Source of the DNA: Ignavibacteria bacterium
GTDB taxonomy: Bacteria; Bacteroidota; Ignavibacteria; Kapaibacteriales; UBA2268
NCBI GenBank assembly: GCA_026416955.1
Contig: JAOAEE010000046.1
Location: 1-49,899 of the forward strand
Reading direction: 5' to 3'
Length of the DNA: 49,899 nucleotides
The first letter of the stretch is position 1. Each line of letters begins with the position of its first letter. The notes under the pieces were generated by a model. The model was given only the letters and a program-made list of their open reading frames with translations. It was not told the DNA's origin and did not search any database. A program made the translations under genes and the position numbers. Below are positions 1 through 49,899 of the stretch, one piece after another.

Positions 1-3000
1 CAAATTCAAATTTCCGAATCTTCGAGTTTCAGTTCTTATGTAGAACAGCAAGATGGGATACCTGGAAATGTTACTTCCTATCGTGTTTTAACAAGCTTAA
101 CAGATAAAAAAACGTATTACTGGCGAATAAGGGCATATAGATGTAATCCTCGTCAATATGGAAATTGGTCCACCGTTTGCAGTTTTAAAATTAACTTACC
201 TTTGACCGCACCAACTAATCTGAGAGTTTCTTTTATCGATACAAACCAAAGGAAAGTTACCCTAGTTTGGGATGCAGTAAGCGGTTCTGGTATAACCTAC
301 AAAGTTTTTAGAAAAAAAAGTAATGAAACTAATTTTAGAGAAATTGCAACTGGTATTTCTAGTAATGAATATACAGATTTCGGTTTAGAATTTGGAGTAA
401 CTTATTATTATGTAGTTATTGCTGTAAAAGAAGGAAAACAAAGTGAGCAATCAAACCAGGTTGAAGTAAAGCTTGTAAGAAATAATCAAGATCCAAACCC
501 ACCTCCACAAAAATGTTATTATTATCCAAACATAAAAAAACCTATTTTGAAATTCTGTGGCGAATACACTGGAATAGCTGAAAATAAAATAGAATTCAAA
601 AATAAGTTGATAATTAACGAGATTTTAGTTCTTGAAGGAAACACAATAATTGACACCACAAAATTTGAGTTAAAATTTAATGGAGAAATATATATCGAAA
701 ATGTAAAGTTACCAGGTAAAGTTGAAGTTGGGAAACTCGTTATTTATGAGGGTGAATATTTTTGTTCCTTTGAGGATACTAATCTCATTACAAACAAAGA
801 TATTCAAAAGTTTAAAAAAGCAGATTACTTTGCTGGAATAAAATTAATACCCACAAAATTGGTCTTTTCAGGTGGGATTGCATCAACAAAAATAACTATG
901 GCTGCTGAAATATGGTTAGAACACACAAAAAATTGCAATGACAGAAGAAGAAGGACAAGATTTGAGATACAAAATTTAGAAATATATAAAAATTCCTCAA
1001 CTGGTAACTTTGAAGTCGCTTTTAAAGGAGGATTAAATGGGCTCGGGTTTGGACTCGACCAATTAGATGGAAGCAAAATTGACGTTTGTTTGAACCAATT
1101 GTTAGTGGAATTCCGGTCAGACCAAAATAAAATAGACTTTGATGGTACTTTTAATTTTGACTTACTAAGCAATTCAGCAGAACTTACCTTTGGTGTAACT
1201 TTTATTGAGGGTTGTTTTAATCGAGGGAAATTAGGAGTAGCAATAGATAAACCCATCCCACTAGGTAATCTTCCTTTGGGAATATCTGGTTTTGGAGGCG
1301 AGGTGGATGGTTTATGCGAGGGGAACAAGAAGCTTAGTTTCTGGGGTGCCACCAAACCTATCGCTTACCCTAACCTATTCGAACTTGGTTTGGAAGCTAC
1401 TCTAAATTATGATACAAAGGTTTTTCTGAATAGCAACGTCGAAATTAAAGCCAATGCAAAAATATGGAAACAAAAAAGTTCTGAAGATTGGATTGGTAAT
1501 GGTATGTTAAGAGGGGCTTGGTATTTCAATAAAAACACACTTGAGTTAAATGGGAATTTAAACTTTATAGAATACAAAGACGAGAACGATAACGAAGATT
1601 ACGTTATCAAAGGGAACGGTGATATGCTTATTTACACTGAAAAATCTAATGATATTAATTTTAACGGTGAAATTAAAGGATCTATTACTATTCCAAAATT
1701 GAGGAAAAATGAAGGGCTATTTTGCATCGAGTGTCCCTTAATTGATTTGTATAACCAAGAAATTGGAGGCCGCGCAATCTTTGCTAATGCTAATTTTAAC
1801 AAAGAAAAAATTGCTGCTGTATTAGACTTTTCAAAGCTGTCCCCATCTATAGGTAAACTCGATTTTTACTTCGATTTTGCAAAACAACAATTGCAGTTGG
1901 GTCCTTTACTTGTTAAACTCCGTAACCAAATAGGTCCTAAAAATTCAAGCGAGCTGATTTTGAATCTTGTAAAAAAAGACACGATTCTAATTGACGGAAA
2001 TATCGAAAAAGTTATTTGGGAGATAACTGTAAAAGATTCAATACCAAATTCTTATATCACATCTCCTCTTAATAAATCATTTCTATCAACTGACAGTGTT
2101 GCTAATGTATTTTATCTAACCAGAAAAGATAATAAAAGAGTTTGGTGGATAGTCAACAACCCTATTCAGGGAAATTGGATATTGACAATACAAAACTTCT
2201 CAATTGTTGATAGTTTTAATATTTATGTCCAAAAGAAAAAAACAGTCCCAAATTTCAACATAAACTTAATTAATGATAAAATTACCATTCTTTGGAATGA
2301 AGTAGATGACGGAACTATTAAATTTTTTGCCGACGATGATTCTATTGGATACAACGGCTTTTACTTAGGTTCAATATTATCTAGCGGAAAAAGTTTTACA
2401 TATATTATACCTGATACATTTAAAATGTGTAGTTTTTACTTGTATTATATGTATTATGATAAGAATGGAAATTATATTCAAAAGGGATATTTAACTCCCA
2501 AATTCAATAATCCAAAACCAATTTTAAATTCTCCAAATTATGTAAAAGCAATTTATCATCCTCATTTAAATTCAACAATAATTAAATGGAATTGTTCTCC
2601 AAACCATTTGATAGAAGGTTTTCTAATTACTTCCGTTGAAATTAACGGTAAAGAAAACGTATTGGGCGTGGTTAATAAAGGTGTTTTTGAATTTAGTATT
2701 AATGATAATTTATCAAATAAAGTAATAAAAATTTATTCCTTTGATATTAACCTCAACAAAAGTTGTCCATTTGAGACTCTGGTTTTAACCAATGAAATTG
2801 TTTTTGAAAACTGCGATAAAACTTCTAAACCCGTACAATTTAAATATATAAACGTTCCTGCAAGCAGCAGAGGAACTGTGGTAAGAATTGATGTAGAAAC
2901 TGGAGAAGTTATTGGTGAATACTACACTTATCCAAATGGTCAAGGCGATCCATCTCGGACCACTGTAGATGCTTGGGGGAACCTGTGGGTGGGTAATAGA

Positions 3001-5307
3001 ACAACTAATGCTGGATTAACAAAAATTGCCCTAGTTGTAGGTGGAACAAGGTGTGACTCTCTTGGAAGGCCTAACCCCAATGGACAATATCTAAAACCAC
3101 CTTTTGATTGGGTTAGTGTCGGAGATTGGCGAAACCTGGACAGAAATCGAGACGGTTTAATTAAGACATCAAAAGGTCTGCAAAATATCCTTCGTTGGGA
3201 AAATTTAAACTTGCCGCCAGAGGATGAATTAATCGTCTTTTGCAAAATCTTCAATTCAGAAGATCTAAACAATATTCGTCATATTTCGGTTGATTTAGAC
3301 AATAATATATGGGTGGGTGGATTTTCTTTTCCAATCTCTCAAGGTTATACAATAATTAATAATTCAAATGGTGATATTTTAATGCCTATCACAAAATACA
3401 AAGCTGGTGGTTACGGAGGATTTGTAAATTCGTCTGGCTTTTTGGTTTCTTCTGGGCATCAAAACGGTATTTTAATTCTGAATACAAAAAAACCCAGCTT
3501 TTATTTTGTCGACCCAAATGTTAAAATTTACGGTTGCTCCCCAGCGTTAGAGGAGAATATGTTCTGGGCAACCCATCTGGAAAGTAATAAGATTCTAAAA
3601 TACAAGATAGATACAGTTAATAAAAAGTGCACTCAAATACTTGAAAGAGAAATTTTACCCCAGTACGGTCGAGGTATTTGCGTATCCAGAAAAGATGGAA
3701 ATGTTTGGATAGCATCTTCAATCGGATCTGGTAAACACGTCATTAGATTCAATCCAAATAACAATAAGGTTGATACTATCCTTTTATCCTCCGAAACAAC
3801 CGAACCAACTGGAGTTGCTATTGATTACAATGAAAATGTTTGGGTAACAAATAGACAAACCCACAATGTGATGAGAATCAATCCAAAGACAAATAAAGTT
3901 GAGTTAACCATTGATTTAGGTCCGGGCGCAGGACCTTATACTTATAGCGATATGACTGGATATGTTCTTTCTAATTTTACACTTCCAATACTCTTAACAG
4001 ATGATACTTTGGATTTTGGGACAATTACTTGCGACAATATTAATCTAGTAAAAAACTTGGAAATTTGTAATTCTGGATATAGGGACCTTATTATTTTTTC
4101 AATTGATAAACAAAAAAAATTAAAACACTTTACATTAGTAATTGATTCATCCACATTTCCTATCATTGTTCCTCCTGGAAAAAAAGTCAAAATCAAAATT
4201 CGTATTGATACATTGATTTCAGGAAATTTTGAGGAAACTCTAATTATCAAATCGAATGGTATGAATATTATAGATTCTATAAAAAAAGTTGTCGTAAAAG
4301 GTAGAATTTTGTTGCCCAATTATATTGCAAATGTAAAAGATACGACAATAATAAATTGTTTAACACTTGAAAATATGAAGACAAAAGAAATATATTTAAT
4401 AATTAGGGACATTAACAATAGTTCTATCCGCTCGAAAGCTTTCACACGATTGATATCCAATGGTGCAATTCATTTAGATTCAGATACAATAAATTTTGAT
4501 AATAATTCCTCTAGGCTTAGAGTTAATATCTTGCCGGGATTTGAAGACCTTTATGAAGAAATTATTTTCAAAAAAGATTGTTATAGCTACGACACAATAA
4601 AAATTAGAGTGAAATATAATTCCTCTTACTATTTTAGGACACTAACAAGACGGCCGTCGCAACAAACGTATAAAGAAGACACTATTCAATTTAAGATTAC
4701 ATCTCCAGATTTACCAAGCGTTTACGAACTCAAACTCCCTGCTGTTGATACTTCGGGTAAAACTGTGCTTAAAACAAGAATCAAAACCTACTACCTACTC
4801 GACACATTACTTTATTGTAGTGGCTTCGATTTAATTTTCCCAGAAAAACCTAAAGTTGAAAGCTTTGATACTAAACCCAAACTATTATTCATATTGAAAT
4901 TAGACTCTGTTGTATGTAAAAATTCCAAGACTGGTTTTCTTTATAAAGATACCTTATTAAAGTTAAGAGAACCATTTATTTTAGATACAATATTTTTAAT
5001 TTCTGCATATTACACTATCGAAAATATTTTAAACGTAGAATTTACATTAAGCGAATCGATAAACTTGACTACATCGCCCCAACCTGCTGATAAATTTTTA
5101 CTAGTAGGTATTCCATTTTTAGACTCACCAACAGATATTACTATTAAAGTCTATAACTTCATAGGTGAAGAAGTTTATCAATTTAATGGTCATTTACATT
5201 CAAACTTATTATCAATATCAACCGAAATGTATCCTGAAGGAATTTATTTGTTATTTATTAAAATGAAGGATAACATTTTTAAAACAAAATTTTTTGTTAG
5301 TCATTGA
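1..5307 (+). CDS. Giant T9SS-secreted multidomain protein (FnIII, beta-propeller, ASH-like), 5' end outside window
   Basis: The reading frame is open from base 1, so the gene starts left of the window. The first ATG/TTG-type codon near 202 is inside a fibronectin type III repeat (the preceding codons give TYYWRIRAY, an FnIII strand) and is not a start. About 1768 codons are visible. Order seen: end of one FnIII (to ~200), a second FnIII (~211-475), a long beta-rich region I do not recognise (~520-2000), a region with further possible Ig/FnIII-like strands (~2000-2850), a beta-propeller with repeated NNIWVGG/ENVWVTN blades (~2860-3950, Vgb/NHL-like), an ASH/choice-of-anchor-like domain (~4000-4310), and a C-terminal T9SS type A-like sorting domain with GEEVYQF and YPEGIYLLFI (~5060-5304). 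It is likely exported through the inner membrane by Sec, then across the outer membrane by T9SS. It ends 8 nt before the next cargo gene. The family boundaries are by eye; function is unknown, probably surface-exposed. Confidence 0.85.
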   Translation, partial: QIQISESSSFSSYVEQQDGIPGNVTSYRVLTSLTDKKTYYWRIRAYRCNPRQYGNWSTVCSFKINLPLTAPTNLRVSFIDTNQRKVTLVWDAVSGSGITYKVFRKKSNETNFREIATGISSNEYTDFGLEFGVTYYYVVIAVKEGKQSEQSNQVEVKLVRNNQDPNPPPQKCYYYPNIKKPILKFCGEYTGIAENKIEFKNKLIINEILVLEGNTIIDTTKFELKFNGEIYIENVKLPGKVEVGKLVIYEGEYFCSFEDTNLITNKDIQKFKKADYFAGIKLIPTKLVFSGGIASTKITMAAEIWLEHTKNCNDRRRRTRFEIQNLEIYKNSSTGNFEVAFKGGLNGLGFGLDQLDGSKIDVCLNQLLVEFRSDQNKIDFDGTFNFDLLSNSAELTFGVTFIEGCFNRGKLGVAIDKPIPLGNLPLGISGFGGEVDGLCEGNKKLSFWGATKPIAYPNLFELGLEATLNYDTKVFLNSNVEIKANAKIWKQKSSEDWIGNGMLRGAWYFNKNTLELNGNLNFIEYKDENDNEDYVIKGNGDMLIYTEKSNDINFNGEIKGSITIPKLRKNEGLFCIECPLIDLYNQEIGGRAIFANANFNKEKIAAVLDFSKLSPSIGKLDFYFDFAKQQLQLGPLLVKLRNQIGPKNSSELILNLVKKDTILIDGNIEKVIWEITVKDSIPNSYITSPLNKSFLSTDSVANVFYLTRKDNKRVWWIVNNPIQGNWILTIQNFSIVDSFNIYVQKKKTVPNFNINLINDKITILWNEVDDGTIKFFADDDSIGYNGFYLGSILSSGKSFTYIIPDTFKMCSFYLYYMYYDKNGNYIQKGYLTPKFNNPKPILNSPNYVKAIYHPHLNSTIIKWNCSPNHLIEGFLITSVEINGKENVLGVVNKGVFEFSINDNLSNKVIKIYSFDINLNKSCPFETLVLTNEIVFENCDKTSKPVQFKYINVPASSRGTVVRIDVETGEVIGEYYTYPNGQGDPSRTTVDAWGNLWVGNRTTNAGLTKIALVVGGTRCDSLGRPNPNGQYLKPPFDWVSVGDWRNLDRNRDGLIKTSKGLQNILRWENLNLPPEDELIVFCKIFNSEDLNNIRHISVDLDNNIWVGGFSFPISQGYTIINNSNGDILMPITKYKAGGYGGFVNSSGFLVSSGHQNGILILNTKKPSFYFVDPNVKIYGCSPALEENMFWATHLESNKILKYKIDTVNKKCTQILEREILPQYGRGICVSRKDGNVWIASSIGSGKHVIRFNPNNNKVDTILLSSETTEPTGVAIDYNENVWVTNRQTHNVMRINPKTNKVELTIDLGPGAGPYTYSDMTGYVLSNFTLPILLTDDTLDFGTITCDNINLVKNLEICNSGYRDLIIFSIDKQKKLKHFTLVIDSSTFPIIVPPGKKVKIKIRIDTLISGNFEETLIIKSNGMNIIDSIKKVVVKGRILLPNYIANVKDTTIINCLTLENMKTKEIYLIIRDINNSSIRSKAFTRLISNGAIHLDSDTINFDNNSSRLRVNILPGFEDLYEEIIFKKDCYSYDTIKIRVKYNSSYYFRTLTRRPSQQTYKEDTIQFKITSPDLPSVYELKLPAVDTSGKTVLKTRIKTYYLLDTLLYCSGFDLIFPEKPKVESFDTKPKLLFILKLDSVVCKNSKTGFLYKDTLLKLREPFILDTIFLISAYYTIENILNVEFTLSESINLTTSPQPADKFLLVGIPFLDSPTDITIKVYNFIGEEVYQFNGHLHSNLLSISTEMYPEGIYLLFIKMKDNIFKTKFFVSH

Positions 5308-5315
5308 GGTGAAAT

Positions 5316-7514
5316 ATGAAACCATCATTTACATTACTATTTTTTACTATTTTTTTATTTAAATATCATATATTTGCTTTTAACGAAATTGATCCTAACG
5401 ATACTTCTCGAAACGTTGTCATTACACACATTTTTCGAAATAAAGAAGATTTTACTGAGTTCAATAAAATTTTTCACACAGGAGTCACATATCGAATTAC
5501 TTTCGTAGGTAAATATCACATTTGGGAAAACTTTAATCCTCAATTCGGCATAGACGCTCTATATTTTCAGGATATCCCCATTTTTAAAACTAACAATCCC
5601 AAAAATGATTCTATCAATCAATCCATGGTTAATCAGGTGCTTTCTAAGAAAATACCACTTTATTACGACACAAAAGTAAGAATACCAAACCCTCTTAACT
5701 TTGGTGGTTACTTTATTACATTTAACCCATATTATGACCAAGGATTACGAGTAAATAATAAAACCATCAATTCTTATAATCTAACTTTTGCAGATTCTTC
5801 GAAGAGTATTTATCAAATTACAATCGAAGGAGATAATAAAAATTATAACTTCAAATTTTTAAATTTTGTTACTCTTGAATCGAACGAAAGAATTTCGACT
5901 GATTATTTATCTGGGGACTTTTATATTTACATAAGAAGTTTCCCTAGAAAAGATACTTGCCAAACTTTTATTAGAAGTAGAGGTAATTATGTTGAAGTTC
6001 AAATTGATTTTGCAGAAATTGTAGTGGATACCACTTATTTAAAGGGGATAACTAACTTGCTAAAAAGGCAATCTCAAAATATACGACAAAGAAAATTTAC
6101 ATTACGTTCACAACGAAATTTCTATTGTATTGATTCAATAGAATGTCAAGTTCCGATTAAAAATAAGAATATATTATTATTAGTAGATAGATCTAATACT
6201 ATGGACCAAATTGTTGGGCAAGGTCTGAAAAAGAAAATCGAAATTGAAAAACAGTTGATTCAAAACTTTGTAAATACCACCATTTTGCCAACCGATAGCG
6301 TGGCATTGATAACATTTAATACTTCCTATGAGTTAATTAATTGGACGAACAATAAATCCCTAATTTTAGATAAAATTAACAAATTGGAGCCCTCTGGAAA
6401 CACTTTATTATATAAATTTCTACTAACTGCCTTGGAATTTTTGGACCGCTCACCAAAACTAAACAAGGCATTAGTTGTTTTCTCCGATGGAATAAATCAA
6501 CCCCCTTATTTTGATAGTACTTTTCTTTTCGAACATTTGATGAAACATATCTGGAAATATAAGCATATCCCTATTTATTTTGTTGTAATTCCTTCTAACC
6601 CTAGCAAGGACAGAGATATTGGCTTACAAAGATTGTGGATAATTAAAAATACCCATTCAAATTCAATTTTTTACTCCCCAGATAATATTTCGGATTTAGA
6701 GACTTCGATCCAAAAAATTACTGAGGATCTTTCTGAAGAACTATGTTGTTCTATTTTCCTCGAAATCCCTAATCCTTGTATTGGGAAAAAACCTAATGAA
6801 ATTGTTTATCTTGAACTACTTTACTCACCTATTGAAAAAGACACTATTGTAATATATAAAATTCCAGTTTATTGCAAAAATGTCATTTCTAATGTTTTCT
6901 ATAGTTGTCTGCGGTTGAAAAGTATTGAGGAAAAGTACTATAAAGACAATGATGTTGTTCGAATGAAATACCTTTTTGTAAACGAAGGTAATTTACCTTT
7001 GACAATTTCCTCATTTGAAACGGAAATTCCAAACCTTACATTTTCGAGACCCTTACCATTAGAGATTCCACCATTTGACTCAATAATTATTGAATTCTAT
7101 TTTAATAGAAAACCCATTTTAGAGAAAGACTATATTAAAGTAATTAAAAACTCAAATTGTGGCGATTCTTTGATTTCTTTAAAATTTTTAAATAATTATT
7201 CTAATTTCGATGAAATAAGCGAGAAAAGATTTGACTTTGTGAAACTATCTAATAATATTTTAGAAATTTATCCAAATCCTATTGATGGTGACGATTATCT
7301 TACATTAAATTTGTCAATCTTAAATACTAGTCCCATTCAAATTAAATTGTTCGAACATAATGGAAGAATGTTGTACTCTTGCATTTATCAACCCGAGCAT
7401 CCCGGAATTCATACTCAAAAATTGTTCGTGGGTAACTTGTCCGCTGGGATCTATTTTATCCAAATAATTGCCAATGGCAAAATAGAGACTAAACCTTTTG
7501 TAATTTATAGATAG
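5316..7514 (+). CDS. T9SS-secreted von Willebrand factor A domain protein
   Basis: 732 residues. It has an N-terminal signal peptide (hydrophobic residues ~5-21, cleavage near FAFN), a region of unknown fold (~25-280), a VWA domain (~285-475) and a C-terminal T9SS sorting domain (~650-732: IYPNPIDGDD, then LSAGIYFIQI). The VWA MIDAS motif is DRSNT at about residues 291-295, a DxSxS-type metal site with Thr in the last place; VVFSDG at ~386-391 supplies the later MIDAS aspartate. Between VWA and sorting domain lies an ASH-like beta domain (~570-640, VNEGNLPLTI), which resembles one in the preceding protein. The start has a GAGGTG ribosome site 5-6 nt upstream and lies 8 nt after the previous stop, so the two are co-transcribed. 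A metal-dependent adhesion or protein-binding role on the cell surface is inferred from the VWA fold; the ligand is unknown. Confidence 0.85.
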   Translation: MKPSFTLLFFTIFLFKYHIFAFNEIDPNDTSRNVVITHIFRNKEDFTEFNKIFHTGVTYRITFVGKYHIWENFNPQFGIDALYFQDIPIFKTNNPKNDSINQSMVNQVLSKKIPLYYDTKVRIPNPLNFGGYFITFNPYYDQGLRVNNKTINSYNLTFADSSKSIYQITIEGDNKNYNFKFLNFVTLESNERISTDYLSGDFYIYIRSFPRKDTCQTFIRSRGNYVEVQIDFAEIVVDTTYLKGITNLLKRQSQNIRQRKFTLRSQRNFYCIDSIECQVPIKNKNILLLVDRSNTMDQIVGQGLKKKIEIEKQLIQNFVNTTILPTDSVALITFNTSYELINWTNNKSLILDKINKLEPSGNTLLYKFLLTALEFLDRSPKLNKALVVFSDGINQPPYFDSTFLFEHLMKHIWKYKHIPIYFVVIPSNPSKDRDIGLQRLWIIKNTHSNSIFYSPDNISDLETSIQKITEDLSEELCCSIFLEIPNPCIGKKPNEIVYLELLYSPIEKDTIVIYKIPVYCKNVISNVFYSCLRLKSIEEKYYKDNDVVRMKYLFVNEGNLPLTISSFETEIPNLTFSRPLPLEIPPFDSIIIEFYFNRKPILEKDYIKVIKNSNCGDSLISLKFLNNYSNFDEISEKRFDFVKLSNNILEIYPNPIDGDDYLTLNLSILNTSPIQIKLFEHNGRMLYSCIYQPEHPGIHTQKLFVGNLSAGIYFIQIIANGKIETKPFVIYR

Positions 7515-7536
7515 TTTATCTATAGGATATGTTACT

Positions 7537-10155
7537 ATGAAACACTTAAAATTTATTTTTGTGTTTTTAATTATAGTTTCTCAAACTCTGTATTCACAAT
7601 CGTCAATGACAATATACCCAACTAAAGATGCCTATACTGAAGCTAAAAACGGGAAAGCAAACTATAATGGGCAAAATATCAAACTTGGTTACCAATCACC
7701 ACCAAATTACAATCAATTCTATCCAGCGTTCTTTTTCCAAATGCCAAACAACATTAATTCTTCCCAAGTAGATTCAGCAAAGTTGTATTTAACCAAAATA
7801 GAAGGAAGCGGGACACAAACTGAAGTCGTTGGCCTTTATATAACTGCGAATTGGGAGGAAAATTCAATTACAAGCAACTGGCTTAATTCCAATGTTAGCT
7901 ATACTGGTTTTGACAAGGTAAACAACGTAACTGGAGATTTAGTTTTTCCGATGACTATTGCTGTAAAAAAATGGTTAGATAACCCAAGTACAAACTTTGG
8001 ATTTGCTCTCTATCCCGAAGCTTTTTCTCCCACGACGGTATTTATTTATTACGATAAGGAGAATGGAATAGGTGGACAAAAACCTAGATTAGTTATTTGG
8101 TATAAAGAGCATAAACCAACAAAGAACATTCAAATAATTGAACCAAATAAGAATACAGTATGGACCCAAAGTAATCAGTACCTAATAAGATGGACAGCAA
8201 ACTATTCCCTTCAAAGGGTTAATTTATATTACAAAGCAGTAACAGACCCAGTTTTTATTCCCTTAAATGACAATCCAATTTTGAACAATTATTCTTTTAA
8301 ATGGTCAACTCCGGAAATGTACAAAGAACAAGTAATTGTAAAGGTTGAAGATGCTGATGACCCAAATATTTATGCAATAAGTGACGTCTTTTTGTTAAAA
8401 CCCCCTTCCTCTGAATTCAGACCTAACCCTGATGGTTTCAATTTTGCCAACACTCGTGAAAATATGTGGCCATCAAACGATTCTTTTCCCACTTATGCTA
8501 TGTTCTTGAATACTTTTGGCTTGGAAAATAACCCTGAAAATTTCGAAAGATACCGGAATTTCAGGATGAATTGGAGAGGTTCTTGCTATGGTTTTTCTCT
8601 TGCTTCGTTACTTAGATATTGTGATTACATCACTCCAATTTTAGGTTATCAAAGAACTTATGATGTTCCTCTTAACCAGCAATCAAGGGATTTAGTTAAT
8701 AAGTATTTTTTGTATCAATGGGATAGAGATGTTGGAAGACTTAGAAATACTTTACTTACCCCCAACTTCGATCCTAGAAGTTGCATTAAAATGTTGAAGG
8801 ATATGTTCAAACTCGATAGACAACATAATCAACCGTTAGCACTCTACTATATTGTTAATGATAGTATTTTGGGAGGACATTCTGTTGTTCCTTACCGTGT
8901 GTCAAGCGTACATAATACTTTCGACACAATCTTTGTCTACGACCCCAATTTACCTGGTAATTCTAATGCGTACATTTTAGTCGACAGTACAAATAATATT
9001 TGGAGATATCCTTCTACGGTTTCTAATTTTAATGAAGATTGGGTTGGTGCTTGGGGATTATTTCCAGACTTAGTCGTTTCAACTTTTAGAAACAGAGGTC
9101 CTAACTTCTTTTTATTACCAAAAGAATACATTGTTTTTGGAAATGATTATACTTTGAGTAACGATACCTTTAAAGTTGATATTTTCTTCTCTGGTGAACT
9201 TATATTATCTGTATATAATAAGAACAATGAAGTAATAAGCAATTTTGACATAAATCCAATTAAGAAAAATGTAAATGCTTATCCTATAATCCCTTTGACT
9301 GGTGGGCGGACAAAAGTTGTTGGATTTTATCTTGATCAAGTAGGTTACGATTTTGTAAATTTGAGTTACAAATTTCTTGATGGCAAAACTGTAAATTTTG
9401 GTTGCTTCACACCAAATTTATCAATTTCTTTAAGTTCAACTGGTGAAACAAATGGTATTGCCTCTTTTAAATTAGATTACCAAAAAGATAGCCTAATTCA
9501 ATTCTCCCAAACAAATATTAATAATTATGATTTACTAATTATGCATAAAGACCAACTTTCAATTAAACAAATCAATTTTTATAATTCTTTTCTTAGAAAA
9601 GGAGATTCTCTTTCAATTAGGTTACTTAATAATGCAAAACAAATTGTTTTAACAAACAAAGGTTCTGATAAGACATATAGAATTTCTTTTAAACTAAATA
9701 AAAATAGTTTTTATTACCATAACTCAATAATAGAATTTAAACGAAATCAAACTCATATTTTTATTATTGAAGATTGGAACAATCTTCAAGACAATTCAAA
9801 AAAATTAATACTGAAAAAAATTGATGGTAGAAATATTGTTGAAACCGACTTAAGGTCTGGCAAAACAACGAATGTAGAAGACGCTACTAATTTCAAATCT
9901 GACTTCAATATTAGTTACAATGCTGCTAACAATTCTCTTGATATCTTTTACTCAACCCCAAATCCATTACTTGCCGATATTATTATTTTTAACCTTTTGG
10001 GGAATAAGGTACTTTCACAAAGCAAAATATTATTTAAAGAATCTACGAATAATAAGTATGAAGTTGATGTTTCAAATTTGTGCTCTGGTGCTTATTTTTG
10101 TATACTTATTACCCCTAATAGTTCAATAACTTATAATTTCTTTATTTTAAAATAA
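7537..10155 (+). CDS. T9SS-secreted protein with DNRLRE-like domain and papain-like Cys-His-Asp domain
   Basis: 872 residues. A signal peptide (~1-20, ending LYSQS) is followed by a DNRLRE/CBM96-like beta domain (~22-190: a YPTKDAYTE start and a PRLVIWYK end), an FnIII/Kre9-like strand-rich segment (~195-285), then a globular part (~295-515). That part carries GSCYGFS with Cys350, GGHSVVPY with His448 and VYDPN with Asp469, in the order and spacing of a papain-fold (clan CA) cysteine peptidase. After a beta-rich region the protein ends in a T9SS sorting domain (~785-872: YSTPNPLLADI, CSGAYFCILI). It follows the VWA gene by 22 nt and is probably the last gene of the three-cargo operon. Peptidase or transglutaminase-like activity is inferred from three residues and their context only; a non-catalytic relative is possible. 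Confidence 0.8.
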   Translation: MKHLKFIFVFLIIVSQTLYSQSSMTIYPTKDAYTEAKNGKANYNGQNIKLGYQSPPNYNQFYPAFFFQMPNNINSSQVDSAKLYLTKIEGSGTQTEVVGLYITANWEENSITSNWLNSNVSYTGFDKVNNVTGDLVFPMTIAVKKWLDNPSTNFGFALYPEAFSPTTVFIYYDKENGIGGQKPRLVIWYKEHKPTKNIQIIEPNKNTVWTQSNQYLIRWTANYSLQRVNLYYKAVTDPVFIPLNDNPILNNYSFKWSTPEMYKEQVIVKVEDADDPNIYAISDVFLLKPPSSEFRPNPDGFNFANTRENMWPSNDSFPTYAMFLNTFGLENNPENFERYRNFRMNWRGSCYGFSLASLLRYCDYITPILGYQRTYDVPLNQQSRDLVNKYFLYQWDRDVGRLRNTLLTPNFDPRSCIKMLKDMFKLDRQHNQPLALYYIVNDSILGGHSVVPYRVSSVHNTFDTIFVYDPNLPGNSNAYILVDSTNNIWRYPSTVSNFNEDWVGAWGLFPDLVVSTFRNRGPNFFLLPKEYIVFGNDYTLSNDTFKVDIFFSGELILSVYNKNNEVISNFDINPIKKNVNAYPIIPLTGGRTKVVGFYLDQVGYDFVNLSYKFLDGKTVNFGCFTPNLSISLSSTGETNGIASFKLDYQKDSLIQFSQTNINNYDLLIMHKDQLSIKQINFYNSFLRKGDSLSIRLLNNAKQIVLTNKGSDKTYRISFKLNKNSFYYHNSIIEFKRNQTHIFIIEDWNNLQDNSKKLILKKIDGRNIVETDLRSGKTTNVEDATNFKSDFNISYNAANNSLDIFYSTPNPLLADIIIFNLLGNKVLSQSKILFKESTNNKYEVDVSNLCSGAYFCILITPNSSITYNFFILK

Positions 10156-10379
10156 TTTTCTTATTTAGAACCATAAAATTACTTTTAATATTACTGTTTT
10201 TAGAAATAGTGTATTATTGTTTTTTTTATTTTTTAATGTACTTTTAGAACAATTTGCTCTTTTTTCACATTTTCGCTTTTATAGATAGAATTTATTTATT
10301 TTTTATTAAACCTTTTATGTTTATTACTTTTGTTGAGAAAAAAATTAAATTAATAAAACTATTTTCTTCGATTATTTTA

Positions 10380-10399
10380 TTTACATAAAAAAATGTAAA
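10380..10399. terminator. Short AT-rich hairpin, possible terminator
   Basis: TTTACAT (10380-10386) pairs with ATGTAAA (10393-10399) across a six-A loop. It lies in the gap between convergent operons and is followed by T-containing sequence. The stem is only 7 bp with a single G-C pair, so thermodynamic strength is low and the call is tentative. Confidence 0.3.
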
Positions 10400-10409
10400 G
10401 TTTATTATA

Positions 10410-10439
10410 AGAAAATCATATTTTAGAAAATCATATTTT
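10410..10439. repeat. Perfect 15-bp tandem duplication
   Basis: The unit AGAAAATCATATTTT occurs twice back to back, at 10410-10424 and 10425-10439, just beyond the 3' end of the metallohydrolase gene. It is probably a slippage product in AT-rich DNA; no function is apparent. Confidence 0.8.
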
Positions 10440-10456
10440 AAAGCCAATATTTCAGT

Positions 10457-11236
10457 TCACAATATTATTTGTAAGCCGTCGTAGGAAAGGTGAATATTGT
10501 TTGGAAGTTCCTTTTCGCATTTGGAATGAAGAATTTGGTGGGCAATATGAATAAAGTAGGTGGTTCGAGCTTTGATAACTTTTGCAACACGGATTGCCTC
10601 TTCTAAATTATAATGGGTGGAATGTTTATCGTATCGTAGTGCGTCCAAAATTAAGTAATCCAAACCCTTCATTTTCTTGATTGTTTCTTGGGGTATATGA
10701 TTTGTATCGGTGCAATAAGCCAAGTTCCCTATTCTGAAACCAAGAACTAGCATCTTCCCGTGAAAAAGTTTTAATGGTTCGAATCGGATGTTACCAATTT
10801 GAAAAGGTTCTGTATCTATTTCATTCAATACAAGTTCGGGCAACCCCCCACCAATTTGTTCTGGTTCTTCAAAAATATAGAAAAAAGTCCTCTTTATTCT
10901 ATTCAAAGTTGGTGCATTTGCAAAAATTTGGACTGGTTTCTTTGTAGTATAATTATATGCACGCAAATCGTCGAGCCCGCCTATATGGTCGAAATGTGCA
11001 TGGGTGAAAACCACAGCATCAAGTTTTTCCACATTATACGTAAGCATTTGTTGGCGAAAGTCTGGGGTTGTATCGATAACAACGCTTGTAGTGTCCGATT
11101 GGACAAGTAAGGATGTTCTTAATCGCTTATCGCGTGGGTCGGTCGACAAACAAGTTGGGCATTTGCAAGAAATAGTTGGTACTCCGGATGATGTCCCGCT
11201 ACCAAGAATTGTAAATCTTAATTTATTGTCAGACAT
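10457..11236 (-). CDS. PhnP-like metallo-beta-lactamase-fold hydrolase
   Basis: 259 residues from the ATG at 11236; the longer frame upstream lies inside lipA and is not needed, because the fold begins at once with [14 protein letters not shown]. The metal-binding motif is [15 protein letters not shown] (His79, His81, Asp83, His84), followed by FHGK and the CTDTN aspartate segment. An early C-x-C-x2-C cluster (Cys24, Cys26, Cys29) matches the structural zinc site of the PhnP/PqqB-type subfamily, which hydrolyses phosphodiesters such as cyclic phosphates. The start codon lies 8 nt inside lipA, so translation is probably coupled to lipoyl synthase. The true substrate is unknown; cytoplasmic, because no signal peptide is present. 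Confidence 0.88.
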
Positions 11237-12110
11237 GACTTTCGGCGTGATAGGAACTACGGACAAGTGGTCCGGATTCAACGTGGCGGAACCCCATTTG
11301 AATACCAATTTTGCGATATTCAGCAAATTCTTCTGGGGTAACGAAGCGGTCTACTGGTAAATGTTTGGGAGTAGGTTGCAAATATTGTCCAACAGTAAAA
11401 ATATCAACCCCAACGGCGCGTAAATCTTTCATAACTTCGACCACTTCGTCGAAAGTTTCGCCAATACCAACCATCATTCCAGTTTTTGTAATAAAACCTT
11501 TTGTTTTTGAATATTCCAAAACTTTTAAAGAACGCTCGTATTTTGCTTGGGGGCGTACGATACGATACAGACGAGGTACAGTTTCTACATTGTGGTTCAG
11601 AATATTTGGCCTTGAATCCAAAACTCTTTGCAAACACTCCAAATCGCCCTTAAAATCTGGAATAAGGACTTCAATCGAGACTTTTGGGTTCAAACGACGT
11701 ACTTCTTCGACAGTTTTTGCCCAAATGATTGAGCCTTGGTCGGGCAACTCATCACGATTAACGGATGTGATAACAACGTGTGTGATACCCATTTGCTGGA
11801 CAGCAAGAGCAACTTTCAAAGGCTCTTCCGGGTCGATAGGTTCGGGCCGACCAGTTTTGATAGCACAAAAGCCGCAAGAGCGAGTGCATATTTCACCTAA
11901 AATCAAAAAAGTAGCAGTACCGCGTCCCCAACACTCGCCAATATTTGGACAATGGGCTTCTTCGCAAACAGTGTGCAAAGTTTTGGAACGCATCATTCTT
12001 TTCAGATTGGCAAAAGTCTCGCCCCCGGGAGCACGAACTTTCAACCATTCTGGCCTTCGGGAAAGTGCTTTTTTTTCGTTACTTTCTACAAAGTAATCTA
12101 TTTTGTGCAT
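11229..12110 (-). CDS. lipA: Lipoyl synthase (radical SAM)
   Basis: 293 residues, normal for LipA. It inserts two sulfur atoms into protein-bound octanoyl groups to make the lipoyl cofactor of 2-oxoacid dehydrogenases and the glycine cleavage system. Both iron-sulfur clusters are visible: the auxiliary one as C-x4-C-x5-C (Cys49, Cys54, Cys60) and the radical SAM one as C-x3-C-x2-C (Cys75, Cys79, Cys82, in CTRSCGFC). The C-terminal RSSYHA at 284-289 supplies the serine ligand to the auxiliary cluster. The ATG at 12110 follows an AGGA ribosome site and lies 4 nt after the sigma-factor stop. It overlaps the downstream metallohydrolase by 8 nt. No lipB is visible in this window. Confidence 0.97.
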
Positions 12111-12114
12111 TTGA

Positions 12115-12975
12115 TTATCCTAAATAAGACTTAAGCGATTGGCAGCGATTAGAGTGCCGTAGTCTTCGAATTGCTTTCTCTTTGATTTGACGAACACGTT
12201 CTCGGGTTAGATTGAACTTTTCCCCAATTTCTTCAAGTGTAAGTTGTGGTGTTCCAATACCATAGAATAAACGAATAACTTCGGCTTCCCTTTCTGGAAG
12301 TGTTGTAAGCAAGCTTTCGATTTCAATTCGTAAGGATTCTTGCATAAGTTGGTGGTCGGGGGCTGGTTGTTGGTCATTTGGAATTACGTCGAGAAGTCTG
12401 TTGTCTTCGTTCTGCGGTAATGGTTGGTCGACAGATAGGTGGCGACCGGCAATTTTAATTGTTTCGTGAATATCGGCAACTGTCATATCTAGTTGTTCAG
12501 CCAGTTCGCTTGCAGTAGGTTCACGCTCGAACTTTTGTTCCAGCTCGCTGAATTTTTTTCCTATCTTGTTTAAAGCACCAACTCGATTTAATGGTAATCG
12601 AACAATTCTCGATTGTTCAGCAAGTGCTTGCAATATGGATTGTCGTATCCACCATACTGCATAGGAAATAAATTTAAACCCCTTAGTTTCGTCGAAACGG
12701 GTTGCAGCCTTAATCAAGCCAAGATTACCTTCATTAATTAAATCACCCAAAGTAAGCCCTTGATTTTGATATTGTTTTGCTACGGAGACAACAAATCGAA
12801 GATTGGCTTTTACAAGCCTTTCCAATGCTTTTTGGCCTTCTGTGCCGCCTTTTTTGATTTTCTTTGCCAATTCAACTTCTTCTTCGGGCGACAATAATTC
12901 GTACTTCCCTATCTCTTGTAAATACTTATCTAATGATTGACTTTCTCTGTTAGTATATTGTTTAGTAATTCTCAT
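12115..12975 (-). CDS. rpoD: Principal RNA polymerase sigma factor (short sigma-70 / RpoD type)
   Basis: 286 residues from the ATG at 12975 ([12 protein letters not shown]), the usual N-terminus of Bacteroidota primary sigma factors; ten upstream codons of the open frame are left out. Region 1.2 ([15 protein letters not shown]) comes first, with no region 1.1. Region 2 follows ([27 protein letters not shown]), then region 3, and region 4 with its helix-turn-helix ([24 protein letters not shown]). Such factors recognise the TTTG / TAnnTTTG promoters seen elsewhere in this window. A near-match -7 box lies 22 nt before the start, suggesting it has its own promoter besides read-through from the S41 protease gene 68 nt upstream. 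lipA follows after 4 nt. Confidence 0.96.
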
Positions 12976-12997
12976 AAACAGTAACCTTTGTTTTAGA

Positions 12998-13005
12998 CAA
13001 ATCAA
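12998..13005 (-). promoter_or_regulatory. Possible -7 box of the sigma-factor gene
   Basis: On the minus strand the sequence is TTGATTTG, seven of eight matches to TAnnTTTG, 22 nt before the sigma-factor ATG. The spacing equals that of the exact boxes found before other genes here. No -33 TTG is seen at the right distance. Confidence 0.3.
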
Positions 13006-13043
13006 GGTAAAAAACGAATGAAAATTTTTTATATTTTAGTTTT

Positions 13044-14852
13044 TTAATTTCCAACAATTTTGAAATACTTGTTTTTATCCTTCAACAACTCTACACTTTT
13101 CTTAAAGTTGATATCTTCTTGCAAAATATAGAATCTAAATTCCTCAAAACTTACTAATCTTCTTTGGATTTCGCTTCGAAGAGCTTCTAAAATTTTTTTC
13201 TCGTTCTCTTTGACTAAAATATCAATTGGTCTGTGCAATTCTTTTTCGATTTCCTTAAGTTTCTTTTCTATCTTTGGATTTTTCTTTTGACTTTGCAATT
13301 TTTTTATGACTGTTTCAAGTTCTTTTTCTTCTTCGGACTTAAAATCTATTCCTTTCTTAATCAAGTAGTTGATAAAGGAATTCAAAAGTTTTTGGGAATT
13401 GGAAATCAGCTCTTTATCGAGTGTTTTAGTATTTTCAAGGTAGGAAACAAAAAGTGTAAACAATTGCTTAGAATATAGAAAATTAACGAACGGGTCTCCT
13501 TCTTTTTCGGTAATAATTACATCGGGTTGAATTCCTTTCGACTCTTTAACAATTCTCCCATTGCGAGTATAAAATATTGTGTCCATTGTATAAAGTCTTC
13601 CTATTTTTCCACTTGTTGTCGAGCCGAAACGGTTGCGATGTATGCTTCTTCCCGAAGGTGTAAAATACTTCGATGTCGTTACTTTGATATAGGAATTATG
13701 AGGAAGAACGGCAACGCTTTGGATAATTCCTTTGCCAAAGGTTTGTTCGCCAACAATTACTCCACGGTCGTTATCTTGAATTGCACCAGCAACAACTTCG
13801 CTAGCACTTGCAGTTCCTCTGTTGACAATTACTACAAGTGGAGTTGAAGTATCCAAAGGAGCAAGAACAGCCTTGTATTCTTTTGCTTCTTCTTCGAGGC
13901 GACCACGAGTGGACACAATTTTTGCACCCGACGGAAGGAACATTTCGCATAATTGTATTGCCGATTCCAATGTTCCGCCGGGATTGTCTCGCAAGTCGAT
14001 TATTATCCCTTTCTTTTCTTTCGAAGAAAATTTATTGTATTTTTCCATTAAACTACGAACAGATTGGGGCATTTCTGGCGAAAAATGTTCAATGTTTATA
14101 TAAAGAACCTTGCCACCATCTACATCAAAAATCTTATGATATGAAACATCTGGTATTTCGATTTTTCGCCTTATTGTTGTTATTCTAACCAAAGTGTCGA
14201 CACCTTCTCTTTCGACTGTTATTTCAATAGAAGAATTTTCTTTGCCAGAAGTGTATCTCTTCAAAGTATCCAAATTTGCTGGCAACTTGATTTTGTCTAT
14301 TGCAACAATTTTGTCGCCAATTTTCAATTGCGATAAATCCTTTGCCAACGAGTCGATAAAATCTACAACAATTAAAGAAGAATCAACAACAGAAACTACA
14401 ATCCCAAGCCCAACGTATTCTTTGTTGCTCACAACTTCGTTCAGTTCACCTTCGTCGGAAAAGAAATTTGTATAAGGGTCTAACTGCATAGTTACACCGT
14501 CGAGCGCAAACTTCACTAATTCCATTGGACTAAGTTCAACGACATAACTTTTAAGCAATTCTCGAATTGCTGCACCAAAAATATCGAAGGCTTTAACAAT
14601 TTCGAAATAAAGCGAATCGCTTGATTCACCTTCTTCTGCTCTTGGTAAAGATTGTAAGTATTTTATTAACTCTTCTAAATCAAAATTGTCTTCGTTCAGT
14701 GTATCGATTTCGATATCTTCTTCGGTTGTATCTTCTTGAAAATTGAAAGCGAAAGCAAGAGAATTTTCTTGGCGAGAATTTACAATTGGATTCGAAAAAA
14801 ATAAAAAAATGAGAACAAATAGTATGTTCAAGGATTTTGGAAAAACGTTCAT
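13044..14852 (-). CDS. S41 family C-terminal processing peptidase (Prc/CtpA-like)
   Basis: 602 residues. A signal peptide or N-terminal anchor (~7-25) points to the periplasm. A PDZ domain (~150-215, from EYVGLGIVVS to IGDKIVAIDKIKLP) precedes the S41 catalytic domain (~235-430), which has LRDNPGGTLESA, the nucleophile segment GTASASE and, about 23-25 residues later, the general-base lysine in GEQTFGKG. A charged, coiled C-terminal tail of ~130 residues extends beyond the peptidase core, as in many Bacteroidota CtpA proteins. The family trims proteins at nonpolar C-termini and acts on lipoproteins and murein-hydrolase regulators. The gene begins 11 nt after glyS, so it is likely co-transcribed with it; the functional link is not obvious. 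Confidence 0.94.
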   Translation of the reverse strand: MNVFPKSLNILFVLIFLFFSNPIVNSRQENSLAFAFNFQEDTTEEDIEIDTLNEDNFDLEELIKYLQSLPRAEEGESSDSLYFEIVKAFDIFGAAIRELLKSYVVELSPMELVKFALDGVTMQLDPYTNFFSDEGELNEVVSNKEYVGLGIVVSVVDSSLIVVDFIDSLAKDLSQLKIGDKIVAIDKIKLPANLDTLKRYTSGKENSSIEITVEREGVDTLVRITTIRRKIEIPDVSYHKIFDVDGGKVLYINIEHFSPEMPQSVRSLMEKYNKFSSKEKKGIIIDLRDNPGGTLESAIQLCEMFLPSGAKIVSTRGRLEEEAKEYKAVLAPLDTSTPLVVIVNRGTASASEVVAGAIQDNDRGVIVGEQTFGKGIIQSVAVLPHNSYIKVTTSKYFTPSGRSIHRNRFGSTTSGKIGRLYTMDTIFYTRNGRIVKESKGIQPDVIITEKEGDPFVNFLYSKQLFTLFVSYLENTKTLDKELISNSQKLLNSFINYLIKKGIDFKSEEEKELETVIKKLQSQKKNPKIEKKLKEIEKELHRPIDILVKENEKKILEALRSEIQRRLVSFEEFRFYILQEDINFKKSVELLKDKNKYFKIVGN

Positions 14853-14863
14853 AAAATTTATTC

Positions 14864-16285
14864 TTAAATAATCAAATTATCTTTTAAATAAGTAATAATA
14901 TTATCGACATTTATGCGAATTTGCTTCATTGTATCTCTATCCCTAATTGTAACAGTATTGTCGGCAAGACTTTGACCATCGACAGTAATGCAGAAAGGTG
15001 TACCTATTTCGTCTTGACGGCGGTATCTACGCCCAATAGCACCAGAATCGTCATACATTGCTTTGAAATGTTTTTGAACATCTTTATAAATTTTCAATGC
15101 GAGTTCTGGCATACCATCCTTGTTTACCAAGGGAAAAACTGCAACCTTGATAGGAGCAAACCTTGGGTCGAAACGCAAAACGGTTCGTTTTTCCAAATCC
15201 CCTTTTTCGGTAGGAGCCATATCCTCGTCGTAAGCATTGCAAAGCAGGGCCATAGCAGTGCGTGTTACCCCACCGCTTGTTTCAACAACATAAGGGATAT
15301 AGCGTTCGTTTGTTGTTGGGTCGAAGTATTCCAACTTTTTGCCACTATATTCTTGGTGGTTTCGCAAATCATAATCTGTTCGAGAATGTATTCCTTCAAT
15401 TTCGCCCCAGCCGAATGGGAAAAGATATTCTATATCGACCGCACGGTTTGCATAGTGGGCAAGTTTTTCGTGAACTTTAAATCGCAAAGTTTCTTTCTTG
15501 AACCCAAGAGAAAGATACCACTCGTATCGCTCGTTCATCCAATAATCAAACCATTCATTTTCGGTTCCCGGTTTGACGAAATATTGCATTTCCATTTGTT
15601 CGAACTCGCGTGTGCGAAACAGAAAATTTTTTGTATTAATTTCATTTCGAAAAGCTTTTCCAATTTGTGCTATACCAAAAGGAATTTTCTGGCGTGCAGT
15701 TTCGAGCACATTCTTAAAATTGACATAAATACCTTGGGCAGTTTCTGGTCGCAAATACACAACGCTCGAAGCGTCTTCGACAGCCCCAATAAATGTTTTG
15801 AACATTAGGTTGAAATATCTAACCTCTGTCCATTCTGTAGTTCCGCTAACCGGGTCTGGAATCTTATACTCAACAATTATATCGTAGTAGTCCGATGGTT
15901 TGCTTGCAGAAGAAAGTTTAGCTTCGATCTCGTTGGCAAGTTCGGTTTTATTTTTGTTTCTTAGCCTTTCGATATACTCTTCAATTAGGTTGTCGGCACG
16001 GTAGCGTGCTTTACTTATTTTATTATCAATCATTGGGTCTGTAAATTGAGCAACGTGCCCGCTTGCTTCCCAAACTTTTGGGTGCATAAGAATAGAAGCG
16101 TCTATACCTTCGATATCTTCTCGGTAGGTCATCGACTTCCACCATATCTCCTTTAAATTCCGCAGCAGTTCAACTCCAAGCGGACCAAAATCCCAACAAC
16201 CATTCAATCCACCGTAAATTTCGGACGACTGAAAAATAAATCCACGCCTTTTTGCAAGCGATATAAGGGTTTCGAGCTTTACCAT
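14864..16285 (-). CDS. glyS: Glycyl-tRNA synthetase, dimeric (alpha2) type
   Basis: 473 residues from the ATG at 16285 (MVKLETLISLAKRRGF); the open frame begins two codons earlier with GTG. It charges tRNA-Gly with glycine. It is the single-chain homodimeric class II enzyme, not the two-subunit GlyQ/GlyS form: IYGGLNGCWDFGPLG near residue 25, motif 2 as FRNEI followed by RTREFEQMEMQ, motif 3 near GGVTRTAMALLCNAY, and a C-terminal anticodon-binding domain (~375-473) with RYRRQDEIGTPFC. It leads a minus-strand operon with the S41 protease 11 nt downstream. An exact TAATTTTG box lies 20 nt before the start. Confidence 0.97.
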   Translation of the reverse strand: MVKLETLISLAKRRGFIFQSSEIYGGLNGCWDFGPLGVELLRNLKEIWWKSMTYREDIEGIDASILMHPKVWEASGHVAQFTDPMIDNKISKARYRADNLIEEYIERLRNKNKTELANEIEAKLSSASKPSDYYDIIVEYKIPDPVSGTTEWTEVRYFNLMFKTFIGAVEDASSVVYLRPETAQGIYVNFKNVLETARQKIPFGIAQIGKAFRNEINTKNFLFRTREFEQMEMQYFVKPGTENEWFDYWMNERYEWYLSLGFKKETLRFKVHEKLAHYANRAVDIEYLFPFGWGEIEGIHSRTDYDLRNHQEYSGKKLEYFDPTTNERYIPYVVETSGGVTRTAMALLCNAYDEDMAPTEKGDLEKRTVLRFDPRFAPIKVAVFPLVNKDGMPELALKIYKDVQKHFKAMYDDSGAIGRRYRRQDEIGTPFCITVDGQSLADNTVTIRDRDTMKQIRINVDNIITYLKDNLII

Positions 16286-16305
16286 TTGCACACTTTAAAA
16301 AAACA

Positions 16306-16313
16306 CAAAATTA
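16306..16313 (-). promoter_or_regulatory. -7 promoter box of glyS
   Basis: TAATTTTG on the minus strand is an exact match to TAnnTTTG, 20 nt before the glyS ATG. No TTG occurs 19 bp upstream, so the -33 element is weak or absent. Confidence 0.45.
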
Positions 16314-16553
16314 CGAAATCCAATTTAATGAATATTTATTCCTTCCTTTTCCTTTACCTCAATAAAATTTCTACCAATTGCGATAAAATCGACCAAGCAC
16401 AAATTTTACTTTCGTCTTTCGTATTCGATTTTTAATACTCAAAAATAGCTAACAAAGAATTAAAAAAACAAACTGTATGAAAAAAATTACAAAGGGAAAA
16501 TAACTTCAACAAGTAGTAGGCATCTACAGGAGTTGAGCAAGTAGGTTTTTTTT

Positions 16554-18212
16554 CTAAATTTCTTTGCGCAAGCGAGCAATAGGAATTTTCATCTGTTCTC
16601 GATATTTTGCAACTGTACGGCGAGCAACATTGTATCCACGCTTTTTAAGTTCCTCGACAATCTTTTCATCGCTATATGGATTATCTTTCGGCTCGTTGTC
16701 GATGATATCTTTAATTACTTGCTTAATAACTTTGGTGGATACTTCCTCGCCATCATCAGTCGGAAGCGACTCGCTGAAGAAATACTTCAATTCGAAAGTT
16801 CCAAACTCGGTTTGAACAAATTTATTATTTACAATTCGGCAAACAGTTGCAACATCCAAGCCGGTATCTTCGGCAATGTCTTTGTATATTAAAGGTTTAA
16901 GTGCCGATGGACCTTGAACGAAAAACGCTTTTTGCCTTGCAGCAATAGCCGTCATCACTTTCAACATTGTTGTCTTTCGCTGTGCAAGGGCTTGAAGAAG
17001 GAACTTAGCATCGTCGTATTTTGCTTTTAACCATTCACGAGTTTCTTTGTCCTTTTTATTCAAAGCAACATCCTTTCGCATTTGCTCATAGGTTTTGTTA
17101 ATTCGCAAGGCAGGAATTGTACTTTCGTTTAATATTACCATCAATTCACCGGTTTCTTGGTCTTTTTCGATGAAAAAATCTGGAATAACAGTATTTAATT
17201 CTGGATGAGTATCGTCTATTCCGGGTTTTGGATTTAACTTTCTTATGAATTCAAAAGCAAGTTTAATATCTTCTTGGTTCCAACCAAACTTTCGTTGAAT
17301 TGTTTGAAAATGCTTTTTCGAAAATTCTTCGTATGCTTCAGTAAGAATTTTATATGCTTGCATTTTACCCGGAGTATCGTCGGGAATTGCTTTGGTTTGA
17401 GCTATCAAGCATTCTTGAAGATTTCTTGAAGCTACACCGGGCGGGTCGAGGTTTTGTATGATTTTCAAAACCCTCTCTGCATCTTGAAGAGTTACCGGGG
17501 TAAGAAATTTTTTCTCTCCTTTTGTTGCAACATTGTTCAAAGCCAGTTCTACACTAATTTTTGCCTCGGGTTGCACTGCAAATTGGACTGCTGGATTTTC
17601 TGTGTTTACGTCGACCAATTCGGTCCGACCTTGTTCAAGATTATATTCAAGAATTAGGTTGTTTGTATCGTCGACTATTTCTTCTAATGGGGTTCGCAGA
17701 TACCCATCGGAATCGACATTGCCTAGTATTTGTTCTCCGAGCAACAATTCTTCTTCGCGAAGTGGAAGCATACGAAATTGTTGAATCATTTCTTGAATAA
17801 AGGAAACTGTCTGTTTTATGGGAAAGGGTTCTTGGTCCTCGTCTTCGTAACCATCGACAATAGATTTGCGTGTTAGTACCTCGTCTTCTTGCCAAATTTT
17901 GCGATAGATATCGAAGGGGTCTCGTGCTTCGTCAATCAATGGTTCCGAAGGTTGATACTCAATTATTTCAGTAGGTTCGGACGACCCTAAAGGTTGTTCA
18001 CTCTCTTGTTCACTTTCGATATCGATGGTTTCATACTCTAAACTATCGGGGGAATCGACAGCTTCAAGGAGAGGATTTTCTTGTAATTCTTCTTCTATTT
18101 TCTGTTCCAATTGTTGCAAAGGCATTTGCAAAAGTTTCAAATATTGAATTTGCTGTGGTGTAAGTGTTTGTGTTACGGTAATAGTTGTAGTAATTGTCGG
18201 TTTCATACTCAT
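16554..18212 (-). CDS. rpoN: RNA polymerase sigma-54 factor
   Basis: 552 residues. It directs polymerase to -24/-12 promoters and needs an AAA+ activator. The Gln/Leu-rich region I is clear (LTPQQIQYLKLLQMPLQQLE), followed by an acidic region II (~60-150), the core-binding domain (~210-370), the helix-turn-helix (~430-470, LIYKDIAEDTGLDVATVCR) and, at 530-539, the signature RpoN box ARRTVAKYRE. Start: ATG at 18212 makes a 4-nt ATGA overlap with the preceding DUF3109 gene; a second ATG two codons on (18206) has a better-spaced GGGGGA ribosome site, so either could be used. No enhancer-binding activator is visible nearby. Confidence 0.96.
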   Translation of the reverse strand: MSMKPTITTTITVTQTLTPQQIQYLKLLQMPLQQLEQKIEEELQENPLLEAVDSPDSLEYETIDIESEQESEQPLGSSEPTEIIEYQPSEPLIDEARDPFDIYRKIWQEDEVLTRKSIVDGYEDEDQEPFPIKQTVSFIQEMIQQFRMLPLREEELLLGEQILGNVDSDGYLRTPLEEIVDDTNNLILEYNLEQGRTELVDVNTENPAVQFAVQPEAKISVELALNNVATKGEKKFLTPVTLQDAERVLKIIQNLDPPGVASRNLQECLIAQTKAIPDDTPGKMQAYKILTEAYEEFSKKHFQTIQRKFGWNQEDIKLAFEFIRKLNPKPGIDDTHPELNTVIPDFFIEKDQETGELMVILNESTIPALRINKTYEQMRKDVALNKKDKETREWLKAKYDDAKFLLQALAQRKTTMLKVMTAIAARQKAFFVQGPSALKPLIYKDIAEDTGLDVATVCRIVNNKFVQTEFGTFELKYFFSESLPTDDGEEVSTKVIKQVIKDIIDNEPKDNPYSDEKIVEELKKRGYNVARRTVAKYREQMKIPIARLRKEI

Positions 18213-18796
18213 CCCCCAGATTTTGGAAACTCATTTGTATTGACACAAATCTCCTTTTCGACAAGGGTTTTGTACCATCGTTCACCAAATCTTCGTATCA
18301 AGGCATCTTTTAATGTTTCGAACAAACGAACTTGCTGTTGCATTCCATTTTCTATTGCTACTTTGCATTCCGGTATTTTCACGTAAACTAATTCAGATAT
18401 GAAAAAAGAATATTCTCTTAATGGAAACAAGTGGCAAGAAATTGGTTTACGAAAATTTATTTTCCCTTGATGAAAGCATTTCTCTATCGAGCAACGGGCA
18501 ATTCCATCTTCGAAATAGACAAAGACACATTCACGATTTGCAACAACATTTGTGTAGTAGTTCCCATTCCGTTTTACCCACCAACCCTCTTGAAGAATAA
18601 CTTTTTTCGACTTTTCTGGTAACAATTCCCAGACTATTGGAACAATAGAATCTATTAGATTAATTTCGTTGTGTTTCAATGGAGCACCTAACTCGCCTTC
18701 GATGAAGCAGCAAGCGCCCTTGCATCGGGAAACATCGCAAGCAAAGGGGGACAACATATCTTTTGAACTGAAAACAACACCTTCGAGCACTGGCAT
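18209..18796 (-). CDS. DUF3109 family cysteine-cluster protein
   Basis: 195 residues from the ATG at 18796 (MPVLEGVVFSS); two codons earlier there is only a TTG. The DUF3109 pattern is visible: CDVSRCKGACCFIEGELGAP near residues 20-40, then ECVF, ARCSIEKC and PISCHLFPLR (~95-150). These resemble the YkgJ-type zinc/iron-binding cysteine cluster. Function is not established for the family. It is often next to rpoN in this group as far as I recall, and here it overlaps rpoN by 4 nt, so they are translated together. An exact -7 box lies 24 nt before its start. Confidence 0.85.
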   Translation of the reverse strand: MPVLEGVVFSSKDMLSPFACDVSRCKGACCFIEGELGAPLKHNEINLIDSIVPIVWELLPEKSKKVILQEGWWVKRNGNYYTNVVANRECVFVYFEDGIARCSIEKCFHQGKINFRKPISCHLFPLREYSFFISELVYVKIPECKVAIENGMQQQVRLFETLKDALIRRFGERWYKTLVEKEICVNTNEFPKSGG

Positions 18797-18820
18797 AATC
18801 AACTCTAATGTTTACCAATG

Positions 18821-18828
18821 CAAATTTA
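18821..18828 (-). promoter_or_regulatory. -7 promoter box of the DUF3109-rpoN operon
   Basis: TAAATTTG on the minus strand matches TAnnTTTG exactly, 24 nt before the DUF3109 ATG. A -33 TTG is not found at 19 bp. Confidence 0.4.
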
Positions 18829-18888
18829 AACAAAATGAGTTAATTTTGGTATAAAAATTGATAAAGAGGATAAACTTTTTCAAAAAAA

Positions 18889-19617
18889 TTAAACCAAGGC
18901 AAATTTTAAATTGAAAAATATACAATCTTCGCGCTTACAAGAACGATTGCGCAAAGAAAAGTTACATTTTGCCTCGGTAGTATTTAGTTTAATATTGTAA
19001 TTTTCCCTCAAAAACTCTACTGTTTCTTCGATAGCAATGTAAGTATCGCGTTTGCAACAGCGTGGGCTACCCAATTGTGCAATTCTTTGCAAACTTTTTC
19101 CTAAGATTAAATTTCCTTCATCCCAGGAAGTTTGCTCTTTCGGGTCGAGCCCTTTCCAAACAATCAAAAAAATCGAAGCCCCTAAGGCAGCACCACAAGT
19201 GCCAAGATGCCAAGAGCAAGTTGGAGCGCTTTGCATAGCAATATTCTCAGCAAGTTCTATCTTTGCTTCGAGCCCTTCTCTATCATTTGTTAAGTTAGCC
19301 AATACAGTAAGCAAAACAGCAGGAGTGATGAAATGGTGCTCGGGCCCGTGCATTTTTATCGCAGGAGATGCCATAATTTCCATTGCAAGAGCAATTGGGT
19401 CCGTTGCTTTCGACTTCAAACAAATGGTCTTAACTATCTGCTTTGCATCCAGATGCTTACACTCATCGCAAACATAATGGTTTTCGACACAAATTTCTTT
19501 GGCTAATTCCTTCTTATCGCAGAAAACACAAACCATCTCGTTGGGCTTTGACAAAGATTGCAAGTCGTTCCCGCAAAAAAGGCAAACATTTTCTTGCTCT
19601 ATTACTTGGTTTTCCAT
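18889..19617 (-). CDS. DUF5714 family cysteine-rich protein
   Basis: 242 residues with about 18 cysteines. Near the N-terminus a C-x2-C-x16-C-x2-C knuckle (CLFCG ... CVFCD) is followed by CVENHYVCDEC. The conserved core has MHGPEHHFITPAVLL, CSWHLGTCGAALGA and GSPRCCKRDTYIAI, and the tail has CNFSLRNRSCKREDC. I recognise it as DUF5714, a family without assigned chemistry that occurs widely in anaerobes; the cysteine and histidine clusters suggest metal or iron-sulfur binding. No signal peptide, so cytoplasmic. It ends 92 nt before the DUF3109 start on the same strand, and may be a separate transcript. Confidence 0.75.
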   Translation of the reverse strand: MENQVIEQENVCLFCGNDLQSLSKPNEMVCVFCDKKELAKEICVENHYVCDECKHLDAKQIVKTICLKSKATDPIALAMEIMASPAIKMHGPEHHFITPAVLLTVLANLTNDREGLEAKIELAENIAMQSAPTCSWHLGTCGAALGASIFLIVWKGLDPKEQTSWDEGNLILGKSLQRIAQLGSPRCCKRDTYIAIEETVEFLRENYNIKLNTTEAKCNFSLRNRSCKREDCIFFNLKFALV

Positions 19618-19853
19618 AACTTTTCCCAGAAAGATGTTTCAACAAACTGCATTTTACGAAAAATATTTGAACATTTAAACAATGAATTATCCTTTAGTTC
19701 TCCGAAAATTCCCAAAAACAAATTCCAAACTTTTCAATTTTATAATTTACGAAACAAAAAACTCCTTGCAAAAAATTCAAAAAGGAAACAAAATGTTATA
19801 AAACGAAAAAACTATCAGCAAAATTTTCAAAACTGAAGTTCTAAAAATTAGAT

Positions 19854-19890
19854 AGTTAAAAATGAGTAGTTAAAAATTTAAGTTAAAAAT
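19854..19890. repeat. Three near-regular copies of AGTTAAAAAT
   Basis: AGTTAAAAAT occurs at 19854-19863, 19868-19877 and 19881-19890, spaced 13-14 bp. The last copy overlaps the 3' end of ribD. The rest of the 265-bp gap between ribD and the DUF5714 gene is AT-rich without a credible gene. It is probably low-complexity expansion. Confidence 0.6.
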
Positions 19891-20995
19891 TTAAAAATTT
19901 GTTTTTTGGGTTAATTGCAATAATATGGATGTCGTTCTCTATGGCATCAATCGAAAGAATATTCAACATAATGCATTGGGAAAGGTTTTCGATCTTAAAA
20001 TCGCCAAATGCATTTTTACCCCCAGGAACAATTTTGGGTGCAACGAAAAAATGGATTTCGTCCCACAAGTTTTCTTTTACAAAACTTGAATAAACCCCAG
20101 CCCCACCTTCAACAAGGATAGTCGAAATATTAAATTGTTCCTTTAACTTTTCTATTAATAAAGATAGGTCGATAAGACCAGAAGATGAAATAGTAGGAAC
20201 AATATGCACACCACCAATTTTCAGATTTTCCATTTTGCGAGTTTGAGGTAAATTTTCGTCGACAGCAACGATTGTATGTTTTCTTACTTCATCAATGAAA
20301 ACTTTAAGTTCCAATGGCAAAGCGAGATAAGTGTCGAGAATTACTCGCCAAGGTGTCTTGCCTTCGATTTCGTGTAATGTTAAAGAAGGATTATCTTTTA
20401 GTGCAGTAGTTTTTCCCACCAAAATTGCATCGACCTCTCTTCGAAGTAGTAAACTATAGTTCCTGCTGCTTTCGGAAGTTATCCATTTCGATTCATAATT
20501 CTGTGTTGCAATAGAACCGTCTAAACTTTGTGCGACCTTTAAAATGATGTAGGGTTTATTTTCGATAATATTCTTGAAAAAATAACGGTTTATCCATTTG
20601 CATTCGTTTTCTAAAACTCCAACTTCAACATCAATACCAGCAGATTGCAATTTTTCTATTCCTTTTCCAGAGACAATTGGATTTGGGTCGATTGTTCCAA
20701 TAATTACTTTTGCAAATTTTTTTTCAATAATTGCATCTACACAAGGAGGGGTTTTCCCGAAATGAGTGCAAGGTTCAAGAGTAACGACAAGTGTTGCGCC
20801 TTCTAAATCTATGCCTTTTGCGTTGTTTATCGCTTCGATTTCTGCGTGAGGACCACCAAAATATTTGTGGTAACCTTCCGAAACAATTTCGTTATTTTTG
20901 ACTACAACAGCCCCTACTCTTGGATTTGGATGAACATAATTAGCCCCAAGTTTGGCAAGTTCAATTGCTCTTCGCATCCATTCTTTTGTTTCCAT
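19883..20995 (-). CDS. ribD: Bifunctional riboflavin biosynthesis deaminase/reductase
   Basis: 370 residues from the ATG at 20995; the open frame extends one codon further to a TTG. It carries out the second and third steps of riboflavin synthesis: deamination of the pyrimidine, then NADPH-dependent side-chain reduction. The N-terminal deaminase shows its zinc site, His50-Ala-Glu52 and Cys76/Cys85 in PCTHFGKTPPC. The C-terminal reductase (~150-370) has SLDGSIATQNYESKWIT and LVEGGAGVYSSF. Its start overlaps the stop of the lipoprotein gene by one base (TGATG), so it is the last gene of a tightly coupled operon. The rest of the rib genes are not in the window. Confidence 0.96.
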   Translation of the reverse strand: METKEWMRRAIELAKLGANYVHPNPRVGAVVVKNNEIVSEGYHKYFGGPHAEIEAINNAKGIDLEGATLVVTLEPCTHFGKTPPCVDAIIEKKFAKVIIGTIDPNPIVSGKGIEKLQSAGIDVEVGVLENECKWINRYFFKNIIENKPYIILKVAQSLDGSIATQNYESKWITSESSRNYSLLLRREVDAILVGKTTALKDNPSLTLHEIEGKTPWRVILDTYLALPLELKVFIDEVRKHTIVAVDENLPQTRKMENLKIGGVHIVPTISSSGLIDLSLLIEKLKEQFNISTILVEGGAGVYSSFVKENLWDEIHFFVAPKIVPGGKNAFGDFKIENLSQCIMLNILSIDAIENDIHIIAINPKNKFLNF

Positions 20996-21780
20996 CAATT
21001 GCTTTTCTTTAATTCTAAATTCAATATTTTCAAGATATTATTTGGTTTAATAGGCAAAATATATGCCACATTAAACGTACCACTGCCAACATATTGTCCG
21101 TTGTTGTCTCTTCTATTCCACGCAATTACATATCGATAGACTTTCCCTACTTCAAGTGGTTCTACTTTTCCAACCACTTGAAGGAAGTACATATTAAAGT
21201 CTGAATTCCAAATTGGCTTCCCAAGTTGCGAGGTAATTTCTATTCTTAATCGTTCGGAGCTCGGGAAGTATTCATCATCGGCGGGTTCCAAGCGAAGCAA
21301 ATCAAGCACAAAAAGTATCAAACTATCATCAACGACCAAAATATGGGGAAATGCTTTGAATTTTTCGTCGGGAGTTTGAAAATTAATGTCGAAATCGAAT
21401 TGGGATTTATTCGCAATAAAATGAATACCATCGCAAATTTTATTGTTTAAATTCCTTTTGGTTTCAAGGTTAAAAAGCCAAACCGGAATTTCGACTTTGT
21501 TCCCTTCTTGTTCTATTTGAATTGGTCCAAAATCTAATCTTTTCCCTTCGCAATTTGTCCAGCACTCTTTCCCCAACCAAAATGTTTCCGAAGCAGTAAT
21601 TACTCCCAGCTTTTCAATATATACTATGTATTTCGTGAAATTATTTTTAATAACTTGAAATTGATGCATAGAAAAAGTAATTGGTTTTTCAGAAACCTTA
21701 TCTTTTGATTGCTCAATTTTTTGCGATTTGCAATTCAGGAACAAAAAATTAAAAATCAAAATTAAATAGAAAAAAATCAC
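20995..21780 (-). CDS. Putative lipoprotein, possible BsuPI-like domain
   Basis: 261 residues from a GTG start that overlaps the hemL stop (GTGA). A strongly hydrophobic N-terminus ends in FLFLNCKSQ, which looks like a lipoprotein signal with Cys17, although Asn at -1 is unusual. The mature protein is beta-rich. Its end (GKVYRYVIAW, then DNNGQYVGSGTFNVAYIL) resembles the close of the BsuPI intracellular proteinase inhibitor-like fold, which also has a Trp followed by a Gly-Thr/Tyr strand. The match is by eye and short. It sits between hemL and ribD with overlapping ends on both sides, but no link to tetrapyrrole or flavin synthesis is evident. Confidence 0.7.
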   Translation of the reverse strand: MIFFYLILIFNFLFLNCKSQKIEQSKDKVSEKPITFSMHQFQVIKNNFTKYIVYIEKLGVITASETFWLGKECWTNCEGKRLDFGPIQIEQEGNKVEIPVWLFNLETKRNLNNKICDGIHFIANKSQFDFDINFQTPDEKFKAFPHILVVDDSLILFVLDLLRLEPADDEYFPSSERLRIEITSQLGKPIWNSDFNMYFLQVVGKVEPLEVGKVYRYVIAWNRRDNNGQYVGSGTFNVAYILPIKPNNILKILNLELKKSN

Positions 21781-23069
21781 TGGAACAACTCCTTAAAAAC
21801 TTCAAATTGTGTTTTTACAAAAAATTTTATCTCATCTTCGGTATGTGCATAAGAAATGAACATTGCCTCGAATTGGGAGCAAGGAAGATAAATGCCTCGG
21901 TCCAACATCTTGTGGAAATAGGATGCATAAAGTACTGTGTCCGATTTAAGCGCAGACTCTAAGTCGGTAACTTCATTCTCGGTAAAGAAAAGTGTAAGCA
22001 TCGACCCAATTCGGTTCAAAGTGAATCTTTTGCCAAAACGAGATAAATTTACCTTAATACCTTCTTCAAGAAGCGATGCTTTGAACTCTAAGGATTTGTA
22101 AATCGAGGGATTTTCCTTAATAAACTTTAAAACCGCAAGACCAGCGGAAACAGCGATTGGGTTGCCACTCAAAGTACCGGCTTGATAAACGGGTCCCGTT
22201 GGTGCAAGAAGTTCCATAATCTCTTTGCGGCCACCAAAAGCACCCACTGGCAGACCGCCTCCAATAATCTTTCCAAGCGTTGTTATGTCTGGAACTACAC
22301 CGTAAAGTTCTTGGGCACCACCCGGGGCAAGACGAAAACCAGTAATTACCTCGTCGAAAACTAATAAAATTCCTTCATCGGTGCACATATCTTTCAATTT
22401 TTGCAAAAAACCTTCCTTCGGAGGAACGACCCCCATATTTCCAGCAACTGGCTCAATAATTATTGCTGCAATTTGATTTGGATTTTCCTTAACAATTCGA
22501 TAAACTGAATCGATGTCATTGTACCGAGCAATATAAGTATCTTTTGCCACCCCAACAGTTACGCCCGGACTATTGGGTACACCAAAAGTTAAAGCTCCCG
22601 AACCAGCACTTACAAGAAATGCATCGAAATGACCGTGGTAGCAACCAGCAAATTTAATTATCTTCTCGCGTGAAGTATATGCGCGTGCAAGCCGAATAGC
22701 GCTCATTGTAGCTTCTGTTCCACTATTCACTAGACGCACCATTTCGATTGAAGGCACAAGCTCGCATATTAATTGAGCAAGTCGAACTTCTTGAATTGTC
22801 GGAGCCCCAAAACTTGTCCCGTTTTCTAACTGCTCAATGATAGTGTTTTTTACAAATTTCGGTAAATGACCAAAAATATGTGGTCCCCAACTACAAACAA
22901 AGTCAATAAATTCATTTCCATCGACATCAAGAATCCTCGAGCCAAGACCTCGTTTAACAAATATTGGGGTTCCACCAACTGCTCTAAATGCTCGGACTGG
23001 GGAATTTACACCACCGGGAATATAATTTTTTGCTTGCTCGAATAACTTGCTGCTGTAATCAACTTTCAT
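21777..23069 (-). CDS. hemL: Glutamate-1-semialdehyde 2,1-aminomutase
   Basis: 430 residues, full length. It converts glutamate-1-semialdehyde to 5-aminolevulinate with PLP or PMP, the last step of the C5 route from Glu-tRNA. Diagnostic parts: YIPGGVNSPVRAFRAVGG at the N-terminus, VNSGTEATMSAIRLAR, CYHGHFDAFL, VFDEVITGFR and the PLP lysine in TTLGKIIGGGLPVGAFGG. This organism therefore uses the C5 pathway and not ALA synthase; hemA is not in the window. The ATG overlaps the stop of the methyltransferase gene (ATGA) and its own stop overlaps the lipoprotein start. Confidence 0.97.
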   Translation of the reverse strand: MKVDYSSKLFEQAKNYIPGGVNSPVRAFRAVGGTPIFVKRGLGSRILDVDGNEFIDFVCSWGPHIFGHLPKFVKNTIIEQLENGTSFGAPTIQEVRLAQLICELVPSIEMVRLVNSGTEATMSAIRLARAYTSREKIIKFAGCYHGHFDAFLVSAGSGALTFGVPNSPGVTVGVAKDTYIARYNDIDSVYRIVKENPNQIAAIIIEPVAGNMGVVPPKEGFLQKLKDMCTDEGILLVFDEVITGFRLAPGGAQELYGVVPDITTLGKIIGGGLPVGAFGGRKEIMELLAPTGPVYQAGTLSGNPIAVSAGLAVLKFIKENPSIYKSLEFKASLLEEGIKVNLSRFGKRFTLNRIGSMLTLFFTENEVTDLESALKSDTVLYASYFHKMLDRGIYLPCSQFEAMFISYAHTEDEIKFFVKTQFEVFKELFQ

Positions 23070-23635
23070 ATTTTCTCTGCCAAATAGTAATTGAATGAGT
23101 CCGATATTATCGATTTTTCTAACACAACGAAGTTACTTTTGTGGATTAAATCTTCAATTTCTTGTTCAGTTAATCTTTCGGAAATCGGGGGACCCTGCTC
23201 CATTTCTTTAAATAGCCAATCGATTAATATTAACTTTCCCCTTGATTTCAAAATCCTATTTAACTCCGAAAGAAACTTTACTTTGTTGTCTTGCTCGTGC
23301 AATACATTCGAAATCAAAACAAAATCGACTGCTTCGTTCTCGATTGGAATTTGGTATTGCTTGGAATGTATTAACTTGATATTGGATATACCAAAATTTT
23401 TACATCTCGTTTCCAAGTCTTGCAACATTTCGAGAGATACGTCGCAAGCATAAACTTTTCCCGAAGGACCAACAATTTGCGAAGCTGGTATCGCAAAGAA
23501 ACCGGTTCCACATCCTATATCGGCAATAGTAGTCGACGGCTTAAGACCGGAACGAATTAGGATTTCTTCGGGAGGTAGTATCTTTTTTCTTTCGGGGTCG
23601 TCGAGTTTTGCTTTGTTCTTTGGGTCGAATATCAT
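23066..23635 (-). CDS. Class I SAM-dependent methyltransferase
   Basis: 189 residues. Motif I is IADIGCGTGFFAIPAS (~37-52), then YACDVSLEML (~62-71) with the acidic residue that binds the SAM ribose, VDFVLISNVLHE (~103-114) and the post-motif strand GKLILIDW. It is a UbiE/Methyltransf_25-like protein of minimal size. The substrate cannot be read from sequence; placement before hemL could hint at tetrapyrrole or quinone chemistry, but this is only inference. The start codon has an exact TATTTTTG box 22 nt upstream, marking it as a possible operon head; it overlaps hemL by 4 nt. Confidence 0.88.
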   Translation of the reverse strand: MIFDPKNKAKLDDPERKKILPPEEILIRSGLKPSTTIADIGCGTGFFAIPASQIVGPSGKVYACDVSLEMLQDLETRCKNFGISNIKLIHSKQYQIPIENEAVDFVLISNVLHEQDNKVKFLSELNRILKSRGKLILIDWLFKEMEQGPPISERLTEQEIEDLIHKSNFVVLEKSIISDSFNYYLAEKI

Positions 23636-23657
23636 AAAAGAAAAAAATTATGAAAAG

Positions 23658-23665
23658 CAAAAATA
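23658..23665 (-). promoter_or_regulatory. -7 promoter box of the methyltransferase-hemL-ribD operon
   Basis: TATTTTTG on the minus strand matches TAnnTTTG exactly, 22 nt before the methyltransferase ATG and inside the 68-bp gap after the outer-membrane protein gene. Confidence 0.4.
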
Positions 23666-23703
23666 AATAAATTTCGAGGAATTGAAAAAATTGGCTAAGT
23701 GTT

Positions 23704-24252
23704 CTACTTTGCTGGTAAAGAAAAGCCCAAAGAAATTCCAGCAAAAGGATGAAATTTGACTGACGTAGAAGTTCTTGTTTCCCTTCGCTCGTAATCAAAG
23801 TATTCATTGGTTTCAAACCTTATGAATGGAGTAAAAGCAACACGGAAAAAGAAACCACCTTTACGGGGTTGATATCGATATCCAAAGGAACCGTTGAACA
23901 AAGGTATGCCTTTCGACGAGGAACCGCCCCCTAATATAGAAATTGTAGCAACATTTACATAAGTAAGTCCCGCCCCAAATTCAAAATGGTGCGATGTTCC
24001 TGCATCGGTAAGGTAATAAATAGATAAAGGAATTCCAAACCCAAGTAGCAAAAAAGAAAATCCGCCGCGAACAGAAAAATTTGGATGGAAAAGGTAATCG
24101 GCATTTAACGAAAGTAAGAGACCTTGCCCAGCCAGTTCCGCGAAAATTGATATTTGCTCCCTATGGATAACTTTATCTCTTTGCTGATTATTGTCTATTG
24201 CAAAACAGTTCAAATTAGCAAGAAATATTGTTATTACGATAAAGGGTATCAT
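23704..24252 (-). CDS. Probable small outer-membrane beta-barrel protein
   Basis: 182 residues. A signal peptide (~1-18, ending NCFAID) is followed by alternating hydrophobic strands with Gly and aromatic residues (LNADYLFHPNFSVRGGFSFLL, GAGLTYVNVATIS, FFFRVAFTPFIRF) and a closing strand AGISLGFSLPAK. This is typical of FCB outer-membrane proteins of 8-10 strands. No specific family recognised. It has its own -7 box 23 nt upstream and is 68 nt from the next gene. Function is unknown. Confidence 0.7.
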   Translation of the reverse strand: MIPFIVITIFLANLNCFAIDNNQQRDKVIHREQISIFAELAGQGLLLSLNADYLFHPNFSVRGGFSFLLLGFGIPLSIYYLTDAGTSHHFEFGAGLTYVNVATISILGGGSSSKGIPLFNGSFGYRYQPRKGGFFFRVAFTPFIRFETNEYFDYERRETRTSTSVKFHPFAGISLGFSLPAK

Positions 24253-24275
24253 ACAACACCTTTATATTTAAATCA

Positions 24276-24283
24276 CAAAAATA
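24276..24283 (-). promoter_or_regulatory. -7 promoter box of the outer-membrane protein gene
   Basis: TATTTTTG on the minus strand matches TAnnTTTG exactly, 23 nt before the ATG at 24252. The rest of the 200-bp gap to lnt shows nothing else I can name. Confidence 0.4.
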
Positions 24284-24452
24284 AAATTATTTATTCTAAA
24301 AATTTGTTTAGGATTAGCAAAGAAATTTAAAAGAAAAAAATTAAGTATGACTTCAATGAATCTATTACATATTAAAGTATTTTTAAAAAATACGTCTGCT
24401 GTTATTTTTTAGTAAAACATTATTTTATCAAAAAAATTATAGGAGTGAATTA

Positions 24453-26072
24453 TTAAGGATTATTATTTCTTTTTCTTTTGAAAAGAGTAAAAAGTAGAAG
24501 AAGAAAAGTAATACCAGTTGAGATGTAGGGAATAAAATCGCCAAGAATTGTGTAAATGGTAGTGTAATTTAGTTTTGAAATATCCCCAGCAATACCAATC
24601 TGTTGGTATTGTGGAGCGCGATAAAGGGTGGAACCTGTTGGGTCGATTATTCCCGAAATACCAGTATTAGCACAACGGACGACGAAGCGTCGAGTTTCAA
24701 TTGCACGCACAGTAGCAATCAAGTAATGTTGCAATGGACCGAAAGTATAGTCGTACCAACCGTCGTTGGTAATAATAACTAACAACTCTGCCCCATTTTT
24801 TACAAATGTACGGCAATAATCTGGATAGATTGATTCAATACAGATAATAGGAGCAATTTTGCACCTTTTTTTCGAAGTTCGCAGTTCCAAAATGTTTTGT
24901 TCACGCCCCTTTGCCCAACTGGAAATACCCACGTTCCATTCGAGAAAAGATTTAGCAAAACCAAGTATTTGAGAATATGGAATATGCTCGCCAAAAGGGG
25001 TTAAGCGATTTTTATGGTAAATTTCGAATGTTCTGTCCGGGTTGAGCAAAAGAATGGAATTATAGGTTTCGTATGCAAGTGTGGAATCGCCAAAAAAGTA
25101 TTTGGTAGTAAAACTTGGTTTCTCGTTTTGACCAAGAAATCGGAAGTCGGCAAAACCAGTAAGCAACCCAACATCCTTAGGTATGAAAGAGTGAAATATT
25201 TCGAAATTATGTTTTGCATTAACGTCCAAGTCGAATAGAGTAATGGCAGTTTCGCTCCAAACAAACATATCGATATTAGGAACCACCTTGTACAATGAAT
25301 CTTGGACTTTTAAATGGATACGAACCTGCGTTGCAGCGTCGGCCTCCCACTTTCGCCAAGGATTAATATTCGGTTGAATAATCCCAACTCGAACGATATC
25401 AAAATTTTTAATAAGTTTTTGAAAATTAAATTCATTAACTCTTACGAAACCGTAGAGATACGGTAGAATTAATAGTACTACGACTGCAATAGAATATTTG
25501 TTTTTTAAAAGTAAAATAATTTTATCATTACTATGCTTTTTGTAATGTTCGATTCCAAAATAAATCAAGACATTAATTGTTAAGATAAGAAAGCTTACAA
25601 ACCAAACACCACCAATGTCGGAAATTTGTATCCAAAGATGATTATAAGTTTGAGTGTAACCAATAGTTAGCCAAGGATAAGCAAGGTCGCCAAGGCTGTG
25701 TAGCCATTCGAATGCGACCCAGATAAATGGGAACATTGCTATTGCTTTATTCCATCCTACCTTGTTAGAAACTAAATGTAAAACAGCAAAAGGGAACATA
25801 AACAACAAAGGATGAACAAAAGCAACAGCAAATCCAGATACAAACAGATACGGGTCTGTATCTTTTTGCCAACTACTTATCCACCAATTTGTAGCGTAAT
25901 GGTAAATGAAAAATGTTAAATAAACTAACAGCCATTTTCTTTTCACTTGGTTAAAAACAGACAAAATCGGTAAGAAAGCAACGAAAGAAAAAAGAAAAAA
26001 AGGGTATGGCGGATATGAAAGAGCAAGAAAAACACCAGACAACAAGCCTAAAAGGAATTTGCTTTTTTTCAA
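24453..26072 (-). CDS. lnt: Apolipoprotein N-acyltransferase
   Basis: 539 residues. Lnt adds the third acyl chain to the N-terminal cysteine of lipoproteins at the inner membrane. The N-terminal half has about six membrane helices and the WLTIGYTQ segment. The C-terminal half is a nitrilase-like domain with the Glu-Lys-Cys triad: Glu in WSETAI, Lys in YHKNRLTPFGEH and Cys (about residue 411) in IICIESIYP. NDGWYDYTFGPLQH and the RCANTGISG segment are typical. The start is a TTG two bases after the stop of the tatD fusion; there is no ATG nearby and MKKSKF before the first helix fits. Translation is probably coupled to the upstream gene. Confidence 0.95.
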   Translation of the reverse strand: MKKSKFLLGLLSGVFLALSYPPYPFFLFSFVAFLPILSVFNQVKRKWLLVYLTFFIYHYATNWWISSWQKDTDPYLFVSGFAVAFVHPLLFMFPFAVLHLVSNKVGWNKAIAMFPFIWVAFEWLHSLGDLAYPWLTIGYTQTYNHLWIQISDIGGVWFVSFLILTINVLIYFGIEHYKKHSNDKIILLLKNKYSIAVVVLLILPYLYGFVRVNEFNFQKLIKNFDIVRVGIIQPNINPWRKWEADAATQVRIHLKVQDSLYKVVPNIDMFVWSETAITLFDLDVNAKHNFEIFHSFIPKDVGLLTGFADFRFLGQNEKPSFTTKYFFGDSTLAYETYNSILLLNPDRTFEIYHKNRLTPFGEHIPYSQILGFAKSFLEWNVGISSWAKGREQNILELRTSKKRCKIAPIICIESIYPDYCRTFVKNGAELLVIITNDGWYDYTFGPLQHYLIATVRAIETRRFVVRCANTGISGIIDPTGSTLYRAPQYQQIGIAGDISKLNYTTIYTILGDFIPYISTGITFLLLLFTLFKRKRNNNP

Positions 26073-26074
26073 TT

Positions 26075-27499
26075 TTATCTTAGTTTGTTAAAAAATTCTG
26101 GGTACCAAGTAACTAACAAACGAGGCTGAGAATAGTAGTAATAAGCATCGACATTTCTTTTCAATTCGACATCGTAAATGCCTTTGTAATTCGATAGGTC
26201 GAAAATCATTAACCATTCACCATTTATTGCAAACAAGCCTACTCCTTGGATTGGAATATTAATTAGGAACCCCACGCAAAAGTTTGCTCCCAAACTCGAT
26301 TTAAAATCACGATAGGGATGTCCTAGATTAAAACTGTTGAAAATGTAGGTCAAACCACCTCCACCATAGAAGTTCACCCGCATAGATGGATTAATCAAAA
26401 ACAAAGAAGAAAACGAAAGAGTGCGATAAATGTACGACAAGTCCTTGTAAACAGTGTCGGTATATCTTCGGTCCAAAGTATATGTGAATTCCAATCTATT
26501 GATGTTGAAATCAATTGGTGAGAAATTGAGATTTGCACCCCAAAAGAACTTCCCTTCGTAGGCAGAATTTCGTTCTTTCTTGGCTAAATTCTCGGTCCAA
26601 CTTTGGAAAACAACAAGTGTATTGAAACCTAAATTTGTACCAATACCAAGAACTTTTTTGTAGGATGACCCTTCTTCAATATCTTCTTCTTGCGAAAATA
26701 AACTAAACGGGACAAAAAGCAGAAGAAAAACCAAGAAAAGATTGAAAAACTTTTTTGCATTACTTGTAGTCATTTGGATTACCTTATTTATTTGCAATGA
26801 TTTAATTTCTGCCACCCTTTCCGCTACCAACTTAATGAGAGAAGGTTCGTTTCTTTTGCCTCTAAACGGAACTGGTGTCATAAAAGGTGCATCGGTTTCC
26901 AGAAAGAAACGGTCGTCGGGAACTTGGGCAACTATGCTGGAAAACTTGTTGTTCTTGAAAGTAATATTTCCAGTAAAGGACACATATCCATTTAATTCTA
27001 ATGCCCTATTCAGAAAATCTTGGTTTTGCGAAAAACAATGTAAAACAAATTTCAAACTACCATCTTGCTCTTCTTCGAGAACTTTTATCAAGTCGTCGTT
27101 CGAATCTCTGTTGTGGATAATAGCGGGAAGTTGAAATTTTTTTGCAAGTTTCAATTGGGCCCGAAAAATTTCGAGTTGAACCTCTTTGGGTGCAAAGTTG
27201 TAATAGTAGTCCAACCCTATTTCACCTATTGCAACTATCTTATTACTCTTATGTTCCAAAATTAATTCTAATCGGTGCTCGACCTCGCTATTGTATTCAT
27301 TTGCGTTGTGTGGATGAATCCCAACTGCACAGTAGATAGGTTCGTATTCATTTGCCAGATTAACAACTTTTTCGATATTCGATGTATCTATTGAAGGAAC
27401 AATAATATATTCAACCCCATTGGACAAAGCTCTCTCGATTACCTCTTTTCTATCTATTTCGAACTCTTGGGAATCTAAATGGCAATGTGTATCAATCAT
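26075..27499 (-). CDS. TatD-family metal-dependent hydrolase fused in frame to an outer-membrane barrel protein
   Basis: 474 residues in one uninterrupted frame. Residues 1-~255 are a complete TatD hydrolase: MIDTHCHLD (His5, His7), GEIGLDYY with the bridging Glu, IIHNRD, LHCFSQ and ETDAPFM. TatD proteins usually stop at the NAKKFF(N/G)L helix, about 255-265 residues. Here the frame continues from NAKKFFNLF straight into LVFLLLFVPFSLFSQ, a signal-peptide hydrophobic core and cleavage site, then ~200 residues of beta-barrel-like sequence (SMRVNFYGGGGLTYIF, LLVTWYP). An internal ATG (26771-26773, residue 243, MTTSNAKK) with AAGG upstream could start the second protein alone. Both a true fusion and two overlapping products are possible. 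It overlaps bcp by 8 nt and precedes lnt by 2 nt. Confidence 0.85.
   Translation of the reverse strand: MIDTHCHLDSQEFEIDRKEVIERALSNGVEYIIVPSIDTSNIEKVVNLANEYEPIYCAVGIHPHNANEYNSEVEHRLELILEHKSNKIVAIGEIGLDYYYNFAPKEVQLEIFRAQLKLAKKFQLPAIIHNRDSNDDLIKVLEEEQDGSLKFVLHCFSQNQDFLNRALELNGYVSFTGNITFKNNKFSSIVAQVPDDRFFLETDAPFMTPVPFRGKRNEPSLIKLVAERVAEIKSLQINKVIQMTTSNAKKFFNLFLVFLLLFVPFSLFSQEEDIEEGSSYKKVLGIGTNLGFNTLVVFQSWTENLAKKERNSAYEGKFFWGANLNFSPIDFNINRLEFTYTLDRRYTDTVYKDLSYIYRTLSFSSLFLINPSMRVNFYGGGGLTYIFNSFNLGHPYRDFKSSLGANFCVGFLINIPIQGVGLFAINGEWLMIFDLSNYKGIYDVELKRNVDAYYYYSQPRLLVTWYPEFFNKLR
26690..26773 (-). other. Embedded signal peptide with possible internal start codon
   Basis: The 28 codons from the internal ATG give a classic signal peptide: MTTSNAKK as n-region, FFNLFLVFLLLFVPFS as hydrophobic core and LFSQ before an acidic mature start. 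AAGG lies about 8-9 nt before this ATG. The same codons encode the last helix of TatD. If used, the internal start would give a separate 232-residue outer-membrane protein (26075-26773). Confidence 0.55.
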
Positions 27500-27971
27500 T
27501 TTTGCCTTGTAATTTTACTAATTCTTGGATAATTTCATCGACGTGTCCTTCGACATTTACCTTTGGATTAACATATCGAATAACACCTTCCGGGTCTATA
27601 ATATATGTTGAACGAACAACCCCAAGGTATTTCTTCCCATACATAGTTTTTTCGCCAAGGACATCATATTGTTTGCAAATTTCCTTATCTGGGTCGGCAA
27701 CAAGATGGAAATTCAAATTATATTTCGACTTAAAGTTTTTATGAGATTTAATAGAATCGGGGCTAACTCCAATAACCTCGGCGTTGTATTGTGTAATTCT
27801 TTCGTAATTGTCACGAAAGTCGCAAGCTTCGCGTGTACAACCAGAAGTGTTGTCTTTTGGATAAAAGTAAAGGACAACCCACTTTCCACGAAAATCGCTT
27901 AAATTAATCTTAGTTTCGCTGTCGGTATAACCGACAAATTCGGGGGCTTTTATTCCTAGTTCCAGTGCCAT
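27492..27971 (-). CDS. bcp: Thioredoxin-dependent thiol peroxidase (Bcp/PrxQ)
   Basis: 159 residues, usual length. It reduces hydrogen peroxide and organic hydroperoxides with thioredoxin. The peroxidatic Cys45 and resolving Cys50 lie in NTSGCTREACDFRD, the spacing of the atypical 2-Cys PrxQ group; KWVVLYFYPKD precedes them, and GVVRSTYIIDPEG with the conserved Arg follows. Cytoplasmic. It is 62 nt downstream of the small membrane protein gene and overlaps the TatD start by 8 nt, so it seems part of a run small membrane protein - bcp - tatD - lnt. No exact -7 box was found before it. Confidence 0.95.
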   Translation of the reverse strand: MALELGIKAPEFVGYTDSETKINLSDFRGKWVVLYFYPKDNTSGCTREACDFRDNYERITQYNAEVIGVSPDSIKSHKNFKSKYNLNFHLVADPDKEICKQYDVLGEKTMYGKKYLGVVRSTYIIDPEGVIRYVNPKVNVEGHVDEIIQELVKLQGKND

Positions 27972-28033
27972 TATTACTCCATAATGTTTAAATAAATTCT
28001 TAAACGAATTATATTGATTAAAATTTAAAAAAA

Positions 28034-28312
28034 CTAAAACTTTGCGCGGAAAAAGTAATAATAGTAGAAAATGCTTTCTGGGATAAGAAGAAGCAGTAGC
28101 GAAAGAGTATCGGCAGTGAAATATGGCGAAATTGGTTTACTGGGATAAATCCATCTTGCTATTGGACTTGTTAGTGTCCAAAGAATGACAAAGACAAATG
28201 CCAAAATTCCAAAAGAAAGGAAGGCCATTTTGGTGCCTTTTTCTTGCCACACTTTTGTGAATGCATAAATCCAAGCCAAAATATGTAAATAGAATATCAA
28301 TATTTCAACCAT
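28034..28312 (-). CDS. Small membrane protein of unknown function
   Basis: 92 residues with three predicted membrane helices (~3-20, ~29-50 and ~68-88), the last ending in ESIFYYYYFFRAKF. The first loop holds KVWQEKG and the second PIARWIYPSKP. I do not recognise a family; it looks like the short integral proteins common in Bacteroidota and Ignavibacteria. The start ATG at 28312 is 25 bp from the divergent cutA start, so both promoters are packed into, or run into, each other's 5' ends. Confidence 0.6.
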   Translation of the reverse strand: MVEILIFYLHILAWIYAFTKVWQEKGTKMAFLSFGILAFVFVILWTLTSPIARWIYPSKPISPYFTADTLSLLLLLIPESIFYYYYFFRAKF

Positions 28313-28337
28313 AACAAAAAAGTTTGTTAATTTGCAA

Positions 28338-28685
28338 ATGAATAAATTACAAAAAATTGGTTTTATGGAAACTGAATTTATAGTTGTATTGACAACTGTC
28401 GAAAATTTTCTGAATGCCCACCAAATTTCGAAAATCCTTGTTACCGAAAGGTTAGCAGCGTGCTGTACTATAATTCAAAATGCCACTTCATTTTTCGAGT
28501 GGGAAGGAAAAATTGAAGAAAGAAAAGAAAATGTCGTATTGATTAAAACCACAAAGAACAAATTCGAAGCACTTAAGAAAAGGATAAAAGAACTTCATAC
28601 CGACGAAGTTCCAGAAATTATTTCCCTGAAAGTAGATGATGGTTTGAAAAGCTATTTAGATTGGGTAGTGGCTTCTACAAAGTAA
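28338..28685 (+). CDS. cutA: CutA1 divalent-cation tolerance protein
   Basis: 115 residues from the ATG at 28338; an alternative ATG at 28365 (METEFIVVLTT) gives 106, closer to the usual CutA size and equally likely. The trimeric ferredoxin-like family is linked to copper tolerance. Conserved parts are VVLTTVEN, ILVTERLAACC, FFEWEGKIEE, LIKTTKNKF and HTDEVPEIISLKVDDGLKSY with the closing YLDWV. Neither start has a ribosome site. A TTAATTTG (7/8 match to the -7 box) lies 28 nt before the second ATG and slightly favours it. murC follows 28 nt later on the same strand. Confidence 0.93.
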   Translation: MNKLQKIGFMETEFIVVLTTVENFLNAHQISKILVTERLAACCTIIQNATSFFEWEGKIEERKENVVLIKTTKNKFEALKKRIKELHTDEVPEIISLKVDDGLKSYLDWVVASTK

Positions 28686-28713
28686 TACTTTTTTCTCAAT
28701 ATATGTTTAATAA

Positions 28714-30108
28714 ATGAATTTCCTTATGAAGAAGGGTTTTTTCACTGTTGTCAAGAATATTCATTTTGTGGGAATTGGTGGAATTGGAATGAGCGGAATT
28801 GCCGAAGTACTTTTTCGGCAAGGTTTTAACATATCTGGTTCGGACTTAAAAGAATCCGAAAATACACAATACCTTAGAAACTTGGGAATTAATATCCAAA
28901 TTGGCCATTCACCAGACAATATTGCTGGCGCCGAAGTAGTAGTTTATTCCAGTGCTGTTCACACCGAAACTAACCCCGAGGTGCAAGAAGCCAAAAGACT
29001 TGGAATTCCTGTTATTCGCCGCGCAGAGATGCTTGCCGAAATAACGCGGCTGAACTATACAATTGCTATCTCTGGTACACACGGGAAAACAACAACTACC
29101 TCGCTTTGTGGTCATTTACTTATCAAAGCAAACTTCGACCCGACGGTCATTGTAGGGGGGCGATTGCGTTCTTTTGGGGGAATTAACGCAAGGCTTGGAA
29201 ATGGTGAATGGACAGTAGTCGAAGCCGACGAATACGACCGCTCCTTCTTGCAACTTCTTCCAACTATTGCAATTGTAAACAATATTGAACCAGACCATTT
29301 GGATATTTACAAAGACCTTGAAGAGATTAAAACGACATTTGTCGAATTTTTGAACAAAGTTCCTTTCTATGGTGCAGTCTTTGCTGGTATTGATGATACT
29401 GGTGTAAAAGAAATCTTGAAGGACATCAAAAGAAAGGTTATTACATTTGGCTTGTCGAGAATTGCAGATTTCAGAGCCGAGGATATAGTTTTTGCTGGAA
29501 ACCAAACATCTTTCGAATGCTTCCATCAATCAACCTCGTTGGGTAGGTTTATCCTAAATATTCCCGGGACGCACAGTGTTAAGAATTCCCTTGCTACAAT
29601 AGGGGTGGGAATACTACTTGGAATCGACCTCGAAACTATTCGAGAAACATTGCTTGAATTTTCTGGTGTACATCGAAGGTTCGAAATTCTTGGCGAAAAA
29701 AATGGAATAATGATTGTCGACGACTATGCCCACCATCCAAGCGAAATTGCAGCGACTCTTGCAGCAGCAAGAAACGGTTGGAACCGAAGGATAATCGCAA
29801 TTTTTCAGCCGCATACATATACCCGCACATTAGCTTTATCCAAAGAATTCGGTTCTTCGTTCGACGAAGCGGATATCCTTATTGTAACAGACGTCTATCC
29901 AGCAAGAGAACAACCGATTGAAGGCGTCTCTGGAAAATTGATTGTAGATTCCGCACGTCAGTACGGCCATAAAAATGTACACTATGTGCCAAACCTTGTC
30001 GATGTTGTTCCATTAGTTTTGGAACTAATCAAGGAAGGTGATATTGTATTGACACTTGGTGCTGGAAATATCTGGAAAGTTGCAAAGGAATTATTTGGTA
30101 TGATTTAA
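28714..30108 (+). CDS. murC: UDP-N-acetylmuramate-L-alanine ligase
   Basis: 464 residues. It adds L-alanine to UDP-MurNAc with ATP in cytoplasmic peptidoglycan synthesis. The UDP-binding N-terminus reads IHFVGIGGIGMSGIAEVL (~16-33), the ATP P-loop GTHGKTTTT (~124-132), then VEADEYDRSFLQL, HLDIY, and the C-terminal domain with GVHRRFE and DDYAHHPSEI. The initiator could also be the ATG four codons on. It sits alone, away from a dcw division cluster, as does murD about 4.3 kb further on the other strand. The 165-bp gap after it contains no gene I can see. Confidence 0.97.
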   Translation: MNFLMKKGFFTVVKNIHFVGIGGIGMSGIAEVLFRQGFNISGSDLKESENTQYLRNLGINIQIGHSPDNIAGAEVVVYSSAVHTETNPEVQEAKRLGIPVIRRAEMLAEITRLNYTIAISGTHGKTTTTSLCGHLLIKANFDPTVIVGGRLRSFGGINARLGNGEWTVVEADEYDRSFLQLLPTIAIVNNIEPDHLDIYKDLEEIKTTFVEFLNKVPFYGAVFAGIDDTGVKEILKDIKRKVITFGLSRIADFRAEDIVFAGNQTSFECFHQSTSLGRFILNIPGTHSVKNSLATIGVGILLGIDLETIRETLLEFSGVHRRFEILGEKNGIMIVDDYAHHPSEIAATLAAARNGWNRRIIAIFQPHTYTRTLALSKEFGSSFDEADILIVTDVYPAREQPIEGVSGKLIVDSARQYGHKNVHYVPNLVDVVPLVLELIKEGDIVLTLGAGNIWKVAKELFGMI

Positions 30109-30298
30109 TTTTATTTAAACAAATAAAAAATTTTTCTGATAATCCATATTTGTGAATAACGAGGTATTTTAACGAACATTGATATCCTTCCTCAAAAGGT
30201 TTATTAAATAAATTCAACTAAAAGAAATTAATCCAAAATAAAATAAATATCAAGATATATCTAAATACAAAAAATGGGTTTTGGCTGTTGTTTATTCT

Positions 30299-30306
30299 TA
30301 ATTTTG
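30299..30306 (+). promoter_or_regulatory. -7 promoter box of gatE-gatD
   Basis: TAATTTTG matches TAnnTTTG exactly, 18 nt before the ATG at 30325. It lies inside the longer open frame that begins at 30274, which argues that the upstream codons are leader, not protein. No TTG lies 19 bp upstream. Confidence 0.4.
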
Positions 30307-30324
30307 TTTTTTATTTTTTTGCAA

Positions 30325-32256
30325 ATGGAGAACGATTTCTTAAAAAATTTCGAAGAGATGACCGACGCCGACTACGAGGCTTTGGGTTTTCGCGCTGGTG
30401 TCGAAATTCATCAACAATTGGAAACCAACCAAAAACTATTTTGCCGATGCCCTTCTCCGAAGCCACCATACGACAATACCTATCACACTGAAATTGTAAG
30501 AACTATGCGACCGACACCTTCGGAATTAGGGGAAATCGACCCATCGATTTTAATGGAATATAAAACTAGAAAAGAAATACATTATCGAATTAATAGGAAT
30601 AATATTTGCACATACGAGCTCGACCAAACCCCTCCATTTGAAATAAACCAAGAAGCATTGGATATTGCATTGCAATTTTGTTTTATCTTTAATGCAAAAC
30701 CAATAGACGAGATATACATTCTACGCAAACACCAGCTTGACGGTAGTATCCCAAGCGGTTTCCAAAGAACCGCCCTTATTGGTGTCGATGGTTTTGTTGA
30801 ATTCAATGGAAGAAATATTCATCTATCGCAAATTATTTTGGAAGAAGATGCAGCAAGGGAGCATTCCGACCAATTCCACATCCGAACTTTCTACACCGAC
30901 AGACTTGGCATCCCTTTGATAGAAATTGTTACCGAACCAGAACTAAAGTCCCCAAACGAGGTTAAGGAATTTTGCGAATTAATTCGAAACTACTTTATAG
31001 TTTCGGGTAAGGGGCGTGTTGGAAGTGGTACTTTTCGTTTCGACTTAAATATTAGTATTACTGGAGGAACAAGAATCGAAATTAAAGGAATAGATAAGAT
31101 AAAAAATGTTCCAATTATTGCCTACAACGAAGTTCGAAGACAGTGGAACTTAATCCGTTTGAGAGATGAATTAAATCGAAAGGGAATTACCCCCGAAACT
31201 TTCTCTTTCAAGTCCTTCAATATATACAAGGTACTCAAAAACACGGAGTATTATCCCATTGCAAAATGCCTTGCAAATGGGGGAGAAGTCCACTGTATTT
31301 TGTTCCCAAAGTGGGCTGGTCTACTTAAATGGCCAACCCAAAGATATACTGTCTTTTCCCAAGAAATTTCCGATAGGGTAAAGGTTATTGCTTGCTTGAC
31401 AGAGACACCAAATATTATTGTTTCCGATATAATTGATAACACAATTTCGAGGGAAGAAATAGATAAAACCAGAAAATTCATTGGAGCAAGCGACAAAGAC
31501 GCTTTCGTAATTGTTTGGGGGAACTCAGACGATGTCAAAACAGCAGTGGACGAAATTATTGTTCGGCTTCACGAGGCTACCCAAGGAATACCTTCGGAAA
31601 GTCGGAGAGCTTTGAAAGATGGTACCACTGCATTCGAAAGGATTTTACCCGGAACCGACAGAATGTATCCCGATACCGATTTACCAACCTTAGTTTTGGA
31701 TTCCCATAAATTTGAAAGAATTAGGTTAAGTTTGTCCGAAACATTTGGGCAAAGGCTAAAATGGTGCCTCAACAACAATATTCCAAAAGTAATTATTTCT
31801 AAAGTTGCTACTTCTAGAAGATTTGAATTAATTAGAGATATATCCAAGGAAATGGAGCTATCCCCATCCTTCGTTGCCAATGAACTGTTGAGCTCGTTTA
31901 GGTGGTTAAGAAGAAAAAAACTTAATACTTCTTTAATTTCGAACGAGCAAATCAAGGAAGTGTTTAAACTTTACAAGTCTGGAAAAATTTTGAAAGAGGG
32001 AATAAAATATGCTTTCGAATTAATACTAAAGGGACAAGAACGCTACATTTTACATTTGCTTTCGCCAGTAAGCATAAATGAAATCGAAACAGCATTCCAC
32101 CGGGCTATTCTTTATTTGAAAAACGCAAGGCTTTACCATCCAGAAAAAACGAAAGAAATAGCTGTAGGATTGATTATGCAACAACTTCGTGGTAGGGTCG
32201 AAGGAAGGTTTGTCCACAATTATGTCTTTACAAACTGGAATAAAAAGTATGAATGA
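30325..32256 (+). CDS. gatE: Glutamyl-tRNA(Gln) amidotransferase subunit E (archaeal type)
   Basis: 643 residues from the ATG at 30325; the 17 extra upstream codons are hydrophobic and unlike the family. GatE is the tRNA-binding kinase/transamidase half of GatDE, which turns misacylated Glu-tRNA(Gln) into Gln-tRNA(Gln). It starts like the GatB/E cradle (ALGFRAGVEIHQQLET, FCRCPSP), with FEINQEALDIALQF, GFQRTALIG and LEEDAAR, then LGIPLIEIVTEPEL. An inserted AspRS-like GAD domain (~340-440) and the TAFERILPGTDRMYPDTDLP segment distinguish it from bacterial GatB, which is about 480 residues and lacks the insert. The C-terminal helical and YqeY-like domains follow (~460-640). It overlaps gatD by 8 nt. 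GatDE is regarded as archaeal, so this is probably acquired. Confidence 0.94.
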   Translation: MENDFLKNFEEMTDADYEALGFRAGVEIHQQLETNQKLFCRCPSPKPPYDNTYHTEIVRTMRPTPSELGEIDPSILMEYKTRKEIHYRINRNNICTYELDQTPPFEINQEALDIALQFCFIFNAKPIDEIYILRKHQLDGSIPSGFQRTALIGVDGFVEFNGRNIHLSQIILEEDAAREHSDQFHIRTFYTDRLGIPLIEIVTEPELKSPNEVKEFCELIRNYFIVSGKGRVGSGTFRFDLNISITGGTRIEIKGIDKIKNVPIIAYNEVRRQWNLIRLRDELNRKGITPETFSFKSFNIYKVLKNTEYYPIAKCLANGGEVHCILFPKWAGLLKWPTQRYTVFSQEISDRVKVIACLTETPNIIVSDIIDNTISREEIDKTRKFIGASDKDAFVIVWGNSDDVKTAVDEIIVRLHEATQGIPSESRRALKDGTTAFERILPGTDRMYPDTDLPTLVLDSHKFERIRLSLSETFGQRLKWCLNNNIPKVIISKVATSRRFELIRDISKEMELSPSFVANELLSSFRWLRRKKLNTSLISNEQIKEVFKLYKSGKILKEGIKYAFELILKGQERYILHLLSPVSINEIETAFHRAILYLKNARLYHPEKTKEIAVGLIMQQLRGRVEGRFVHNYVFTNWNKKYE

Positions 32257-33634
32257 TGAAAATTACAAAGGATATAAAGGAGTTGCACTTTCAGTTTTAA
32301 AAAGTTTTGGCGTTAATGTTTGGAACGAAGTCCGAGTTACGACAACAGAAACAAAGTTTGTCGGTATCATTCTACCCCGTAGCGAAGGGAGCAACGATGA
32401 ACATATAGTTTTAAAGTTGCGAACTGGATACAACGTTGGAATTCGTGTCGATAAAATTCAATCGATTGAATTGCTTGGAAAAGTTGAAAAACCGACAAGT
32501 ATCCCCAAAAAAGAAATTTCGCCCGACCCAAAGAAACCAGATGTGAAGTTGATTAGTACTGGCGGAACGATTGCTTCAAGATTGAATTATAGAACTGGGG
32601 CTGTTGTTCCAGCATTCGAGCCCGAAGAACTCTATGCATTTGTACCAGAACTCTCGGAATATTGTAATTTGTCCACTGAAAAACTTTATAGTGTGTTAAG
32701 TGAAGACATTGGTCCGGAGCAATGGTTTGGTATAGCAAATGCAATTGCAAACGACATCGAGAATGGATACCACGGTATTGTTATTGCCCACGGAACTGAT
32801 ACTATGCATTATACATCTTCTATACTTTCGTTTATGATACAAAATCCACCAATTCCAATTGTGATGGTTGGGTCGCAGCGTTCAAGCGATAGGCCAGCCT
32901 CCGACGCTCCTTTAAATTTAATTTATAGTGTCAAGACAGCAGCCGAAAGCGATATCGCAGAAGTAACTGTTTGTATGATAGGTCCAATTTCCGATGCCTA
33001 TGGTGTTTTGCATCGTGGGACCCGTGTCCGAAAAATGCATTCATCCCATCGCTCCACTTTTCGCACCATTGGCGATATCCCTCTTGCAATTGTGGATAAA
33101 GAAAAAATTGTTCCACTACGAAAGGATTATAACACAAGGAGAAAGGACAAAAGTTTCGATTTTATTGTAGCATTCGAAGAAAAGGTTGCTTTAATTTACT
33201 ACTACCCAAATATGAAACCCGACATCATAGAAGCATTGATAGATAACGGATACAAAGGTATTGTGCTTGCCGGAACTGGTCTTGGACACGTGAACAAGCA
33301 AATTTATCCAGCATTGAAGAAAGCCCACGACAAAGGGATTTTCATCTTAATGACTGTCCAAACTCTTTGGGGTTATGTCCAAATGTATGTTTACGAAACT
33401 GGAAGGGATATAATGTCGCTTGGGGTTGTACCCGGCGAGAATATGTTGCCAGAAGTTGCCTATATGAAATTATGCTGGACGCTCGGTCAAACCACAGACC
33501 CCGAACAAGTTAAAGAAATTATGTTAACACCGATTGCTGGTGAAATAACCGAACGCGAACCAACCAACGCTTACTTAGTTCTGCAAGGTGGAATTCCAGA
33601 AGTCGAAGAATTCATTTCTAAGATAAAAATTTGA
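32249..33634 (+). CDS. gatD: Glutamyl-tRNA(Gln) amidotransferase subunit D (asparaginase-like, archaeal type)
   Basis: 461 residues from the ATG at 32249, which lies 8 nt inside gatE; an ATG at 32222 is possible. GatD releases ammonia from glutamine (or asparagine) and passes it to GatE. A small N-terminal beta domain (~1-80, VWNEVRVTTTETKFVGIILPRSE and KLRTGYNVGIRVDKI) is typical of GatD and absent from plain asparaginases. The asparaginase core carries Thr107 in STGGTIAS, Thr183-Asp184 in AHGTDTM and Lys229 in YSVKTAA, the catalytic set of the fold. GSQRSSDRPASDA and GTGLGHVN are also family-typical. It ends 5 bp before the convergent MqnA-like gene, leaving no room for a terminator. Confidence 0.95.
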   Translation: MNDENYKGYKGVALSVLKSFGVNVWNEVRVTTTETKFVGIILPRSEGSNDEHIVLKLRTGYNVGIRVDKIQSIELLGKVEKPTSIPKKEISPDPKKPDVKLISTGGTIASRLNYRTGAVVPAFEPEELYAFVPELSEYCNLSTEKLYSVLSEDIGPEQWFGIANAIANDIENGYHGIVIAHGTDTMHYTSSILSFMIQNPPIPIVMVGSQRSSDRPASDAPLNLIYSVKTAAESDIAEVTVCMIGPISDAYGVLHRGTRVRKMHSSHRSTFRTIGDIPLAIVDKEKIVPLRKDYNTRRKDKSFDFIVAFEEKVALIYYYPNMKPDIIEALIDNGYKGIVLAGTGLGHVNKQIYPALKKAHDKGIFILMTVQTLWGYVQMYVYETGRDIMSLGVVPGENMLPEVAYMKLCWTLGQTTDPEQVKEIMLTPIAGEITEREPTNAYLVLQGGIPEVEEFISKIKI

Positions 33635-33639
33635 AAAAA

Positions 33640-34413
33640 TCAATCTCGGGACAAAATTTTGACTGCTGGAATATCGGTCAACAATTGATGCATATATAGA
33701 AATAGTAGGGCAGTTTCGATCGAAGATTCTAATTCGGGTACCCACTTCCAATAAATATTCCCTTTTCGCTGATAATGTTGGATATTATCCTCAGCAAATT
33801 CTTCGCTAATTTCCACTTTATCGGGCAAAGTTTGGCTAGCAATTGCAGATATAATTTCTTGTATATTAGGGGGATAATTTTCTGCCCGGCAAACCCAAAA
33901 ACCAAGCGGCAATGGTTCTTCGACCAAGTCGAACCACTCTTCGGTTATGTCGAGTGTAACATCTTCTCCACTTTCCTTCCCCCAAAGAATAGCAGAGTCG
34001 AAATTGCTTAGAATTTCGGATTTAGTGCCTTCGTTGTGCTCTAAATTCAGTTCAATACCAAATTTTTCTTTAAGAAGAAGACGCGCAACAACCATCATAA
34101 AATCATCTGGAGTATTGGAGCGTATCGAAGAAACCTCCTTTAAGTTCTTTTTGAAATAAATTGTTGCCAGACCAGTATAATCTTCGGCAAACAAGATAGG
34201 CCCCGGAATAATTCTAAAATCGGCAATTTTTACTCCTTTGCCATAACCCAATGGTGAAAGGAATGCAGCATCGACAATATTTTGCAGAAGAAAATCGGTG
34301 CATTCTTTTTCAGTTAGTTTATAATATTTAATATTGTGGCTTTTGCAGTATATTTCGCACTCTTGGAACAGAGGTTCGTAAATTTCATTCCTTGGAAATG
34401 CCAATCTAATCAT
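33640..34413 (-). CDS. MqnA/MqnD-like (periplasmic-binding-fold) protein
   Basis: 257 residues, no signal peptide. The layout fits the MqnA/MqnD chorismate-dehydratase family of the futalosine menaquinone route: VDAAFLSPLGYGKG (~50-63), then FAEDYTGLATIYFKKNLKEV, TPDDFMMVVARLLLKEKFGI, AILWGKESGEDVTLDITEEWFDLVEEPLPLGFWVCR (in two blocks, ~145-180) and a helical C-terminus. Family membership is by pattern; the N-terminus (MIRLAFPRNEIYEP) departs from textbook MqnA, so it could be a paralogue with another ligand. It starts 1 nt after the murD stop, hence a murD-linked operon. A full set of other mqn genes is not in the window. Confidence 0.65.
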   Translation of the reverse strand: MIRLAFPRNEIYEPLFQECEIYCKSHNIKYYKLTEKECTDFLLQNIVDAAFLSPLGYGKGVKIADFRIIPGPILFAEDYTGLATIYFKKNLKEVSSIRSNTPDDFMMVVARLLLKEKFGIELNLEHNEGTKSEILSNFDSAILWGKESGEDVTLDITEEWFDLVEEPLPLGFWVCRAENYPPNIQEIISAIASQTLPDKVEISEEFAEDNIQHYQRKGNIYWKWVPELESSIETALLFLYMHQLLTDIPAVKILSRD

Positions 34414-34414
34414 C

Positions 34415-35764
34415 TCAATACAATCTATTCACAATTTCTTTAAAAGCCCGACCACGATGTTCGAAATTTTTGAACATATCGAACGACTTGCAAGCAGGGG
34501 AAAGCAGAACAATATCCCCTTCTTCGGCAATTTCTCGGGCACGAAGAACAGCAGTTTCAAGGTCGTCCTCCAAAAAACAGCGTTTCATAGTACAGAAATG
34601 AGCAAAAATTTCACCTTTTGCCTCGCCGATAGCTATAATTGCTTTTACGTTCCTTTCAACAGCGTCGTTAAGGAAACTGTAATCGTTTTTGTCGCTGCGT
34701 CCACCAGCAATCCAAATTATTGGTTGCTTAAAACTATTTAAAGCAAAATATGTTGAATCCACATTTGTAGCCTTCGAGTCGTTGATGTATGTAACTCCAT
34801 TTAAAGTACGGACAATTTCCAATCGATGCTCGACCCCCTGAAAGTTCATCAGTGCTTGGCGAATGTGAGAGTTTTGAACCTCGAAAAAACGAGCAGCAAC
34901 AATGCTTGCAAGCGAGTTATAAATGTTGTGGACACCCGGTATTTTTATTTCCCCAGTTTTCATAACTACCTCCTCGTTTGCATTTTCTGGAAAACGCAAG
35001 CAAATATTGTCGCCTTCCACATAAGAACCAAATTCAACTGGTCTTAAACCGAAGAAAGCAACTCTTCCCCCCGCTTGCGTTCTCGCTAAATAAGTCTCTT
35101 TATCATCGAAATTCAAAATTAACAAATCATTCTCTTTTTGATTTGCAAAAATTTTGAACTTCGCTTCGCGGTAATTAACAAAAGTTTTGTGGTATTTAAG
35201 ATGGTCTGGGGTAATGTTTAGTATTATAGCAACATCGGGACGGAACTTTTCGATTCTGTCCAATTGATAACTGCTCAACTCCATTACAATAATCGTCTCT
35301 GGTTCGATTTTATCAACATAATCGCTATAAGGTGTGCCAATGTTTCCAACTGCAATCGATTTTTTACCTCCTTCTTTAAGAATGAAATCAATTAGAGCAG
35401 TGGTTGTAGTTTTACCATTTGTCCCAGTAACTCCAATAATTGGATTCCGATTAAATTGGTAAGCAAATTCTATTTCGCTAATAATTCTTTTTCCCTTTTT
35501 TTCCGCTTCAAGAATAATTTCAGCATCGGGTGGAACTCCAGGCGAAACGACAACTGTATCGAAATCTTTTAACAATTCGAATGAATGAGTTCCAAATTCA
35601 TATTCAATTTGATTTTCTTCGAGCAATTTAATAGCATCGGGAAAGTTCTCTTTATTAGATTTTTCCGTTAGGAAAATTCTACTATAACCTTGCCTTTTTG
35701 CAAGCAAAGCAGCTGCAACTCCACTCTTCCCAGCTCCTACAATAAATAAATTTTCTCGTTTCAT
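34415..35764 (-). CDS. murD: UDP-N-acetylmuramoyl-L-alanine-D-glutamate ligase
   Basis: 449 residues. It adds D-glutamate to UDP-MurNAc-L-Ala. The N-terminal Rossmann domain begins FIVGAGKSGVAAALLAK, VVVSPGVPPDA follows, and the ATP loop GVTGTNGKTTTT is at 111-122. Later come VMELSSYQLD, LNITPDHLKYH, the GVEHRLEIV domain-3 start, YINDSKATN and AIGEAKGEIF, and LLSPACKSFDMFKNFEHRG near the C-terminus. The ATG at 35764 has an exact TAATTTTG box 13 nt upstream, shorter than the spacing elsewhere. It reads into the MqnA-like gene with a 1-nt gap. Confidence 0.97.
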   Translation of the reverse strand: MKRENLFIVGAGKSGVAAALLAKRQGYSRIFLTEKSNKENFPDAIKLLEENQIEYEFGTHSFELLKDFDTVVVSPGVPPDAEIILEAEKKGKRIISEIEFAYQFNRNPIIGVTGTNGKTTTTALIDFILKEGGKKSIAVGNIGTPYSDYVDKIEPETIIVMELSSYQLDRIEKFRPDVAIILNITPDHLKYHKTFVNYREAKFKIFANQKENDLLILNFDDKETYLARTQAGGRVAFFGLRPVEFGSYVEGDNICLRFPENANEEVVMKTGEIKIPGVHNIYNSLASIVAARFFEVQNSHIRQALMNFQGVEHRLEIVRTLNGVTYINDSKATNVDSTYFALNSFKQPIIWIAGGRSDKNDYSFLNDAVERNVKAIIAIGEAKGEIFAHFCTMKRCFLEDDLETAVLRAREIAEEGDIVLLSPACKSFDMFKNFEHRGRAFKEIVNRLY

Positions 35765-35777
35765 AATCTTAAAAAAA

Positions 35778-35785
35778 CAAAATTA
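35778..35785 (-). promoter_or_regulatory. Possible -7 box of murD
   Basis: TAATTTTG on the minus strand matches TAnnTTTG, but only 13 nt before the murD ATG, which would leave a leader of about 6 nt. It may be a chance match in AT-rich DNA. Confidence 0.25.
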
Positions 35786-35817
35786 TGAATAATTATTCCA
35801 TCGAAATTTACTTACAA

Positions 35818-35847
35818 TTGTACACAAAAATAAAAATGGTAAATTTT
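35818..35847 (+). promoter_or_regulatory. Promoter of the acyltransferase-like gene
   Basis: TTG (35818-35820), a 19-bp spacer and TAAATTTT (35840-35847, seven of eight -7 matches) form a two-part Bacteroidota-type promoter 28 nt before the ATG at 35876. Transcription would start near 35854. Confidence 0.4.
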
Positions 35848-35875
35848 CGACTAATATCTGTCATAAGGAACTAGT

Positions 35876-37018
35876 ATGCCACAAAGTCAAAGGTTGGTAT
35901 TTTTAGATTTGACGCGTGTCATTGCTATGATAATGATGATACTAGGGCACGCATTTTTCGACCTTGTCCAACCAAATCTTGTTGATATCACCCAATTCCC
36001 TTGGATTATCTGGGAGTTTATTCGTGGGCTGACAGCGCCAATATTTTTGGTAGTTTCGGGTATTGTTCAAGTTTTTGCAAACAAACGAATTGATGGGAAA
36101 GTCCCAAGCGATATTGTAATGCGAAGAGTTCGAACAGCTTTACTTTTGATTTTCCTTGCCTATTTTTTGAACTTCCCAGTCGAAAAAGCATTCCACATCT
36201 TTTTCCAGCCCAAAAGTGCTCTTCTCCATTTTTTCCAAGTTAATATCTTGCAAATTATTGGGCTGACTTTGCTTTGGGTTCTTCTATATTTTAAACTTAC
36301 CAAGAATAATCTTCAATTGGGAAAGATATCACTTATTACTGCAATAACGATATTCACACTAACTCCAATCGTCCACTTGATTGATTGGTATAAGTTTTTA
36401 CCATTACCTTTAGCACCTTATTTATCATTGGCGAAAGGCTCATATTTTACTATCTTTCCTTTTTCGGGGTTTATGTTTTTCGGAGTTGCTTTTGGAACGT
36501 ATTTACAAAAATTTTCTTTGGAAGACCGAGCACAAGTTGTTATTACCAAAGGAATTAAAATCGGATTAATTCTTCTACCACTTGGTATTTTAATTTATAT
36601 TTTAATCAATTTAATGAACTTACCTTTTATCGATGTCTTCAAAGGTAATCCCGGGATGTCTATTATTAGATTATCCTGTGTATTTATTGTTTTGTCTATT
36701 GTAGTGTTCCTATACAAAAGATATTTTGCCGACAGCACAATAGTCAAAAAAATTTCCTTTACTCTTGGGAAAAATGCCTTGTTTGTTTATGTTGTTCATT
36801 TAGTGATACTTTTTGGGCTGCCTTGGTATCCAAGTTTTGCTTCATTGTATTACAAAACATTTGGAATAGCGGAGTCGTTTATTCTAGCCCTTGCAGTTGT
36901 AGTATGCTCGTTTTCATTAGTATTTCTTTACGAAGAATTTGTATCCTCCAAAAATTTCTTGAAACCAATTCTAAAATTTGGTACAGTTTCACTTTTAGTT
37001 TTATTGATGTTTGTTTGA
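35876..37018 (+). CDS. Multi-pass membrane acyltransferase-like protein (DUF1624/HGSNAT-like)
   Basis: 380 residues with about ten membrane helices. The N-terminus LVFLDLTRVIAMIMMILGHAFFDL, with its RVIA...GHA helix, and FIRGLTAPIFLVVSGI resemble the DUF1624/heparan-alpha-glucosaminide N-acetyltransferase group, which carry acyl groups across membranes to sugars. The LDLTR and the first-helix histidine are shared with acyltransferase family 3 as well, so the assignment between the two is not firm. A good ribosome site (AAGGA, 6 nt) precedes the ATG. Flanked by murD and by ptsH 256 bp later, it appears to be a single-gene transcript. An envelope glycan-modifying role is inferred. Confidence 0.7.
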   Translation: MPQSQRLVFLDLTRVIAMIMMILGHAFFDLVQPNLVDITQFPWIIWEFIRGLTAPIFLVVSGIVQVFANKRIDGKVPSDIVMRRVRTALLLIFLAYFLNFPVEKAFHIFFQPKSALLHFFQVNILQIIGLTLLWVLLYFKLTKNNLQLGKISLITAITIFTLTPIVHLIDWYKFLPLPLAPYLSLAKGSYFTIFPFSGFMFFGVAFGTYLQKFSLEDRAQVVITKGIKIGLILLPLGILIYILINLMNLPFIDVFKGNPGMSIIRLSCVFIVLSIVVFLYKRYFADSTIVKKISFTLGKNALFVYVVHLVILFGLPWYPSFASLYYKTFGIAESFILALAVVVCSFSLVFLYEEFVSSKNFLKPILKFGTVSLLVLLMFV

Positions 37019-37223
37019 TTTCAATTCAATATTGACAGCACCAAGGAAAGTAGTAATTTTGCTAAATTCAATTAATGCAATAAAGTAAGATTTCAAAATT
37101 TCTTTTATCCACTTCCAATAATTTCCAAATACTGTAAATATTCTACAATAGTATAAATATTAAATCGTAAAAGACTTTTGATTTTTTCATTTTCCTTGTT
37201 AAGTAGCGTTATTGGTATAATTA

Positions 37224-37253
37224 TTGATATTACAAAAATTTATAGTAATTTTG
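37224..37253 (+). promoter_or_regulatory. Two-part promoter of ptsH-ptsI
   Basis: TTG (37224-37226), exactly 19 bp, then TAATTTTG (37246-37253), a perfect match to the Bacteroidota -33/-7 consensus. It is 21 nt before the ptsH ATG, predicting a start near 37260 and a leader of ~15 nt. The remainder of the 256-bp gap is AT-rich and has no visible gene. Confidence 0.6.
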
Positions 37254-37274
37254 TAATCCAGAAAGTATTAGAAA

Positions 37275-37541
37275 ATGGCGACTGAATACGTGAAAGTAAT
37301 AAACCCGGCGGGAATGCATACAAGACCTGCAGCGCAAATAGTCAAAACGGCCTCGCGATACAAGTGCAAAATCTTAATGGAGGTCGATGGTTATACAGTT
37401 AATGCTAAAAGTATTATTGGATTGATGACTTTACCAGCAAGTATGGGTACAACAGTAAAAATCACAGCTATTGGAGAAGGTGAGGAAGAAGCAGTAAAAG
37501 AACTAAAGGCACTGTTTGAACGTGGTTTCGACGAACTATGA
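37275..37541 (+). CDS. ptsH: Phosphocarrier protein HPr
   Basis: 88 residues, standard. HPr takes phosphate from Enzyme I on His15 (in NPAGMHTRPA). Ser46 lies in NAKSIIGLMTL, the site phosphorylated by HPr kinase where that enzyme exists, so both the transfer and the regulatory residue are kept. The ATG has no strong ribosome site; a well-formed promoter lies upstream. It overlaps ptsI by 4 nt (ATGA). No sugar-specific EII gene is in the window. Confidence 0.96.
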   Translation: MATEYVKVINPAGMHTRPAAQIVKTASRYKCKILMEVDGYTVNAKSIIGLMTLPASMGTTVKITAIGEGEEEAVKELKALFERGFDEL

Positions 37542-39298
37542 ATAACCAAATGGACGAAAACCCAGAAACAAAAAAACCAAAAGATATTGTGCTGAAAGGA
37601 ATACCCGTTTCGAAAGGTTATGCTTCGGGAAAGGCTTTCATCATCAAAAGAAATATCTTCAACCTTAACCAAAACGGAAACTACTTAAATCCTTCTGAAG
37701 AGATTGAACGATTTAAACAAACAATAGTCGAATATAAAAACGAGTTACTTAGATACCAGAATTCGATAAGCAAAGAAAAATCGATTGCTACCGATATTTT
37801 AGATTCTATTAAATTGCTTTTGGAAGACCCTGATATTGAAAAAAGTGTAATAGAATATATACATAGTGGCAAATCTGCGGAACTCGCCGTTGAGCTAACA
37901 TATCAAAAATTCGAGAAAGACCTTCTTTCGGTAAAAAACAAATTTATTAGGGAAAGAGCATTTGAAATCGAACAGATAAAAAATCGCTTTTTGGAACTAC
38001 TAATCAACAAAAAACTGTCGACAACAATACCCGAAAATTCAATTGTTGTTGCTCCAAGTCTTTCCGCCGACCAAGTTATTGCATTCAAAGAAAAAAATGT
38101 TGCTGCATTGATTACAGAGGTCGGTGGGACGACAACCCACTCCTCTATCCTTGCGCGCTCTTTTAGAATCCCATCGGTGATTGGTATCCCCAACGCAACC
38201 AAATTGATTAGCAATAACGACCATCTGTTGGTTGATGCATATAAAGGGATTATTATTGTAAATCCTACGCAAGAAACCTACTTTGAATTCAAAGAAAAAG
38301 TAGAGGACGAAAATTATATTACAAAAGAACTTGGCGATATTATTTATCGACCAACCCAAACGAAAGATGGTAAACCAATCGAGTTGCAAGCGAATATAAA
38401 CTATAAAGAGGAACTCGACGAAAGAGAAATTTACCTTTCGGATGGTATTGGCTTGGTTCGAACTGAACATCTTGTACCAATCCGGGATTTCTACGATAAA
38501 AATATTGGATTTGACTACTTTGAACAAGTCCAATACGAGCTTTACCACGATGTTGCTGTAAAAGTCTATCCAAAGCCAGTAATATTCCGAGCTTTTGATT
38601 TAGGGGGCGACAAATTCCCTTCGCTTTTTGGTATGACCGAAGCAAACCCAATGCTTGGTTTCCGTGGAATTCGATATCTTCTTGCAAATCCTAGGTTCTT
38701 TAAAACCCAGTTAAGGGCATTCCTTCGTGCTTCGGTTGAAAAAAATGTTCAAATTATGATACCAATGGTTACCACATTAGAGGAAGTCCTTGATTCTTTG
38801 CGTCTTATAGAAGAATGTAAGGAGGAACTGAAACAGGAAAATCAGGAATTCGACCCAAATGTTAAATTTGGAATAATGATAGAAACCCCAGCAGCAGCAC
38901 TGCAATCCGACATATTGGCAAATTATGTTGATTTTATAAGTATAGGAACAAACGATTTAACCCAATATACATTGGTTGCAGACCGTGATAACTCGCAAGT
39001 TAGTTCATATTTTTCTCCTTTTCATCCATCTGTTTTAAAATTAATGAAGTATACAATAAATAATGCAAAAAGAAAAGGCAAGAAAGTTGGAATTTGTGGT
39101 GAACTTGCTTCGCACCCCGCTGCAACTGGTTTAATTATTGGACTTGAATTCGATTCCATAAGTGTTTCGGTAGAAAATTTGCTTCAAGTTAAGAAATGGA
39201 TTTCTGAGATAGATTCCTCTTTTGCAAAAGCTCAATTGCAAAAGGCTCTAAGGTTTTCCACCTCGGAACAAGTACGTGAATTTTTGGAAATCGATTGA
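37538..39298 (+). CDS. ptsI: PTS Enzyme I (phosphoenolpyruvate-protein phosphotransferase)
   Basis: 586 residues. It autophosphorylates from phosphoenolpyruvate and passes phosphate to HPr. The N-terminal HPr-binding region begins LKGIPVSKGYASGKAF; the active histidine (about residue 201) is in GGTTTHSSILARS. The C-terminal PEP barrel has FRAFDLGGDKFPSLF, GFRGIRYLL, MIPMVTTLEEV, GIMIETPAAA, IGTNDLTQYTLVADRDN and the Cys of GICGELASHP (about residue 520). Complete and with no missing residues. The stop lies 2 nt before the ATG of the following glycosyltransferase, so PTS genes and glycan genes share one transcript. Confidence 0.97.
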   Translation: MNNQMDENPETKKPKDIVLKGIPVSKGYASGKAFIIKRNIFNLNQNGNYLNPSEEIERFKQTIVEYKNELLRYQNSISKEKSIATDILDSIKLLLEDPDIEKSVIEYIHSGKSAELAVELTYQKFEKDLLSVKNKFIRERAFEIEQIKNRFLELLINKKLSTTIPENSIVVAPSLSADQVIAFKEKNVAALITEVGGTTTHSSILARSFRIPSVIGIPNATKLISNNDHLLVDAYKGIIIVNPTQETYFEFKEKVEDENYITKELGDIIYRPTQTKDGKPIELQANINYKEELDEREIYLSDGIGLVRTEHLVPIRDFYDKNIGFDYFEQVQYELYHDVAVKVYPKPVIFRAFDLGGDKFPSLFGMTEANPMLGFRGIRYLLANPRFFKTQLRAFLRASVEKNVQIMIPMVTTLEEVLDSLRLIEECKEELKQENQEFDPNVKFGIMIETPAAALQSDILANYVDFISIGTNDLTQYTLVADRDNSQVSSYFSPFHPSVLKLMKYTINNAKRKGKKVGICGELASHPAATGLIIGLEFDSISVSVENLLQVKKWISEIDSSFAKAQLQKALRFSTSEQVREFLEID

Positions 39299-39300
39299 AT

Positions 39301-40014
39301 ATGAAGGCACTTGTTATTATTCCAACCTACAACGAAGCCGAAAATATCGAAAAACTTATCGACAAGATATTCCAAGTGGTTCCAGAAATCAATATATTAA
39401 TTGTCGACGACAACTCACCGGATGGAACTGCTTCTATTGTTGAAAAGCTGATGGAAAAGGACCCACGCATTAATCTGATTAAACGCCCGGGGAAACTTGG
39501 CCTTGGCACTGCATATATCGAGGGATTCAAATTTGCTTTGCAAAAAGACTACGAAGCGATTTTCGAAATGGACGCCGATTTTTCCCACAATCCCGAGGAT
39601 TTACCCCGCTTCCTCGAAGCACTTCAAGACTCCGATTTAGTTATTGGCTCGCGGTACCTAACGGGGGTGAATGTAATCAATTGGCCACTAAGTCGTTTGA
39701 TTTTAAGTTATTTTGCTAACCTTTATACACGCTTTATTACTGGAATGCCAGTTAAAGATGCCACCGGTGGATTTAAGTGCTTTCGTGCAAGTGCATTGCG
39801 AAAAATTAATTTGGATAAAGTTAAGACAAATGGCTATGGATTTCAAATCGAAATGAACTTTCGATTTTGGGCAAGCGGTTTTCGACTTAAAGAAATTCCA
39901 ATAATTTTCGTCGACCGCAGAAACGGTGTTTCGAAGATGAACAAGAAAATAATTTTCGAAGCAATTTTTTTGGTGTGGAAATTAAAATTGTGCAAAATTT
40001 TCAAATGCATTTGA
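39301..40014 (+). CDS. Polyprenol-phosphate mannose synthase-like GT2 glycosyltransferase
   Basis: 237 residues from the ATG at 39301; the open frame begins two codons earlier at a TTG inside ptsI. The GT2 fold of the DPM1 group is clear: VIIPTYNEAENIEKLI, LIVDDNSPDGTA, RPGKLGLGTAYIEGF, the metal site EMDADFSHNPEDL, IGSRYL, and the late VKDATGGFKCFRA and FVDRRNGVSKM. Such enzymes make the polyprenyl-phosphate sugar donor for later glycosylation on the outer face of the inner membrane; there is no C-terminal membrane domain. It is followed after 6 nt by the GT2 fusion gene. The donor sugar (mannose or glucose) cannot be told. Confidence 0.93.
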   Translation: MKALVIIPTYNEAENIEKLIDKIFQVVPEINILIVDDNSPDGTASIVEKLMEKDPRINLIKRPGKLGLGTAYIEGFKFALQKDYEAIFEMDADFSHNPEDLPRFLEALQDSDLVIGSRYLTGVNVINWPLSRLILSYFANLYTRFITGMPVKDATGGFKCFRASALRKINLDKVKTNGYGFQIEMNFRFWASGFRLKEIPIIFVDRRNGVSKMNKKIIFEAIFLVWKLKLCKIFKCI

Positions 40015-40020
40015 TTAATA

Positions 40021-41976
40021 ATGACTTCCCCTTTAGAACTTTCGATTATTATTGTTAACTACAATGTAAAAGATTTCCTTTCTCAATGCTTGAATTCAAT
40101 TTTAAAATCCCAAGTAAATTTTGGCTACGAAATAATTGTAGTCGATAATAATTCCTCCGATAATTCTATTGAATTTCTTCAAAGTCATTTCCCTTTTGTA
40201 AAAATTATACCTTTGAAAGAAAACAAAGGTTTTGGTTTTGCAAATAATGTTGGTTTCGAAAATTCCCAAGGTAGATATATTCTGCTCCTAAATCCAGACA
40301 CTGTTTTACAAGAAGATACCTTGCAGGTGATGTATGATTTTATGGAAAGTAACAAGGATGTTGGCGTAGCTGGATGCAAGGTTCTCAATCCCGATGGCTC
40401 GTTGCAACTTGCTTGCCGGCGAAGTGTTCCAACACCTTGGGTTGCTTTCACAAAGCTGTTTGGTTTGCAAAGGTTGTTTCCAAAAAGTAAATTGTTTGGT
40501 AAATACAACTTAACATACTTAAACGAAAATGAGGTATCTTTTGTGGACTCGATTAGTGGCTCGTTTATGTTTCTTCGCCGCGAAGTTTACCAAAAATTGG
40601 ATGGGTTCGACACAAATTTCTTTCTTTTTGGGGAAGACCTTGATTTTTGCTACCGAGCAAAACAATTAGGATGGAAAATTGCTTATGTTCCAAATACATC
40701 AATAATCCATTACAAAGGGCAAAGTTCAAAAAGAAGTCTTGTTGATACTTCTTTCCACTTTTTTAAATCGATGGAAATTTTTACCCGCAAGCATTTCGGC
40801 TCGCGAAATTGGTTCCTTTGGTTTATAAAACTAGGAATTTATTTTCGCCATTTTATATCGAAAATATATAAATACAAAACCGAATTACTATTCGTCCTAC
40901 TCGACCTTCTTTTTGCAAATCTTTCGCTATTAATTGCAAGTTGGATACGATTTGGGAATATGTTAAGTTTCCCCGACTATGCATATCCAACGGTATTCAT
41001 TGTTTTAAGTGTGGTAGTTTTCCTTTCGATGGTCTCTGCGGGTGAATATTTCGAGTTCAAGCATAGCCTTTGGAAAACCACTTTCGCGTTGTTGATTTCG
41101 TTCTTTATTCTTTCCTCGTTGACATATTTTTTCAAAGATTTTGCTTTCAGCCGTGGCGTTCTTCTTTTAACAATAGGACTTACACTTTTGCTAACAAATA
41201 CCACCAGATTGGTCTTTAATTTAAAAAGGAAGATAAGCACGCCACGAAGAATTGCCTTCGTTGGAAACAATACAAATACAAAAGCAATAATCGACCATCT
41301 AGATTCGGCAGAGACTATCGATTTTGAATTGATTGGTGTAATTCTTTTCGATATCAATCAAAATTGCACAAATCTTCCTATCCTTGGAAGAATAAATGAA
41401 ATTTCTGAAATTGTTGAACTTTACGACATTACAGAAATAATAGTTACCGATGAGAAAATTACCAAAATCGATATGCTAGAATACCTACAAAAACTTGAAG
41501 GAAAAAATATTAAAATTTTTTATGCCCAAGGGTACGAGGATGTTGTTGCTTCCGAGTTGATTTCAAGTTTAACAAGTAAGGACAACATACTCTATTCATA
41601 CAATCTTTCATTATTTCGCTTTCGTTTCTTCAAGAGAGTTTTCGATTTGTTCCTTCTGCTCTGGTTTTTCACGATTGGGTTTCCATTCTTATTTTTGTTT
41701 TTCGATAAAAGTAAAAGAAAATTGAAAAATTTTTGGAAAATTCTTTTAGGGGAAATGACATTTGTCGGGCTCGACAAGGAGTTTCGACAAATATTTCACA
41801 AACAACCACTGATTACAATATCCGAGGCGAATTCTTCTGCCTTAACAACCCCAAAGGCACTCGAAAAGTTAAACCTTTTTTATCTTCAAGGATACACTCC
41901 TTTGCTCGATTTAGAAATTTTGTTAAAATATAAAAGAGGAAAAGATGGAAAAAACACCCTCAAAATATCTGCTTGA
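40021..41976 (+). CDS. GT2 glycosyltransferase fused to a degenerate polyprenyl-phosphate sugar-1-phosphate transferase
   Basis: 651 residues. Residues 1-~280 are a complete GT2 of the rhamnosyltransferase type: [52 protein letters not shown] and [19 protein letters not shown]. Then four to five membrane helices (~285-395), a Rossmann-like CoA/NAD-binding segment (~410-490, [19 protein letters not shown]), and a WcaJ/WbaP-like end with [13 protein letters not shown] (~540) and GEMTFVGLD (~580). Between the last two, where the active family has the RxG...KFRTM and DELPQ segments, only about 25 residues remain, so the transferase part should be inactive. Its end overlaps accA by 32 nt. Confidence 0.88.
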
Positions 41977-42910
41977 TTTTGAAAAGCCAATATACGAACT
42001 CGAGAAAAAAATCGAAGAAATGAAATCATTGGGCGAAGTAATAAATATCGACGAAGAAATTGCAAATCTTCAAAATAAAGTACACGAACTTAAGGTTCAA
42101 ATCTACAGCCAACTTACTCGTTGGCAACGAGTACAAATTGCTCGCCACCCCGAGCGACCCTATACTTTGGACTATATCAATAATCTGTTCACCGATTTTG
42201 TCGAACTACACGGCGACCGACTTGTTCGCGACGATCCAGCAATTGTAGGTGGGATTGCAAAGTTCAATGGTATTTCTGTAATGGTTGTTGGCCATCAAAA
42301 AGGTAGAGACACTAAAAGCAACTTGTTTCGTAACTTCGGTATGCCAAATCCCGAAGGCTACCGCAAAGCCCATCGATTGTTCCTTCTTGCCGAAAAATTT
42401 GGTAAACCAATAATTACTTTCCTCGACACCCCGGGTGCTTTTCCCGGAATGGAAGCAGAAGAGCGAGGTCAAGCAGAAGCAATAGCAAGAAATTTATTTC
42501 TTATGGCTAAACTAAGAGTTCCAATTATTGTTGTAATAATTGGGGAAGGTGCAAGTGGTGGTGCAATTGGTATTGGGGTTGGCGACCGCATATTAATGCT
42601 AGAAAATGCTTGGTATAGTGTAATTGCTCCGGAATCTTGCTCGAGCATTCTTTGGAGAAGTTGGGACTACAAGGAGCAAGCTGCCGAAGCATTGAAACTG
42701 ACTGCAACAGATTTGCTCGAACAAAATGTAATCGATAGAGTTGTGCCCGAACCCTTGGGCGGGGCACACAAAGACCCCAAGCAAATGTTCGAAATTATGC
42801 GAAGTATACTTACCGAAGAACTCGACAATCTGTTGAAAATCGATATTAATGAACTTGTTCGAATGCGGAAAGAAAAGTTCTATAGTAAAGGAGTTTGGAA
42901 AGAATTATGA
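41945..42910 (+). CDS. accA: Acetyl-CoA carboxylase carboxyltransferase subunit alpha
   Basis: 321 residues, normal. With AccD it transfers the carboxyl from biotin to acetyl-CoA, the committed step of fatty acid synthesis. It shows [92 protein letters not shown] and the [14 protein letters not shown] segment. AGAGGA lies 5 nt before the ATG, a strong site which lets it start inside the preceding gene. accD is not in the window. It overlaps the DedA-like gene by 4 nt. Confidence 0.97.
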
Positions 42911-43512
42911 TAAAAGGAATTAACAATTTTTTAAAGCGTCTCGCTTTATGGATGGAAAGTTTCGCCCAAACGAAATACTCTTTGTGGGCTTTGTTTGTAT
43001 TTGCATTTGCCGAAGCCTCTTTCTTTCCAATACCACCGGATGTTTTGTTGATTGCCATTGCGCTTTCATATCCAAAACGGTCCTATTTGTCCGCTTTATG
43101 GTGCACAATTGGTTCGGCTCTTGGCGGTGTCTTTGGCTACTATATTGGTTATTCATTGATGGAGATAGTGGGAATTAAAATTATAGAATTCTATAATTTC
43201 CAAGATACTTGGTCGAAAGTTGTTGCAACTTTCAATAGTGATGTTGGCTATTGGTTCCTTGCTGGGGCTGCCTTCACACCAATTCCATACAAAGTTGCAA
43301 CTATTGCCGCTGGAGCAACGCATCAGAGTTTCATTCCTTTTGTTATTATTTCGCTAATTGGCAGAGGCTTGCGTTTCTTTGCAGTTGCCACATTATTCTA
43401 CTTCCTTGGTCCCCCAGTAAAAGCATTTATCGATAAATACTTCGAAAAACTTACTTTTGCTTTTCTGCTTTTACTTATTGGTGGCTTTGTGATTATTAAA
43501 TACATTATCTAA
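42907..43512 (+). CDS. YqaA/DedA-family membrane protein
   Basis: 201 residues from the ATG at 42907, which overlaps the accA stop (ATGA). About four to five membrane segments. The SNARE-associated/DedA pattern is seen in [17 protein letters not shown] (~30-46) and in [19 protein letters not shown] (~115-133), each with the re-entrant Glu/Pro or Phe-Thr-Pro motif, with [10 protein letters not shown] between. The family are proposed lipid transporters or proton-dependent flippases that recycle undecaprenyl phosphate or phosphatidylethanolamine. That would suit the glycan-lipid surroundings, but it is inference. Confidence 0.9.
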
Positions 43513-43517
43513 TTGGT

Positions 43518-44678
43518 GTGGCTAAATTTCTATACATTTTCAAAGGTAAATTCCCTTGGGATGGTAGATTAGTTAAAATTTGTAAATCTTTAAAATCTGC
43601 TGGTCACCAAGTTCTGATTGTTGCCCGTTGGAAAGGAGAACCCACCGATTTCGAACAATGGCACGGATTGGATGTAATACGTGCTTGCTACAAGATACCA
43701 ACATATCTTTCATTGCCATTTCCCGAAAATCCATTCTGGGTTAATAGTTTGAAAAAAATTATTAATGAATTCAGACCCGAATGTATTATTGTACGAGATA
43801 TTTTTCTCGTTAAACCAGTAAAGAGAGCTCTCGGTAGTAGAACTGTTCCAGTAATTATCGATATGGCTGAACATTACCCAGCAGCAGTTCGCGAATGGAA
43901 AAAGTATAACCAAAATCCCCTTACTAAGTTCTTGGTCTACAATTTAAAAATTGTAGACAAATGGGAAAGGGAAAGTGTCTCTATTTCCGATTATATTCTA
44001 ACTGTTTGTGAAGAGCAAGTGGAACGCTTGTCGAAATTCTATAGTTTTCCTAACGGAAGAACAGAAGTGATTTACAATACCCCAGAAATTTCTTTCCTAA
44101 ATCCAACTGACAAAATTCCGGCGAGAAAACCCAGAGTTTTTATTCATCACGGGTATCACACAAGCGAAAAGCCAATCGATAAATTCGTTGAGTACTTTAT
44201 CGAGTTTGCAAGCCCAAACGATAGTTTCCAACTATTAATTGCCGGACCAGGCGAATGCATCCCACAACTTAAAGAAATCGTAAACAAAAGAAATGCAAAA
44301 AATGTACTTTTTCTTGGTAAGTACAATTTCGAAGAACTTCCAAAAATTTTAGAAAAAGGGGATATCGGTGTCATTCCATATCCTCCTAATGAGTTTAACA
44401 ATTATACTTTACATAATAAAATATTCGATTACTTTGCTTTTGGAATACCAGTGGTTGTTTCTAATGCAAAACCTTTGAAACGGCTGGTAGAAGAAACAAA
44501 TGCTGGAATTTCTCTGCCAATAGAAAGGGAATCTATAAAAAATTTTTTCGACAACATAGATAATTTCGATTGGATAACTTTTAGCAATAATGCTTTTCGG
44601 TGGTCACGGAATAAATACAATTGGGAATCCGACGAAAAAAGATTATTAGAATTTATTGGAAAAGTATTAAATGGCTAA
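43518..44678 (+). CDS. GT4-type (GT-B fold) glycosyltransferase
   Basis: 386 residues from a GTG start 5 nt after the previous stop; a short ribosome site is not seen. The N-terminal half has FKGKFPWDGRLVKICKSL and VARWKGE, and the C-terminal nucleotide-sugar half has VLFLGKYNFEELPKILEKGDIGVIPY and NKIFDYFAFGIPVVVSNAKPLKRLVEE, the EX7E-like donor site being altered around NKIFDYFAFGIP. Cytoplasmic or membrane-associated. It probably extends a cell-surface glycan begun by the two GT2 genes upstream; acceptor and donor are unknown. It overlaps the NUDIX gene by 8 nt. Confidence 0.88.
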   Translation: MAKFLYIFKGKFPWDGRLVKICKSLKSAGHQVLIVARWKGEPTDFEQWHGLDVIRACYKIPTYLSLPFPENPFWVNSLKKIINEFRPECIIVRDIFLVKPVKRALGSRTVPVIIDMAEHYPAAVREWKKYNQNPLTKFLVYNLKIVDKWERESVSISDYILTVCEEQVERLSKFYSFPNGRTEVIYNTPEISFLNPTDKIPARKPRVFIHHGYHTSEKPIDKFVEYFIEFASPNDSFQLLIAGPGECIPQLKEIVNKRNAKNVLFLGKYNFEELPKILEKGDIGVIPYPPNEFNNYTLHNKIFDYFAFGIPVVVSNAKPLKRLVEETNAGISLPIERESIKNFFDNIDNFDWITFSNNAFRWSRNKYNWESDEKRLLEFIGKVLNG

Positions 44679-45162
44679 TTTCGTTGCAAATACTATACAA
44701 GTTCATATTGCTGCTTGGGATTCGAGAAATATGGAATACAAGTTTTTAGCATTAAAGCGCTCGAAGAACAACCCAATCTACCCGGAAATCTGGCAAGCAA
44801 TTACTGGTACAATCGAAGGTAAAGAAACTGCAATCGAATGTGCAATACGAGAAGTTAAAGAAGAGACTGGGCTCCAGGTTAAAGAGATTTGGACGGTGCC
44901 CTTCGTTGCTATCTTTTTCGACCCTTACCAAGACGCAGTAAATGCTTCCCCAGTTTTTGGTGTCGTTGTTGATTTTAGTGAAACCATAAAAATTTCGCCC
45001 GAACACGAAACTTTCCAATGGCTAACATTAGAAAAGTTTATCGAACTTGTTCCTTTGCCATCACACAAAATTGGTGCAAAATATTTTTGGGAACATATTC
45101 TTCAACATAAAGAGAAAGAAATGTTTAAATATATTAACAAAGAAATCAAAAAATTTGAATAA
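44671..45162 (+). CDS. NUDIX hydrolase
   Basis: 163 residues. The Nudix box is complete: Gly46-x5-Glu52-x7-Arg60-Glu61-x-x-Glu64-Glu65-x-Gly67 (GTIEGKETAIECAIREVKEE...). These enzymes hydrolyse nucleoside diphosphates linked to another group. The sequence after the box (VVDFSETIKISPEHETFQWL) fits small dihydroneopterin-triphosphate or dNTP pyrophosphatase-like members. In Bacteroidota some act in folate synthesis (NudB role), so this is possible but unproved. Its start is 8 nt inside the glycosyltransferase gene, and it ends the long plus-strand run that begins at ptsH. Confidence 0.92.
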   Translation: MANFVANTIQVHIAAWDSRNMEYKFLALKRSKNNPIYPEIWQAITGTIEGKETAIECAIREVKEETGLQVKEIWTVPFVAIFFDPYQDAVNASPVFGVVVDFSETIKISPEHETFQWLTLEKFIELVPLPSHKIGAKYFWEHILQHKEKEMFKYINKEIKKFE

Positions 45163-45198
45163 AAATTTATTTTTTCTCTTAATCCTTTAGTTTTTTCG

Positions 45199-45219
45199 CT
45201 AAGAAAATTTTTTTCTTAG
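45199..45219. terminator. Perfect 9-bp inverted repeat after the NUDIX gene, overlapping a -7 box
   Basis: CTAAGAAAA (45199-45207) and TTTTCTTAG (45211-45219) are exact inverse copies around a three-T loop, 36 nt after the NUDIX stop. With the T-rich tract around it, it may terminate the ptsH-NUDIX transcript. Because its right arm holds the first three bases of the -7 box at 45217-45224, an operator for a dimeric regulator is the other reading. Confidence 0.4.
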
Positions 45220-45224
45220 TTTTG
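45217..45224 (+). promoter_or_regulatory. -7 promoter box of the isochorismatase-like gene
   Basis: TAGTTTTG matches TAnnTTTG exactly, 20 nt before the ATG at 45245. At the -33 place (19 bp away) the bases are TTC, not TTG. The palindrome at 45199-45219 overlaps the box. Confidence 0.45.
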
Positions 45225-45244
45225 CTTTTTTATTCGAGGGAAAA

Positions 45245-45895
45245 ATGAATTATTATGTAAACAAAGAAACATTAAAAGACAAAACACACGAATGGCTTCG
45301 GAAAATCGCTCCATTTAACACACATCGGATGGAACTCAATGTTTCGAAATCCGCCCTACTTGTAATAGATATGCAGAAGTTTTTTCTCGACCCTCAGTCC
45401 CCTACTTTTACTTGTGGTGGACTTGCAATAATCGACAATATCAAACTTTTGCTCGATTGTTTCCGAAAAGAAAAGCTTCCGGTGATTTACACACGCCACG
45501 TTCACGACCCCGAAGGAATTGACGCCGGTATAATGAAATGGTGGTGGGAAGGTATGTGCGTCGATGAAACTCCTGAAAGCTTCGTTATCGATGAAATTTC
45601 ACCTTTGCCAAATGAAAAAGTGGTAAAAAAGCATAGGTATTCCGCTTTCTACAATACCGACCTCGAAGTCTATCTTCGTGGATTAAAAGTAGAAGATTTG
45701 GTAATTACTGGAATTATGACTAATATGTGTTGCGAATCTACTGCTCGCGATGCTTATTTTCGCGACTATCGAGTTTTTTTCCTTGCAGATGCAACTGGTA
45801 GTATTAACGAGGAAATGCACTTAGCCTCGCTATTGAACTTATCTTTTGGTTTTGCCTATATTACGACCACCGAAGAAATTGTAGCCAAGTTTTAG
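45245..45895 (+). CDS. Isochorismatase-family cysteine hydrolase
   Basis: 216 residues. The catalytic triad of the family is present: Asp42 in LLVIDMQKFF, Lys128/129 in VVKKHRYSAF, and Cys162 in MTNMCCESTARDA; Cys163 next to it is unusual but not at the nucleophile position. The family includes isochorismatase, nicotinamidase and several amidohydrolases; a cis-peptide bond and the TNMC turn precede the nucleophile. The N-terminal ~30 residues (NKETLKDKTHEWLRKIAPF) are like those of 2,3-dihydro-2,3-dihydroxybenzoate-type isochorismatases, but the real substrate is open. A GAGG ribosome site lies just before the ATG. It stands alone and converges on the glycerophosphodiesterase gene. Confidence 0.9.
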   Translation: MNYYVNKETLKDKTHEWLRKIAPFNTHRMELNVSKSALLVIDMQKFFLDPQSPTFTCGGLAIIDNIKLLLDCFRKEKLPVIYTRHVHDPEGIDAGIMKWWWEGMCVDETPESFVIDEISPLPNEKVVKKHRYSAFYNTDLEVYLRGLKVEDLVITGIMTNMCCESTARDAYFRDYRVFFLADATGSINEEMHLASLLNLSFGFAYITTTEEIVAKF

Positions 45896-45912
45896 TCTCG
45901 TTACAGAAATAT

Positions 45913-45927
45913 TTCTTAATATAAGAA
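45913..45927. terminator. Weak hairpin between convergent genes
   Basis: TTCTTA (45913-45918) and TAAGAA (45922-45927) pair round a three-base loop in the 38-bp gap between the isochorismatase and glycerophosphodiesterase stops. The stem is short and AT-only apart from one pair. It is a candidate bidirectional terminator by position only. Confidence 0.25.
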
Positions 45928-45933
45928 GAAAGA

Positions 45934-46707
45934 TTAAACTCTTGCTTTGTATTTATTTCTTAATATATCCAAGACTAATTTGGGGTGGTTAGTAACAATT
46001 GCTTTCACACCAAATTGCAATACATAGTCCAATTGTTCTTCATTATCTACTGAGTAAACTCCAAGGAAAATGTTGTTCTTTTGTGCATCTTCGGTTAATT
46101 CTTTGTTCAATTCTTCTACGCTACAAACGAAACCTTCGCAACCAATTTCCTTTTTCAATCTCGAAGGGAATGTATTATCCTTGGGCAATCTTATTGCGGC
46201 AATAGGAATTTCTGGGGCTAATTCCTTTACTATTTTCAATTGATTGTAATAAAAGGACGAAATGACAACCCTATCCGAATATCTATATTTCATAATTAGA
46301 TTAAGAATATTTTGAATATGGAAATTTGGAGTTTCTCCTAAGTTTTTTAATTCAATGTTTAGCAAAACTTTATTTGTTAAAAATTGCAAAACCTCTTCGA
46401 GCGAGGGAATTCGTTCTCCTTGGAATTCACGACTGAACCAAGCCCCACTGTCCAACTTTTTTAATTCTTGGTACGACAATTTACTTGCAAGCCCAATACC
46501 ATTCGTGGTTCTACTTAATCCTTTATCGTGGAAGACAATAGGAATTGCGTCGGAAGTAACCTGAATATCCATTTCAATAAAATGAGCGCCCGAGCGAATT
46601 GCTTCCTCGAACGACGAAAGTGTGTTTTCCGGAGCAACACCGCTTGCTCCACGGTGTGCAACTACAAAATAATCGAACCTTTCGTATGCCTGCATTAAAG
46701 TTAGCAT
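45934..46707 (-). CDS. Glycerophosphodiester phosphodiesterase
   Basis: 257 residues from the ATG at 46707; another ATG four codons on is possible. The open frame extends further to a TTG near 46767, but those residues do not look like the family. The GDPD TIM barrel shows AHRGASGVAPENT (His18, Arg19, Glu27, Asn28), FIEMDIQVTSD (Glu45, Asp47) and VFHDKGLSRTT (His60), which are the Ca2+/Mg2+ and catalytic residues. Later LLNIELKNLGE and GVYSVDNEEQL follow. It hydrolyses glycerophosphodiesters from lipid turnover to glycerol-3-phosphate. No signal peptide is convincing, so probably cytoplasmic. It follows the response regulator by about 60 nt. Confidence 0.94.
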   Translation of the reverse strand: MLTLMQAYERFDYFVVAHRGASGVAPENTLSSFEEAIRSGAHFIEMDIQVTSDAIPIVFHDKGLSRTTNGIGLASKLSYQELKKLDSGAWFSREFQGERIPSLEEVLQFLTNKVLLNIELKNLGETPNFHIQNILNLIMKYRYSDRVVISSFYYNQLKIVKELAPEIPIAAIRLPKDNTFPSRLKKEIGCEGFVCSVEELNKELTEDAQKNNIFLGVYSVDNEEQLDYVLQFGVKAIVTNHPKLVLDILRNKYKARV

Positions 46708-46770
46708 AAAACAAAAATATGAATATTTGTTCAATAACAAATTAATGTAAAAAGAATTATTTGGCAATCT

Positions 46771-48252
46771 TTAACTTTGCGGATGTTCTTTTTCTGTCTC
46801 GGTTATGTTTGGTGGCGGTATTACATAAATCGAAACTTCTTTTGGAACAAGTCCAGCTTCTGCAAGATATTTTATGTTCTCGACCAAGGCTTCGTCGAGT
46901 TTATTGTCTTGCCTAACAATCAATACTCCGGTTTTAGTTACAATGTTTTGTGCAACTATCATACCAGGTTTCAATTTTTCGACACGAATTTCCCTTTCAA
47001 CGACTTGAGGTTCTGGTGGCGGAGCTTCTTCCTGGGTCTCCTCGCTTTCAAAAACCTCTCCCAAATCCGACGAACGAAGAGTTCTTAAATCGAAATTTCG
47101 AATCACAAGATTGGTCTTTGGTACTATTAATTCTGGGATTACACGTTTCTTTACAATATCTTGGAACGTGTTTAGAATATCGTTGTCGAACCAATTTGCT
47201 TTCCGGTAGAAGAATTTCAAAGCCTCGTTGTGTCGGTCGAAAGTTTCTTCTTTTGTTTGGACAACGAGCCCTTCCTCTTCGAGTTTCGTGATGTGAAAAG
47301 GTTGTATTCGGTATACTTTATTATGGTAAATATTTGCAATTGCAATAACTTGTGATTCTTTCAAAACCTTTATACCTTCGAGTTGTTTTGGTCCACCGCT
47401 ACCTGTTTTATTTTCCCAAATTTGTTCCAAGATTTTGATTGCTCCTTTTATTGTTTCCATTTCGCTCAAAGCATCTATCGCTTCTTGGTAAAGTTTGAAA
47501 AAGAAGTTTCTGTCGGCTTGTTCCAAGTCGTAAGGGTCGTAAAGAAGAAATCTTTTGGGCATTATCAACATTGGCAGGTTAATGAGCGATGCCGAAGTGG
47601 TAATTTCGGCAATTGTTCTATCGGAAAATTTTAATTCTTTTGCAAGTCTTTCTGCAATTGCAACAACATAACTTGTATGGTTTGTGTAATAATACTTTTC
47701 CGACAAACTCAAAATTTTTTGTATCGAACGGACAAATTCGCTTGCAACTTTTTCAGCAATTTGTCGGGGTTGGCTCTTTGTGATTATATCAATACCTTTA
47801 ACATCGGAGATTCCCATTCTACGAAGTGTTTCGAGTAGTTGATTATTTTGAGAAATTAAATTATATGTATCGAATGCATTTTTAATTATTTGAATAAGTT
47901 GCAGTTGGTCTACTGGTTTCATTAAATACATATATGCTCGGCTTTGGTTAATTGCAGCAATGATTTCTGTCGGATTTGCAAAAGCTGAAAGAATAATCCG
48001 AATTGCATTCGGAGCATATTTCATAGTTTCTTTCAAAAATTCAATTCCGTTCATTACTGGCATATTCAAATCGCTAAGGATTACTCCGGGATTAAATCCT
48101 TTTTTGATGATTTCTAAACCTTCGGGTCCACTTTTAGCAGTTGCAATAATAAAATGCTTATTAAGGTACATTTCAAGTAGTTTCAAAAAGTTAATATCAT
48201 CATCAACAATTAACAAATAACCCTTTTTAATTTCGTTTTGCGCCTTTTCCAT
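46771..48252 (-). CDS. Response regulator with degenerate HD-GYP-like output domain
   Basis: 493 residues. The receiver (~11-130) is intact: acidic pocket Asp17/Asp18, phospho-acceptor Asp61 in ILSDLNMP, Ser in RIILSAF, and Lys in LMKPVD. A linker (~135-185) leads to an HD-GYP-like helical domain (~185-330) beginning HTSYVVAIAERLAKEL. Where active members have HDIGK there is INLPM, where HHE stands there is IWENK, and GYP has become GGP in GSGGPKQLEG. The metal ligands are thus lost and cyclic-di-GMP hydrolysis is not expected. The rest (~330-493) includes FHITKLEEEGLVV and a closing beta part (RVEKLKPGMIVAQNIVTKTG), like the DUF3391 segment of HD-GYP proteins. No sensor kinase adjoins. Confidence 0.85.
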   Translation of the reverse strand: MEKAQNEIKKGYLLIVDDDINFLKLLEMYLNKHFIIATAKSGPEGLEIIKKGFNPGVILSDLNMPVMNGIEFLKETMKYAPNAIRIILSAFANPTEIIAAINQSRAYMYLMKPVDQLQLIQIIKNAFDTYNLISQNNQLLETLRRMGISDVKGIDIITKSQPRQIAEKVASEFVRSIQKILSLSEKYYYTNHTSYVVAIAERLAKELKFSDRTIAEITTSASLINLPMLIMPKRFLLYDPYDLEQADRNFFFKLYQEAIDALSEMETIKGAIKILEQIWENKTGSGGPKQLEGIKVLKESQVIAIANIYHNKVYRIQPFHITKLEEEGLVVQTKEETFDRHNEALKFFYRKANWFDNDILNTFQDIVKKRVIPELIVPKTNLVIRNFDLRTLRSSDLGEVFESEETQEEAPPPEPQVVEREIRVEKLKPGMIVAQNIVTKTGVLIVRQDNKLDEALVENIKYLAEAGLVPKEVSIYVIPPPNITETEKEHPQS

Positions 48253-48297
48253 ATGAAGACCCTTTCAAATAAATTAAATTATCTAACCTCTACAATC

Positions 48298-48984
48298 TCA
48301 ATATTTCTCAAAAATAAACATTGCAAGAAGCAAATCATCGGGTGTGGTTATTTTAATATTTTTTTCATCACCCTCGATAATTTTGACTTTTTGCCCGAAA
48401 TTTTCAACTACCCCTGCCTCATCTGTAAATGATTGCTCCTCGGAAATTGCCTTTTCGTATGCAGAAATAATTAATTCAGTTCTAAAGGCTTGGGGAGTTT
48501 GGATTGCATAAACTTGCTTCCTATCGATTGTTTTAAGAATAAATCCCTCGTCATCGACCTCTTTTAATGTATCTTTAATTTTAATAGCAGGTGCAACAGC
48601 GTTGTATTTAAGAACGTTTTCGTACAATCTGATTATTAATTCTTTCGAAACAAATGGTCTTACAGCGTCGTGAATAAAGACATAGTCGGTTCCTTGTATT
48701 CTCTGGTTCTGAAGAGCGTTTCGTACTGAATCAAACCTTTCGTTTCCACCTGGTACTAATTCAATCTCGACCGAAGGAAATTTTTCGTGCAAAAGTTCAC
48801 AAGTAAGTTTATAATAATCAATTGGATAAGTAACAACAACAACGTCGAATTTCAATGAGTTCAGTAAATTTTCAAGGGAAAGAACAATAATCGGCTGGTT
48901 CTTAATTGTATGAAATTGTTTAGGAATTACCCCACCAAGCCTTTTTCCACTTCCACCTGCTGTCACTATCAAACCAAGTTTCAT
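48298..48984 (-). CDS. ispD: 2-C-methyl-D-erythritol 4-phosphate cytidylyltransferase
   Basis: 228 residues from the ATG at 48984; eight upstream codons to a TTG are rejected as the fold starts directly with LGLIVTAGGSGKRLGG. It makes CDP-methylerythritol in the MEP isoprenoid route. The CTP-binding loop with the Gly-rich turn and Lys/Arg is at 8-18, then IPKQFHTIKNQPII, VTYPIDYY, VPGGNERFDSVRNAL, VFIHDAVRPFVS and IQTPQAFRTELI. FTDEAGVVENFG and ITTPDDLLLA are the closing motifs. An exact TAAATTTG box lies 21 nt upstream. It is 45 bp before the response regulator start, so they may share a transcript. The pathway shows MEP, not mevalonate. Confidence 0.96.
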   Translation of the reverse strand: MKLGLIVTAGGSGKRLGGVIPKQFHTIKNQPIIVLSLENLLNSLKFDVVVVTYPIDYYKLTCELLHEKFPSVEIELVPGGNERFDSVRNALQNQRIQGTDYVFIHDAVRPFVSKELIIRLYENVLKYNAVAPAIKIKDTLKEVDDEGFILKTIDRKQVYAIQTPQAFRTELIISAYEKAISEEQSFTDEAGVVENFGQKVKIIEGDEKNIKITTPDDLLLAMFIFEKY

Positions 48985-49005
48985 ACTTTTCAATAGTACA
49001 AATTT

Positions 49006-49013
49006 CAAATTTA
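49006..49013 (-). promoter_or_regulatory. -7 promoter box of ispD
   Basis: TAAATTTG on the minus strand matches TAnnTTTG exactly, 21 nt before the ispD ATG at 48984. It supports that ATG over the earlier TTG, which lies within the box region. Confidence 0.4.
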
Positions 49014-49073
49014 GTTATAATAATCTATTTTTTGTTAATTTAGTTTTTTTTGTTAAAAATTAATGATTGTAAA

Positions 49074-49583
49074 GTGAGTTTGTTGTACTTCTTTTTCGGT
49101 ATTCTTTCGATTTTAGCAATTGCTAGTGCTATTATTACAATTTCGAGTAGGAACCCAGTTCGGAGTGCTTTTGCTTTAATTTTCCATTTCTTTATGCTTG
49201 CTGGACTTTATTTAACCTTGAACGCACAATTTGTTGCAGTCATCCAAATACTTGTATACGCTGGCGCAATTATGGTTCTTGTCGTTTTTGTGATAATGCT
49301 ACTAAATCTATCCAATGAAGAACGCCTTAGCGAAAAGTTCGACTTTCGTCGTGCAATTGCAGTTATTTTGGGAGTCGCATTTGTTATTCAATTACTTGTT
49401 GCAATCTTCATTCCCAAAAGTATAAATTCCAACCTACATCCAGATTCTTCAAAAATTGGAACAGCGCAATTTATTGGTCAAACACTTTTCCGCGATTATC
49501 TCGTGCCCTTCGAAATTGTTGGTATTCTTTTAATTTCTGCAATCATTGGAGCTATTGTTTTGGCAAAACGAAAAGTCGATTAG
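49074..49583 (+). CDS. nuoJ: NADH-quinone oxidoreductase subunit J
   Basis: 169 residues from the GTG at 49074. No ATG is in frame near the 5' end: the open frame starts at a TTG at 49050, and TTG codons at 49080 and 49083 are further choices, so the start is uncertain. Five membrane helices: [59 protein letters not shown] (in two parts), the [21 protein letters not shown] helix and [19 protein letters not shown]. This is one of the membrane-arm subunits of complex I. nuoK follows after 8 nt with a strong ribosome site, so the window's right edge enters a nuo operon. Confidence 0.93.
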
Positions 49584-49591
49584 GAGGAACT

Positions 49592-49899
49592 ATGCAAACT
49601 GTACCATTGGAGTTCTATTTGATTGTTTCTGCGATACTTTTCACAATAGGAACTGTTGGTGTTCTAACCCGTCGAAATGCAATCGTTGTTTTTATGGCAA
49701 TAGAATTAATGTTGAATTCTGTTAATTTGACTCTTGTATCATTTTCGGCATTTATGGGCGATGTTGCTGGTCAAATCTTTGTATTTTTCATAATGGCAAT
49801 AGCAGCCGGCGAAGCAACAATAGGGCTCGCAATTGTCCTTGCACTCTTTCGAAATAAACAGACCGTCTACGTCGACGAAGCCAACACAATAAAAGGATA
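49592..49899 (+). CDS. nuoK: NADH-quinone oxidoreductase subunit K, cut by the window end
   Basis: 102 codons are visible from the ATG at 49592, preceded by TAGGAGG at the right distance, the best ribosome site in the window. The reading gives [20 protein letters not shown], then [21 protein letters not shown] with the conserved membrane Glu, and [21 protein letters not shown] with the second Glu, the proton-path residues of NuoK. The protein normally ends near residue 101 in a KG tail; the last complete codons give NTIKG and the final two bases are TA, so the next base probably completes a stop. It is therefore essentially whole. It belongs with nuoJ in complex I. Confidence 0.93.

Follow-up and report, generated by a model that had tools for sequence, protein, structure and literature searches.

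Archaeal-type GatDE amidotransferase genes in a bacterial lineage that also carries GlnRS

The evidence collected here supports the view that a gatE-gatD gene pair in an Ignavibacteria genome encodes a true archaeal-type GatDE amidotransferase that has long been settled in a bacterial lineage. The pair lies within a stretch of 49,899 nucleotides (the window; contig JAOAEE010000046.1), with coordinates as listed in Table 1. GatDE and the bacterial GatCAB catalyze the same reaction, and GatE constitutes the kinase/transamidase and tRNA-binding subunit of the former. Passages in two reviews describe GatDE as confined to archaea and tie the archaeal lack of GlnRS to a special tRNA-Gln that is read by GatDE (PMC9499178; PMC8007984). 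No paper on a bacterial GatDE was found in the open-licence literature that we searched; the genes themselves were already visible to annotation, as NCBIfam models recognize both proteins.

Identity and locus of the gatE-gatD pair

Both subunits scored above the cut-offs of curated equivalog profiles (GatE: 510 bits against 456 for NF003107 and 430 against 319.6 for TIGR00134; GatD: 528 against 310 for NF003217 and 527 against 324 for TIGR02153), and for both of them the top solved-structure matches in sequence comparison were the archaeal complexes 1zq1 (Pyrococcus abyssi) and 2d6f (Methanothermobacter). A fold comparison of GatE using Foldseek also returned 1zq1 as the best match. The central claim of the initial annotation, an archaeal-type GatDE in a bacterial genome, was thus borne out. 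The identity to two archaeal proteins was 31-36% for GatE and 48% for GatD. The window pair shares both subunits, the AspRS-like insert, the GatD_N domain, the catalytic tetrad and the GatE fold with the archaeal enzymes, but it resides in a GlnRS-bearing bacterial host, forms part of a deep bacterial group of its own and faces a bacterial tRNA-Gln with G73, whose 1-72 pair is U1-A72 in the majority of relatives and in the CUG isoacceptor of the host.

The gatE reading frame (30274-32256) has an alternative ATG at 30274, but the likelier start (MENDFLK...) yields 643 residues, in line with the ~640 residues that had been noticed initially together with the AspRS-like insert. GatB and GatE have the GatB/GatE catalytic domain in common, but GatB is without the insert, which in the window protein covers residues ~290-440; the alignments with 1zq1 and 2d6f continue through it, whereas the GatB profile skips it. 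A GatB-like assignment, which the initial annotation had named as a counter-reading, was ruled out: the best GatB model gave 147 bits at a cut-off of 338, while the GatE profiles were exceeded. Bacterial AspRS structures ranked below the GatB chains in the Foldseek comparison, and weakly so (E 0.004 and above), which agrees with the presence of an AspRS-like insert. An alignment of 18 rows, four genomes of the genus among them, showed residues G24, E26, H28, Q29, E172-D174, D191-G194 and Y447-P453 of GatE to be invariant.

For gatD the reading frame runs from a GTG (32189-33634), but the ATG at 32249 is the likelier start. The extra N-terminal domain reported initially was recovered as Pfam GatD_N (PF18195; 58.4 bits, cut-off 25.7). 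Residues T107, T183, D184 and K262, whose positions were matched to 2d6f and whose counterparts there are the catalytic residues, were identical in all 68 aligned rows. Three members of the catalytic set proposed earlier were thereby retained, but the lysine had to be reassigned, as K254 of 2d6f aligns with K262 and not with K229. The lipid II amidotransferase GatD, partner of MurT, belongs to a different glutamine amidotransferase family and has the name alone in common; although murC and murD are located near the pair, the window GatD is of the asparaginase type.

Table 1. Features of the gatE-gatD locus (positions within the window).
Feature	Position	Strand	Basis
gatE, Glu-tRNA(Gln) amidotransferase subunit E	30325..32256	+	Profiles, solved-structure matches, fold
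gatD, Glu-tRNA(Gln) amidotransferase subunit D, asparaginase-type glutaminase with GatD_N	32249..33634	+	Profiles, Pfam, 2d6f alignment
gatE/gatD overlap, 8 nt	32249..32256	+	gatD ATG 32249, gatE end 32256
Bacteroidota-type -7 box TAATTTTG	30299..30306	+	Consensus match only

The overlap between the two genes, noted before and upheld with the preferred gatD start, suggests translational coupling; among 77 named loci, 58 have the gatD start at -60 to +300 nt from the end of gatE. The -7 box described ahead of gatE is present as a consensus match, but the motif is unspecific: the window contains 93 copies of TANNTTTG, compared with 72 on average after shuffling, and therefore a lone match has no evidential weight. 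The GC and GC3 of both genes were similar to those of the 13 other window genes compared. Besides gatD, the commonest neighbor families in 80 named gatE loci were secreted proteins (15 loci) and, judged by eye, PhoH-like proteins (7 loci), and no tRNA genes were found in these loci. No relative was found in the viral contigs searched.

Distribution and history of bacterial GatDE

GatE was found over cut-off in 27 of the 36 genomes of the host's family and in 12 of 36 sampled members of the class, and tblastn recovered closely related sequences in records assigned to several further bacterial phyla. GatDE is therefore not the recent acquisition of a single genome. MAGs make up nearly all of the named records listed. 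Within the genus four out of five genomes carry GatE, including one that consists of a single contig; the exception, sister genome G151 (98% complete), has no GatE over cut-off. The long settlement in a bacterial lineage that had been proposed is supported, but the host's reliance on GatDE is not (see below).

In the GatE tree the bacterial rows formed one deep group on a long branch, apart from three archaeal rows (two full and one partial sequence). Trees with archaeal sequences had been recommended initially, and the separation that they show is to be read at the scope of the two or three archaeal rows in the GatE and GatD trees. The genus sits on a long stem branch in both: it is the deepest bacterial branch for GatE (SH-aLRT 97) but is nested for GatD. 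The former hints that the genus obtained its genes from archaea independently, but the latter does not support this, and the deep placement was taken as probable long-branch attraction. Within the genus GatE is under purifying selection (pN 0.22 versus pS 0.76-0.81) and gatE contained no in-frame stops in the four genomes that have it; the tetrad was intact in all three GatD sequences aligned. The dN to two sisters was nevertheless higher for GatE (0.26) than for GluRS (0.13-0.15).

GlnRS, GatB and the tRNA-Gln of the host

The initial annotation had inferred that this organism may rely on GatDE for its Gln-tRNA and had suggested searching the genome for glnS and gatB. The host genome (98% complete) encodes a full-length GlnRS (782 bits, cut-off 425.8; G000:C20:2998-4581), and reliance on GatDE is for that reason unsupported; a profile search of the host genome returned no GatB over cut-off. 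AsnRS is present as well, and GlnRS was found over cut-off in all five members of the genus. Among the 36 genomes of the family, 21 have GlnRS only, 13 GatB only, none has both and two have neither (over cut-off), and GatE occurs in 19 of the first and 7 of the second group. GatDE is thus kept with either GlnRS or GatCAB as the other route, and 10 of 55 genomes even combine GatE, GlnRS and GatB. Two genomes with GlnRS that were scored as GatB-negative showed GatB remnants under the cut-off: a 124-aa frame with 55 bits in G116, and pieces in G159 that scored 43, 25 and 24 bits.

GlnRS was found in 30 of 38 genomes with GatE and in 4 of 17 without (Fisher p 0.0002, in a sample partly picked on GatE and with kinship ignored), and within the family in 19 of 27 and 2 of 9, respectively (p 0.019, kinship likewise ignored). 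The GluRS tree provides five independent contrasts for GatE, too few for testing the association. A wider set comprised 65 bacterial genomes with GatE, 38 of them with a GatE over the profile cut-off and 27 added by tblastn similarity and tested afterwards, with one duplicate left out; GlnRS or GatB scored over cut-off in 59 of the 65. Bacteria that combine GatDE with GlnRS are thus many; they break the pairing of GatDE with a lack of GlnRS made in the reviews, represent natural systems in which both enzymes must share one tRNA, and reopen the question of the birthplace of GatDE.

As for the acceptor stem, which had also been put forward for inspection, the host UUG isoacceptor has the A1-U72 pair but the CUG isoacceptor has U1-A72. 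A UUG tRNA-Gln could be read in 54 genomes; A1-U72 occurred in 8 of them, 7 of which have GatE, and in none of 20 genomes with GatB, while U1-A72 is retained in most GatE-bearing genomes with data. Of the GlnRS set, the host UUG tRNA keeps G73, G2-C71 and G3-C70; its D-loop is predicted at 11 nt, with two additional bases that are also found in G148, G149, G150 and G156. In the literature, passages report that GatDE recognizes A1:U72 and the D-loop of tRNA-Gln (PMC9499178) and that it favors a small D-loop (PMC4810234). Two GatE columns passed a loose rule for tracking A1-U72, neither with a shared residue, and in a tRNA-Gln pattern search chance matches swamped the output. Arg at the Thermus 358 site was dropped as a marker of GluRS specificity: it is found in the host and in every aligned GluRS of the phylum, including all 13 aligned genomes lacking GlnRS, whereas among the rows of other phyla two showed another residue (G220, G221) and two a gap (G212, G215).

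Possible roles of GatDE beside GlnRS

Judging from the sequences, we propose with moderate confidence that GatDE is an old bacterial branch that would convert Glu-tRNA-Gln to Gln-tRNA-Gln as an accessory, in repair or backup, to GlnRS or GatCAB. GluRS would attach Glu to some tRNA-Gln, GatD would free ammonia, and GatE would activate and amidate the Glu on the tRNA. Mending the mischarged tRNA would prevent Glu from being placed at Gln codons and the same reaction could provide a backup supply of Gln-tRNA, with GlnRS as partner in the host genome and GatCAB in some relatives. The profile scores, the GatD tetrad, the presence of GlnRS without GatB in the host, the occurrence of GatE alongside either route and the purifying selection favor this accessory role, and a helper or safeguard is more likely than a main supply. 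We infer that the enzyme is active on Glu-tRNA-Gln, that the host GluRS mischarges tRNA-Gln and that repair, over supply, is the selected benefit. Several observations count against it. GatCAB mends the same substrate and hence repair would be redundant in the relatives that have it; the long genus branches and the missing GatE of G151 also fit a relaxed need; the predicted D-loop of the host UUG tRNA is at odds with the preference for a small one; and the supply of Glu-tRNA-Gln is unproved because Arg358 fails to separate GluRS types here.

That GatDE is retained beside GlnRS, GatCAB or both, where amidation of Glu-tRNA-Gln should be dispensable, would also fit a substrate other than Glu-tRNA-Gln and a role unconnected with the supply of Gln-tRNA; such a substrate could be another mischarged tRNA or a non-tRNA carboxylate. 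We consider this rather unlikely, as the parts of a tRNA-dependent enzyme (insert, helical and tail regions) are retained and none of the neighbor families indicates an alternative pathway; tRNA genes are absent from the 80 loci. The long stems, the raised dN and the lack of GatE over cut-off in G151 could be taken to mean that GlnRS has freed the genus from the need for its ancestral GatDE, which is now drifting toward loss, but the stop-free gatE, the intact tetrad and a pN far under pS make such a relic unlikely. It is equally doubtful, and if anything a little more so, that the isoacceptors are split, with GlnRS charging tRNA-Gln(CUG), GluRS and GatDE charging tRNA-Gln(UUG), and GatDE needed for CAA codons. 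The opposite 1-72 pairs of the host, the co-occurrence of A1-U72 with GatE rather than GatB and the reported recognition of this pair speak for a split; against it are the U1-A72 of most GatE-bearing genomes, the GlnRS set and two extra D-loop bases of the UUG tRNA, the lack of a tracking residue among the GatE columns and G151, where GlnRS apparently serves an A1-U72 tRNA, since this genome has both and neither GatE nor GatB over cut-off. Two parallel Gln chemistries in one bacterium, with a hybrid tRNA-Gln(UUG) that joins an archaeal A1-U72 to a bacterial G73, are doubtful to the same degree. GatDE as the main or only route, for which the lack of GatB and the A1-U72 of one isoacceptor could be adduced, is very improbable given the GlnRS of the host and of the entire genus. 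Archaeal contamination or misassembly, for which no support was found, is hardly credible and was rejected: instead of the mixed contig considered initially, we found a neighbor-like composition, GatE in sister genomes including the single-contig one, and bacterial GatE rows that form one group a long branch away from the archaeal ones.

An accessory GatDE has a parallel in GatCAB, which passages of one paper describe as retained beside GlnRS and AsnRS in, for example, Bdellovibrio, with tRNA-dependent Asn formation as its proposed purpose (PMC4206432). The host likewise keeps an amidotransferase despite having both synthetases, but GatDE is known for Glu-tRNA-Gln only. The archaeal indirect pathway, non-discriminating GluRS plus GatDE, differs from the host by lacking GlnRS. 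Among the six GatE-bearing genomes with neither GlnRS nor GatB over cut-off, four also had no GluRS match (a weak marker of incompleteness, since the glnS profile was used and the 100% complete G004 likewise gave none), one has its GlnRS split across contig ends and one is a Calditrichaceae MAG (G221), in which GluRS is present. For up to five genomes in which neither enzyme is over cut-off (G175, G201, G204, G206 and G221), dependence on GatDE is conceivable.

Identity and setting of the gatE-gatD pair

In the profile search, the window GatE exceeded both NCBIfam GatE equivalog cut-offs and reached none of the GatB cut-offs listed, while GatD exceeded both of its own and possesses a GatD_N domain. 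Two archaeal GatDE complexes were the nearest solved structures for both proteins in sequence comparison. The archaeal-type identity given in the initial annotation is thus upheld, and the reassignment to GatB, which it had named as the contrary outcome, was not found. For GatE, an AlphaFold2 prediction (mean pLDDT 77, pTM 0.75) matched, in this order, archaeal GatDE structures, GatB chains and, weakly, bacterial AspRS. Within GatD, T107, T183, D184 and K262 were invariant in all 68 aligned rows (66 bacterial, 2 archaeal); there is a lysine at position 229, previously named as catalytic, but the aligned one is K262. These conserved parts argue for the known GatDE chemistry, in which GatD would act as the glutaminase and GatE would perform the activation and amidation.

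Positions of the gatE-gatD pair, its neighbour and the tRNA-Gln genes of the host
Feature	Position	Strand	Observation
gatE	30325-32256	+	ORF and profile match; overlaps gatD
gatD	32249-33634	+	ORF and profile match; overlaps gatE
MqnA-like protein	33640-34413	-	Pfam VitK2_biosynth barely passed (26.8 of 26 bits); convergent with gatD
tRNA-Gln(UUG)	G000:C26:6835-6909		A1-U72, G73
tRNA-Gln(CUG)	G000:C76:41861-41934		U1-A72

The pair is flanked by murC on one side and by the MqnA-like gene and murD, on the opposite strand, on the other. Elsewhere in the window (202-10155, + strand) three large proteins carry C-terminal sorting domains for type IX secretion; one of these exceeds the Pfam cut-off and the other two fall narrowly short of it. 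A scan of named genomes found at least 561 relatives, and the 80 best loci were examined. Among these, gatD started between -60 and +300 nt from the end of gatE in 58 of 77; in the remainder the contig ended too early (4), the gatD match was differently spaced (9) or there was none (6). Other neighbour families recurred in at most 15/80 and 7/80 of these loci, and 13 other window proteins had no match among the flanking ORFs of two loci of the genus (L058, L059). Rarely, glnS adjoins gatDE, placing two routes side by side: in L379 (G014:C45:505000-516000) the glnS and gatD matches are convergent with about 27 bases between them, and in L123 a glnS ORF comes after gatDE. No tRNA gene was called in the 80 loci (868 kb), which is fewer than we would expect and perhaps a consequence of the assembly of such contigs.

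Distribution and history of bacterial GatDE

As described in parts of two reviews, GatDE is restricted to archaea (PMC9499178; PMC8007984). Passages of further papers treat GatDE or GatCAB (PMC9976931, PMC4810234, PMC4206432, PMC7373986; PMC13047044 only in a reference), and those of PMC3927822 on GluRS make no mention of GatDE. Across the phylum, GatE was over cut-off in 12 of 148 sampled genomes, namely 12/36 of the host's class and 0/112 elsewhere. Among 60 relatives it was found in 27, every one within the host's family (36 genomes), including 4/5 of the genus. Of the relatives in named genomes (at least 561), the top 80 had titles that included Ignavibacteria, Melioribacteraceae, Aminicenantes, Acidobacteria, Phycisphaerae, Calditrichaceae, KSB1, Cloacimonetes, Neomarinimicrobiota and others, these labels being the submitters' own and at least one looking wrong. 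The GatE and GluRS of a MAG titled Desulfobulbaceae (L068, G222) cluster with the host's family and its tRNA-Gln(UUG) is identical to the one in G174, so this MAG is probably mistitled. A megaplasmid of Natrinema thermotolerans (L168, CP031304.1) contains an archaeal GatE-like stretch that spans two reading frames and has no listed gene.

In the GatE tree (81 rows) the 78 bacterial rows form a single group, with the window's genus as its deepest branch; the branch that separates the group from the 3 archaeal rows is long (printed length 1.81 changes per column). The GatD tree, with 68 rows of which 2 are archaeal, instead nests the genus, on a long stem, among Bacteroidota/Ignavibacteria rows. 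Both are consistent with an old bacterial GatDE that evolved fast in the host's genus. Compared with the same two sisters within the genus, dN was 0.26 for GatE, 0.12-0.14 for GatD and 0.13-0.15 for GluRS, with GatE pS (0.76-0.81) near saturation; within the genus both subunits are constrained and GatE is evolving faster. In the GluRS tree most GlnRS-lacking genomes lie inside a group whose other branches possess GlnRS, of which a simple reading would be an ancestor having GatDE, GatCAB and GlnRS together.

Routes to Gln-tRNA beside GatDE

The host genome (2.49 Mb, 98.3% complete; the window is its contig 13) encodes a full-length GlnRS (782 bits), AsnRS and one GluRS-like match, and has no GatB over cut-off in the profile search. 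The possible reliance on GatDE suggested earlier, though in line with the missing GatB, is not supported, given the GlnRS. Within the host's family (n=36) GlnRS was over cut-off in 21 genomes, GatB in 13, both in none and neither in 2, and GatE is found beside either of them. For 55 genomes GatE, GatB and GlnRS were scored together. All three occurred in 10, GatE with GatB in 7, GatE with GlnRS in 20 and GatE alone in 1 (G175, 84% complete); the GatE-less genomes had GatB and GlnRS (2), GatB alone (12), GlnRS alone (2) or none (G178, 72% complete). Two GatE+GlnRS genomes, G116 and G159, have kept GatB fragments, and the short remnants in G159 (at G159:C495) look as if GatCAB was lost very recently. 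A single-contig Phycisphaerales MAG (L380, G215:C1:3596500-3601500) has, beside GatB and GatE, no more of GlnRS than a C-terminal fragment (173-aa frame), possibly a decaying glnS.

Another 28 GatE-bearing genomes were taken from the named loci (G223 duplicates G180), of which 21 had GlnRS and 9 GatB over cut-off. In total 59 of 65 distinct GatE-bearing genomes have GlnRS or GatB, and GatDE is therefore rarely the sole visible route. The exceptions are G175, G201, G204, G206, G214 and G221. The first four have no GluRS match either, which suggests gaps in the genomes, although G004, 100% complete, also lacks one; G214 has GlnRS as pieces at contig ends, and in G221 GluRS was found with no GlnRS or GatB over cut-off. 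Bacterial GatDE thus occurs mostly beside GlnRS or GatB, opposite to the situation in archaea, which are described as lacking GlnRS (PMC9499178, in part). With GlnRS present, the task that remains would be the Glu-tRNA-Gln produced by GluRS. GluRS may make it by error or by design, and GatDE would act on that product. Judged from sequence, a repair or backup role beside GlnRS is our best guess, at about even odds.

Acceptor stem and D-loop of tRNA-Gln

The host tRNA-Gln genes were identified among 36 read of 43 tRNA matches. According to sections of the literature, A1-U72 is the archaeal pair recognised by GatDE (PMC9499178) and U1-A72 part of the bacterial set recognised by GatCAB (PMC9976931; PMC4206432); the host has the former in its UUG isoacceptor and the latter in its CUG one. 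A UUG tRNA-Gln could be read in 54 genomes, and 8 of them carry A1-U72: the host genus (five genomes), G156, G158 and G175. On the GluRS tree, from which G175 is missing, this amounts to three changes. The pair occurred in 8/34 genomes without GatB over cut-off and in 0/20 with GatB (Fisher p 0.02, kinship ignored), and seven of the eight have GatE, the exception being G151. In our reading the pair was allowed after the loss of GatCAB and tolerated by GlnRS, perhaps with help of GatDE; it does not prove dependence on GatDE.

In G000, G148, G149, G150 and G156 A1-U72 is accompanied by two extra D-loop bases, which the GatE-less sister G151 lacks (predicted D-loop of 11 nt in G000 versus 9 in G151; loci compared: G000:C26:6835-6909, L259-L263 and L271). 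This enlargement runs counter to the small D-loop that both amidotransferases reportedly prefer (PMC4810234, in part). In G132, an array in which ARAGORN called no tRNA-Gln (L258, G132:C1:2631649-2632123) consists of about five tandem copies, at 114-base spacing, of a unit that includes a T-arm and 3' acceptor half like those of a tRNA.
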